From NCBI GenBank assembly GCA_025449115.1, contig JAHLKC010000082.1:1-64000 (forward strand): a stretch of DNA of 64,000 nucleotides, read 5' to 3'. The stretch's first letter is position 1; every line of letters starts with the position of its first letter. Under the pieces are notes generated by a model that saw only the letters and a list, made by a program, of their open reading frames with translations, ran no database searches and had not been told where the DNA came from. Of this stretch, positions 1 to 64,000 are shown piece after piece. A program made the position numbers and the translations under genes. The DNA is from Chytridium lagenaria. Its lineage: Eukaryota > Chytridiomycota > Chytridiomycetes > Chytridiales > Chytridiaceae.

Positions 1-1403
1 AGCGTCCTTGGGAATGAAGTCTCTTCAAATTCATGAGCTCAGAATACTCTTCAAAGATGTGACACGCCAGCTCATCTAACTGTTTCATTCGAAGTCCAGA
101 AAATGATTTCGAAAATAGTATAGCGCCAACCGAAGCATGCTTGCCGTAGTAAAGGTCTATGCAAATCACGTACTTTTCAAGTTGAAGAAGCTCAGCCAAC
201 AAAGTCCTCTGAGATGTGCTCAGTTCATCACGCCTCCTTCTGTTAAACTTGTTCACGCTGAGTGTTTTTTGAACGTGAGCACTCTACCACAATAATTGAG
301 GTGGCTCCAGAGGATTTCAAACATGCTGCTTCTGGGGAGGACAACGGCTCTATGCTGGCACCCATGACTTCCAAAACAAAATCTGGCCGAATCTCAGACC
401 TCCGGGTTGGTATAGTTAGAGATGGGCTCGCTGCATAGTAAGGGTCCGGGAATGGAGGTGACCCGTTCGGGAGGATTTCTGAAACAATCGAGTGGAACTT
501 GTTCCTAACGTCCTCTGGTATCAATATCTTGAAGCCTCGGTAGAATGGGCCTGCCTCAACCGATAGTTTCCATAATTGTGCCAGTTTTTTGGCAACTCCC
601 TGGCACTCAGACTCATATAAAGTGCTGAGTTCGTTATGGATGACGTTGAGTTCAGCTCTAAGTTCAACCTGAATGGAGTCCAGCTTTGACATAAGTTTCT
701 CTTCCAAGGATCTGATGAGGTATTTGAGAAGCTTACTCTCTCCAATAATTGCGTCCCAACCATTGACTGCATACTCTGCCCCGTTTGACCGTGCACCTAC
801 AGCACCCACATCCCTATCCGCACCTAGTTCTAGCCCCACCTTTGTCTGTCCACCTCCCACCTCCTCACTCCCCACACCCTCACTCTGGCTTTCTTCAACG
901 TCCTCTGTTTGCCCACCTCCAACATCCCCTTCACTGCTGTCTTGTTCTTCTTCCTCCTCTTCTTCCTTTTACTCTGCTTGCTCTCTGCAATGGATGCTTC
1001 CACCTCCTTAACAAGCTCTATTCCAGACTGTAATGCCCGCTCCTCCTCCACCCTGATTAGGGCAGTATAGGTTGCGAAGTCTTCATGAGGAATGGCCATA
1101 ACCAATTTGGCACCCTTGACGGCTTGATTGGAGCGTTGTATGACTTCTTCAAGCGATAGAGTTTCGTTGAGTGAGCAACGGATCATCCTGATGTCTTGAA
1201 GGGTAGCTTTAAGGAAAGTCTTTCCGGCCATAGCTTTCAAGTTGCTGTTGAGCATATCATGGGAATGCCATCCAATTGATCGACATCAAAGAAGAGGTTC
1301 GTCCCCTTGCGATGGGACAAGGAAGTAATGCCTTCCTTTTCGTACATGAAGGTGAGGGGTGACAGGCTCTTCAAAAGCTTCTTGAACAGCTTTCTGTATT
1401 CGG
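1..1403 (-). pseudogene. Unrecognised gene with three frame changes, cut by the left edge
   Basis: The reading starts at an ATG at 1403 (MAEYRKLFKKLLKS) and is open to the window edge only if the frame shifts by one base near 1263 (a CCC), near 975-985 (a purine-rich Lys/Glu stretch) and near 270 (an A6 run). The joined product has a basic N-terminus, then an acidic Gly/Glu/Gln segment, a helical Leu/Glu-rich segment around 620-700, and a C-terminal alpha/beta-looking part with RPDFVLEV and IIVVECSRSK. The last part loosely recalls nuclease-fold C-termini, but no complete catalytic set is visible, so no function is assigned. Either assembly indels or a decayed gene would explain the breaks. 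Confidence 0.4.
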
Positions 1404-1659
1404 CCATAACAATAATGCAAAAATGGGAGAAAAAAATGGGAGAAAGCTTTTATTTATGATTTCTTAATAAGTCATATTTACTTTTTTATGTTATTTATTT
1501 TTAATAAAATCATGCATTTTTCTTTGGACCAAAACCTCTCGCGTTGATAAGTTTTTCTATAAGCCGTTGTAATTTTCCTCAGTTTTGTTTTCCTATGCTT
1601 CTAGCGAGGATGTTGCAGCTACCCTCATTGCGGCGCGAACACCTTCTCGCTTTTCCTCA
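1404..1659. other. Intergenic, AT-rich
   Basis: A short AT-rich spacer between the 5' end of the left-edge gene and the 3' end of COG7. No coding or structural signal is seen. Confidence 0.5.
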
Positions 1660-4600
1660 TCATCTTCTGACGGGGTAAACTGTTAACAATGAGCTTGGGA
1701 ATGGAACCTCCATGATGGCTGTTACAACCGCAAGAGCAGGAGGCGTTGACACATCCATGGCCTCTAATACTTTGGAAAGGTATGAGACGTCGGTCCAAAG
1801 CTGCCTTGATGCTTCAGGACCCAACACGGCGTTCTGTTGTGGCTGCGGTTGTCCCACTGATACGGGATGAATACGGAGGATTGCTGAAACGTAAGACGCG
1901 ACAGTGGCTTTCGAGATAGAGGTGATCCACAAATGCATGACATCCTCATCCTCCTCCTTTTCCTCTTCATTCTTGTCCATCAATCAGGTTCGCTTGACTC
2001 CACCTTGCTCTCAGATGTGAGCGAATTCAGCTGGCTGAAATCCCTTTCTTCCAAAAAGGGTAGCGAACGTGCCGAAAATCGAGAACTCCATCATCTCCAC
2101 CGTGCACCTCAATCCTTTGCGGCAAGGTAAGAAGGTGCTCTCCCACACGGGTCACGTAAGGCAATGGCGACAGACTGAACCTTGGAAGTGCATTAGCCCC
2201 ACCAGCCGCATCGGAGGATGCCCATTCGGAGATGCGGAACAGTAGCCAGTTGACGATCAATAGGAACGAAGAGAGAGTCGAAGATTAGCCGTTGTGAAGA
2301 CACGATTATAGCCCTCAACGGCGAAAGTACTGGTGAAAGTAGGTTGAGATGAGGTAAATCCGTTGGAATTTGGGGCGGTCCCTTTGTTTCAGACGATGCA
2401 GCGCCTTCACCTCCATTTCTCTCTTGCGCTTGGTTTGGCGAAACAGTAGCAAGCAATTGATGTAAGCGCATGCTATTCAGCGAGGAGACTTGGAGAGCAG
2501 CCAGAGCTGTATGGCACGGCGCTCTCCATACCTCGTTGTTAGCAAGCGTTTCGACTGTAGGATCTGGTTGCCTCGGAGATGACGAAGAAGACAGATCCAT
2601 GATGGAGTCCTTGGAAAACAAATCGATATCAGAAGCACCAAGCGCAACTTCCGACTCCCCCAAATTAGAATTATAGTGGTTTAGATTTCCCTCATCACTA
2701 TTGTAGCTCGTGCTTATAATCGGCTTAATTTTAGTTAGAGCCTTCATCATTCCCTTTTCCAACACTTCCATTCTGTAAGATAGAGTACGGGAAACGGCGA
2801 GAACTCGGAGCCCAACTTGAAATCTCATCCACTCGGACTGTGTTGTATCTTCTGCTGAAGTTTTCCCAACATTTCTCGAGGAAACCTGACGTCTACGAAC
2901 GCTGGGAGAGGTGGGATTCCCAGAAAGCGAAGCAATTGACATCCCTTCATCTTCCAAACCCATTTCATCCCGGATCTGGAAAATGGCAGAGGCAAAAGAA
3001 TCTAAGGCATCCGAAAGGTAAGCATTGACAGCCTCGATCAACCCAGGGAATCCGTATCCTGCCGTAAGGTCGAGACACCGCAAAAGAGCAGCTTCAGCAT
3101 TTGAGAAAACCTTTGGCACGGCTTCTGTGAGAGAACGCACGGCATCATTCAGGAATGATGAAGAACGGTTTCCTGGAGGGTTAGAAAGCGATGGTGTTCC
3201 TGTCCGAAACACTGTCTGCAAGATCTCTAACGATCTCAGCGCACTTGGAAGGCACCGCGAAAGATGGGCCGTTTCTAGTGCTCCGTAACTCTGCTGGAAC
3301 GACAAGAAGGCATCAAAGACCGGTTGCCCCCAAGACGGGTCCACAGGTGCACTATTCCGGGATTGGTCAAAGGCACCATCATCAGAGTTTGAGAAGTCAC
3401 TTCCATCCAATGCACCTAATGCGGTCAGGGCGCTTGCACGTTTCTTTGCAGCTCCCTTAATGATATTTGATGTCGCGAGAGGAAGAGGATATAAGACACT
3501 CTTTTCAACCTCCCGACACCATTCCACAGTCACAATGTAGCATCTGATCAACGTTGGAAGGAACTTATTTTGCGAATGTCGTAAAAGCCTTCCCGCAACA
3601 GCTGATTTTATGTCTCCTCCTCCCACTACGTCAATACTCGAATCACTATTGTCAGATGGTTCCATGCTCACAAGACCCTCCAGCTTCGCTTGCAGCGACG
3701 GTTTTAAAGCTGAGAACGTTTGATGAATTAAATGCACGATTGCATTTCTTGGATTTGGGAATGTTTGAAGGCACCATCTGAGATTATAAGAATCATCAGT
3801 CAAAAAGCATAAAAACTAGAAGAACGTGAATGGCATTGAAAACCTACTCTATCTCTGAGTTTAACATAAGTAGCATTTCATCGTAGAAGATTGATAAAAC
3901 ATCAACGAAGCCGGGCATAGCTTCAATATTAGATTTGGCATGAAGTCGTTCTGTCCCGTCAATCCACACTTTCACTACAGGAGCTCTCCTTGTTCTAAAG
4001 TAACAGGATTCAAACTCGGTCTTCCTCCCAATCTGTTCAAACAAAATCCAGCACTTCCGTGCTGCCTCCAAATCACGAGACTGAATGGCAGCCACAAGCT
4101 TAGGTCCAAGATCCAATTCAAGCCTATTTCGAAGCTTGCCGAGCAAAGCCTTCCGCTCCTCTTGTTCTGGCGTGCCTTCCAGTAGTTGAAGCGATCTTGA
4201 CGCCTCGAGAAGTCTTTGGCCAGCTCTCTCCAAATCACCGGAAACAAATATGGCGTCAAGTTCTGTCGTTAAAGTGCTCCAGTTTTCTGTTTCCCTCAGT
4301 CGTTGGCGCGTCATCTCCATGCGAGTTCGGACCTTGTCGAGCTGCTGCAAGGCTTCAAATGCATCGTTCACTGATGATGACGATGCCTGAGGTAGTATTG
4401 CCAAGGATTTGTTGGGGAAATTTGAAGTCCCTCCGGACCTCGCAGCCCTATCAAGCTCTTGACTAACAGAACTTATCAACGTTGCCAGAGATGAAGCGTC
4501 GCGAGCGATGGCAGCAATATCATGCAGTAATCTGGGTACACTCTTAACGGCATCATCAGCAAGCTGGTCCAGGCGAGCGGAAAGTTCTTGCGAGTAAAGG

Positions 4601-4974
4601 TGCAACTGATGCTCGATGGTGGATGCATGAATGTCGAGTGGAGACATAATCATACTGCGATGTGGAGCTTGTACCGTACTTGGCTTTAATGCAACAGGTT
4701 TGGGAGATGTAGAACCACTTAAGTCGCTATTCTGCCCAGGAACGGAACGGCCCAGATCACTTATGGCATCAGAATCGTCAATGATGCTGGGGGATACCAA
4801 CTTCAAGAGAATCTGAGAATGCAGAGAAATCAAGACCAGAGGGGGAGGATGTTGATAGTGCATGTAGAGCAGACGGATCTACTGCATTTGATGCATTGAT
4901 GCTAGCATCGGAGAGAGCTTGATTAATCCATGCCTTCAAGTTAAAGTCGGGCTCGCAAACTCGTCGATATCCAT
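1660..4974 (-). CDS. COG7: Conserved oligomeric Golgi complex subunit 7 (COG7)
   Basis: COG7 belongs to lobe B of the COG tether that returns Golgi glycosylation enzymes by retrograde vesicles. The start at 4974 (MDIDEFAS) leads into DFNLKAWINQAL, the family's N-terminal WIN motif. A helical vesicle-tether region follows (IEHQLHLYSQELSARLDQLA, PRLLHDIAAIARDASSL). After a clear 70-bp intron (3778-3847), which restores NSEIEWCLQTF, come the conserved SWGQPVFDAFLSFQQSYG and LPRFSLSPLPYVTRVGEHLL blocks and the C-terminal SKATVASYVSAILRI helix. The frame must shift near 4950, 4805, 2230 and 1985, so the assembled gene is not a single open frame. At roughly 1,080 residues it is longer than the animal protein (about 770), mainly through Ser-rich inserts. 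The identification is firm; exact ends are less so. Confidence 0.85.
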
Positions 4975-5694
4975 CAACAAAGAAATTTTCCTCGAGATCA
5001 AACCCAACTTAGAATCGGTGACTTATTGTGCAGGTAATAGGAAAGCATAACATAACAATGAGAGTGAAGGCGAGAAGCCTAAGAACGCAACACATCGACC
5101 CCTCAAAGAGCGGCATCGAGAAACGAATGTGGGAAGGAGCTTTGGGGCGTTAAAAAGGTTCATAAAAAGAAAGGAAGAAGGAAATGAAAGGTGGGTTACT
5201 ACTGGTGGTGTTCAAGAAAAAAGAACAATAATAAAATAAAGTCACTTGCATAGCGCAACGGCAATTTCAATTCTTAATTGATTGAATGTGCCAACCTCAT
5301 CTTACAGGCTGGACTTTAAATTCATAAAAGTTTTGAAAACTGTATAAATACGAGTGTATTCTCAGGTTGATCCGTTACAACATTAATTAATTATGGTCTC
5401 ATGCAACAACGCTCTCCGTAATAAAAAATGAAATTAAATATACAATCAAAGATGCCTCAATAAAAAACGACCCTTGTTGCCATTCATCATTATCTCCATC
5501 GTTCCCTCGCTCTGATTCCATAATCTCTCCTTCCCGTTCTGTAAAGCTAGTCCACCACCGCCCTCTCATCACACCCCCCGCTACAACTCCAAAGTACGTA
5601 ATCTCTTAAATCCATCAGACTCGATGATAGTTACTTCAGATCCAGCCGGATTAGCATTACCTATTGTGTAAACGAATTCATAGCGGTAAGCTTA
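4975..5694. other. Intergenic, AT-rich
   Basis: About 700 bp between COG7 and the next minus-strand gene, with A-rich tracts and no convincing coding frame. It should hold the COG7 promoter. Confidence 0.4.
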
Positions 5695-6990
5695 TTACAA
5701 ATAACTCGTGTCAAAATTAATTGTACCTGTTACTAAAGTCTCGTAGACCTTCCCAACACCATATGCTTGAACGCCGACGAACACAAGATCAAATGAGAGA
5801 GGTGACCGCATCGCTTTCAACTTCGCTTTAACGTCATCATTCTTTTTCCCTCTTCCACTTTTTCGTCTACTTCCGGTCTCCTTCCCAGGTCCACCTGCAG
5901 CTTTCACAGCAGCCTTCATCCCAACATGCATGCTTGAATAGGTGTCATAAACGCGCCAGAGAGTCGTTTCTTCCCTTTCCCTGATCTTCCGTCTTATCTT
6001 CTGCTGCACTTTGAAAGGCCATCGCAGCTTTCACCCCAATATTAACAGCTTCAAAAGAGGCGGCAAGTCTTGAGGCCGTAGTTTCCTGTCGCGATGCCGT
6101 AATCCCATGGGAAACAGGTTGTGCGGTTGCCAGCTTGCGGTTGCATTCGAAGGAGGGGTAGTAGTTGTGCTAATAGTGGTGCGGATGGCGGATCGGTAGA
6201 CGGTGTGGGTAGAACTGAAGAGGATTCAAAATAAGGAACTGCGAACCCTTCCCAGTGGCCATTAAGGTGATCTGTGGCATGAGCGGGTCCAAGAACTTGG
6301 TTGCGGATAAACCGAAGGATAGGCTTACGAAGAGGTTTCGGTGCCCTCCAGGGCCCCCCGGTCGACCCCCAGCTGCTACAGTCCCCGCAACAACGGGTGG
6401 ACTATCGGGTGGAGACGGCATGTCAACAAGAAAAAGCTCCGCCAAGAGGCTCATCCTCTTTTCTACCCTTCTTTGTCTTTTTGTTCATAACTATTGCTCC
6501 TCCTGTCGATGCCAACACACTATGTTCAGCCACATCCCCTGAGGCTTTCTCAATTCCTTCTTCTATCCCTCGTTCAATCCACCAGTTCCCAACCCCATCT
6601 ACAACCTTCTCCACAACTCCGCTTCCTTCAACGGCACCTCCAATCCATTCTCCAGCTGCCACGGACATGACCTGTGCGGCGGCGATCGCAAAAAACGACT
6701 CTTCTGGTGTAAGCGGGAGTGGCTGAAGGTTTCGAGAACGGAGCTCTACATGGATGTCTTGAAGCGACCAGAAGGAGGTGTGTGAGTGGGAAATGTGGAA
6801 GGGAAGGGTGAGGAGAGAGGTTGGCGAAAGAAATATTGATTTAAAAGTAGATGTCGACGTTGTGGCAACGCTGCGAGAGTGTAGTTTCGAGCATAACGTT
6901 CAGCTTGTAGGAGAGACTGTCATCGTTATACGAGAGTGTTAGAGTGCTAAGCTGAAGTTGCATGCATTCAGGATGAGATGTCCGTCTTAC
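5695..6990 (-). CDS. Hypothetical protein, possibly senescence/spartin-like
   Basis: Protein-like segments lie in several minus-strand frames. An N-terminal beta-rich part begins at an ATG near 6965 (MQLQLSTLTLSYNDDSL). Then come ESFFAIAAAQVMSVAAGEWI and a helical Gly/Val/Glu-rich stretch (6423-6700), a Pro/Gly linker, a helical segment near 6040-6110 (ASRLAASFEAVNIGVKAAM), and a final stretch ending at 5695. The alternating small-residue helices with a Trp-Ile pair loosely resemble the senescence domain of spartin-like proteins, but no diagnostic block is intact. Frame breaks may be introns or indels. Treat this as a coding region of uncertain structure. Confidence 0.3.
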
Positions 6991-7379
6991 AAATGCATCC
7001 AGTCCATTTACTTACCGTATCGTCCAACGTCACCAATGGCACTGCTCTGTTTCTCGTAAACATTGTCTTTACAATAAGGTATAGCTGTCGGTCCACACTC
7101 CCTTTTTGTACTCTTCGTTGCTGCAATGAGGTGTTTCAGGGGTGTTTTATACTTGCAATAAACACAAAATCTATTTTGCCATATCCACGCCGTCGACACC
7201 ATCCACCACCAGCATCGCAGGTCGGATCTATTCGCTCTTTGTGCTATATATTATTCAGAGGGTGGGATGGAGGAAGGGAGGGCGGATGATATGTCCTCTT
7301 CATGGGAAGTAACATGGTTGGCACCTCATCGCCATGACAATTACCTGTTTCAAGGCATCTATTATCTTCACACAACTGC

Positions 7380-7740
7380 TCTGGTCTCTTCCGCTACTGC
7401 CCAGGTCGCAATGACCCCAAGGGTGACAAAACCTTTGGACGCTGGTAGAGAGTGTACCAAGGCGAATGGTGCAGTGATCGGTAATGGAGGTTGTGGAATG
7501 GTGGAGCGTCTGGGAGAGCGTTTACGTCAACGTCGTTCAAAGAAGGCGAATTTGATTCCTTTCTCCTCGCGAACGTGACATTTGAGAAACAAGACGTGAT
7601 TCCCAAAAGTTTAACGTCCCAATTCACGGTCAGGTCCGAAAAGGCTGGAGGGAAGGTGAGGGTGGAGTCGTAGCGGTGATAGGTGTGGCGGTGACGATGA
7701 TGATGTTAGTGTTTATGTTGTTGGTGAGAAGGAAGTAATA
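7380..7740 (+). CDS. Possible membrane-anchored surface protein, C-terminal part
   Basis: A plus-strand frame encodes WNGGASGRAFTSTSFKEGEF, an ectodomain-like stretch ending SQFTVRSEKAGGKVRV. A one-base shift near 7670 then leads to a single hydrophobic segment (GVVAVIGVAVTMMMLVFMLL) closed by a short basic tail (VRRK) and TAA at 7737-7739. That layout is a type I membrane anchor. The N-terminal part is not resolved and no family is recognised. Confidence 0.3.
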
Positions 7741-8571
7741 TGGAACGTAACTGTATGTTCATATGGATTCAAAGCTTTATCCGTCCTTCTGTTGGATCGT
7801 TCGTTGGACAGTCAAACGTCTTCTGCTTCATTACGTGTATTATTACTGCCTTCGGATGGAATATAGCTGTCCTAGCTGAGGTATGTCACGTTGTTCCGTT
7901 CCTGTTCTCCACTTATTTCTGGTTTAACTGCTCATTTTTTTTCAATAACTTAAAAAAAAGGACTCTGTATGTTAAAATCGCAGTTCTGCTTTAACCTTGT
8001 TATTGCGCGTGGTTCATTTCGAATACTATTGTTTGATCGCCTTCTTGCTCTTTTGTTTTTTTATCTGCATATTCTCTGATCATGGCTTATTATGAGCACA
8101 CCCTAAGCATGTGTAAACAATAGATATGTCCTTTGCATACAATGCTTTCTCAAGCCGTATTATCATCCTGTGCATACTCAAAAGGATCAAAAACCCCACA
8201 CAATGTACCGACTGCGGGAAACTATGTTAAAGTAGGAAGTATGACTATCCCTCATCATGAATAAATCAAGTCATCAAGGGTAAGGGTAAAATGTTGGTTC
8301 CTTAAATACTGCTCCAAGGGCAAAGCCATTTATTCGTTGGTCATACTGTCCTTCTTACAACAAGATATAGAAAAGAAGTTTGCAGAACAGATTTAAAGGA
8401 TATATCTGAAAGGAGCGTAACGAGACAAGGGTATAGAAAACTTGAGCAAAAGAAGTAAAAAAAGTGGTTGGGGAGATCGCATTTCGTAAAGAAAAGTAGT
8501 TCACTTTTGAGAGAAATAATTACATACATTCACTCGGTAGGGTATAAAAGAAAAAAAGAAAAAACCACGCA
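7741..8571. other. Intergenic
   Basis: Low-complexity AT-rich DNA between the possible surface protein and the 3' end of the opsin cyclase. The open frames here are short and unlike any known protein. It should contain the 3' UTR of the cyclase. Confidence 0.4.
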
Positions 8572-10993
8572 TTAGTTACGTCCAAGAACCCAGTAAGTTC
8601 TCATGGAGCCCTTCCCCTTCACAGCCATGGTCTCACACGGCGAAAGCTTAAAGTTCTTGTCCTTGATCAAATCATAAGTACTCTCTGAGATATGGATCTG
8701 CATAGCCTTTGAAGTAGATTCCATTCTCGACGCCAGTGTTGACAGTATCTCCGACAATACACCAATGCGGGTTCTCTTCACCAAGGATACCAGCCGTGAT
8801 GGGACCAGAGTTAAGACCGACACGAATTTGGATGGACTCGCCCATGGCTGTCTTGAATGTCTTGACCATCTCGATAACATCTGGGGATTTAGGGGGTAAG
8901 ATTTTCGGGTGCGGGGTTCGGGTAGGACTTACCCAGAGAGAAGTTGGTGGCACGTTCAGCATGATCGGCTTTACGCTCTGGAGCACCAGTGACACCGAGG
9001 TAGGCGTCGCCGATAGTTTCGACCTTGTACATTCCCCAGCGTTTTGCGATAGCGTCGTATTCAACCCACAACTTGTTCAAGGTTGCAAGCATATCCTTCG
9101 TCTATAAATAGAATTACATTAGTTTGATGCCGGTAGCGAAATAATAAAAAAACCTATATGGCAAAACTCACCGTGTTCTTTGAGGACAAAACGGTAAAGT
9201 TGCAATATCCGAGAAGAAAACAGTGACACTCTGGTACTCCTCCGCAGAGGTCGCCTTGCCGCTCTTGATCTGGTCCAAAATACTAAACACGTCGTAAATA
9301 TACTCACACCATGATAATGAAATACCTTTGGGCATCATCTTTGACAAAAAGCCTGTCAGAGTGCTCCATGGCGCTCTCCAACTCGTTGGCAATGGTCGAC
9401 ATGACGGACACCTTAGCGTTCTGAAGCTTCTTCAACGGTAGCCGTGACGAGAATGAGGGTAACGAGGACTTTGGAGAAGACGTCAGCCGTGCAGAACATG
9501 GCTTCACCGGTGGCGTAACTCACAATGCCGCTGATAGGTAAAGATGTTATAAAAAACCTATCCGAGATAACTCAAAAGAAGAAAAACAACTTACGCTTTT
9601 TGGCAGTGCCAGGCGATAGGGACTATGGTCATGAATCGGCGCATTAAAAAGAATCGGAAATGTGAACGTCGCAACAAAAAAAACGAAAAGGAAACGCTCA
9701 GCAAAGCCAGAAATAAAAAAAAAGGAAAGGGGAGGGGTGGAAAAACGTCGCCGCAAGAAATTGTAGTGGCAGAGCAAGACAATAGTTTTCCTGAAAATAA
9801 ACAAGGCTATATAAAAACTTACATGCGAACCAAGAGTAACACGTTGCCGCCCTTGCGGCCTTCAACGCGCCAGGATCCAACTTGCTGTCGGTTTCACCAT
9901 CAGCCGCCATGGTGAACATATCCCAGAGACCACGGAAGACATAGGTAAAGCAGGCAACGGCGCAGGTAGAGAAGAGGTAGGAGTAAGGTTCGCGAACGGT
10001 GGACGCCAAGAAACCAAAAGTGAGGAGAAGGGAAGTCAATCTTCATGGTCTTTTTCCCGAGAACCTTGTTCTTAGTGATGTCGCCTAATGGAATAAGAAG
10101 ATGAGTTGAGCGGGAAAGAGATTTAAAAAAGGAAGAAAGAAATATTGGGGGGACTCACCAATCATTTTGATGGTAACGGGGCAAGTGGTATACCATTCCA
10201 AAAACCTCGCCGGATCCATGGGCTTTCCCGTCGAATCCGAAAGCGTCGGAGTGAGTCTCATGTAATGCACAACATAAGTAGCAGCAGCAATCGCGTTGAT
10301 CCAAAACAAAACCAGCGTCATGCTTCTTCTCTTCATTCTTTGCACCCCTGTATCCAAGGTACGCAAAGACCGATCCGATTGAGAAAGCCACAATAGCGTA
10401 CTCGTAGGCGTTATCCGCATATTGTCTGTCATACTTCTTCAGGCGGTGCTTTCCAGAGAGGGTATAGGCGGCAAGGGCAACGGTGAGGACGCACCAGATG
10501 ATGGCGCTTGCGACAATGTGGCGCTTGGTGGAACCGTCGTCACGCTTCGAGTCCATCGCTTTGTTCATCTTTTCCTTCCAAGAGAGTTTCCCTGTAGCAG
10601 AGTTCAGCATGGTGACGAGTTCCTAACCAATGTTACCTTCACCAGAGCCCTCATTGTTAGACGATTCCGTTACTGTAATGAAAAGGTTGGCGTGCAAGTA
10701 GAAAATAAAAGTTAGGGGTGGCGGGAAAGGAGCCAAAAATATCCAAACCTGGCTTGTCCATAATCTTGTGGCGGTGGCAGAGTGCTTGCACTCATCACAT
10801 CGTTGTGATGAGGTGTTGATAGCGTATTCTGTGCAAGAGCACTCGTTGCAAGGTCCACCTACAAAGTCACAATAGAGACGGCAACGTCAGTAAGTCGGCT
10901 CCTAAAGGTCCATCGAAGCAGCAAGGAGATACAAGATGAAATCCAACTGAAAGTAGATCGGCACATACGGAAGTTCTTGTCACGGTCGAGCAT
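8572..10993 (-). CDS. RGC: Rhodopsin-guanylyl cyclase (opsin fused to class III guanylyl cyclase)
   Basis: This is a light-activated enzyme making cGMP, known from zoosporic fungi, where it mediates phototaxis. Nine exons are inferred: 10993-10969, 10858-10749, 10622-10159, 10084-9823, a TM6 exon ending at 9595, 9530-9326, 9282-9172, 9101-8933 and 8880-8572; about 580 residues. Order: Cys-rich N-terminus (CNECSCTEY...CDECK), cytosolic stretch, extra N-terminal helix, seven-helix opsin, coiled coil, cyclase. Opsin marks: [10 protein letters not shown] in helix C, MTIVPIAW in helix F, and TADVFSK in helix G with the retinal Lys at 9470-9472 and Asp four residues before it. Cyclase marks: [19 protein letters not shown] and [18 protein letters not shown]; Glu (9018-9020) and Cys (8759-8761) are guanine-selecting residues. 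One-base frame shifts occur near 10335, 10039, 9433, 9203 and 8733. The TM5-TM6 junction (9822 to about 9690) lies in poly-T and is unresolved. Confidence 0.93.
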
Positions 10994-12150
10994 TGGGAAG
11001 GTCCTTTGAAGACTACGTGTCGAGTAAGGGTGAGGGTATGCAGAAGAAGTCTGGAGAGAGCCAAGAGAGAGAGGAAGGGTTCCGATAAGGAATGAAGAAT
11101 TAGCTTCAGCTTTTATCACGTACTAACAAATCTCCCAAGAGATATATATATCCACCGTTCAGTTTTCAAAACAACCCAAAAAAGTAACCACGAAGTCTGG
11201 AACTTCCACCCCATTGTCCAGCCTAATTTTGGGCATTGTTCAAAACACTGCGCGAATCAAAAGGTGTGCCGCTTCTGAAGCCCAAACTCGTGGACCACAA
11301 GCTGTCGCCCCAATCATTGAACGCCCCTGATGCCGAATACGTGTATCAAGTGGTGTATACTAGGAATGTGGCTGATGATTGGGGGTCCTGTCAGCTCTCT
11401 GTCCATCACTTGGACACCGCCCGTTGACGCGTGATACGGGGTCTGAGACCGCAGCGCACGGACCCTTTGCTGACGACCTTTTGTTTAAAAGTTTTTCATT
11501 GGAAAAGGGTCTCTAACCGACGGCTCTAGAAAAGCTAGGATTACCTGAGACTCAATATGTGACTGACGCCACCGTAGTTACCATTCGCCATGAGACATTA
11601 GTTTTACAAACTCAAAATGATTGTGAACGCAGATCTTTAAGGCCGTTCTCTATTAATAGAGGTTAATCAATGAAATAGTATAGCATAATATATATACTTC
11701 CACAAAAAAAATCGTATTTTTAGACTGGGTCCACTAAAAAATCATACTTTAAAACAATCGCCGTTGATGTTAAGCTCAAAAAAAGAAATCCGTTTTTGCC
11801 TATCATTTACTCGGTGAACTAAAAGAAAAGAATTCACCTCAACAACAGAAATGACGTGACGGCAATGCAAAGGAGAAAAACGCCGCAAACAGTTGGTATT
11901 CTTTATTGCAGCACCCTTCCTCAAACAACGCTTCACAAAAAACATTTTACCTTATATCTCATATCATTATTCCTCAAACTCTTGATTTTTATAAGTAGGT
12001 TTCTCAAGGACACCAACAACCGTAGCTATAAAAAAATGTTAAGGCATATAAAGTTAATAAAAACACGTCATTTTCCTTTGCCTCCTTTACATCAACAAAA
12101 GAAACCACCAATACTCCAGCTAATTTATTCATAAAAACTCCACAATGGGC
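10994..12150. other. Intergenic between opsin cyclase and CNB protein
   Basis: About 1.15 kb, AT-rich, on the 5' side of the opsin cyclase and the 3' side of the CNB gene; it must contain the cyclase promoter. A 63-codon plus-strand open frame (11236-11427) is the only moderately protein-like stretch and is not supported by any recognisable motif. No repeats or RNA genes are seen. Confidence 0.4.
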
Positions 12151-14481
12151 TTAATAATGCCACACCTTCCGTTGCACCGTCGCCATCTTCCTCACACTCT
12201 CAATCCCCATATTCGGATCCCTCTCCCGCTCCCTCACAATCGCATCCATCGCCTTCTTCCGCTCCCCCAACCATTTCTTCTCCTTGACCATCTCCACATA
12301 TCTCTCCAACACATCCGCCTCTTTCATCATAGTGAACGACGAGAACTCGAGGGCGGTGCGGAAATTCAAACGAACGTCATAAGGGCTTGTAAAGATCACT
12401 TCACAGCCTTGTTTAAGGTGAGGTTTAGGTTTTTTAGGGGGGGAGTGGGAGGATCTGAGGCGAGGGCTTCTTCGAGTTCGATTTTTGGGGCGCGATGGAG
12501 GTCTCCGGCGATCATGGTGCATTTGGCTTTGGATGGACCTTCTGAGCCTAGGACGCCTTCTTCACCGAAATAGTCGAGAGGGTGAAGCACAGAGATGATG
12601 ATGGAATTCTTTCCCGTGTTTTGGGTGGGTGTTTTTCGGACAGAGACTTTTCCTGATTTGACAATGTAAAAGTATTTGAGATCATCCCCTAGTGAATGAA
12701 GGTTAGGTTTTGATAAAGTTGGCGTGGTTTTTGTTTTTTTTCAATAGGTGTTTTACCTTCTCTGTATATCACTTCGCCGTAAAGATATTTGCGGACTTGC
12801 ATGTTCATGGATACGGAGAGGAGGGAACCCCTGGTCCAACTTGAAAAGACGGGCATACGACGTAGAAAAGAGTACATTTCCAGGTTTTGCTTTTCATGAA
12901 TAGACTTTATGATTCTATTATAATCCTCCTACAACCGCGATCAAAGTTAGCAACACCACAACAGGGGAAAAAAGCATCAATTATGGTATCCAAAGTTTAG
13001 GGTATGCGTAATGCGGGTTCAAGAGAATAACAACGTTTGCAAAAGACAATATCTTTGGACATTGGGGAAGAAGGTAAAAAAAAAAAAAAAAAAAAAAAAA
13101 TCACCAATAAAAAGGATACACACCTTCTCCACCTTGATCAACTCTGTCCTCTCATCCGTGATAATAGTCGCCGACCTAGGCGCATCCGCCACCAACGCCA
13201 AATCCCCAAACCCCTCTCCCCTCCCCAACTGTTTGACAGCCGCCATATCAGTCAACTTCCCACTCCTACTAATCTGCACAGTCACCCGTCCCTCAAAGAT
13301 GATAAACCACGCAGTCCCAGTATCCCCCTGCTTGAAAACAACCCGTTCCTTTTCCAAACACGAATACTTTGCAACGCGACACAACTCGGTGAGGATGAAA
13401 TCACTAAACTTTTCAAACGCCTTGAAGGAACGGAGACATCGAAACAGGGTATCAATGTCCGCTCTTGTTCGATCGTATGGTGAGCGTTGTAATGATGGAC
13501 GGATGAGGGATTCATGGAGTTCAGGTATGGCGGTATGAGAGTGGATGATATCTTTTTTTAAGGGACGTTTTCGCACCCTTTTTTTCCCATCGTTGATCAA
13601 CTCCACATAGTTTTTTATAAAGGTGTCAACGGAGAAAGGCTTGTCTTGTTTCTCATCATCAGATTCTAATTGGAGGATCCGGAAATGCGAGGCATCTTGA
13701 CCGTTTACAGAGGCTTCAATGACTTTCCGTTGGAAAAAGGTGCGCACCACCATTGCCTCTTTAGCGTTAAAAAGAATAGGACGAATAGGGGATGCAGGTC
13801 TTGATGGTTTCAGTTGTTGTCGGACAGGAGCAGATTGAGGTCTTGAAGTCACTGAACACGATGTGGCATGAGAAGGTCCACGTTTCAAATCCGCTTTATC
13901 ACACGTTCGAGCAGTTAAAGCAGGAGCAGATTGAGGTCTCGCATGTTTTTCTTTCCGCAATAAAAGCGCCTCAGCATCATCGTCGACAAAGCTTTGGGTT
14001 TTCCCAGGCAAAGGTTTAGATCTACAAGGGGAAGCAGGTCGTGACAAGCATTTCTCAAATTCCCGCATAAATTGATGATGCAAGTCTTTTGACGCTTGAG
14101 AATGCGCGATCCGGGTTTCCCTTGTAGCGTGTTTTCTTGGTGGTGGAGGGTTTGTAGCTCTCATTGCGGAAAACACTTCGGCGACATCCATCAATCGTCG
14201 TGTATCCACCTCCACGTCGGGTTCGGTTGGTCGTTTATCAGGGGATGCGGGTCTGGATGGTTTTGATGGGCTCGGGGGACGTGAGAAGCCGTTGAGGAGG
14301 TATTGGTGAGGGGTGGTGAATCGAAGGGATCTGTGGAGGGGAGTTGATCGCGATGGGTTTTTACTTTTTTGATGGTGGAGAGCATGGTGGTGCCGTCGTA
14401 TGGGATGGTGGAGGACCATGTGGAGGGTTGTGGGGGTTTTTTAGGCTTTGTTGGAGAGACGTGAGGGGCTGAGGCCGTCAT
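12151..14481 (-). CDS. Tandem cyclic-nucleotide-binding-domain protein, disordered N-terminus
   Basis: A soluble protein with two CNB folds and no kinase, channel or exchange-factor domain, so a candidate cNMP sensor or adaptor. Its N-terminal half is disordered and has six [S/A]RPxS[P/A]P motifs (SRPASPDKRP, SRPASPCRSKP, SRPASPIRP and variants). CNB-A carries FKQGDTGTAWFIIFEGRV and the phosphate-binding cassette GFGDLALVADAPRSATI: the ribose Glu is Asp, the phosphate Arg (13175-13177) is kept, and Ser follows it. CNB-B (YREGDDLKYFYIVKSGKV, then YFGEEGVLG) keeps the Glu but has no clear cassette Arg. Introns are 12929-13123, which holds a T24 tract, and 12689-12756. Frame shifts near 14330 and 12430 are needed; start 14419 is an alternative. 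It is the next gene upstream of the opsin cyclase on the same strand. Confidence 0.8.
13077..13100. repeat. A24 homopolymer (T24 on the coding strand)
   Basis: An uninterrupted run of 24 A on the plus strand inside the first intron of the CNB gene, just downstream of the donor site at 13123. It is a likely spot for assembly length error. Confidence 0.9.
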
Positions 14482-15075
14482 GGTTGAGGGGGGAGGGGGG
14501 AATTGGGGATTGATTTTCCGAGGAGGATCCTTGTTTGATGGTAATCTTTGCGGTTCTTGTGTGTGCCGTGTTCAGTAAGGTTGAAATTTCGATTCTGTTA
14601 CCGGATACAAAGCTCGTAATATGTAGTTTCCGACACAGCCTGATGCTGTAAGCATACCTACATAAACACGTTTTTTTGTTTTTTTTTTGATTTTTCGTTA
14701 ATATATACGTATTTGATCACTTTTTATGAATTTTTCGTTCATATATACGTATTTGACTTTTTATGAATAAACGAAGACCCAATACATTTACTTCAACGCC
14801 TTTCTTCCTTTACCCAAACCGTAAATGGCTCCACCACCTTACCAACCTTCTCAATCAAAGTAACATACACTTCCCATAAACCCTCCACATCTCATCTCAA
14901 TTCAACCCCCAAAAAAACCCCCAAAAAAAAAAGGTCACGCATCCAAACCCCATTTATTCAAAAAAACCCCACCCGGTTGTCTTTATTACAATAACGCTAA
15001 TTTTTTATTCCCTGACTGAAAAATGAAAACACTAAAGAAATATGAAAACATCATGAATCACCCGCCCCCAATGGA
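14482..15075. other. Intergenic between enkurin and CNB gene
   Basis: AT-rich DNA with poly-T and a near-repeated segment (ATATATACGTATTTGA occurs twice, near 14702 and 14740). It should hold the promoter of the CNB gene and the 3' UTR of enkurin. No coding signal is seen. Confidence 0.4.
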
Positions 15076-17040
15076 TTAGCGAAAGGCAGAGTTAAAGTTG
15101 ACGAGAATATGGGGATGCGAGAATTTAGCGATATGGTCTTCAAGATGTTTGAGTTGTTGCTCCATGTTGACTTTCCTGAGATCCCCGGAAAAACAGTTGA
15201 TTAGTTGTTTTTATACTTGACAAAAAAAAGGGGGGATAGGGAGGCGGAGGAAATACGATCTCCCTTCTAAAAAAAAAAAAGGGGGGGGGGGAGGGGGGCG
15301 AGAGGGAAGAAAAGAAAGAAAAAAAGAACAAGAGGCGGAAAAATCCGATTTCCATTTAAAAAAAAAACAAAACAAAAAGGGGGTGGGGGGGGGGAAAGAA
15401 AAGAAACAAAAAAAGAGAGCAGAGACACCAACCTCGCAATTTTCGGCACAGTATCCACCGTCAAGCTCAACTTTTGATAATCACTATTCAACTTTTCCCA
15501 ATTCGCTTTCAACCCTTCCAAGATTCGAATCCGTTCATCCTCCGGCAACGGCACCATCCCATCCTTTGTAGGAGTGAGGGAAGTGTCTTCTTTTAATTGA
15601 CGGACTTGATCTTCCTTGATTTTCTCGGCTTGCTTTTTGACGTTTAAGGAGGTAGGTTGGGGTTGTGCCGTAGTCCTTTTTGTGACGGTAGTCTGGGGTG
15701 GAGTCTTGAGGCTTTTGGCGGCTGAGAATGTTTTTGGGGGGATGAAAGCGAAAGGGTGAGATTTTGGTGTCAAGTCAGAGGAATAGAGGTTGAGGAGATT
15801 TTGGTATGGAGTAGGAGGAAAGACAGGGTAGGATTTTGGTCTCAAGTCAGAGGAAAGAGAGGGTGATGAGATTTTGGTGTGGAGTAGGAGAAAAGACATG
15901 GTCAGATTTCGGTATAGAGTAGGAGGGAACGAGAGGGTGAGATTTTGGTGTTGAAAGAAAAGAACGAGAGAATGGGGTTTTGGTTTGAGGTAGGAGGAAA
16001 AAGACAGGGTGAAATATTAATGTGAAAAAGGAGGAACGAGGGGTGACGTTTTGGTTTAAAAAAAGGCGGAAAGAGAGGGTGAGATTTTGGTGTAGGGTAA
16101 GATGAAAAACGAGGATGAGATTTTGGTGAGCGTGGGTGGACGGAGGAGGGATGACGTTTATAAATCGAGTAAAAAAATACCTGGAAAAGTTGCAGATAAA
16201 GTGACGAGATGGTAAAATAGATAAAATAGGGTACGAGAGGTTAAAGAATTTACACGAAAAAAAAAGGGGGGGTAAAAACAAAGTTTTAAGCAAGTCAACG
16301 CGCGATCAGGAAAAGGAAGGAACGCTACATAGTTTCCTTACATGAATTAATGTTGTCAAGAGCATTCAACTTGATGAAATCCTTTGAAGTCGGTGGCGGC
16401 GCCTTCCCCGGTTCTTTAGGCACAGGCGCCTTCCTCACAGTCCGATCAGGGACAAAAGTCTCACCTAAACCGCACATCAGCAAAAAAAGAAATCAGGGAG
16501 GAGGAGGCAAGACTCACCCACAACCTTCATCATCTCCCTCTCCCCCTTTTTCAAGAACCCATCCGTCCTCTTGACCTCCACTTTAGCAGGCCCCATAGAC
16601 GCCGTCTCCCGTTTCCCCGCCACATATTCCGTTCGAGCTTGCGATGCGAATTTGGAGCGATACATGTTTTGTTTGGCAGGCGGCGTGTAGTCCACGGGGA
16701 TGAGGGCGTAGACGGATTCTTCAAAGACGTCGGCGGGGGTGGGGTGGACGATCTTGGTTGGGGTTGTAGGTGGATCGAGGAGGGTGGTGGGAGGGTTGTG
16801 GAGGCGATGGCGCCTTTGGGGGGAGGGGGGGCATCGTTGTTGTTTGGTGAGGGGGAAGAGAAAAACAGGTGGAGGGTAAATCCCTTTTTTGAAAGAATTC
16901 AGTATCCTGTGACGGGATTTTCGTTGTGGGTGGGGAGGTGTTTTTGAATTATAGGATGGGGTTGGATGGCTGCTGTGGAATGCGGATGGATGTAGGCCGG
17001 TTGCCGCATGTGGGTGTTTGGATGGATGGAATGATGGCAT
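15076..17040 (-). CDS. ENKUR: Enkurin, ciliary microtubule inner protein
   Basis: Enkurin binds the axoneme of motile cilia (and TRPC channels in sperm), so in a fungus it marks a flagellated zoospore. The N-terminal family block is present: ESVYALIPVDYTPPAKQNMY, then the hallmark ASMGPAKVEVKRTDGFLKKG. A second exon (about 16466-16351) gives APPPTSKDFIKLNALDNINS. The C-terminal enkurin helices are LPEDERIRILEGLKANWEKL and TVDTVPKIAR. The last exon (about 15177-15076) encodes KVNMEQQLKHLEDHIAKF. Introns separate these blocks; one overlaps a minisatellite (15740-16135). The long Pro/His-rich N-terminal extension read from the ATG at 17040 is unusual, so the true start could lie nearer the VFEESVYAL block. 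Confidence 0.85.
15740..16135. repeat. Degenerate minisatellite inside enkurin
   Basis: Seven or more imperfect copies of a 40-60 bp unit containing GAGATTTTGGTGT and a purine-rich spacer (GTAGGAGGAAAGA-like) follow one another on the plus strand. The array covers the intron/exon border before the third coding block of enkurin. In the minus strand part of it stays open (repeats of the type TPKSHPF), so it is unclear how much is translated. Confidence 0.65.
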
Positions 17041-17820
17041 CTTCTAGTTGACAATTCAAAACAACATCATTTCCTATAAAAACAAGCAACAATTATCACA
17101 AGTAATGTGATATTGATAAAACCAAAACAAAAAAACAAACCAACGACCTAAACCCACAAAATATAGCTATAGCTAGCTATGCGTTGCGCGATATTAAATG
17201 TAATCATACGGAATATCCAAACCCTCTTTTTTTTGGTAATAAAAAAACGGTAAAACCCACACCCAAAAAAAAAGTCAAAGACAGCACAAATCTATAAAGG
17301 ACAACACGAAAACGTACAGTAGACAAAAAAGAAAACAGGGATACCAAAAACAGATGATGATATGGGGGAAAAAAGAATAACAGGTTAAAAAAAAATATGT
17401 TGAACCAAAAAACAAAAAGCAAAAAGAGAAAAAAACGGAGAGACGATGACGCTACCCCCCATATAATTTTTTTTTTCGTTTAAGAGTCAAGACCAGCCCA
17501 ACCCCCAAACACGACACAAACGAAAAAGAGGCTTAAATTGGAGAACGAGGTGATGGTAGTAGAAACGAAGAAGAAAAAACAAAAAGGTAATATCATTTGT
17601 TGGATTTGAAATTGGATAAATGGCTGGAGAAAAAGAACATTGAAACCGAGATGGTAAAAAGAAAAAGAGATGGAATAAAAAAAAAAAAGAAAAGAGGACA
17701 TGGCCAAGAAATAGAATTGAAACGGAAAAAGATCCCATCATTGCACCTCCCAAAAAAAAAAAACCACCCCCAACTCCCCATTACTCGCTTCCACTCTCTT
17801 GCAAAAAAAAAAAAACATTA
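17041..17820. other. Intergenic, homopolymer-rich
   Basis: A/T-rich DNA with many A and T runs of 8-12 bases. The open frames here are low-complexity Phe/Ser or Lys strings and are not credible genes. It lies between the 5' end of enkurin and the 3' end of the secreted-protein gene. Confidence 0.5.
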
Positions 17821-18730
17821 CTAATTCTTTGGCTGCAAACTCTTGGGATCACAGCTCTTTGTCTGAGTGTCTTGAAGAGCAGTGACAGCATCCTTGACCC
17901 TATTATACAAGAGCGTAGCCTGCTGCACACTCTTATCATCAAAGGCATTCCTCATCTTTGCCCAACAGCTATTACACACCAAATCCTTATCAGAGGCCAA
18001 CTCCAACAGCGTGACATTGTAGCTCCTGGTCTCCAGCTTTGGTTTAGCCGCATTGACATTATCGTAGAGACAGAAATCCTCCTTTGTGAGAGAAGTGGGG
18101 TCCTTGTTGATGGAGGCGTCAATGGGGACGCAGGAGGCCTTTTTGATGGTTTCGAGAATGTCAATGATGGTGGGGATGGTGATACCGCCGACGAGTTCGA
18201 GGAGGTTGAATTGCTGACCGGGTTCGATGGAGGAGGTGGAGGTGGGGAAACGAAAGAGACCTTGGGGGAGGTTTGTTGGGGCGCAGACGCCGTCACCGAG
18301 AGCTCGGAGGGATTGGAGACGTTCGGTGCAATTGGTGGAGCAGAAGGAGGGCATGATGTGAGTGTCAAGGATGACCTTGTACTGGATCGATAAATAAATA
18401 AGAAATCATTAGATATTCCAGATGCATAGAAAATGATTAGAAGAACAACATGGATAAATAGAATAAAAGAAATTAAAAGTAAGACTTTCTACTCACAGGC
18501 ATGTAAGGCAAGGCAAACAAGGCCATCCCACCGCAAGATTGATAGGCACCCATGAGTTCCCTGCTAGAGAGGACAGACTGAGAGCAGTTTGCAGGGATAT
18601 CTTCGAAAATGTCTGTGGTAAAGAGAGACCCAGCAAAGTCTTGAGCAGAGACGCCAGACAGCAATGACATGGATGATGCAAAGGCCAGTAGGGTGAGCAG
18701 AGCCATTGTAGAGAAAGACTGTCCCCTCAT
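17821..18730 (-). CDS. Secreted ten-cysteine protein, unknown function
   Basis: Two exons (18730-18497 and 18381-17821) joined over a clean intron (18382-18496, GTGAGT...TCCAG) give about 264 residues. The start MRGQSFSTMALLTLLAFASS begins a classical signal peptide ending near SGVSAQD; an internal Met at 18706 could start the same signal. The mature part has ten cysteines (an even number, fitting disulphides) including FCSTNC and VCNSCW, and no membrane segment or GPI-like tail. The family is not recognised; extracellular, cell-wall or substrate-interacting roles are all possible. Frame and codon use are clean here, unlike many neighbours. Confidence 0.75.
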
Positions 18731-18734
18731 GAGC

Positions 18735-18925
18735 TGGATGGATAAGATGAGATGGATGGAATATATAGATAATATGTAGATGGATGGATGAGATGAATAG
18801 ATGTATGCACACCCTAATGAATAGATGGATGGATGTATGACACCCTAATGAATGAGATGAATAGATGAATGGAACTAGAATGAATATGTGTGTATGACTA
18901 GAATGGAATAGATGAATAGAATAGA
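18735..18925. repeat. GATG/GATA-rich repeats upstream of the secreted-protein gene
   Basis: Degenerate tetranucleotide repeats (GATGGATG, GATGAATA) sit just 5' of the secreted-protein start. They include two copies of a roughly 30-bp unit beginning CACCCTAATGAAT (near 18809 and 18840). Confidence 0.6.
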
Positions 18926-18951
18926 GAGAGTCAAAACTGTTGATGGGAATG

Positions 18952-18955
<4 letters not shown>

Positions 18956-18983
<28 letters not shown>
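18956..18983. repeat. (AC)n microsatellite followed by TA-rich stretch
   Basis: An AC dinucleotide run of about 28 bp, followed by about 90 bp of TA-rich DNA (TATAGTA-type repeats to about 19075). Confidence 0.85.
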
Positions 18984-18986
<3 letters not shown>

Positions 18987-19415
18987 TAATATATAGTAGA
19001 TATATATATACTATACTATACTATTATAGTATTATATTATAGTATTTACAGTAGTACATATAATAAGTATATAGTAAAGAGTAAATAACCCTTTTCCCTT
19101 GTGACGCCCACAACATATTAATAAAATATGCATTGTCACACCCATCATCATCTTATAGTGTATGTATACTTAAATAATATTCACCTGCCAAGTGTATATA
19201 AATAATGATTATTATTATTAGTGTAAAACATGTATGTACAATAGGATAATGATTACTATTAGTGTAAAACATGTACATATGTACATAGGATAATCACGCT
19301 CTCTTTATTCATTCATTCATTTCTATAATTATATATTATATTGTATTGTCATCTTGTTTAAAAATATAATATTATTTATAATATTCATAATAATCATAAT
19401 AATAAACATAATGTT
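18984..19415. other. Intergenic AT-rich DNA with a direct repeat
   Basis: AT-rich spacer between the secreted-protein gene and the F-box/LRR gene. It contains a two-copy direct repeat of about 42 bp (near 19211-19252 and 19253-19296) sharing TTAGTGTAAAACATGTA and AGGATAAT. No coding signal. Confidence 0.5.
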
Positions 19416-20729
19416 TTACATCTCTACCACCTCCACCCTCTCCAACACCTTCTCAACCCTTCTCCCAACCTCAGCCTCCTCCTCTGTCGCCCAAAACCCC
19501 TTCCCAACCCCTCTCAACTCCTCAACAACTCCCCTCCCAACCTCCAACCTCTCCAACCCCTCCATCCCCACAATCAATCCCGCCAAAACACCCACCTCAA
19601 ACCCTCGACACCCCAACCGTCCAACACTGCAATGCCGTCGAATCGCAGAGACAGCCTCCATCGTGATCCATTCAATCGCTGGGGACACGTCCACCCGCAA
19701 CTGCGAGAGCGTCGCCGTGCAACTGTTTAAAAGCGCCGTCACCATCGGCGTGGGAATGTCACACGTCTTGCGTGGGTGCTCCATGTATGGGTGTCGTTCA
19801 AGCGTCAACGACGCCAGCTTTTTAAAGCCCCTCAAATCTCCATACAGCATCGGTCGAACAGAGGGGTGTGCAAACAATGTCCGGGGATGCATCAGAGGGG
19901 ATTCCAGGGGTGCTCCTCCATCTGAAACAGCCATTGTGAATGAGATGCAGAGAGAGTGTAGGTTGGGGCACAGCGTCGAGAGATCAGTGAGGTCGATCCC
20001 AGGGTTAACGTCTGACAGGGAGACCGTGTGGAGGTGAGGTAATTGACAAACAAGACTGCGAAAAGAGTCCCATGTGAAACCGCCTTGACCAAATCCATCC
20101 AGGTTGAGGTGTGTTAAAGGAGGTGGTAAAGTGTTGGATTGAAGGATAGGACGCGTGGGCTGAATGGATTTCCTTTGTGGTTTAAAAGAATGTTTGACAA
20201 AAGAGGTGGTGGTGGAGGTGGGCGTTGTTTGCCGAGCGAGCACTTGAATGTCATCATCTCCAAGTCCAAAAAGAACGCCTCGACCTCTCGGTCCCATCAA
20301 ATGAAGTCTAGAAAGTCTCCAAAACTTCATAGTAATAATTTTCAAAACCTCATGATCAGCCATCGCCGTCCAGCTTCAATAAAAACATTTCGTTAAAACA
20401 TTCCTTTAAAAAAGAAAAACTCGAACAAAAAAAAGTAAAAAGACATACCTGACTTCCACACAAATCTCCTCCACGCTCCCAGGATTCAACTTTTCAAACA
20501 CCTTCTTCAACGCCGCAGACGTCACATGAAACCCCAACGGCTTCAAATCCAGATACACGCGCTTCACACGTTGAACCCGTTGATCCACCCCAAACGATTC
20601 AAAAAACGCATCCGTTAATTCCCGTCTCATCGGTACAAGATGATGCCATTTCAGCGTCTCCCAAAACGGGTGGAAGAAACTCGCAGCCCTATTATATTTT
20701 CAAGAAAGATGTTAAGAGGTTAAACGGAA

Positions 20730-20765
<36 letters not shown>

Positions 20766-21227
20766 TTATTTACCGCCATACTCGACAGACGGATCCAAAA
20801 ACAATAAGGGTGGGGATGAGGATTCTCCTTGATGTTGGGGAGAGAGTGAATGTGGAGGAGACGTCCAGAACCGGCATTTCCCATGTGACCACCATTCATC
20901 GTTTGTTGGTGTAGCGGGCTGAAGTCGAATCAACACGTCCAGCCAGATCTCGAGAGGGAGTTGTCGCCAATCCCATGTTGTGCCATCTGGATGCCGTTGT
21001 TGGGGTAGAAGTTGGATCCTTTTTCGTTTTTTTGAGTGGTGGGGGACGGTGGAAGGAGAGGAGCGGGGGGGTGGGGTTGTTGGAATAGGGAGGAATGACG
21101 GCGGACGGTGGTAGTGGTGGATGACGATGGTGAGGTGAATATGGTTGATGCTAGTAATGCTGATGATGCCGATGATGACGGTGTGTTGGATCTCCTCATC
21201 TCCCCCTCTCCCCCTTTCAACTTTCAA
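19416..21227 (-). CDS. F-box / leucine-rich-repeat protein
   Basis: Probably a substrate receptor of an SCF ubiquitin ligase. Exon 1 (from 21227) carries a Ser/Pro-rich lead and the F-box start WRQLPLEIWLDVLIRL. A splice at the GTAAAT donor near 20774 joins AASFFHPFWETLKWHHLVP, and an exon with LTDAFFESFGVDQRVQRVKR follows. The last exon (20363-19416) gives irregular LRR-like strands (PPPLTHLNLDGFG, LPHLHTVSLSDVNPGIDLTD, LCPNLHSLCISF, FKKLASLTLERHPYM) and ends LERVEVVEM. The first intron contains a 35-base G run on the plus strand. The target is unknown. A second F-box gene lies head to head with it at 21635. Confidence 0.7.
20730..20764. repeat. G35 homopolymer
   Basis: Thirty-five consecutive G on the plus strand (C35 on the coding strand) inside the first intron of the F-box/LRR gene, directly downstream of the donor site. 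It could form a G-quadruplex, and its exact length is doubtful. Confidence 0.9.
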
Positions 21228-21634
21228 TAATGAATGTCAGATTTCATTAACATAACATGTGTTAACTATAAAAAAAAAAAAAAAGGTAGAAACAGGTTTA
21301 AACCACCAACAAGCAAGACGCAAAACGGAAAACAACAACGGACGTTGTCATCTTTTTTTTGCTGTTCCCCCTTCACAACCCCCTCATCCATCACCGCTAG
21401 AGTCAGAGGGCCAAAGAACACACAGTGACAGAGAGCTGTCGACGGAGAAGCAGACGAGAAGTCGCTTCAAATACGCTATTCATACCCATCTCTTTAACCC
21501 ATCGTTTCCCTATCAACAAAACAAAGTGGACGCCACCAAACCCTTTATCCAACGCATTCCAAGCAACATTCCAGGAACCCACTTCCTCTCCTCTACACAT
21601 TGCGGGTGGGATTAGAAAGGGGTGCAAAAGGGCA
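21228..21634. promoter_or_regulatory. Divergent promoter region between two F-box genes
   Basis: About 400 bp between the minus-strand F-box/LRR start (21227) and the plus-strand F-box start (21635). It contains an A14-15 run near 21270. No specific elements are identified. Confidence 0.4.
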
Positions 21635-23260
21635 ATGCACGCGGCATCATCACCGTCATCCTCATCGTCAGCAGCGATGCAACGGTTTAGAAGAAGGACG
21701 GACCCCCATCTTTTTCAAAAACGTTTGGCGGTATGCACAAACGTGAAGATGGTGGAACATGATGGAGAAACGGATGGGATGGAAAGAAAGGAGGTTGGGA
21801 AGAGGTGAGCGCTTTTTTTCTTCTTTTTGGTGTTGTTGTTGTTGCTTGTGTTTTTGTTTATGTTGCCATTGTTGCGTGGAAAAGTAACTACCTGGAAACG
21901 CTTTTTTGCAAACCGATGTTGCTTGTGCTTTGTTTGTTTACGTTGCATTGTTGCGTGGAAAAGTAACTACCTGGAAACGCTTTTTGCAAACCGGATGTTG
22001 CTTTCGCTTTGTTTGTTTACGTTGCATTGTTGCGTGGAAAACCCACTACCTTGAAACGGCTTTTGCTAACCGGTCTGAATGTTGTGTTAGGGGGAGCCTG
22101 GAACCTGCCACACTCGAATCCTCTCCAACATGCATCATCCCATCCCTCCCTGTCGAAGTCTACATCAAGATATTCTCTCATCTCCCTCCCCTCCACCTCC
22201 CACTCCTCCTCCGTCTCTCCAAATCCTTCCACGACATTATCGAACACACCCTCTCCCAAACCCTCCCCCCCCATCTCCCAACCCTCAAAGCCCTCTCCAC
22301 CTCCCTCCACCGTCGCATCACGATCGAACAAGACATCCTGACCCGCACCCTCCTCAACCCGTCCCACCTTCCCCGCAGTCAAGACGTGGACGAACTCCGA
22401 AGATACGCGAGACCCAACACAGGACGTGATGGGGATCATGAGTTGTTTATTATCCCTCGCCCCTTGCGCTCCAAGTCAAGCTGACCCCAACACCGTGTAC
22501 TCTGCTCACGTGAATTTCCCAGGTGGCGCCATGCCTCCTCGCATCCTGTGAGGATGATGGTGGGTGTTGCAGCGTTTGGGTTGTTACCCAACGTGACGAC
22601 GACACACACCAGTGTTCAAGAGGATCAATGGAGGCTTGTTCAAGGGTTGATGAATCAACCTGGGTTTAAGCCATGGTTGAAGAAACTCGCGACGGATCCG
22701 CTGACGTTGTCTGAACGAAAGGTTCGGGAGGCGTTGCAACGTGTTGTGAGGGTTGCTAAAGGACGGGTTGGGGAGGGGGTGTTTCGATGGAGGGATGTGT
22801 CGAATGCGTTGACGGTGGATGTGATTGTGGCGATGGGGGGGTTAGGGGAGATGGCGTTTGGGGAGGCCGTGCAGGCTTGGATATCGTTACCCCCGATTGT
22901 GGAGGAGGGTGAAGGAGGTGGATGGAGTTGTCGGTAAAACCCGTCAAGAAGCGAACGGTAGCGTCCCCTACGAGTGATGAGGAAGAGGAATGGGAGAGGG
23001 AGTGTTTTGATGGAGGGTTTTTGGTGAGGACTTTAGCGGAGATGAAGGTGTTGACGAGGAGGGTTGGGATGTCGTGTGGACCTGCGGCGAGGTTTTTGAA
23101 TTTGGTGGTGGGGATGTGTGTGGTTGGGGGACGGGTGAGGCCGTTGAGGAAGGGGGTGGAGAGATTGGAGAAGAGGATTTTGGGGTGTGAGAAGGTGATG
23201 GAGAGGATTAGGGAGAGGAGGAGGGTGGGTTTATTATATACCGCGTCCCCACCACACTAG
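21635..23260 (+). CDS. F-box protein with repeat-bearing intron
   Basis: Exon 1 (21635-21804) encodes a Ser-rich lead ending MERKEVGKR. A GTGAGC donor at 21805 and the TGTGTTAG acceptor at 22089-22090 join in frame to GSLEPATLESS, then the F-box: IPSLPVEVYIKIFSHLPPLH followed by LLLRLSKSFHDII. An in-frame TGA at 22482-22484 interrupts the reading before PQHRVLCSREFPRWRH; a short intron or a base error would explain it. The rest continues through VGVAAFGLLPNV and FRWRDVSNALTVDVIVAMGG, shifts frame near 22920, and ends LLYTASPPH. It is probably an SCF adaptor; no substrate domain is recognised. The coding 3' end lies at the edge of a tandem repeat. Confidence 0.6.
21857..22077. repeat. Three 71-bp tandem repeats within the F-box intron
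   Basis: Three copies of a unit containing GTTGCGTGGAAAAGTAACTA, CTGGAAACGC and TTTTGCAAACCG lie in tandem with about 71-bp spacing. The third copy has diverged (AAACCCACTACCTTGAAACG). All sit inside the intron 21805-22090. Confidence 0.85.
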
Positions 23261-23490
23261 ATGTGTGTCATGTTTGAAGGGTGAAGACTTGAGGAGCGGA
23301 TTTTTGGGGTGTGAGGAGGAGGGTGGGTTTATTTCATACCGCGTCCCAACCACACTAGATGTGTGTCACGTTTGAAGGGTGAAGATTTGAGAGCGGTTTT
23401 GGGGGGTGTGAGAAGGTGATGGAGAGGATTAGGGATAGGAGTAGTTTCAATACTTCATCCCAACCACACTAGATGTGTGTCACGTTTGAA
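23181..23490. repeat. Tandem repeat spanning the F-box gene 3' end
   Basis: Three imperfect copies share CCACACTAGATGTGTGTCA followed by GTTTGAAG, near 23250, 23350 and 23465. The flanking GTGTGAGAAGGTGATGGAGA segment, which is coding in the first copy (from 23187), recurs at about 23406. The unit is roughly 100-125 bp with internal deletions, so the last coding segment has been duplicated into the 3' flank. Confidence 0.75.
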
Positions 23491-24700
23491 GTGAGTTGAG
23501 ACGGGTGATGAAACCGCAATTGCTGTATGTTATTTTATTGTGGTGATGTATGCAAGCTGATTTCATCTTGTTTTTGTGACGTGGTTCTTGGGTTTGTTTT
23601 TTTTTCGTTGTATATTTTTGTTTTTTTGGGTTTTAAAAAAACCTACATACATATTATTGTAATAGATTTTATGGCGGTATATCTTTATTTTGAATACAAC
23701 TCCTAGTCCCAACCAATGTCCCGTTTTGTTTTTTATACTTCTTTGTTAGCATGGTTGTGATGAAATACATCATTAACGCTTCATCTCCCAACAATGACCC
23801 TTGTTTCGTTTCATAAAAGTAGAATACAACATGAATCCACGTTATAATCTTTTTGTCGTGTCGTTGATCTTTACACCCCTTGGTTTCGATTTGCTTTCAA
23901 GCTGACAGAAAAATCATTCAAAGAAAACGTTGGGCCGCGCTGAACGTGTTATTCTAGTTTTTACCATGAGCGCAACTCCCTTTTTTGGGGGGTCATTTGT
24001 ATTATGACGAAACAGCATGTACAAACGTATCCTTTCCACCTCTGCTATGATTCACGCGTTAGGAAACAATTCACCTTAAACCGTCTTCTCGGGAACACCG
24101 CAAACCCTCTTTCCGTTCCTCCCACGTCCCAAAAAAAACACTAAAACCCGCACGACTCAAAATCGCCCCCAAATAAAGAGACAAAAGGCATTCATTATCC
24201 CAGTCTTCACAAACTACCAAAAGAGAAAAAACAAACAAAACTCTGTTTAAAGGCGCTTTAACGGCATTAAACAAACAAAGGGGGGGAACATAAAAAAAAA
24301 GAAAAATCAAGTATAACATGATGACGTAAGTAGGCAAAAAAAAACAAAAAAGTGGGGGGGGAGGCCGCAACATTGCCGAAGGTGGCAAAAGAAAGAGGAG
24401 GATAAAAGGGGATGGTTTGAAAGTGGTTGAAAAAAGGGAAAAAGAAACATCTGACAAAAGGGGGTTGGTTGTAACGCATCCAAACACAGGAATTCCACAA
24501 AAATATGACATCCTACACGTACACCTAAACACGCACAAAACAACCTATCTTTCAAAAAGAAAGGAAAAAAAAAAAGGTCACCCCTTGCCAACGCTGCACA
24601 ATGCAAAAAAAATAGAGAACGAGCAAAAACAACAACTTCCTCCCTCTTCAAAAAATCACTGCATCAGCACCAAAAGCCTAATACAAAGGAAAGTCTGCGT
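23491..24700. other. Intergenic, low complexity
   Basis: About 1.2 kb between the F-box repeat and the RRM gene, with many poly-A/T and poly-G tracts. Open frames are Phe/Pro-rich artefacts. The right part should be the 3' UTR of the RRM gene. No other element is seen. Confidence 0.45.
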
Positions 24701-26502
24701 TTACGCAAACTTGTCAAGCCTGACAACAACATTCCTGCCAGCAAGGTTGAACCCATTCACAACTTGAACAGCACGCTCAGCCTCGTCACGAGTGGCGAAA
24801 CGAACGATACCACAGCCCTTGGAGCGACCAGTACCAGACTCGGAGAGAATGTCCGCGTGAACGGGGTTCAAGCCGTGAGGGCGGAACAAGTCCTTAAGGT
24901 CCTGCCAGCGGTAGAGTAGGGAAGCTAAGATATACACAAACAAACGTAAGAATGCATGCATCAAATTGTCGTAAACAAACAGTTCGTAAAAGATTTCAAC
25001 TCACGTTTCCAACAAACACTTGAGTTCCACCCATCTGCGATCCAGTCTCACCAGCGTACCTGTCCTCACGAACCTCAATCGACCTTCCTTGGAAATCAGT
25101 TCCATTCACAGCCTCAATCGCAGCTGCGGCCTCCTCAGGGGTAGACATAACAATCTGTCCGTACCCACGGCTCCTACCCTGTCCATCCTGAACAACGTCA
25201 GCCCTCTGGACTGATCCGTACTGCCTGAAAAGGTCCTTCAGCTCCTGCCACTGAACAGTGAAGGGGAGGTTGCCGACAAAGAGGACGCGGCCAGCGAGGG
25301 GGGTTCCAGGGGCAACGGGGGCAACGGGGCGGGGGCGCCACCAGCGGCAGGGACAGCGGCAGCGGGGGCACCGACAAAGGTGGCGCCGCCCTGCGGCTGG
25401 TACTCGCTACGGGAAGGGTTGGCACCACGGGGCTGTGAGCAAGTTTTGGTAAGTCGTCGAAAGTGATTGTGAAAGACTCAAATTCTAAGATAAAACATAC
25501 CGCCGGGGCACCTGCACCAACACCACCCTCGAAGTGGGTCCTGTCCTCACGGACCTCGATCCTGCGACCGTTGAGCTCGTATCCGTTGTAAAGAGCTAAA
25601 AAATATGTAACAATTTAGCATCATTTGATAAAGAAAGAAGAGTTAAAAAAACACTACAGATAAATCCTTGAAGTGATAGTAGAGTAAAATCGTTACGCAC
25701 AAACAGCCTTCCTGGCCTCCTCCACGGAGCTCATAACGACGGTACCAAAACCCTTGGAGCGGTTCTGGTGGTCTGTGGGAATATCGGACCTGACAACGTT
25801 TCCAGCCTTGCGGAAAAGGTCCTTAAGGTCCTGCCATCCAACAGAGTAAGGAAGGTTGCCAACGTAGAGAGCACGGGTGTTGAGGTTGGAGGCATCCGTG
25901 GTAGTGCCAGGGAAAGGCACGTTGACAGCGGGGGAGCCGTCAGTCTCGGCTCCTAAAGAAAATGAGTCAGCAAATCGCCCATGGATTAAGAGGAAAAGAC
26001 TGAAAGAGAGGTAGGGGTTAGGGCAATACCGTTGATAGATCCACCGTGGAAAGACTGTCCAGCGTTGACAGCGCGGTCCTCACGAACCTCAATCTTACGG
26101 CCGTGCCACTCGTAGTTGTTGAAGCGGTTAATCGCGATGTTGCCCTCTTCAATAGTGGAGAAAAGGACAGTTCCAAAACCGCGAGACTTGCCGGCAGGGG
26201 TGAGAGCAACATCAGCCCTAACAATAGTACCTTTTACCAGACATAAAAAAATATGTTAGAGAGGATATTATCTAGCATTTAAGTGAACTACGATTTCAAA
26301 AGAATAATTACTGACCAGCCTCCCTAAAGAGGTCCTTAAGGTCCTGCCACATCACGCTGAAGGGGAGCTATTCAAATTGTTAGCAGAAGCAAGATAATTT
26401 TAGACTTCGTATTCAATTCATTGATAATCAAATGATGCAAGTGTTAAAATAACATACGTTCCCCACAAAGAGCTGACGGCCCGCGTTCGAAGTGGTCGAC
26501 AT
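24701..26502 (-). CDS. Four-RRM RNA-binding protein, Gbp2/Hrb1-like
   Basis: A nucleic-acid-binding protein made of four RNA recognition motifs, each with the WQDLKDLFR signature seen in Gbp2/Hrb1-type mRNA export and SR-like factors. The start at 26502 gives [15 protein letters not shown], and RRM1 continues [20 protein letters not shown]2 is [23 protein letters not shown]3 is [20 protein letters not shown] with [15 protein letters not shown]4 contains [14 protein letters not shown] and ends VVVRLDKFA. RRMs 1-3 close with the same IEVREDR linker, followed by Gly/Ala/Pro-rich spacers. Six or so short introns interrupt the domains. Codon use is strongly biased and frames are largely clean, which suggests high expression. 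One Gly/Pro-rich linker near 25260-25430 shows a frame change. Confidence 0.85.
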
Positions 26503-27915
26503 TTTTGCTCACGTCTGCCAATACATATGGATATCGTAAGAACTCGCAAACGAACAAGCTATTAAGTACTCACATTGACAGCAAAAAAAGGTAAAGATTC
26601 CAAAGAAAGACTCCGGAAGAAGAAGAGCGATAGACCCGAGTTTCAAACGACCTCAAAAACGACTCAACAGCTGCACACGATCTCAAACAAAAGCGCCACC
26701 GACACCAAACAAAACAGTAGAGAAGGCCGACGACGTTACAACCCTGAACAGAGCGAGCGTCAAGCTGGTTAAATGATCGGTAAAAAAAATTCCGAGCGTT
26801 CGGCATCCAAGGACCGATTGCCATCCTTTGAACCCCAGGTGGCAGCCCTTATATCCTCCCAAGCTCGTACGCTTCTGACAGAGCATTCTTTGAGTGCGAG
26901 GATGTCAGCAGGTACAGATCCATGACGAATCTGCATGCATGCATGCATTCCACTTGTTAAGCGCTTGTCCGGTAATTTCATTCAATCCTTTCAAACAAAA
27001 AAGCCTCTATCCAGCCTATCCGCCATCACATCAAGCAGTCCATTCCGACGTTCCGTAGCAGCACACGCCGACCGCATCACCCTCGGACGCACGGCAGACC
27101 CTCCTCCCCGTCAAGTTGAGCAGTAGAAACACCCACCTCAACACCAACGACTGAGAGATGAAAAATTCTTTTTTTGCGACCGAGGGTCCTGTTTTTTTTT
27201 TTTTTACTTTCTCCCTTTCCAATGTAGAGCCAATAAGAAGGACTGGAAAGAGAGTTGGGCGTGTCATGGAACGGCGTCGTTGTTGCCCAGCTGCTGCTGC
27301 TGCTACTACTGCTGCCCTGTTGGAGTAGTGCTTCGGTATGCTGGATGCCTGATGTAGGTTTGAAAGGAGATCCGTTATCAGCAAAACTTGATCCCGTAGT
27401 TGCAGTCTCATACAACTGTTGGATAGTGAGTGAGTTAGTGAATGAGTTAGGTAATGAGTTAGTGAATAAGTGAGTGAGTGAGTGATGGTGTGTGGTTTGC
27501 TGTGAGAACGGATTTCGGTAGTAGTTGTGAAGGTGGGTGTGCAAGAAATGTCTTTTGGTACGAGTATGCTGGTTTAAACAGCGTTAACAATAAAGGAGCG
27601 GAAAATAATCATGTAGAGACTTTTAATCTAAGCTCTAATATACATGGGCGAACCATGGCCTCGTTATCTTTTATTTTTTTCCGCTTCAAGCACAATCGCA
27701 CCGTAAGAGCAGATTACCACAGCACTTTATAATAATGAATCCTCATCGAGTGCAGACATCATCCGTCATCTATGTGAGGAATAATTCATATGCATCATTA
27801 GAACACGCCGGCGTCCAGGAAGTCATTGTAATGGTCGGAGTGTCTGTCGGACTTTCCGGTTGGTGACAAACGACAAAGACCAAAAACATCAGAAAAACAT
27901 CACTGAAACAACAAC
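26503..27915. other. Intergenic, including tandem GTGA-type repeats
   Basis: About 1.4 kb between the RRM gene and the divergent mannosyltransferase. It contains a CTG/CTA-type triplet run near 27287-27315, and a GAGTTAGTGAAT / GTGA tandem repeat at about 27425-27485. Minus-strand open frames at 27031-27544 are low-complexity (Ser or Ala runs from the triplets) and not supported as genes. A palindromic TGCATGCATGCATGCA lies at about 26932-26947. Confidence 0.4.
27425..27485. repeat. GAGTTAGTGAAT/GTGA tandem repeat
   Basis: About 60 bp of short tandem units ending in an uninterrupted GTGA tetranucleotide run, in non-coding DNA. Confidence 0.7.
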
Positions 27916-29538
27916 ATGGCCATAATGTTGCAAAAAAAGCGAGTCCGCAGCAACCTCGTCACTATCGCAGCCCTCGTCATCGTCATATGTTTGATTCAGT
28001 TTTTGGCTACGCCGGAAACATGAATCCGTCGGCCATTCGGTTTCGGTTGATTCAGGTAAACTCATCATTGCACCCGTCAGGGTCATTGCTGATATGCATT
28101 ATCAGGGACTGTACAGCGAATCGGACGGATCACAACCACAGCGCAGTCGCTATGCATACGATCGGATGAGTTGTTGTCATCAGAACTAGAGGACGGCAAA
28201 ATTCGGGAGCTTTCAGCCAATCTTCAGGTCTATTCGGCGTTGACACAAGAGTATTATTCGAGGAGGTTATGGTTTTCAACAAAAGACAGTACGTAATAAC
28301 GTGTAGTGAAGATTATAACTAGGCTCTAGACTGGCTTGAAGACTCAGATTGCACGTATGGAGCGGCGGTTGTTTCCGTGGCTTAACCAGAACGTCACAAT
28401 GCACACTCTTCCAAAGACGTTTCGTGGGAGAGGTATTGTGATTGCGGCAGGCTTTTGGCAGCTTAGGAGTGCATATGTTACTATTAAGAGTATCCGTGAA
28501 GCTCTAGGTTCGTCGTGTTTTACTTGAAGCATATGTACTAACGCCAGGTCTTCTAGGCTCAAGTTTACCCATCGAGATATTTTACAATGGCGACGAAGAA
28601 CTTCCTGAACAGTCCGCCGATGAGCTTCTCAAGTTCCCATTCGTAAAACTTATCAACCTTGCCACATACATTGACACCCACGTTACCTCTAGTTGGGGAG
28701 TGAAACCGTTTGCCCTCCTCTTCTCGTCATTCAAAGAATCCATTATCATTGACGCTGACAGTATGTTTCTACGAGATCCTGAAGAATTGTTTTCCTTCAG
28801 TGGATATGCCCGGACTGGGAGTCTATTGTTCCGGGATCGCACAGTATCTGGCTCGACTGTGGAGGGAAAGAATTGGATTGGGAAAATACTTACTCAACCT
28901 TCTGCGTACGCATTGAAACACAATCGAATCTATACGGGCGATTCGATACATGAGGGGGAAAGTGGGGTGGTGGTTATGCATAAAGGGAAGAAGGCAAATT
29001 TTGATGCCCTCGTGTTGACGGCTTTGATGAATTCTGTCGCGCATAGGAATGAACTATGGCAGATTTTTTACGGTATGTGATGAGCTTTTTTTATTATTGG
29101 CCATCGTTTTTAGACTGTGCTAACGAAGTTACAGGTGACAAAGAAAGTTGGTGGCTGGCCCACGAACTTATGCACGCCCCTTACCACCTCGCTAATGGCG
29201 GAGGCGGTGCTATTGGCTACACAGCCTTTGAAAACAACTCCACCTACGTCTGCGGCGGTCTTCTCCACGTTGACGAAGCTTGGCGACCCTTCTGGTTCAA
29301 CGGCGGTGTGATCGCTAACAAACATTTTGAAGATGGAAAACAAGTTCTTATTAATTACACACATTGGATGACGGATCCGGATTACAAGGACGTTCAGTGG
29401 ATTTGGGAGGAGAAGGATAAACCGTTTTGTATGAAAGAAAGGCAGGGAAGGGAAGTGTATGGGTTGACGGAGGGGCAGATGGGTATTGCGGAGGGGTTAG
29501 TTAGGGCATGGGAGGGGGCGACACATATCCATGTTTGA
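27916..29538 (+). CDS. Golgi alpha-1,3-mannosyltransferase, MNN1/GT71 family
   Basis: A type II Golgi membrane enzyme that adds alpha-1,3-mannose to N- or O-glycans. The start MAIMLQKKRVRSNLV leads straight into one signal anchor (TIAALVIVICLIQFL). A one-base shift near 28018 and an intron (about 28056-28126) lead to RSDELLSSELEDGKIRELS. Two further introns follow (28289-28322 and about 28507-28557). The catalytic domain has GRGIVIAAGFWQLRSAYV, the DxD motif in ESIIIDADSMFLRDP, EGESGVVVMHKGK, and KESWWLAHELM with WFNGGVIANKH near the end. Length and block order match GT71. It lies head to head with the RRM gene. Confidence 0.85.
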
Positions 29539-30117
29539 GGACAACGGAGGAGCTCGATGAAGGATTTTGTCCATGGCTTCCACGTGTATGGGGGACCTGG
29601 GAACGTGATCACTAATATATGGCGTGATTGTATTTTATTTTTTTAATGTTTCTTCTTTGTGGGTCTTTACGCAAAAGAACTTAATGTTTATGACTCACCC
29701 ACTCTTTCCATACCAAGAGACTTATTGCCAGTGGCCAGAACAAAAGCTGTAGAGCTTAAATAATGCTTAACAATAAATGCATAGATTAAAAAATAGCGTG
29801 ACCTGTGTATCTTATCTAGCGTTATGTTAACATGACCATGTCCCATACTTGTAATTGTGGGCGAAATGAGCTTGATTAAGTATCCCTCTTACATACCTTC
29901 ACTGGCCATGCGATCAAACCATAAACACAACGTCTCATAATCCATCCAACTTTGCTTTTCATCTTCTGCGCAGAAATAACACGCTTACATGTATCAGCAG
30001 TACAGATACCAACAGATATGACGGTTTCCCTTAGAAACATAACGCGCTCCCGTCTTAAATAATTTAAATTGTTGCTCAGATAACGTTATAGAAGCTAAGA
30101 GTTGTATGAATAGATCA
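29539..30117. other. Intergenic
   Basis: AT-rich DNA downstream of the mannosyltransferase. No convincing coding or RNA signal. Confidence 0.4.
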
Positions 30118-30552
30118 TTACGTCAACGTATGAGATACGAGGCTTATCGACCATATCCTTGATCGATCGTCGAAAACCCCGGGGCCCTTCACCCTAGCAT
30201 CATCAATATAGTTGGCCAACTCGAACCTCAAACCGTTCCTATATCGCAAAAGTCCTTTGCCCAAATCAAAGTCACCGGCATGCTCGGCTGGGCCGTGTGA
30301 TGTGACGACACTGACGATAAATGATAAAGCTCCAATCCGGTTCAAGTCCTCAACGAAATTGATTGGGGGCTCAGGGATCTTGTCTAGGTCTGCGGCGTGA
30401 TTCGAGGATGGGACCCTATATTTTGAGACCCAGGTAAGATAGACACGTTCGTATATATTTCTGTGGGGTCTCAAAGGTTTTCTCTCTTCACTTGCGATCA
30501 TCAACGGACGCCTTTGACTTATTAGATACAGCATCACTGGAAGCATTTTCAA
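30118..30552 (-). CDS. Hypothetical protein, about 144 residues
   Basis: A single open frame from ATG at 30552 with a mixed, protein-like composition (NFVEDLNRIGALSFIVSVVT, RFELANYIDDARVKGPGVFD). The N-terminus is mildly hydrophobic (MLPVMLYLI). No family is recognised. It is divergent, 29 bp away from the start of the next plus-strand gene, so part of it may instead be that gene's upstream region. Confidence 0.35.
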   Translation of the reverse strand: MKMLPVMLYLISQRRPLMIASEERKPLRPHRNIYERVYLTWVSKYRVPSSNHAADLDKIPEPPINFVEDLNRIGALSFIVSVVTSHGPAEHAGDFDLGKGLLRYRNGLRFELANYIDDARVKGPGVFDDRSRIWSISLVSHTLT

Positions 30553-30581
30553 ACTGTTTAGACGTCTTTTAACTCTTTATC

Positions 30582-32157
30582 ATGGAAGGTAAGCCAGTGC
30601 AACTTCTTTCGTAGTTCCTGAGCCTCGCAGCTAATGTTGTCTAAAGCAGCTTTCGAAAGTGTCGGGGATCTCGGGGACTTGATCTTTAACTCCAGCTATG
30701 AAACTTCCCAAGATTCCAACGATGCACTATTCAACAGCGTGGAATTAGCGGACCAATATTTCTTCCCAACCCGTCACGCCTTCTCCAACGAGAGCACCTC
30801 CACCTCTCCTCTGATAGGCTCGATTACTCCCGGAAGTCTCGCTGCCATGTCAGATAGCAAGAACTCCCCAATGTCGCTTGGTAGAGCAATGGACGATACA
30901 AACTCGGTCCACGACCTCCCAGACTTCACCAGAGACGCCAACCTTTCCGCCTTGTTCGATTTCAACTTGGGGAAGCCGAACCAAGGCTCTCCCGACATCA
31001 CCGATAATCCTATATCGGGGCTCCGCAGACTCAATGACGGGAATTCGTGGCTGAATCACGCACCAACGTTGTTGCTCACAGGCTCTGAAGGGACCATGCA
31101 CGACGTGTTGATTCCTGGGACTGAATCCGCAGAAAGTTTTTTGGAGGCTCTTGGAACTGCCTCAAATACGATGGATTTCTTTCACTCAAGTGTCGCGTCA
31201 TCGCTTCATGGTCTTTTGCCGCCCATGTTGGAGGGAGAGGGTTTAGACGCGGCGCTTCCAGCTTTGGGCGGTCCCCACCTTCGAGCCAAATCCTCTCCTT
31301 CCGCCCTCTCGTCTTCTCTTTTCCATCATACTCCGCCTACGTCGCCGACAAAGACTAACCCGCAAAAGAGACATCACAGTTTGATCAACTCCTCAACCGT
31401 GTCACCCACATTCCCGTTGAAAAGTTTCGCGATGCCAGGGAGTGCGGATCCTATGAACCTTACCAACTTTCAACGGGACAATGTGTCGCTGTCAGGAAAC
31501 ATTCCTCCTAATATCCAAAATCTTGGGCTTCCTCCGTCCAACATGGGCATGCAAGGGTTCACATATACTCCACCTATGTTCGCAAATCACCAGCTCTACA
31601 TGCCCTATAATCAAGCACCAAATCAGCAACATGCGGTCCCTTCCCCCATGACCCAAACTCCGTCTCCTTCTCCTCCAACACTGACCTCCATCCCTTCAAA
31701 GCCGAATTCACACATAACGTTACCGTATCAACACAACAGGTCTCACACAAGTGCACCTTCGCAACCTTCCTCGGCCGCTTTGAAGAAATCATCAACCGTA
31801 AAACCCAAACCGCGCAAGCCATCCTCTATCAGCCGTTCTCCGCCCACTTTATCCGGATCCCTTGCGCCCAAATCATCTGCAAAGCGGGCAGACTCCCGAA
31901 AGTCTACTAAATTTTACACCGACTCATCAAACTACTCTTACTCCGTCAGTTGCAATTCACTTGGGATACCACGCGCATCTGTTGGTATGGATGAGCTTAT
32001 CAAGCAGAACAATACCTTGAGAGCGCAGGTCGCCGCTGCCAAGGCTGTGAGGGACAGGGAGGAGGCAGAGAGTGGGGAGATGTTGGAGACGTTGAATCGG
32101 CTGATGGGGATTGGGAATATGGGTGGAGGAAGAAGAAGTATGAATCCAGGAAACTGA
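30582..32157 (+). CDS. Ser/Pro-rich protein with short C-terminal coiled coil
   Basis: Seven bases of coding exon 1 (ATGGAAG at 30582) splice over a 61-bp intron (30589-30649) to give MEAFESVGDLGDLIFN; this start is preferred to the ATG at 30634, which lies inside the intron. About 500 residues are read in one clean frame: acidic N-terminus, long Ser/Pro/Asn-rich disordered middle, basic Ser/Lys/Pro segment (KPKPRKPSSISRSPP), and a terminal coiled coil (MDELIKQNNTLRAQVAAAKA). The layout resembles fungal transcription regulators with a leucine-zipper-like end, but the basic DNA-contact region of a bZIP is not apparent. Function unknown. Confidence 0.7.
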
Positions 32158-33527
32158 TCTGTCCTTTTTTCTGGCGCGTTTTCATGTTGCCGCTTCACTT
32201 TGCTACTTTTTATAATGGTTTTTCATATAAGGCAAATGTTTGCAGACGTGCTGATACCATAAGCAATACAAATATATAGCGCTAGTTTAAATGCTTTCCT
32301 AATAATCTTATGCCGCGAGCCTAAGAACGGTATAATAAACCTTTGCTACCTTCCGTACGCGAGGCTAGCCTGTTCGCCTCGACATCCAAGTCAGGAATAT
32401 TCTACTTTATTCATCATTTTAAGAAAAACACGTAGGGAGAGCCTGTTTAATACACAATATGAACACCAACAGCGTTTAAATTGATTTTAAATTGATTAAC
32501 ATTATAAAATAAACAAGGAAATCAATAAAAAAGGAGTTTTATTTCATGTATAAACTGGTTTTGGAAGTGGTAAGGAAACAAACTAAAAAAAAAAAGGAAA
32601 CGAAAGAATTCGATGAAAACTAGGGCTAAAAAAAGAAAACGAAAAAGAAAAAAATGGAAAAAAAAGCAGAAAATGCTTACTTCAACCGAATACGTATTTT
32701 TGTGCCGTAAGCTAGCCATCGGCCTTACAAATAATGTACTTCTTCACAGTCCACGCGGAAAGGTTTCGTTGCGTGAAGGATTCAGGTGTATATTCTACCC
32801 ACCCATCGTTAGGGGGGTACCTTAGGAAAGCTTGGAAGGTACGGGCGTGTGGTTATATCTAGTTTTTATAGAAGAAAACTCCATCTGACTTTTGATATTT
32901 GTTGTGCATGATTTTATCCGGTATTAAAAAGATAAAGACGTAAACAAGGACACTAAACCAGAAGATGATCCAGTAAGGGCTGGAATTATTTTTGACTGCA
33001 GCTGATGGTAGGGTTATTATTCTTAACATGGAACCCATGTTGTTGAAGTACCTGTAGATCCAGATCTTGTTGATACAAGCCCATTTTGTAGGGGGTTGCA
33101 CCAGCAGTTGGCGGGGCTTGAAGCAAAAGAAAAAAAAAGCTTGTTCTGAGGCAACTTACAGAGAGACCGTCAACCGATCCGTCATCCGCAGTCTAGCAAA
33201 CTGCTTGCTCTATCTTTTATACGCCAGCGCAAGTCAGAGGAAGGGAGATTCGCTATCCTCTTTCTGCGCCTGTAAAGTACCCTCGCTACACTCTCACATA
33301 TTCATGGGCTACTTTGCTTTTTGTGTCGGAGGAAGCCACGTTGGAAGGGACGTTGATTGAAAACACCGTCATCACCTCACCAGCATCAGCATCAAGCTGA
33401 TATCGCACGTTTCTTAGAAGGAACTTAAAACGTCTCCCAGCCTTCACTCATTCGTATTTATTTTACAAGCCGACATCCTCCACTCTCAACTCACTCGTGC
33501 AAAACCTTTTAACTCAACACGCTTCCA
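32158..33527. other. Mostly non-coding interval with possible small ORF
   Basis: About 1.4 kb with poly-A-rich segments (32587-32680). The last 150 bp before 33528 are CA/TC-rich and look like the 5' UTR of the next gene. The only credible coding candidate is the small membrane ORF at 32859-33101, listed separately. Confidence 0.4.
32859..33101 (-). CDS. Possible small membrane protein
   Basis: An 80-residue frame with one strong hydrophobic segment (YWIIFWFSVLVYVFIFLIP) preceded by an amphipathic stretch and followed by a Lys/Tyr-rich tail (KIMHNKYQKSDGVFFYKN). It might be a stand-alone microprotein or the last exon of a longer one; the upstream sequence gives no clear exon. No family recognised. 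Confidence 0.25.
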   Translation of the reverse strand: MQPPTKWACINKIWIYRYFNNMGSMLRIITLPSAAVKNNSSPYWIIFWFSVLVYVFIFLIPDKIMHNKYQKSDGVFFYKN

Positions 33528-33866
33528 ATGGACGTTCTCAGAGTGACCCTTAGTTCCCGCAACGTCACCCATCCAGAGCTTAACCACAAACCCAAGCCCG
33601 CTCCCGTCGATGCGAAGAAGCCCGTGGACCCCCATTCAGTTGTGACGGGACAGCAACAACAGCATGTCAGCTCTATCCCGGCAGCAGCAGAGTCTTACAG
33701 CCTCTTTGGAATGAAGTTTCCGTCCATGGGTTCCTTCTTTCATTCAGGAACTTCGTCACCTCTTGCTTCGCCACCTGTCACCCCTACTGAGGAGAAGGGG
33801 CCTAGTAATTTCTTGAAGTCTTCCTTTGTTTTCTTAATGATGTTGAGCCCACTTTCTCTGTTTTGA
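33528..33866 (+). CDS. Small hypothetical protein, 112 residues
   Basis: A single-exon frame starting MDVLRVTLSSRNVTHPEL, followed by Pro/Lys and Gln-rich segments (TGQQQQHVSSI) and a Gly/Ser/Phe motif (FGMKFPSMGSFFHSGTSSP), ending in a hydrophobic tail (SFVFLMMLSPLSLF). The CA-rich leader and clean frame support expression. The tail could be a membrane anchor. No family recognised. Confidence 0.45.
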   Translation: MDVLRVTLSSRNVTHPELNHKPKPAPVDAKKPVDPHSVVTGQQQQHVSSIPAAAESYSLFGMKFPSMGSFFHSGTSSPLASPPVTPTEEKGPSNFLKSSFVFLMMLSPLSLF

Positions 33867-34080
33867 GCCATTTGGTTGGTCGTTCTGTTTTGTTCCTTCA
33901 CCGAGGGGGTTTTTTCGGCTAGTTCCAAAAAAAAGTCGTTGTCTGCTTGCTGTCTTCTTTCTTAAAGCAGCTCTCTTGTATCATAGTTCCTCCAAAAGCT
34001 TTTTGTCCTCCTATGTACGTTGTATTTTTTCTTCTTTTTGCTTTATTACCTCTAGCGTCGTTGTTCCACTTGCGCTCATG

Positions 34081-34862
34081 TCATGTAGTCGCCTTGAGCT
34101 TTACAATGAAAAGAAACACGCTTTCTACCCCATTTTCCCAAACCTGCCCTTCATCCCCGTCTATCTCAACGCCCTCCCCACTTCTCGACTCCCTCCCATA
34201 ACGGTCCTCTTCCACCCCAAACGTTCTTTCGCAATCCCTCTCGCGCACAACCCAAATCTATCTAGTAACTCTTGTATCGACCTCCGCGATGACCGTTCTT
34301 GGTAAGCAATTATCGCCCTACATGAACTTTTCGACCGTCTCATTAACAACGCCAAAGTTGCGACCAACGCCTCGAAATTCTCTCGCTCATAAAACACATC
34401 CGCTCCCAACACTACGTCCACATCTTGTACATCCGTCAATGCATCACCCCAATTCAATCCTTGGATTTGAACGTCCAGCTTGTTGAGTTTAGCGGAGTTC
34501 CGACGTTTTGGAGGACTTCAGATGTATTGATAAAGTTGTCCGTCTTGTCTTGGCTTGATCGCATGTCTGTAAAGTCACGGTCGCCCGACCTTTGAGCGAG
34601 GAGCCGGGAGACCTACCCCACATCCAAGCTCCAGGATTCTTTGTCCTAAGAACTTTTCTCGATGATGCCATATAAATCTTGTCAACACCAATGCGCATGG
34701 CCACGGATGCGATCCATGACTTCCTTGTTTGCTTAATACCGAGACCGACAGTGTGAACATAGGATTTCTGTCATCATCGTCATCTTCGTCTTTAATGCGT
34801 GGCTCGTAGAACGAGACGACGTGAACTTCTTGACAGACGTCTGCAGTGTTTGTATAAGCCAT
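34081..34862 (-). CDS. METTL23: METTL23-like protein methyltransferase
   Basis: A seven-beta-strand S-adenosylmethionine-dependent methyltransferase of the METTL21/23 group; the closest match is METTL23, a histone H3 arginine methyltransferase in animals. The start at 34862 gives MAYTNTADVCQEV. Motifs: WPCALVLTRFIWHHREKFLG, SAM-binding motif I ILELGCGVGLP, LNWGDALTDVQDVDVVLGAD with VFYEREN (strand 4/post-motif), and AIIAYQERSS. Frame shifts occur at about 34590 and 34500, and another near 34215 continues the reading to a terminal strand (VESVFLFIVKLKATT) matching the family's last beta strand; without the shift it would stop at 34161. It is divergent from the RasGAP gene, 285 bp away. Confidence 0.75.
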
Positions 34863-35147
34863 TTGGGGGGGATCGGGTTTTCAGGACAATGAACCCCAAT
34901 CCAATTTAAGAAAAGCAGGCCGGTGCACCGTATATTTCACCCTCTTGGCCTTTTGCAGACTTATCTTGCATACCAGGGCATCAGACGATGCGGTTGTGAA
35001 GGGTGTACGGCGTTTAAGCTTAGTGCAAGATTTTGTTTGAATTGTACCATCACCATCAATAGTTTTGATCATCGGTACAATCGACACACGTTCACCGTGT
35101 ATAAGCAAGTTGATCAACTGGCAGCAATCTCTCATTTTTCCGTCGCC
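34863..35147. promoter_or_regulatory. Divergent promoter region, METTL23-like / RasGAP
   Basis: 285 bp between divergent starts. A plus-strand open frame runs through it into the RasGAP N-terminus, so the RasGAP start could lie as far up as 34923. No specific elements are seen. Confidence 0.35.
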
Positions 35148-38100
35148 ATGCCCCGTTCCATCGAACGTTACTCGGAAGAGTCGATGCGTCAATGTAATCT
35201 CGTGTTAACCCTTCTTGAACAACGTCAAATATGCGAAGAAACTTATTCAAGGGGTTTACGTAGGGCATTTTTAACATCCACTTTTAACCTCGTATAGGAC
35301 AAATCGTAACGGCCCTGGAGGGATTTGGACTATAGAGGATCCTGAAACGGATGCGATATCATCGACCCTGTACAGTTCGTAAGTTTCCAACATATCTGAT
35401 TTTCACTGAAATTCACGTAAAGGTCTCTATGGACAGCTATAAAAACTATCCTCGGGAACATTGAAAAGTCCGCAGATTCACATGTACGCGTCATGGCTTT
35501 TCTATACGGTGTAAACTGACTATGCTGCCAGATGAAACTCTCGCAGAGTATTCAGAAAGACGTCACGGAACTTTCAAGGATTTCTTGAAATCGTTTGAAT
35601 CCAAGAAGCGTGTGGTAGGTTTTATTAAATATGAGCCTATCTTAACGAATACTTCAAAGCAAGTAAATTTGTGTTTGGATATTGATAGAAAGTTGAATAC
35701 GGCGGGAATGAATTTGCAAAAGGTTTGTTAAAAAAAAAGGCCGCGTTCTTTTGCGAATACTCCATCATTTCTGCTTCCTTAATGTATGCAAAAGAGACCC
35801 GTCGAAGTTTCCTTCCTCCAGTACTACTATACCTAAGAATGGATTAAAAGCCCTTCTTCTGCTTTGACCTTTATTAAGCAGAGTTTTGATTATATTTGGT
35901 ACAGGCAAAACAAGAACTTGACGCTGCCCGCCATCACTCCTACGATACGACCGAAACCCTCGTCCGCGCTCAAACCGATCACCAAAAAAAGCGTGAAATC
36001 GACCGTCTGATCCACCGGAGCACCACTGCAACGGACCGAGTCGAAACCCTAACAAAACTCGTTTTAACGCATGAAAGTGAATTCAATAACCTCCGAAATG
36101 GATACGCGGCAGAAGTTGAGCCAGTAAATAAGGCACTGAGGGAGATTGAGGAGATGAGACAAGTGAATGTGAGGAAGGCTTTAGGGGATTTGAACTTTTT
36201 AGAGAGTGTGGCTGTGGGAAGGGTTGCTAAGTACGTGGGGAGTGGAGAGGAGGTCATGGGGGTTGTGGATACGGAAAATGATTTGAGAGTTTTAGTGCTG
36301 AGGTGGTAAGTTACAGAACACTAGCCTTTTCCAATTTTACATACTTTTATTACGATAAATGTCTTTCCATATGTGCATTGCAATATATGCATGTTTTATC
36401 ACAGTATACTTTTCTTATTTTTTATTAATTATTTGAGTCATTTTTCTGACCTCTTTCACACTCTATCGTACCGTCCGCATCTATCTCAAATGCTAATTGA
36501 TATCCCTAGCTTACCGACGACCCTGTCCTCAACACCTCCCTCCTCCCTCGCAACACCATATTTTCTGGCCCTCTCCGTCTCCGCAAAGGTGACAATCTAA
36601 GCCGTCCCTGGGTCCCATCTGAAATCGCCATGACCCCTGGCTTCCTCTACATTCTCGGCAACCAATCCACCTCAACGACCTATTCATCCACCTCCAACCC
36701 CTCCACGCCAACCCTCATCCCGCTTGCCGAAGGATCCGTGCAAGTCTCTACAGTTGATGACAGTTACTTTCAGACACCCTGGTGCTTCCAGGTGATCGCG
36801 TCTGATACAAATGGAGGCAAACGGAGTGTACTAAATTTTGCGGCGGGGACAGCGGATGACCGGGACATGTGGATGTATCATCTGAGAATGTATTCGACGT
36901 GCTGTGCGAAGTGTTTGGGGTTCTACAGGGATGATGGAGGCGGCAGCACTTTGAGTGGTGTCACCAGCCCTTCAAGTAGTGTCGCGAGTCCTTCAAATGG
37001 TGTTTGTAGTCCTTCGAATAACGTTGTGAGCCCTACGGTAACTGGTTCTATGAGGAGTGGCATGGTTAGGAGTTTGCAATTATGGGTAACGGAGGCTAAA
37101 GAGCTTGTCGGGGTTCCCGCAGGGAAATGCAATACGTATTGTATTATATTGTTAAATGATGTCAAGCAGGCGAGGAGTTGTGTCAAGAGCGGGCTATCAC
37201 CGTTCTGGGGGAGGAGTATAGGTTCAGGTCAGTTGAGACTTGATTTAGTTTTCCCTTCTACGTGCTACCCCAAATCTTGTATAACTTTTCTGTTAAATAG
37301 CGACATATCGCCGTGCAAGACTCGGTTGCGTTTGATCATATTTCAAAGCGGGCTATCCAATCGAGACCACGAAATCGGATACGTTAGCATCAACCTGAAC
37401 TCCCTGAAAACTGGAAAACGTCACGAAGATTGGGTAAGCCCTTCCCTACATCTTTAAATAACCCTTAATAACAAATTTGAAGTATCCTATCAAAAAATTC
37501 GGAAAAGCCAATGACGATGATTCGACATCCGCCGGCTCCATCCGCATTTCTTATATCCTCCTAGCCTGCCAAACCCTCCCCACTTCCTCCTACCAAATTT
37601 TCATCGAAACTATCACAGAACCCACTCTCCTCTGCGCCCGTACGATCGCTCCTCTCCTTACCCACGAACGTGACGAACTCTGCAAAACTCTCCTCAACGT
37701 GCTCACTTCCCTTTCTCTCGAAGTGACCTCCTTGAAATCCTTAACCGCCGCAGAAATTGTGACAACGGATGACCCGAACATTATATTTAGAGGAAATAGT
37801 ATTGCAACAAAGATGTTGGATCAGTATATGAAGATTGTGGGGATGGGATATTTGCATGGTACTATTGGAGCACTTGTGAAGGGAGTGTATGAGGCGAGGG
37901 AGAGTTGTGAAGTGGATCCGTGTAAGATTGGGGCGAAGGGGGTTGAGAAGGATTCAGAGCAGTTGAAGAGGAGATGGAAAAGGCTTATGAATCATGTGAA
38001 TGCTTTTTGGGATGCAATTTCGCAGAGTTCCGAGAAGTGTCCCATGTAAGTCCATACATTTTCGCGTTTTCCATGCGATTCCTTTCTTCATCTCTTCCCA

Positions 38101-39640
38101 ATTTTTTTCACCTCTTATATGGCTAACTTTTCCATATTTGCGTCTCCTACCACAAAACTGAAAAACTATTTCACATTACAGTGAACTCGTCCTCATCTTC
38201 TCCCATATGAGAGCTCAACTCCGTGCGAAATTCCAAGACGAGAGATACGTATGGGCAGGCATTAGTGGTTTTATCTTCCTCCGATTCTTCTGCCCTGCAA
38301 TTCTTTCAGTAAGTTATCACTTTACAACAAACAACAAAAAAAACTCATATGTCTTCTCAGCCAAAGCTCTTCAACATCATGCCGGAACACCCTGACCCTC
38401 AAACATTACGCACATTAACGCTCATTGCAAAGATCTTACAGAATTTGGCGAACCTTTCGGAATTTGAGGGGAAGGAACCGCATATGGAGCCTACAAATGA
38501 GTGGTTGGCAAACCACGCACCGGATATGCGGCATTTTATCAATTCGATATCCGTATGTAAACATTGCTTTATATGATACTGACTTATAAGATACTGACTT
38601 ACACCCAAACACAAATAGAGCATGTCAGCCAACGCACCCGTCCCTTTAACCACGCGATCCCGTCTCGATCTCCGCCGCGACGCAGCCGCGCTCCATAACT
38701 TCTTTTCCGCCCACATCACAGAAATGTCCACAAAATCCTCCGACCCCATCATCACCACTCTGAAAGAACAAGTCGACACCATCACGCTCGCCATCGTTAA
38801 ATGCAAAGAACTTGAAGAATCCACCCACAAAAAGAACGTCCTCAGTCTTACACGGATAGCTTAAGAGCCTCCAGTCAACGATTTGATATGACGCATAAGT
38901 CTGAAAGTCCTGTGAGGAAAACCAACTTTAAACAGGAGTCCTACGGGATCTGTTTCTTCATTGGACCAGAAGCTGCATGTGCCACGGATCTCAGTGTCGA
39001 TGCCGCCTGTAAGGCTGAAAACTGTTTTGTCGGGTTCACGAATGCAAGTGCGTCCAAAATCCGTTGCGTTAGGCACAAGCACAGATATGCTGGAGCATGA
39101 GGTTGGGGCTTATGCTTCAACGTCATCTTTAAACCAAACGCTATTATCTCATGCGTCAAATCTACTATCAGATTCGGTTTAGGACAGCATGGTCAAAATG
39201 TTGACGAACCATTTTTAGAGTACAGAGATTCTCTGTTCTCTGATTGTCAACCATTAGGACCAAAAGCTTTAAGGGAGAACACTCAACAGGGAAAAAAAAA
39301 CTCGGTCGATACTTCCGAGGGCAGACGTTCGTCTGTCTCAAGTGATATTTCAACACATTCAACAACAGGTCATGGTTTGGGAGGTTCAAAGTTAACGTTA
39401 TTTAAGAAAACTAAGGAAAAAGAGACTGGAGAGGGGTTGGGGTTTTCGTTACGGAGTTTACTTCAGGGACGCAACAAAGAGGAGAAAGGCGGCCGACAGC
39501 AATATCTTTACACATCTAATGGCAGTATTGGGATGGGACTCGGTGGTTCCGTGCATTCGCTGGCGACCGCCGAAGTGAAAGCGACGGATCCTCACCTTGA
39601 GGAAAGGATTGACCCGTCTCCGCCCCCAATCACTGGATGA
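35148..39640 (+). CDS. F-BAR/PH/C2/RasGAP multidomain protein
   Basis: A GTPase-activating protein for Ras-type G proteins coupled to curved-membrane and lipid binding. The N-terminal helical FCH/F-BAR-like region (35148-36306) contains RYSEESMRQCNLVLTLLEQR, TLAEYSERRHGTFKDFLKSF and a long KQELDAARHHSYDTTETLV helix. Next are a PH-like domain (about 36500-36920; DDSYFQTPWCFQVI, DRDMWMYHLRMY), a C2-like domain (about 37060-37450; LQLWVTEAKELVGV, IFQSGLSNRDHEIGYVSINL) and RasGAP (37477-38865). RasGAP marks are the arginine finger in IIFRGNSIATKMLDQYM and ISGFIFLRFFCPAILS. A frame shift near 38840 continues into a basic Ser-rich tail (LGGSKLTLFKKTKEKET, ending PSPPPITG at 39640). Introns are short; some one-base shifts occur. 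Confidence 0.8.
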
Positions 39641-39738
39641 ACAAAAACAATGTTGAATTGAAAAATAAAATACCAAAAAGATACTTTCTGATCAAGTGGA
39701 GGCGTAGCCTCCGTCTTCACCCTTTTTCGTCGTTTGAG

Positions 39739-41425
39739 ATGGGCATCCCTATCTGTTCAGCTTCGTCGCCCTCTCCTCCTGCGGAAGATTACATCGGTGG
39801 TCGGTTCCGGAGAGAAGACTCACTGGCGGACTCGGACTCGAGCTTGGATATCGCTCCCAGCGAGGAGAGTGATGGAGGGGCATCTTTGCACCCACCCTCA
39901 CTATCTTTTTTGACGGGGCGCAGAGCATTCGAATCTTCGTCATTCTACTCCACCTACATGTCAGCTTCCCCCTTTCTCCGTCGAAACCTTAATCGTGCGG
40001 GTACTGCGGAGCCCGCATCTCAATCATCATCCACTTCAACCAACAATGCCCGCTTCCATCTTTTAGCACCCTTATTGGCCGTGAATTGAGCAGATCATCA
40101 ACTGCACGTCCCGATGCCGAATGGTGTCCACCCGTTTCCAATGCCTTGAGGAGCTTCCTTCTTCGTGACAGATTGCCTGAGGACAACCAACCCTCTTCCT
40201 CGTCATCAGACGACCGGTATTCCGACCGACATAACTCAAGACGAGGAGAATATAGAGAAAGAATGGCATACCCTCCCGTCACGCAACCAATGGCATGGCC
40301 AGTTAGCAGATCCCGTCGTCGTCAACAGGAAGACGACGACTCAGTCGATCATGTCGAGTTGGATCATTTCCGGTCAGCACTTACCCGTCGTAGAGCCGCT
40401 TGGCGTGCTGCCTGGCGGTCGGCTTGGGAAACTCTAGACGGGCCAATTGCCAGTGGCAGTGGGAACGACAGTGGCCCAAGCGCAGTTGATTCCACCGTGT
40501 CCGCCTTTTTGTCATCCAGAAATCCCCCGTCTTCGAGAGTAGCTGAAGAAGAATCACGAGGGGATCCAGTATTTACCATATCGTTTCAACGAGAGTTCGA
40601 CAATAGAGGGGCGCGGACTGAGCGTACTGCGGAGACGGAGGCAGGACCGTCACATTTGGCATCACTCTTTCTTGGAGAAATGTGGTTAACGGTGCTAGCG
40701 CTGAGGCTAGTCTTTGACAAACGCTACGGCGCTGAATGGGGCAGAGAAGCTTTTCAAGCTACTAATACTGCGATACCCAGTGGCCGCAGGGAAGCGTTTC
40801 AAGCTTCTTCAAATGCGACGACATCTAGCGGCAGTAGGGAGGCTTCCCAAGCTTCACGGAATGTTACGACATCTACGAGTGGTAGAGAGACATCTCAAGC
40901 CTCAATAAATGCTCCGATATTTAGCGAAAGCAGAGAGACCTTGCCTGCTTCAACAGCTGTCAGGAATTCTCCTGCACCTCGTGGTCCCATGTCAAGCAGT
41001 CAAATTACCAACTCGTCTTCCACAACATCAATGCCACGCCCTTTGACAGCTACCACCACTACTACCATCAACGTTACCTCTCAGTACCTCAACTTATACC
41101 CATTGGCCCATGGGCGTCTCTTTCTGAAGCCGCCGCTCAAGCAGCTGCAGAACTCGCCATGCCCCTCCTCAGTCCCATCCTGCCCAATCCGCCGGCTTTC
41201 TCTGCCTTCTCCACCATCAATTTCGCCTTCACTCCGTCCAAGGAGAAATATGGGCTTCTCGCCGGGTTTCGGTCCAATTCGAGGCCGAAATTCGGCATCT
41301 CCTTCACTTTCACCACGAATGCCCCCATTGTCCTCTCGCAAAGTCATTTGGTTGAACCTCTTCAACTACCCCCACCTTCTACCTTCCTGTTACGCAAGGA
41401 GAGCCAGCAGCCCCGTAGCTTCTGA
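39739..41425 (+). CDS. Disordered hypothetical protein with 20-residue repeats
   Basis: Starts MGIPICSASSPSPPAEDY and continues through acidic Ser-rich sequence. A one-base shift near 40075 (TLIGRELSRSSTARPDAEW) enters a long Arg/Ser-rich segment containing a WRAAWRSAW motif. At about 40740-40960 there are five imperfect repeats of about 20 residues around REAFQAS (GREAFQATN, RREAFQASSNATTS, SREASQASRN, GRETSQASIN, SRETLPAST). A second shift near 41115 gives SEAAAQAAAELAMPLLSPIL and an end at 41425. The alternative unshifted end is 41486. No family recognised. It starts about 100 bp after the RasGAP stop on the same strand. Confidence 0.5.
40740..40960 (+). repeat. Coding tandem repeat, about 60 bp unit
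   Basis: Four to five imperfect copies of a 57-63 bp unit, each with AGAGAAGCTTTTCAAGCT-like sequence, encode the REAFQAS repeats of the disordered protein. Confidence 0.65.
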
Positions 41426-41729
41426 CGGGATTACTCTCAAACTCTTCAGTTTTGAAGTATGTTTTTTGTTTCTCTTCACCCCCTAAAATAAGAAAGCACT
41501 ATTGCTCGTAATAAAAAAGGCAAAACTGATTGCTTATTGCTCTATATAAGTCTTTATGCAACTGCAATTTTAATCTCTTCGTTCTTTCGTCCATAGCGGA
41601 CGAACTAAAAAACAATACATTTTCCTATAACTCCAACAAAGAAAGTTCGAGAGGATAATACGTAATGTTGTATTGCTTCTTTGACGATAAAGTGTAAATA
41701 TGTGAGAAAAAGCGACGTAGGCCGGCCCT

Positions 41730-43143
41730 TCAATTATGCTTCAGCTTTCTCCCACGGTTGTAAGAGCTGATTCTCCACCCATCCCTATAAGCAAGGAACG
41801 TCGGGAAAGTCACCGAAATCGACACAATAGGTGAAAGCAGTACAAAACAACCGACGCAAACACCGCCTTCCCCTGCCTGTTGCTGGTCCAACCACAGCTC
41901 TCTCAACATAAATACAGAAGCAACAACAGTCGTGAAAATCATATCCGCCGATATGCTCAATTGGCAAGGATTCCCATCCCATGTCTGAAACAATCCTTGG
42001 ACCGTTCCCGAGTTCTTGAGGAAATGGTCAAGGCTGAGGCCAAGATGGGAGAGAGGGAAACTCCGGCAAGGAATCCGTAGAGAGGGGCGATGCCGACGCC
42101 TTGGGTAAATTGACGACGACGGATGAGGGGCTGGCCAGAAGACTAGCGTGAGGCCGGATGAGAAGAGGATTGGGGCAAGGAGGAGGACGTGGATGATCTT
42201 CAAGTTGACGCCAAAACTGGGGGAATCGACGGGGATATATGGAGTGTCATGATAGCCACGGCGGAGAACACGGCACAAAACGTCAAGAAGATTGATGGAC
42301 TTTCGGGCCTTGATATGGTGTAAGGACCAGAACCTAATATGTTTGTGTCATTAAGTATGGGTATTTAAGATATAAAAAAAAAAAGCCATCCTTATCTGTT
42401 TCAAAAGAGTAAACAATAACACTACAGTTGCTGTTCTTCTCTTTACATGAAACCAAGAGAAAGAAAGAAGAAAAAATAAATGTCCACTCACGTGTCAACA
42501 AATACCGTTGAATCAAGAATAACGGAAACGCAACACTGATCGCTCCCAAAAATCCCAATACAGTATACAGCAATGCACTCACAAACCAAATCCCCTCCCT
42601 TTCACAAGTTTTCCTTCCTCTCCTTCCTTCTCGAATACCACAACCCGATGTGCCCCCTCTGCCCAGAAAAACACAATCATGGTGATGACGAAGTAAAGGA
42701 GCTGAGCGGACCACCACCAGTTCGCTGTATCCTTTGCAACATTGACATAGGCAGCATCAAAGAGATCTGATTCAATGATCCACTTTGCCAAGGAGTTTCC
42801 ATTCCTCCCCAAATGAAGTTTAATGTCACCAACTGTATTGAACGAATAAGAACGGCGATATTAGAAAATCGTAGCGAGAACTGGTAAAAAACAATTATTA
42901 GATTAGGAGAGGAAGACTCACGTAACCACGATAAGATGGCGGACCAAGTGACGGCCAAGCTCACTACAGCAAGCAACGCCAACAACACCCTCGAAAACGT
43001 CCCTGCAGACCGAAAGCCTCTAAAAACGCCACGAACAGACATAATAGAAGCACAGTAAAGTACAGCACGATGGAGACGCCAGGAAGCACAGCCTCCCGCG
43101 GCAATGTTTTCACCGTCTCCACCACATCATTGAAGGAAATCAT
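41730..43143 (-). CDS. Multipass membrane protein, unknown
   Basis: Starts MISFNDVVETVKTLPREAVL (or MEFDRTENIM at 43170) and enters a hydrophobic helix (GVSIVLYFTVLLL). Further segments: SRVLLALLAVVSLAVTWSAI, TANWWWSAQLLYFVITMIVF followed by FWAEGAHRV, FVSALLYTVLGFLGAISVAF, FLTFCAVFSAVAIMTLHI, a helix near 42150, SADMIFTTVVASVFMLRELW, and CVGCFVLLSPIVSISV near the C-terminus. About seven or eight membrane passes are expected. Introns are at about 42830-42925 and 42335-42495; frame shifts occur. The Asp-Met-Ile-Phe motif in a late helix recalls small DUF-type fungal and algal membrane proteins, but I cannot name a family. It ends 303 bp from the disordered protein and starts 39 bp from the GatA stop. 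Confidence 0.55.
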
Positions 43144-43181
43144 GATGTTTTCTGTTCGGTCAAATTCCAATATTTTTTTTA

Positions 43182-44863
43182 TTATTCTAAAAGCTTCTGT
43201 ACGACTTTCGTCAGAAACCGGTCATGTCCGTGTGGTGCAAGGAGCTGAACGCCAACGGGGAGGTTGTGAGATGTTGCGTTGTGGAAGGGGATGACGAGGG
43301 ACGGAATGCCAGCGAGGCTGGAAGGGAGGGTCATCACGTCATTGATGCATTCGGATACAGGACTTCGAGTGGGGTCAAGGCTGTCCTCTAATGATGGCGC
43401 GGGGCCAATGGACGCGGGGGTGATTAAAAGATCCACGGTCGACTCGTGGACGTTTTTTTCGGTGTTCGATTGTCCAAAAACGTTATCGAAATCCCGAACA
43501 ACCAATTCACGAAGTTTCTGGGCTTGCTGAAAGAACTTGCCAAACGAGCTATATATCCCAAAACAGTTTTTTTAAAATAAAAAAAAGAACTTAAGGTCCT
43601 TTCAAAGCGTACCTTGATGACAGCACAAACGTTCCTAAGATAATGCGCTTCTTGACCTCATCCCCAAACCCCTTGTCCTGTAATTCATTACAGAGTCCAA
43701 TTTTTTCGCAGCAGAATCCCCAAAAAACGTCCCTGAAAAACGCGCTAAATTTGAGGACGCCTCCGCAAGCGCAATAACATAATAAGTCGGTAGCGCCACC
43801 GAAGTATATGGTAACGACACTGGAATCACTTTGGCTCCCTTACTTTTAAATGTCTGAATGCATTCCTCCCATGCCATCTTAGATTGCAAACTAAGCCCGT
43901 CTACAAAGTACTCCTAAAATGCTTTATCAGAAAAATAAGCAGATAACTCTTACCTGCGGCACTCCTATTCTCAATTTTGTGAAGTCGATATCGGCATCGT
44001 GTTTTAGGATATCACATGAAGTACTATCCTTTGGATCCTTGCCACTAATTGCATCTTGAAGCAACATCAAAACTAAAAATCACGCGTAAACTGCATACCT
44101 ATAACATCCGCAATACGATCCGCAGACCTCGCAAACACTCCAACAGTATCCAAACTACTAGCATACGACACCAAGCCCCATCTCGAAAACGCTCCATAGG
44201 AAGGTTTGAACCCAAACAACCCACAATATGCCGCAGGAAGTCTCACAGAACCACCTGTATCTGAGCCTAATGCACTATAACAGAGTAAGTCTCCAAATCG
44301 ACGACAAGAATCTCACATCTCCGCCATCCCTGCCGCAACAGCTGCTGCACTCCCTCCAGAGCTCCCTCCAGCAACCCTTTCAATATTTAACGGATTCTTG
44401 ACCGGCCCGAACCTGGAATGCGTTGACGTTGATCCCATTCCAAACTCATCCATATTGGTTTTCCCGGCAACAATACATCCGGCCGCAATAAGTCTCTCAA
44501 CCACAGTCGCATTATAAGGCGCTAACGTATCTGGACATTTTCTTTTAAACGATTCACTCCCAAAATCTCGAACCCTCACCTCTCAACGCATTTGAAGCAC
44601 AAGTTAAAGGTAACCCCTTCACACATAGATTATCCTTCACGGCAACAACAACTCCATCAAGCGCACCCCTTCCACCCCCTTGAAAAACACATCAACAAAT
44701 GGATCCACAAAAACACAATACAACCTCTTGCAGCCCTATTGTCAGCTTGATTTGCTGCATCAACAAGCTCAGAGGATGGACGGACATACGTGAATGCGTT
44801 TATTGAGGTATTCCTTGCGCCGATGCTCCGTAGGCACTCGGCAACAGCCTTTTTATTCATCAT
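43182..44863 (-). CDS. gatA: Glutamyl-tRNA(Gln) amidotransferase subunit A, mitochondrial
   Basis: The glutaminase/amidase subunit of GatCAB-type amidotransferase, which converts Glu-tRNA(Gln) to Gln-tRNA(Gln) in mitochondria. It has the amidase signature: catalytic Lys in [39 protein letters not shown], the cis-Ser/Ser loop [16 protein letters not shown], then [20 protein letters not shown] and [20 protein letters not shown]. The C-terminal part contains [30 protein letters not shown] and [14 protein letters not shown]. Exons are separated by at least five short introns (for example about 44674-44724 and 44286-44316). The start at 44863 ([20 protein letters not shown]) lacks an obvious presequence, so mitochondrial targeting is inferred from family role. 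Length and block order are complete. Confidence 0.88.
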
Positions 44864-44878
44864 TCCTCTTCGTCAATT

Positions 44879-47327
44879 TCAACACTGTGTGACAATTCGC
44901 GTGGAAGCATGTCCCTGTCTGTGTGGCTCAAGAACATGAAGTGCTGCAGCAGAGGGATTACGCGTATCGCCTGTAAATCCGTGAATGCCAGCTGCGAAAA
45001 ACCCAATGCTCAGTAAATTAAAAAATTGGTGTAGAATGGGGATATACCTCCACTTCTTTAGCTGATTTGGCAGACATAAGGGTTTCTCGACGGAATATGA
45101 AGATGGATGCGGCCACTGCTGGTAGGATTTGCAATTTATCGTATCCGATAATACGATCCCATAATAACATAACTTGTTCACTATCAAGAACTCCGATAAA
45201 ACCGTACATCATCCATCGGAATGCTAGTCGAAGTGGTTGAGCGTTTAATTCGACGTGGAGTTTGAGAAAAAGGCATGCATCGAGTTGACGGAGAAAGCTC
45301 TCGAATTGCGCGCAGAGAGAGACGATCCCGCCTGGGTGTAACGAAACAGTGTGGAGGTGGTAGAAATATCTACACAGGTATGTTAACTGATGGTGAAGTG
45401 GAAGAGGCTATCTACCTAACATATAACTCTCGAAATGTCATATACGCTGACTCTGTCTCAGCATGCAAAAATGATACTATCATAGCATATGTAGATATCC
45501 CCCAAAACGGTAATACCCCATTTGGCGGATAAGTCTCAATTGGTATTGACCAATGCCCTATAGACGGTAAAGATAAAAGCATTCGTGAAAGTTACCTTTA
45601 ATTGTTTCCTCTGGTACGATATTCAAACCCTCCCATAAAATATTTGGACGCCTCCAGCTTTGTCTTTATCCAGTCATCCCGTGACCACAAAATCATGACA
45701 TCTCTAATCACATCCTCAAACACGAAATACGAGTCATCGTTTTGGCATTGCCGCGAATCACAGAGCAAAATCCGGTCTGTGAGAAGATCGTAACGCATGA
45801 CTTGGGCTTTTAAGTAAACGCACTTTTGTTTGCTCTACGAAACGTTGTGTAAGATGAATATAGGGCTATGGATGTACCTCGGCTTTAAAGTCGCAAGCTA
45901 GTTCGGATTGGAGTAGAAAATCCATATGCTCGGACGGAGATGAGAGGGGATGCCGCGTTTTGCGTAGTCTCGAGTGGCTCGGATTGATTTAGAGGCCAGA
46001 ATGGTTTCCCCAAGATCCGAATGTGATTGCATGAATGCGTCACCTACGTATGAATATCAAGTACCGGAGAAGAAACAAACAAAACTAATTAGAAAAGTAG
46101 AATCGGCTTTAAAGTAAAAGAAATCGAAATAAAGCAGGTATTCTTTGAAATGAGCTCTTAAAACAGAGTGAAGAAATGTAGGGATGAATAACAAAATGAT
46201 GTCTTTTCTTTTCGCAAAAGATCGTCTAAAATAGCACTAACACAAAAATACACAGGTTTGTATATAAAAAACCTATAAAAAAGCAAACATTTCACCTCTT
46301 TCATCTCCACTCTCATCGACACCAAACTGTCTATTTCCATACGCCATCTCTCCAAACTCCAACCTAAAATCCTCCACTCCAATCCCAGCCCCCGGATTCT
46401 GCACAGTCGCCCAAAAACTCATGAACATGGATCCTTTGCTCCTTTGAATTAAAAGGGAGTAAATTAGACACCAAAACCGAAAAAAAAGAAGCATGCTCAC
46501 TTCGCGGCCTCCAACTTCCTTATCATTCCAAAGACATCTTCCTCATCATACACCGAAACCCGCTCCAAATCCCCAATTTGCTTCAAATATCCATGCACAA
46601 ACACTGACGAATTCGCGAGCACGCCTGCACTGATGTCGACAGGGTTTGCGGGGTTATCGGAATTGAGAAAGGTGGATTCTTCGTCGGGTTTACGCTGTTT
46701 TTCTTGGTTAAGAGGAAAGATGAGGCGGGGAATTTACTTTGCGGATTAAAGGCGTGCCTAGGTATTCTTTGAGTTTGATAAGTCGGTCTTTGAGGAGGAC
46801 GTTGAAATCTTTTTGGATGGTTTCGAGGGCGAGTTTTTCGTCTTGGGATGGTGAAGTTGAGAGCCAACTTTCGAGAAGGTGGTCTCTATAGATCAAAGTA
46901 AATCAGCATTCCGATGTGATATAAGTCATATAAAGTTATTATAACCATCACGGACAAAAACAATTCCAGAAGCTGCTTACCGCGTATTTAAATTTACCTG
47001 AAACCTCCCTATCCCTCTTTTCCCACCACTTGATTCCAGTTCATCCTTTCCTCCCAACTCAAAATCCTCCAACTCCTCCAACATTTGACCAACCCCACCC
47101 TCTGCAAAGAACCCCGCCTTCACCCCTTTCTCAACCCCATCCCTCCCTCCAGCCCCCTCAACAACGGCATCCTAAGCTCCAAAGCCATTCATTAGCCATG
47201 TGTGCGCTCAGTTCATTCTTTGACTTCCCAAAAAGTAGATATCTCTTACATACCTTCAACTTTTTCCGCAAGGTCCAAAACTTTAGGCTGTAACAGAGTT
47301 GCTTTGGCAGTGCATCAGGAATGTCCA
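44879..47327 (-). CDS. TBC1D19: TBC1D19-like RabGAP
   Basis: A TBC-domain protein acting on Rab GTPases. Reading starts at about 47327 (MDIPDALPKQLC). N-terminal exons include MPLLRGLEGG, LLESWLSTSPSQDEKLALET and KSKGSMFMSFWATVQNPGAG. The TBC domain begins RDYAKRGIPSHLRPSIWKLV, continues YPPNGVLPFWGISTYAMIVS, and reaches RWMMYGFIGVLDSEQVMLLW with DRIIGYDKLQILP; these blocks and their order match TBC1D19 specifically rather than other TBC proteins. The final exon ends HASTRIVTQC at 44879, only 15 bp from the GatA start. Numerous short introns and some frame shifts are present. The 5' end lies 68 bp from the divergent lebercilin-like gene. Confidence 0.75.
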
Positions 47328-47395
47328 TTTCTTTCTTTCATATATTACCAAGTCAGTCACACACTGGAATTTGACAATTGCTTCCAGCTCTGACA
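47328..47395. promoter_or_regulatory. 68-bp divergent promoter
   Basis: The interval between the TBC1D19-like ATG (minus) and the lebercilin-like ATG (plus) is only about 68 bp. Unless transcripts start upstream inside the neighbour, the two genes share this control region. Confidence 0.45.
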
Positions 47396-49535
47396 TGGAG
47401 GTGTATGAACAAGAGTTTGATGAGTTTGATGCTTTCTTTGACTCCACCGTCATCGATGCTCCACCCTCACCAGCACCACAAACCATCAAGAACGATCCAA
47501 TCGTCATCGTCAAAAAAGAAAAAGCCGTTCAAAATGCCAGGCAAAAAGATACAACATCGAGTTTCATGATGGAGGATCGAAGTGCCGAGGAAGCTGCATG
47601 GGCTGCACAAAAGTCAAGATCAAAAAAGGCAGTTTTGGAAGTAGAAGGTAGTTATCTCCACGTCATTTTATTTATACAAACCAATTCATGCAAGAGCGAA
47701 CGTCTGGTATCCCTCGTCGCAAAGACCTACCCGCTGAACCCCCGAAACTCCAAAAACTCCCGTCCAACCGCAGCCTCCACTCAAACCCGGTACCGCCAAC
47801 ACCACCTCCTCCCAAAAAACGTCCCAAAAAGCCAGTCAATCCCGGCCTCGCAATGCTAGCAACGATGGATGAACTAGCCCGTTTGACGCAATTAGTCGAT
47901 ACGCAAAAGCTTAAAAACTCGGAGCTAGAACGTGAAAACAAGACTTTAAAGATTGTGAGTTTCGTTCCCAGAAAAAGGAAGTTAATGGGTTTTAGGTTAA
48001 TCGACGTCAAGAATTGGCAATACAAAAAATGGATAAGGATAACGCGGATATGCCAAGAATCGTTCAGCAACTGTCGGAAGAGTTGAGAGGTTTGAGGGTA
48101 AGCACAACATCCTTTTCACCTTTTACTATATTACGAAACCTTAAAACATACAATTAACGAATGGACTTCAAGATCGCTCACAGCCACTGTAGCGCAAAAA
48201 TCGCAAACGCAGACCGTTCCTCCCAAATGCACATAGAAGAGAACCTCCGACTGCATGACCAACTGCAAAAGCTTACAGCCCAGCTTCGCGCAAAACACCC
48301 TTTAGAAGAAACAGAACATTATCACAAAGTCCACGAGCATGATCGAAAAGAAGAAGTAATTTATTCATTTGGATTAATTTTAACATTTTAGGAGAGACAT
48401 AAACGAAAGACCTCTGAACTTTATCAGAGACCGCAACCGGAGCCTCGACAGAAGAAACCCTCAGTCCCCAAGCAAAAGATTCCAAAACGTCAAGAGCCGG
48501 TGCATCATGAGGTAAAGATCCACTACTACAACCCAGTCACATTGTAAATAGGTAGAAAATCACGTCCATGAAGAATCCACAATTGTCCCGAAAGATGATG
48601 AGGACCCCGTTCCTTCTCCCATTGAATTTGAGACAAAACCACCAACGCGCGCAACAAGAGAAATCCCTTCTTTTAGAAAAAAGCCTCAGGAAGATCCGCT
48701 CCCAGACATTTCAAATCCGAAACCCGTCGACGGCTCTGCAAAACCCAATTTCAAACCCTCCTTCCTCCCGCGTCGCGGTAAAGACGCTGAACCCAGCTCC
48801 TTCAAACCCTCCATAAGCGTGAAAGAAGAAGAGGACGTCCCCACAGTCAAGGAATTAGAAAAGATTGAGGCTGACGGGAGGTACTCCTGGGATGAACCAA
48901 AAACAACGGAGCTAGATAGTTATATTCCTGCAAGTGAAAACAAGCCTGTCACAATTAAGAGAGATGCCGCGGTGGATAAGCCTTCACAGAAGCCAGTGAA
49001 TGATAAACCAATCTGGATGTCTGGTGGTGGAAATTCTGGCAGCACAGAAATGGTGTCGGAATCTCGGCCACCCATGAAACCCTCAGGGCTGAGGTCATCA
49101 ACAGAGCCAACCATGCAGTTCACCGGACCAGGATCGTCAACAGAAACTCCAATGCAGCCCTCATCATTTCGTTCAACAATAGCAACTGAACCGCCTGCCC
49201 AACCTTCGGGTTTCCGTTCATCCACAGATCCACCCTCCTTCCGTTCCACAATAACCTCAGACCCATCATCTCAACCACTGATCGCCTCAGAACCCAAAAA
49301 GCCTCTGTGGATGTCAAATCCCGCAGATACCCATCCTACCTCAAACCCTGTATTAAATTCTTCGCAAGACACCTCCCCTTCACAACGTCGTGAATCTCAA
49401 CCTCTCTGGCTCCAGGAGAAACCTTCTACTCAAGCCCCGAAAGAACGCCCATCATTTCTTGACCCACCCACTCAAACCGCAAGGCCCGTATCGGGAGGCA
49501 TCGAAAGTGACATTGAAGAAGAATATATTACATAG
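47396..49535 (+). CDS. Lebercilin (LCA5)-like ciliary coiled-coil protein
   Basis: Lebercilin-family proteins associate with ciliary microtubules and intraflagellar transport. The start MEVYEQEFDEFDAFFDSTVI is acidic and followed by a basic Pro-rich linker. The coiled-coil core is ELARLTQLVDTQKLKNSELE, then after a clean splice LKIVNRRQELAIQKMDKDNA, IVQQLSEELRGLR and MHIEENLRLHDQLQKLTAQL. The NRRQE element followed by a Leu/Glu-rich helix is the part most like the lebercilin domain. The C-terminal half is disordered, with Ser/Pro/Thr-rich near-repeats (QPSGFRSSTDPP, QPSSFRSTIATEPP). Introns include about 47651-47690, 47955-47995 and 48098-48172. The assignment rests on the core only. Confidence 0.6.
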
Positions 49536-49564
49536 AAGAAAAAAATCCATCATCCACCCAAGCA

Positions 49565-50373
<809 letters not shown>

Positions 50374-50766
50374 TTGAAGAAAGTATCTATACAGATATAC
50401 AGCAAAGGGTATGGAGTCGAATGAAACACTGTTGCACACTCTTTAGACAAGCACGAAATTCATCTCTTAAAAGTAAGTACTAAAATTGTAAATAACTCGA
50501 TCGACCAAGTTCAGCCCTGTTATAGTGTTCCATCCATCCATGAAAGCGTGTGTGTAATTAGAGGACACTTCTTCTAGCATCAGTCAGAAAAATGATGGAT
50601 GGAAAATGTTCGCCATCTTTTATCGTTTTGCTTTTATGTAAATGGTAGTAGGGCTAATAAGTACAATTGAGGGGTGTTGTTTTTTTGTTTGTTTCTTTTT
50701 GTTGTTGGTTTCTTCCATCTCCTTCCGCTTCTGCTTTATCCTCTCGCATCCACCAAAAACCTTTAA
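50374..50766. other. Intergenic
   Basis: About 390 bp between the Siw14-like start and the 3' end of the HAPSTR1-like gene; it contains T-rich runs. No additional feature is seen. Confidence 0.4.
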
Positions 50767-51657
50767 TCATTCGTCCATCCGCTCATCCCTCTCCTTGCGC
50801 CATCGGGTCCTCTTGTAAGCAGGTTCAGCAAACCCCACATGATGAACATGCAAATCCACTGGCTTACTCATATCCCCATTCCCCTGTGCCCCCCCAGCAA
50901 AAGGCGACCACCTCCTCTTAAAGCTGTCAGGATGAACTTGAATGGCCTCTTCATCAAACTTTGGCGGTTGAAAGTAACCATCCAATGTAGTTCCTTCCAT
51001 GCCTTGAAAAGGGGGTCGCTGCCGGTTTGGTTCAAACGGCAGGGAAAAGGTAAATCCGGATGAGAGGGAGGGGTGTGGTGCTTGCTGACGTTGATGATGT
51101 TGGTGGTGCTGCTGGTGATTTGGAGGCGTTTGTTGTTGAGGCACCTGAGGTGGGTCTGTCACAACGGGACATTCTGCCAAAGTTTCGTCGGCAGTGGAGC
51201 GGGAGAGCATGGAGCTGAGAGCTGTCATAATGGTTGCTGGGAAATGCTCTTGTTTGGAACGTACAAAGGATTCCATGTCTTCCAGGGTGACTTGACGACG
51301 GCGAGGGTCATTCGGGGAAGACTGTGGGGGTGATGTTTGATGCTGGGAGGTGGAGGATTGCGGGGTAAGGTGGGTGAGATGGGTCATGTGGTGGTGGTGA
51401 TGACTGTGAGGATTGTGGTGAGGTGTGGAGACGGTAGAGGCAGGAGGAGGAGCTGCGGAAGATGCAATGGGGGTGGATGAGGAGGAGGAAGACGATGAGA
51501 GGAGTATATATTCAGTAAGGTCTTGAAAGCATTGAAGGTAGCCTGCTTCGAATGCTCTGCTGCGCTGCTTCTGACTCTCCTTAAAGAGCTGGGTGACTGC
51601 TAAGGCGGCGGCCTTGAATTGAGTGGAGAGTGGATCGACTTCATTCTGATTCTCCAT
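50767..51657 (-). CDS. HAPSTR1 (C16orf72/TAPR1)-like protein
   Basis: HAPSTR1 is a HUWE1-associated stress-response protein in animals. The start at 51657 (MENQNEVDPLSTQFK) leads into the conserved helix FKAAALAVTQLFKESQKQRS followed by AFEAGYLQCFQDLTEYIL, matching the family's FQNAAxAVTxLYKES core and its Gly-Tyr continuation. After a poly-Ser/His spacer comes RRRQVTLEDMESFVRSK, matching the second conserved block (RRTIRREDLISFL type). The basic C-terminus (KPVDLHVHHVGFAEP, YKRTRWRKERDERMDE) could be a nuclear localisation signal. One clean exon of about 296 residues. The frame is open to an ATG at 51738, but the extra N-terminus is hydrophobic and unlike the family. Confidence 0.6.
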   Translation of the reverse strand: MENQNEVDPLSTQFKAAALAVTQLFKESQKQRSRAFEAGYLQCFQDLTEYILLSSSSSSSSTPIASSAAPPPASTVSTPHHNPHSHHHHHMTHLTHLTPQSSTSQHQTSPPQSSPNDPRRRQVTLEDMESFVRSKQEHFPATIMTALSSMLSRSTADETLAECPVVTDPPQVPQQQTPPNHQQHHQHHQRQQAPHPSLSSGFTFSLPFEPNRQRPPFQGMEGTTLDGYFQPPKFDEEAIQVHPDSFKRRWSPFAGGAQGNGDMSKPVDLHVHHVGFAEPAYKRTRWRKERDERMDE

Positions 51658-52035
51658 ACAGCAAAGTTGAATTTTTGAGACTGCAAGACGGAAGAAGAAT
51701 TTGCACCAAAAATCTTTCAAAATATAAATGATGGTCACCAGAGGAGTCGCCGTCTTCCCTTTTCAAAATACTCGCTGAACCGACAACATCTCCAAAATAT
51801 TTCTCAAACAAAAAATGAGATAGAGGCTTAGTGTATTATCGAAAGCAAAAACAAGAATGAGTGCTAAAAAAACCAGTAAAGAGAACAGAAACACAATTAC
51901 AAGTTCAGAGTGCAAAAAGCAAAAACAACAAACGCCAACCAGAAACATGCGAAATTACACCCAGAACAATAACAGACACAAAACAGAAACAAAAACAGAA
52001 ACAGAAACAAAAAAAATATAATAAGGTATACAGCC
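51658..52035. other. Intergenic, A-rich
   Basis: About 380 bp between the HAPSTR1-like start and the LRR/PH gene's stop. It includes an (ACAGAA)n-like imperfect repeat at about 51970-52012. No coding signal. Confidence 0.5.
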
Positions 52036-55000
52036 TCAGTCGTCTCCAATCAAAAAAGCAACACCGTCCCTCCTCACCCTACCCTTCAACCTCATATCCC
52101 TCGTCCCCGCCGCCAGCGCGATGAACGATCCCGCCCCAGTCCCCGTCCCATCCTTTCTGGACGCAGAACTCACACTCCCAACCACACTCCCGCCCATCTC
52201 CATTTCAAGATCATCCACCCCAGACTGTCCTGAAGGTCCAAAAATATCATCTTGATCATCCTCCTCCTCCCCATAGAACGACGCATCTTCAGAATTACCC
52301 CCAGATCCGCCTTGAGCGCGACCAACGCCAGGTGTCGGCGGCACAGCTTCTTCTTCATCAGGCTTCACTCCACGCACGTCCCTCACGTACTCTAAAAATT
52401 CATTCGCACCATCCAACGTGGAAAAAACAATATCCCACCAATACTCCCTTGGCGCATCTCCATCCTCCCCATCCCCATTTCTAGGTGAAGCAAACACAAC
52501 TCTCACCCACCACTCCCACCCCGCAGTACTTCCAATCTCCCCATGACCTCTTCCAAACCCAAACCCAGAAGGTGTTCGATGCCGCCTCGTCGATTTCTTC
52601 TTCCCACCATCACTCCCACCTTCAGGCCCAGCCTCAGCCCCAGATGACCTCCTCCTCGAAGCCATAACAACAGCAGCGGGATCCTGCTGCTTCGAAAGCG
52701 CCCCATTAAACCCTCTCACCCCAACCGTTCCAATCGCACCATTCTGCACAAGCATCGCCACCTCCTTTTCAGGAACAGTGGCTTCCCGAACTTGACTGAC
52801 ATTATCATTCAAAGTCCATCTCCACGTTCTCCATCTTTCGCACCGGACGAGATCCTTGACGCGTCCAACGCGGAGAGGCGGTGACCATTGTGGTACACGA
52901 TCGGCGGCTAGACCCTTGAAGGGGTCGTCCTGGTTTAACGTGTCTGCACTTTTACTGCCATCTTGGCCGGCGAGTATCGATGTGGATGAGGAGGCGGAGG
53001 TGGAGAGATAGGTGGAAGATCCGGCTTCAGAAGCTACAGTTAAAGCTCCGCTGGGAGACACGCCTGACATCCTCGGTCCGTTTGAAGCCGTACCGCCTGT
53101 CGTAGCATCTGAAGCTGCGGGAGGAGTAAGTGCCGAGAGAATCGAGTCATTCACCGGCCCAGGTGGATGATACTCGGTGGAAAGAGAGGAGGAGGCCAAA
53201 CATCAAACCGCTCTGAAGCAAGGTAGATGAAATCAGCAGTTGCCGAAAGCGTTAGGCTGTGCACAGTGACTTTCACGGGAGGTGAAATCTCCACGTCCGT
53301 GATTCCTGAAACACTATCCTGTTGAGAAGTAGTATCCTGATCAGCAGCGCCTCCACCATATAATGGCGGTAGGGGGGACGGGTTCGCTGACCGTGAGATT
53401 GCCAGGTCTTCCATGGATGAGCCTTTCTCATTCACATCATGTGGTACGATCCACCCCACAAGTTGATAAAGCCTCAGAAACTCAAAGTTGACTTTATCAA
53501 GTACAACTGAGTCATCCGCAGCTGGATCGTCATCCGTTTCTGTAATGATTGGGAGGTTCATTGCAGCAATCGACGTTCGTCTTGAGCTTGTGAGCCCGTC
53601 AGCGTCTTCACTAGCACCGTTAATAGCAGCCGCTACTTCCGCTTCTGCAGGTGCGGCGGCAGGAAGCAAAGACTTGGTTGACCCTGAGAAGCTATCCAGA
53701 ATTCCGCCAAACCAACCTTTCTTTTTGGCTTGCGAATGATCCAACGGACGGTCACCTGCCCCATGCACCCATGCATCCTTCCAATCTCTTGTGGGATCAA
53801 CTTTAGCGAGATTCCAAAGGATCTGCTTCGGCCCAGAACGAAGAAGAACAAGATCCCGTAGACCCGCAAACTCCATTCTACATCTTGATTGACAAGCCTG
53901 ACCTTCCCGTCAGGTCCCTTGAACCTTCGGCGACTCAAAACTACCGTCTTTGTCCCTCCTGTTCCAGGAATAATGACCTTTGAGTTCGATTCAGTCTCAG
54001 CCTCTTGCTCCTCAGCATCATACAAAGTCGTCACAAGCGAGTCAATGATTTTTGATGTCAACGTCCGATCACGTGTCAACAAAACAATCGACTCTATTGT
54101 GGGACGATGTACAGGGCCCGAAGCCTGACCCTTCTGCCCATCGAATTGATTAGTATTGTCCCCGGTACTCCCTCTCCCGCTCTTCCCAGAGGCAACACCA
54201 CCATCCTCCTGTCCATCCGCCTGGGGATTCATTGGTGACCCACCCCCATTCTCACGCGGTCGTCCGTCATCAACAAAATGAATCGCAATATACTGTCGAT
54301 TCGGCCCAACATCAACACGAGCAAGCCGCTCTAATGGGATCCTCTTGTACAAACGAAGTACCTCCGCGGATCATCGTATCGAACTTGCGCTGCAACGTCA
54401 GCCACATGTGGCAAAACCACAGGTCCACTTTCAAACGGTGTGGTTCGCGGATCATAAGGCATTGAAAATGTTGGCACAAAGAGGTATAAAGCACGATCCG
54501 TGAGAAGGATGTACGAAGCCCGTTCAACAGGACTAGCGTGGTCTACAGGAAGGACACCACCCTTATGGACAGATTTCCGCACTACGTTTCCAGAAGCCAT
54601 CGATGCGCTCAAGTCAACATCAGAAAGAATGCTCTTTCCAAGCTTAAACATAGACTTTGCTCCAGACACTGTCAAGAGATCTAGAGGGTTCAAAGCCATG
54701 CCACGAGTAGGCTCAGCAATATAAGGCTTGTGTTGCTTCACAAAGCTACCAGGAACCCAGACTAAAATCTTTTCGGCATCCTCAGGGATATTCGAAACTT
54801 GAGGTGGAGTTGCAGACTGTTATTGATGCTACGAAATGGGATAGATGGCGCTCTTGGAATCTCAATCAAATCTTGTCTATCTCTCGCGTTTCCACTGTAT
54901 GTTGATCGGCTCATGCTGCTAAAGCCACTGAAAACAGATGCAGCACCACCTCCTTCCCCACTAAAAATCGAGGCTGCTCTGCCCATTAAAGAGCGCGTAT

Positions 55001-58000
55001 TATACGACGAGGACATGGGACGAATATAGGAGAACGTGGAAAGACTGTCACTTCTTGACGAAGCAGAGTCTCCGCTCTTTGGTCGGCGATAGCTAGTGGT
55101 TGTAGTTATAGGCCTCGAGAGAATAAGCTGAGGCGATGGAGTTGGTATGTTTGGCGAAGGTACGGCAGTTGTAGTGGATGCAGAATTCTAAAGTAATGTA
55201 AATTCAAATGGAAAACCTTCTCACAAATCCATGCAAATAAATACTTACAACATCCTCAGCTACTTCTGGCTCAGCTTGCTTGACAGATGGTTGATGTCTT
55301 ACGTAAGCTTTTGATGCAAACGGCAAACCGGGAATAGGATTAATGTTAAGCGGTGGTAGCGATCCAAATGGATCGTTAGCTTGCGAACTGCTCCCCAGCT
55401 GAAGGTTTTTAATATCTTTTGAACTGCCTCTCTCCACATCCGGACCTGAAGACGTCTTCCTCTGCATCACCGTGAACGAGTTCAACGCCCGCGATGACTT
55501 CGGATTAGACGGAGATAATGAAGAGTTTGGTGCAAATGTAACATGAATGGAACGCGACGTTTCTCCCGCTACTTCATCCCTCGTCTTTACTATCTTAATA
55601 GGAATACCAAATGCCGCCTCTTTGCTAGGAGGTGACCCAGGCGAGCTTGCGTTTGAGCGCGCACCATAGTCATACACCCGCCGGTAGGGTCCGATAGCAT
55701 TCAAGAACCCTGCCCGCGGAGGAGATCCTTCATGCGGAGGACTTAATGGCCGTCGAATATTGAGAGACTCGAACGATTCCAAATCACTTTGAGGTAAAGG
55801 CGGCGGAGAGAATCCTCTCTCCGCAATCCGCGCTGCCTCCGAGGCAAGCTTGGCGGCTTCAGTGGCGGCAAGTGCAGCCACCTCTGCCGCTGAAGCAGCT
55901 TCACGTGCTTTCTTTTCTTGGCCGCGGAGCTCATCATACATCTTGAACCATGAAACACCATTATCACGTCGAAGATTCTCCAAAGTGAGAGGAGACCGAG
56001 GTCGCTCAGTTGGCGAACCAATTTTGACCGGGGTAGGTGCAAAAATATTGGGTTCATCTCGGACTCTAGGCGTTTCGCCTCCCGCATCGCTTCCTTTTTC
56101 CGGGGAATCCCATGCGAAGGAGGTCAAATTCCCTGCACTGGCTTTTGGCGAATAAAATCCGGACGAGGGCGAGGACGCCATATTAACGCTTGATTTTCGA
56201 GCGGCGCCTTTAATTTTTACACCCTTCTTCCCAGAGCGACTCACTAAAATATCATCAGAATCCACAGTGGGATCGTTAGACTCTGTGTCGCTTGTCGTTA
56301 CCCCTGGTGTGGACAAACGCTTATCTTGGAGCTCTGCCAGTCTCCCGAGGCGACCTTTATTTGTTGCGACGCGTGACCACGCGGAGGTAGATTTTGGTGG
56401 AGTGGAAGATGGAGATGCAGTTGCTGAGGAATCTGAAGCGACGGAAGAAAGAATGACCTTTGATATTTGGTCGGCAGAAGTTGCAGCCGCTGGGAGGTCA
56501 GGAAAGGACGGGAAAGGTGAAGGTTCAATGGAAATGGTCGATTTTGGTGTGGAAAACTCCTGCAAAGGCTCGTAACCAATTTCATCAGCACTGAAGCGGA
56601 TCCGGGAAGGGCTATGGAATTGGTTGTCGAACGTAGACCCAGAAGGCTCAAGATTAGGTTCAGAGTTTGACTTTGTATCCAAAGTGACGAGACCGGCATT
56701 CAAGGTGCTTGCAATATCTACAGCTCCCGAAGACATCCCACGTTCGCTAACGTCGGTCACAACTATCATTTCCGCAGTAATAGTCTGAGTGTCTCCCGGA
56801 ACTTGCGGAGTGACGGAATCTTCAGAAGCACTTAAAGCCTTTAAAGCTTCGTTCAAAGCAGATGCCAAACTGTCAGACAGAGGTTCCTGTTTCTGAGGTG
56901 GAGCTATGCTGTCATCAGAAGGAATTGCGATATTTTCTGCTGGCACAACGTCCGGCACTTTGTCTCCACTTTTGCTGTCATCTTCAGCATTTTCAACAGC
57001 AATATACTGGTCCAAACTTTGGGTGGAAACTTGCTCTGAGGAAATGGCCGACTTTCCTAATCCCTTCTTCTTTTCCGGATCCACCTTCTTCTTTTTCTTC
57101 TTCGGAATATCGCCGGAAGAGGACGCACCAGCACCCAACTCCACGGCTTGACTTTTTCCTCGGTTGCCGACCTTTCCAATTGAAACTTTTGCAGTTCCTG
57201 GGTTGGAAACGACGGCAGCTATCGTCAACCCGGCCCTTATTTGCTTCCGTTCAGCTGCCGATGGAAGGGTGCCATCTAATAAGAGATTAAGGGCTCGAGT
57301 CTTGAAATAGTTAAAGATGTTCAGCCGGTGGTTTTCCTACAAAATTATTAGGATTCGTTGTTCGTATTGATACATACCACTTTCGTACACGGATTATTTG
57401 CAACAGAGAGTTCATCGATAACCACTTCAGCAAGCCGGCCAATCTCATAAACCTCTGAAATATTATTGTCTGTCAAATCTATGGCACGTAACTTGGGAAA
57501 ACGATCAATCCCAGACAAAATCTCAACAGTGTTTCGCCGAAGAGATAATATTTCGAGATTAGCGAACTTTAAGGAAGGGGGGATAGGTAATGTAATATCC
57601 ACAATTTGGTTGTGCGCAAGGTTTAATACTTTCAAAGCAGTCAGATTGATAAGCTCGGGAGGAATGCTTTTGAAGATGTTGTGTGAAAGATCTAGGTAGG
57701 TGACGGATGTAAATGATTTCGATAGCTGTTCTGAAAACCCCTTCAGGCTATTATGTGACAGATTCGCGTGCAAAAGGTTTGGAACAATACTGATAGATTT
57801 CTGATGAGCTTTGGATGCTCTAACAACTGCAGCTAAGCATGCTCCTAGATCTGCCGCATTACTTTTCGAAAATTCCCTCGTGGATATTTAGCATGAGGAG
57901 CTGAGGACCAAACGTTGACCAATCCGCTATTGATGCAACTTGAACCTGACCCAACTCCAATGCCTTTATATTCGAGAATGCAGAAAGGTTGAATGACTTT

Positions 58001-59073
58001 GGTACGCCAGCTCCTAACTTGGTAGTAAATCTCTTATCGGGCGTAAGGGAGAGACGAAGAAGTGAAAGCTTCTCCAAAAACTTGGCGATGTCCAGCAAAT
58101 CCTCCTCAAGCGAGTAGACCCGTTTCGGTGATGCAGAATTTGAAGAAGAAGCTGCCGATGCAGACCACAAGAAAGACAGCCCATACATACTTGCATTCGT
58201 CTGTGCAGCCTCAGGTACCTTCAGCTTTTCCTCGCCAGATGAAGCCGGGATGGACGCCTGCAGAGCTGCCCTGACCTCATCCTGATTGCCAGATAGATAG
58301 GCTCGAACAACAGGCGATGCTTCCAGCCTATCCTGAAGATATGCAATTTGCAAGGGTTCAAAAGTGCAGAGGGCGGCTGAAGTCGACAGACTAATCCATT
58401 TGCTGGCCACTGATTGAGCTGGAGGTGCCTGCCCAAGAGTGAATGCAGAAGCAGCAGCAGAAGTTCCAGCGGATAAAGCATTCGCCGCGGCCATCACCCC
58501 AAGTATATCTGAGCTTCCGGCTTTGGAATCTTTCTCAGGATGTGTCATATATATGTCAACGGACCCCACCGCGAATGCAAATTCGAGCGAGGGCTTTCTG
58601 CTGTCAACCTCATCGCTAGTCCAGGTTGTATTATAGGAGGCTTCGGTATATTGCCATCGATGTTGGATCTCAAAAGTTGTGGTTGAGCTGCAACGACAGC
58701 CTCGTTCGACCGGACGAATGATGCCAAGCCTCGCACAAAGGCATCCCCATCTTGAGTCGAAGGAGCAACCTAGTTCAATAGATAGCATTAACAGCCATGA
58801 GAGAAGCATACCCAATCGGCTATGGAAATAATAATTGCTGCAGCCAACCGCCAACAAAGTATACCAACCTGTTGTTGCTCGACTTTCGTCATCCGACTGG
58901 CTTTTGATGGACCAAATGAAAGGCAAAAAAATTGAGCTCGCTGATTGGCACATCGCCATGAGTTGACCAAAAAGTGACCTTGGAAGGCACGGAAGCAGGT
59001 TTCGATGGACCCTCGTGCCTTTACGTGTGGTCCTTTCAACGACTGACTTTTGTCGATATTGCTAAAGCTCATC
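52036..59073 (-). CDS. Giant leucine-rich-repeat protein with C-terminal PH-like region
   Basis: One gene of about 2,200 residues is inferred from frame and composition continuity. The start at 59073 is MSFSNIDKSQSLKGPHVKAR. An N-terminal domain (58740-57890) includes SLEFAFAVGSVDIYMTHPEK and KALELGQVQVASIADWS. LRRs follow (57850-57370): LLHANLSHNSLKGF, VTYLDLSHNIFKSIPPELI, LKVLNLAHNQI, LEILSLRRNTVEIL, LRAIDLTDNNISEV, with a capping NPC. Next are FNYFKTRALNLLLDGTLPS, a long acidic/Ser-rich disordered region (57228-55204), and a PH-like region: SYILLTDRALYLFVPTF, YKRIPLERLARVDVGPNRQY, SIVLLTRDRTLTSKIIDSL. The end is basic. The layout matches fungal LRR/PH proteins of the STK11IP/nischarin type; the role is unknown. 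Frame shifts near 57850, 54780, 54350, 53890 and 53200. Confidence 0.65.
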
Positions 59074-59113
59074 CTGTTATAGCATTTCAGCACCACGGCG
59101 CATTCGCCTTCGG

Positions 59114-60923
59114 ATGCATCAAGCGGAGACAGGCAGCATAATTGAGGAGAGAAGGGACAATCACCTCTTCCAACTTCCACTTCTCTCCTTGTGTGCAGAG
59201 TGCTCGAGTAGAGACAGATTACTTAATGTTGCTTTGCGTTGTGGAAAGACATCAACGACACCATGCTGCCATTCAAAACAGGATTTGACTTCACCAAAGC
59301 ATTCACATGATCACTTTCAAATTGCGGGCGAACCTTGCGTCCTGCCAAAGTTCGGACCTTATGCCGCTTCTTACCGAAAAATGCTCACGCATCCCGTCAC
59401 TCCAAACAGCTCCGTGCAAGGATGGACAACGCCGCCGGCGCCTTTATTAACGGTCGATCTCTCCACATTTCCTGCCATGCATGAAGTGTTGGCAAAACCC
59501 TGGTCGCGAGGCTCGCTTGCTCTGACCCGCAATAATTCTAGCCTAAGGCAACCCACACTTTTTCCAAAGGATTTGCCTCGATTTGCTTTAACTCGTAGAT
59601 CAAAGCATGTGTCCACACAAAGCTCTACTCGTCTTCATTTCAATCAGAGTGAAATGCATTTCGCGATTCTTCGATGGCAAGCGGCTATACGACGTGTCTT
59701 AGATATGTTAGCTATTAAGCGTCGATTTTCTCATCAATCTGAGGGAATGAGCTTGTGGCATGCCGATACCAGCTTTTTGACCGAAGGATGCAAGTTTCGT
59801 AATTTTCAAGAAGAAATGGAGTCGACCAAATTCTTGTTTCATCTGAAGAGATACATTATGAAACCTTTTGAGCACAGGACTTTCGACGATGTTGAGGAAA
59901 TGGATAAATGGTTGATGCATATTCCTTGGTTTCAAGCTTTGATGAAGGTATCTATTTCTAAAGTTGGCATATCTAATTCTACATCAGGACCTAAGGCTAC
60001 GTCTTTGGGATTTTTTGAGGTACGAATCTCAACCGCGAGGAGCTGTGTTGGTCAAATCTCACAGTCATGGACGTGTTTGGTATTCGCTACTAGCTGGATT
60101 TTGTGAAGAACGATTTGGATCATGCACAGATATGATATCATTATCGTCGCTACCGCGTTCCTCGGGATCGAAGTATTTAAAAACCTCCAAAATCAACTCG
60201 CAGCACCACCGCGCCTCCCCCATTACATGGAAGTCCCGTGAAGCCACCCATCGAAGCCCACCCAAGCTCTTAAATTCACCTTTCTCTATCGGTGCGTTTT
60301 CCTCGGTCATGGACTCATCCGGAGATATTCGCAAAACAAGCATCATATGTTTAAGCTATTGCGACTTTATATCTTTGGAAAAATCTGACTTTATGTGTGC
60401 TCTAAAAGAGATCAACTCCGGCTCTCACCTTGTTATGCGATACTTGCGACGTTTTAAATCGTTTAGTAGAGTCAGCAGATACGACCTGTCAAGTGTATCT
60501 GTACATGGGAGAATTAGACGTTACCCAGGCGGAACTATCATCGTAGATGCTAGCTCGAGCAGAGACCATGACACGGTGTTTTTCGGTAAGAATTTTCTAT
60601 TCATTTGTACTTTGGGGAGCCTTTAGGGCTAATTTTCTCCAATGGCTGTCGTGTCTATTGATTATACTTCAGTTTTCTCTGGTGAAGCTGTTGCGAAAAC
60701 GCGTGACTCGAGTACCACCTTACCCGTCCACGTCTCCTTCCCGCAACTTTGGAACATCGGTCTTTCCCCGTATACAGAAGATCTCAACTTCAGGGTCGCT
60801 CTCAAGGAACCCTCACCCGTGAACAAGCATTCTTTTGAGGCAGGACCTTTAGGATGCGACATAGTAGCTATCCCCGCGCGAATCCTTCGAGCATTGAAAT
60901 TTAGTAAACCCGAAACGCGATGA
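59114..60923 (+). CDS. CNBD2-like cyclic-nucleotide-binding-domain protein
   Basis: Resembles CNBD2, a sperm CNB protein, in having a helical lead with FLFHLKRYIMKPFEHRTFDD and EEMDKWLMHIPWFQALMK before the nucleotide-binding fold. The first CNB reads LRYESQPRGAVLVKSHSHGR, VWYSLLAG, then GAFSSVMDSSGDIRKTSIIC at the cassette: the Arg is present but the ribose-binding Glu is not obvious. CDFISLEKSDFMCALKEINS follows the cassette. A second, incomplete-looking CNB has VHGRIRRYPGGTIIVDASSS and ends at 60923 (FSKPETR). The start is uncertain because the frame is open to 59114, which lies 40 bp from the divergent LRR/PH start; introns are at about 59948-60014 and 60585-60650, with frame shifts. Confidence 0.6.
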
Positions 60924-61176
60924 ATACCAATGCCTAATTCTAATATATTAATGTTATAAAGGTTGCATGGATTTTCAAACTTGAAACATTCCTAACAGAA
61001 TGCCATAAGAATTTTGGATAAACAGTAATAAAAAATTAATTGGAGAGAACAAAAAGAAGGGTTGCAGGGTGAAGCTTTTGAGGTATACTAAATGGATAAT
61101 AACACAACGCTAGTAAGGACAGTTTATAGCAAACAAAAAAATAATACCGTAAAAGTAAATGCCGCGGCACCTAGCT
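60924..61176. other. Convergent intergenic spacer
   Basis: AT-rich DNA between the convergent ends of the CNBD2-like and CSC1-like genes. Nothing else seen. Confidence 0.5.
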
Positions 61177-64000
61177 TTACGGAAGGTCTAAAGGAGTTGT
61201 AAAAAACGAGGGGCATTCAAGGGAAATCACGACGTGATTTTGCATATGAGCCCACGAACTCATCCCATCAAAGAAACTCCTTACTTTCCCAAGAAGCCCT
61301 CTCGGCCCCCCTCTAAAATCTTCCACCTCATCAGCGTCCTCCTCATCCATCCCTGTCCCAATAGCAGCAACCCCAACCTTCTGCAACCCCACAATCCTCC
61401 TAAACAGCGCTCTCTGTTGTCGAATCTGATCCTCCCTGGCCTCGCGCAACCTCCGGGGTTGCTGTGACGTCTGCGAAGCCGGCAACCAAGCAACAGGGAG
61501 TCGACCTATGAGAGCAGGGTGGATGTACGTGTGGAGTTGGAGATCAGGTGCGTCGAAAACGCTTATACCGCGAGGAGATAAAGCAGATCCACCCGCACCC
61601 ACACCGCTGACACCGTTAGACGCACTAGCAAGAGCTTTGAGCATGTTTTCGTCTTCATCGCCTTCAGGGATGATGGAGGGTTGGAGTGGGGCATCGAGGA
61701 TTCCAGGAACACGATGGAGGGTGGTTCAAGAGGTGCTGAAGGGGAAATAAGATCTTCCCCGTCAGAAAGGTCTTCAACACCTGAAGTATCGTCACCATCC
61801 ACTTCTGAGGGTTCCTCAAACAGACTATACGTTGCATCATCCTCTCTTCTAAAGCTCGTGAAGGAATCTCTAGTTGGTGTTGCGGACAAACTTGCGCTTT
61901 TCACAGCACTGTCAAACATGGTAGACGGTGAAGTTGGTGAAGCCTCGGGCTCCAAAAAACGACACCAACGTTGACGTAGGTTGAGGATTTGACGGTCCAC
62001 TCGGGACTTGACGGCGTTAGATCAATATCTTGACTCTCTCGGCTCGTATTCATATTTTGGGACGGAATAAGCGGACTCAACAACTCTGTCCCCAGCAACG
62101 TTCTACTTCTCAACAAAGAATCCGAATCCACATTTTCATCCTGCAGCCGTCTCCTCGTCAACCGTCCACGTCCACCCATCCACCGTCTCGGAGAAACATC
62201 CCCAAGCTCCTTGAACTTATCAAGCGACTCAAAATCAGCCGCCCGACGCGGTGACTCAGATGGTGCCGCCATCGCGGCATCCGCCGAGTTCGCATGTACC
62301 TTCCCCGTTCTCGGCGTTTTTGACAATTCCCTCGCAACCTTCCCCACAAGCTCAATAGGTGCATTCCTAATGAGCTTCTCATACCCCTCCCTGAACCACC
62401 AAAAACATGGCCAACGAGCAAAACAGTAACGGGAAGACACCAACAATCATCTGAACGTATCCGGACCACTCTGGAGCGGCGGATCGGACACCGTTGGCCA
62501 GAGTCGAAATGAGACTTGAGGGGGTGCTGTCTTTGCTTCCGTGTTTGAATGCGAGAACACCCATCATAGAAATCTGCATGATCATCAAGCCGGAGAGACA
62601 TCTACGGATGGCCATAGGTGCGTGCAAGCCGGCGGATTCGTATTTGGGTAGGTGGACGTAGAGAAGAAGGTACTTGTGGACAAAGTAGGCGATAGCAAAG
62701 AATGCGGCGCAGAAGGGTAGGATGAGCGGTGCGATCGCCGAGTCTGAACAAAATTCTAGGTTAGCATTGAACAATAAGGGACAAATACACATACAAGTTA
62801 TTCCAATAACCCAGATCGCGGTGGGGGATGGTGTAAGAAACTCCGTAATTCAGGGAAGTGAGTAAAGACGGATAATAAGCATCCGACACATCTCTTGGGC
62901 TCGTCCGCGACCAAGGCGCCAAACGTAGCAACCAAGTCAAAAGCACAGGTCCAGCAAGCACCAACTGCGCAGGAGCAACAGCAAACGCTTGAAGAATTAC
63001 ATAACTTATGATGGGAAGGAGAGCTCTGAATTACGGAAAATTTAAAATCAGACACGTTGCAAGCAATGGAAGACCAAGTAAAATTACTGGATTTTTGTTT
63101 CATACCTTTGGCATGGTATCTCCCAAGATCTGAATGACGGTATTAAAATTGAGATCCGTTTTATCCAAAATATCCCATAAAGTACGCCCGACAACGTAAA
63201 GAAGAATATTGTAGATAATGTAGAAGAAGTATCTAATCCGCAATTTAGCATCATAGAAAAATATCCCCAGCCAAATGAGATCATAACCACAACTTACTTT
63301 GAAAACACAGACATCTCAATCCAGCTGAGTGCCTCCATTCCCTGAAGCTGCGAAAGCACTAAAAAGACACAACTATCAGGAAAAACCCCCCACATAAACA
63401 GAAAAAGATACATTTTAACAGATAGTCCACTCACCCGTCAACAGCGCTGGCAACGGACGAAGTCCAAGCATTAAACAACAAAGTTAACACAACCTGCTGC
63501 AACATCTCTTTCCCATTCTTCCCTAACCGATCAAAAAGATCTTTCAAGAACGGGAACTTTTCAAGATCCATCGACGGTAGAACGTTTAAGGACGCAAGGG
63601 TGAAAATAGCAATAGTGGACAGGAACACGACAAATACAAGAACAGAGTTCACGACAAGACCGCGGAGGACTTTCACGGAGGAATCAGCGGCCCGGGAGGA
63701 CAGGTTGGGCCAGTATATGTCGCGAGGTTCAGGGGCCATACGGGCCATGCAGGCAAACGGGCGACGGGAGAGGATGATTTGAGAGCTATAGTCTATTAAA
63801 GCAAAATTTGGTTAGTGAAGGAAGGACCTCTCAACTTTTTTGAAACAAACTCAAAGAAAACGAAAGGCATCAGAAAAAAAAGGCTATGATTGACAATAGT
63901 AAAACAGATAGAAATCATGGCGTAACATCAGCAACACTAAACTTATAGGCCGATCAATGTAAAGGCAAAGGAAAGGGGAAAAAAAAAAACCAAAAGAAAA
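61177..64000 (-). CDS. CSC1: CSC1/TMEM63 (OSCA) cation channel, 5' end beyond the window
   Basis: A mechanosensitive/hyperosmolality-gated cation channel. The visible part begins at a splice acceptor near 63790 (YSSQIILSRRPFACMARMAP) and carries the family hallmark APEPRDIYWPNL (about 63740). Membrane segments follow: LVVNSVLVFVVFLSTIAIFT, LQQVVLTLLFNAWTSSVASA, YFFYIIYNILLYVVGRTL, AFAVAPAQLVLAGPVLLTWL, LPFCAAFFAIAYFVHKYLLL and MIVGVFPLLFCSLAMFL. A long cytosolic C-terminal tail rich in Ser/Asp/Arg runs to 61177. Several short introns and frame shifts (about 62440 and 61700) are present. The N-terminal membrane helices and RRM-like cytosolic domain must lie past 64000; 63800-64000 looks intronic. 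Confidence 0.8.

Follow-up and report, generated by a model that had tools for sequence, protein, structure and literature searches.

A rhodopsin-guanylyl cyclase gene of Chytridium lagenaria, broken in frame in its assembly, as a candidate light-driven cGMP receptor of zoospores

The window analysed here, 64,000 nucleotides of a Chytridium lagenaria contig (C82), carries on its minus strand a gene in which a microbial opsin is fused to a cyclase, with coding exons that run from the start codon at 10993 to the stop codon at 8572. Frame-aware spliced alignment with a purpose-written aligner, guided by three orthologues (P0004, P0003 and P0002), returned the coordinates 8572-10993 of the original prediction. 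Instead of the nine exons then proposed, our own model has ten, reached by spliced alignment together with manual reading and all on the minus strand. Exon 1 (10969-10993), placed by spliced alignment and direct reading, begins MLDRDKNF. Exon 2 (10749-10858) encodes a Cys/His module, and its downstream splice end was read manually; exon 3 (10637-10672), which encodes a low-complexity tail, is a manual model whose splice phases fit, as P0004 gave no guide there and the program read through. The opsin occupies exon 4 (10159-10591; an additional helix, TM0, and helices A-C), exon 5 (9823-10084; helices D-F), exon 6 (9595-9622; helix F, PIAWHCQKA) and exon 7 (9326-9530), which holds helix G with the retinal lysine and the linker. 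The cyclase starts in exon 8 (9172-9282) with VTVFFSDI, containing the first metal aspartate, continues in exon 9 (8933-9101) with the guanine Glu and the second metal Asp, and ends in exon 10 (8572-8880) with the guanine Cys, the NxxxR motif and the stop codon.

Exons 3 and 4 are separated by an intron of 45 nt (10592-10636, minus strand, GTAACA..CTACAG) that contains an in-frame TAG at 10625-10623. The program placed this intron at 10627-10592 (36 nt); the deposited model of the gene, P0001, agrees with the 45-nt form. A nonsense mutation at 10625-10623 was considered and rejected, since the TAG is intronic and the intron position is common to other rhodopsin-guanylyl cyclase (RGC) genes of the genome: it lies within one residue of an intron in the RGC1-like gene of contig C246 (C246m) and in the NeoR-like gene C246p, a comparison of positions and not of phases. 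The introns at protein positions 327, 395, 433 and 489 match those of the genome's other RGC fusions exactly, again in position and not in phase.

Also on the minus strand, at 12160-14419, is a gene whose soluble product carries two cNMP-binding domains. Its deposited model, P0122 (14419-12399), ends early, at a frame change near 12428, and the Dinochytrium relative continues. As the product is soluble and not a channel, we rejected this neighbour as a linked cGMP effector, and we do not count it as part of the receptor; linkage to the RGC gene is not supported, because the Dinochytrium relative sits on a contig of 21041 bases and the RGC genes there on contigs of 14010, 41772 and 48546 bases. 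Elsewhere in the window, a COG7 gene (2196-4863) is read in two open stretches with one intron between them in the deposited model. In a Mannosyl_trans3 gene (28508-29535) two open frames overlap and Pfam matches the first of them, which suggests one frame change or an intron. For a RasGAP-like gene (36510-38046) the matches, spread over two frames, are to C2, to RasGAP and, slightly below the cut-off, to PH.

The exon frames of the fusion gene match Pfam Guanylate_cyc in two frames (5e-13 and 3.8e-10) and Bac_rhodopsin in a third (1.5e-05). A search with the read-through protein found 3620 proteins at E <= 0.001, with E values against other RGCs down to 4.7e-251 when P0001 is excluded. Among the best 120 of these 3620 matches, the first 114 have a cyclase domain and most also an opsin domain; the species-named ones within these 114 are chytrid or blastoclad fungi, except for one synthetic construct. 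The cyclase part matches the solved Catenaria and Blastocladiella (CaRGC/BeRGC) cyclase domains 6SIR, 6AO9, 5OYH and 6AOA at 6.8e-92 to 1.5e-88. Pfam, RGC and structure matches thus bear out the naming of the gene as a chytrid rhodopsin-guanylyl cyclase. Its opsin is 73% identical to that of Dinochytrium P0002 and 67% to that of Phlyctochytrium P0004, and the cyclase is 87% identical to both and 76% to that of Blastocladiella.

The gene is not, as had been supposed, a new homologue, being already deposited as P0001, 'hypothetical protein BC829DRAFT_399579 [Chytridium lagenaria]', with no functional name; our literature search for Chytridium lagenaria together with rhodopsin found no paper. P0001 omits stretches at most of the frame changes described below, among them exon 8 with VFFSDI, and also SRMESTSK; both sequences are encoded in the DNA of the contig. 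The public model is therefore misleading, as it is without the first metal aspartate that the DNA encodes.

In bacteriorhodopsin (BR) numbering, the opsin carries E85, T89, C90, T93, P186, D212, S215 and K216. The type I opsin with its retinal lysine in TADVFSK was read correctly in the original prediction, and the Bac_rhodopsin match adds to it. The reading of a class III cyclase with its metal, guanine-selecting and transition-state residues complete holds as well: the full catalytic set of six (D, E, D, C, N, R) is present, namely the metal Asp pair, the guanine Glu/Cys and NxxxR. TM0 is a 19-residue stretch before helix A, recognised by hydropathy only. Fusion through a coiled coil had also been proposed; the linker is indeed homologous to that of known RGCs, but the coiled coil itself was not confirmed, the best heptad register being 54% hydrophobic at a/d.

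Exon 2 encodes the pattern C-x2-C-x-C-x11-C-x2-C-x-[HC]-x4-H, whose strict form occurs in 23 of 114 matches among those listed. A relaxed form was found, among the matches listed, in 30 of the 34 D212 rows with a tail of at least 65 residues, a cut-off picked after the strict pattern had been counted, in none of the 57 shorter-tailed D212 rows (many of them perhaps cut short by gene models) and in none of the 21 E212 (NeoR-type) rows, 20 of which are short-tailed. It never arose in shuffled long tails. In an alignment of 17 examples that were selected because they fit the pattern, the invariant positions are five Cys and one His. No Pfam family reached the cut-off over this stretch; the best per member were Ephrin_rec_like (4 of 17, 8.4e-4) and Zn_ribbon_RPAB4 (2 of 17, 0.0044), and the best PDB match of a module profile, the RPB12 zinc ribbon, was weak (E 0.021). 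Removal of residues 1-90 of BeCyclOp is reported to raise dark activity and to lower light-induced cGMP (PMC4569695), and CaRGC without residues 1-43 is said to gain activity (PMC8575461). The word zinc is absent from the main texts of these two papers and from PMC12264004, and the module goes unnamed in the texts searched. It may bind zinc and restrain the enzyme, and could thereby explain the altered activity of these enzymes after deletion of the N terminus.

We put the probability that this is a genuine rhodopsin-guanylyl cyclase gene of C. lagenaria, working as a light-driven cGMP receptor in zoospores, at roughly 0.84. In the assembly, however, the clean exons of the original prediction and the single uninterrupted coding sequence expected of an RGC are absent: even after splicing there is no continuous frame, and orthologue-guided alignment finds 6-8 frame changes in about 1.7 kb. 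They lie near 10775 (exon 2), 10337-10322 (exon 4), 10031 (exon 5), 9424 (exon 7), 9203 (exon 8) and 8734 (exon 10). The five from about 10330 down were recovered with all three guides, the one near 10775 is supported by P0004 alone, and a compensating pair near 9348/9329, also in exon 7, was seen only with P0002. Every change was fitted as 1-2 nt, and the P0004-guided reading has no in-frame stop outside an intron. Two other calls were dropped as artefacts, namely 10728 (P0004), a read-through of an intron, and 10102 (P0002), caused by extra residues in the P0002 model.

Taken at its maximum (8 in 1688 nt), the density of frame changes is far above that of the two neighbouring genes (Poisson 7e-9), and this excess is what speaks for a young pseudogene, in which the changes would be real mutations and the strain would have lost the receptor. 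The neighbours gave no frame change in 2.6 kb for COG7, a weak control compared with its own deposited model (the sole other match in its search is 25% identical), and one in about 1.9 kb for the cNMP gene, where the call at 12428 was kept and those at 14325, 14059 and 13944, in the poorly conserved N-terminal half, were dropped. Against HSP70 and CCT genes, which show 9 frame-switch junctions in 24.5 kb of matched sequence, the Poisson value is 3e-7; a junction here is a point where the match resumes in a different frame after no more than 30 nt, and changes inside a match escape this count. We nevertheless consider a pseudogene unlikely. All the changes were fitted as 1-2 nt, there is no in-frame stop as described above, and the full set of catalytic residues is retained. 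The terminal branch has a length of 0.195, much like the 0.187 of P0004, and thus shows no excess of replacements. Of 252 columns that its sisters hold invariant, the protein differs at 13 (5.2%; six sisters, 2.0-6.3%). On the other side, at near-invariant columns of the whole family there are 3/75 departures, as compared with 1/75 for C246m, 3/72 for C246p and 5/73 for C258m; two of the three fall in the compensating-pair segment. A second DNA copy of the C82 gene that could serve as a check was not found in the assembly.

Further evidence comes from an RGC1-like/NeoR-like gene pair that is present twice in the assembly, on contigs C20 and C246, with 96.4% identity over 9.3 kb. With counts that vary with the reference protein used, the RGC1-like gene has no frame change against P0024 on C246 (C246m) and five on C20 (C20m), and the NeoR-like gene has four against P0074 on C20, seven on C246 and two in a copy on C258. 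C20m differs from its twin C246m by six indels. Over both genes of the pair, C20 and C246 differ by 18 indels and 28 substitutions in 3148 aligned coding columns; 16 of the 18 indels are single-nucleotide and 17 are frame-breaking, while 23 of the substitutions are synonymous and 5 are not (raw dN/dS 0.07 and 0.05). Frame breaks should not survive selection that is this strict on amino acid changes, and most of these indels are therefore probably assembly errors. Coding sequence has about half the indel density of other sequence (18 in 3148 columns and 67 in 5989), and some indels may therefore be real and filtered. At the coding rate, 9.7 indels would be expected in the C82 gene. Since one copy of another RGC gene is intact and its twin is broken at a similar density, which also counts against a pseudogene, most of the breaks in the C82 gene are very likely assembly errors. 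That opsin and cyclase are separate products would agree with the frame changes standing between them in the assembly, and we regard it as highly improbable: both domains are present in all 8 top-scoring matches, and introns 327, 395, 433 and 489 are placed as in the genome's other fusions.

A tree was built from 72 rows, comprising 4 C. lagenaria readings, 52 named proteins and 16 metagenome proteins picked by hand among the matches listed; omissions include the C20 copies, fragments, deposited C. lagenaria models and animal cyclases. The C82 protein falls in a clade of seven rows, including two each from Dinochytrium, Phlyctochytrium and Blyttiomyces (support 100/100). RGC1/2-type (17 rows) and NeoR-type (16 rows) proteins form clades with 100/100 support each, and these two join with one metagenome row in a group (100/99) that excludes the C82 clade. 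A tree constrained to unite the C82 clade with RGC1/2 is 27.3 log units worse and is not rejected at 0.05 (AU p = 0.069). Among the matches listed, all three types are represented in Dinochytrium, in both Phlyctochytrium species and in C. lagenaria; for Blyttiomyces the best 120 of 3620 matches include two C82-type genes and a NeoR-type gene, and no RGC1/2-type. Head-to-head neor/rgc genes are described as common in chytrids (PMC12264004), and C. lagenaria also carries such a published-type RGC1/NeoR pair, on C20/C246. The C82 gene is not head-to-head with neor, as all opsin matches on its contig are its own. NeoR-type copies of C. lagenaria lie in C20:317000-326500, C246:1-9900 and C258:9000-18900. 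In all three, position BR-89 (D140 in R. globosum NeoR) holds Ser in place of Asp. This naturally occurring change in the counterion triad is absent from the other 13 NeoR rows that have a residue at this position. The C258 copy, with about 71% DNA identity, N changed to D at the NxxxR place and changes in 5 of 73 near-invariant columns, is possibly decaying.

Whether such a receptor would work alone or with NeoR is a finer question, and the sequence evidence tips us slightly towards a homodimer. R. globosum RGC1 and RGC2 are obligate partners of NeoR although the known catalytic residues are present (PMC8815786, PMC12264004), and an obligate NeoR partner for a functional C82 protein is accordingly a less probable but serious alternative. 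The isolated NeoR cyclase is inactive, for which the missing NxxxR has been offered as a reason, and the isolated RGC2 cyclase is inactive too (PMC12264004); complete catalytic residues therefore do not prove a homodimer. The cytosolic N-tail also counts against one, being shorter, at about 80 residues by our own estimate, than the 146 residues of BeCyclOp (PMC4569695). NeoR-type genes exist in the C. lagenaria genome, the AU test left a grouping with RGC1/2 standing, and Blyttiomyces combines C82-type and NeoR-type genes without an RGC1/2-type gene among the matches listed. In favour of the homodimer, the C82 clade lies outside the RGC1/2 and NeoR group, the gene is unlinked to a NeoR gene, and an RGC1-type partner for NeoR is already present in the genome.

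Position 93 is T or M in all 7 rows of the C82 clade and L in all 17 RGC1/2 and all 8 Blastocladiomycota rows, and S215 is found in 5 of the 6 C82-clade rows that have a residue aligned at this position, as well as in 2 of 17 RGC1/2 rows. We take position 105 of proteorhodopsin to be BR-93. Leucine at 105 goes with green and glutamine with blue absorption (PMC7693036), replacement of Ala-215 by Thr has been used for blue-shifting rhodopsins (PMC4479019), and blue RGC2 and green RGC1 differ at position 186, where proline blue-shifted two rhodopsins (PMC8815786). Together, T93, P186 and S215 suggest that the C82 receptor would absorb bluer than BeRhGC, and its absorption would probably also lie to the blue of that of the genome's own RGC1-type receptor, a prediction we hold with some reserve.

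In the pathway we propose, retinal on the helix-G lysine would absorb light, a conformational change would pass from the opsin via the linker to the cyclase, and the cyclase dimer would convert GTP to cGMP. The probable target of the cGMP would be a cyclic-nucleotide-gated channel whose gene lies elsewhere in the genome; opening of this channel would alter zoospore swimming. A circuit from RGC via cGMP to a CNG channel has been described for Blastocladiella (PMC9616733). A channel candidate is present at C2:313556-311486. Over several unspliced frames it shows Ion_trans matches (1.7e-4 and 2.4e-4), the motif TTTGYGD and a cNMP match (1.0e-5), and a circuit of the Blastocladiella type could thus run in C. 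lagenaria. That the fusion drives phototaxis, as originally stated, was too firm: here we can only infer it, and in R. globosum detection of phototaxis 'has proved challenging' (PMC12264004).

A wider picture, which we offer tentatively and ourselves think doubtful, is that an older RGC of the homodimer type has been retained next to RGC1/NeoR in C. lagenaria and its relatives and tuned to blue by T93, P186 and S215, so that a blue, green and near-infrared set would be reached by a different route from that of R. globosum, where RGC2, which is almost a twin of RGC1, takes the blue slot; the zinc-ribbon-like Cys/His module would act as a dark clamp on the cyclase in those activator-type RGCs whose N terminus is complete. 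The C82 protein is a candidate blue-shifted, possibly self-sufficient light-activated cyclase for the optogenetics family, and its lineage, predicted colour and N-terminal module are the parts worth testing.

Compared with known systems, the protein resembles the homodimeric RGCs of Blastocladiomycota (BeCyclOp/BeRhGC, CaRhGC) in architecture, in E85/T89/C90, D212/K216 and P186, in its complete cyclase and in the N-terminal Cys/His module; it differs in having T93 and S215 where they have L93 and A215, and its opsin is only 36% identical to that of Blastocladiella. With RGC1/RGC2 of Chytridiales (R. globosum; C246m) it has in common the fusion, a D212-type opsin, a complete cyclase and the Cys/His module, and with C246m also four intron positions, plus a fifth that is off by no more than one residue. 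RGC1/2, however, belong to another clade, with L93 in 17 of 17 rows and T186 in 11 of 17, and the C82 gene does not stand beside a NeoR gene. NeoR is like it in the fusion and the cyclase fold, but has Glu at BR-212 (16 of 16 rows) and is expected to carry a third carboxylate at BR-89, where the C82 protein has D212 and T89; the Cys/His module is absent from the NeoR-type rows, and in C. lagenaria NeoR a K replaces the NxxxR arginine, whereas the C82 protein keeps N and R. The Dinochytrium, Phlyctochytrium and Blyttiomyces orthologues, P0002-P0007, are the proteins that belong with it in one fully supported clade.
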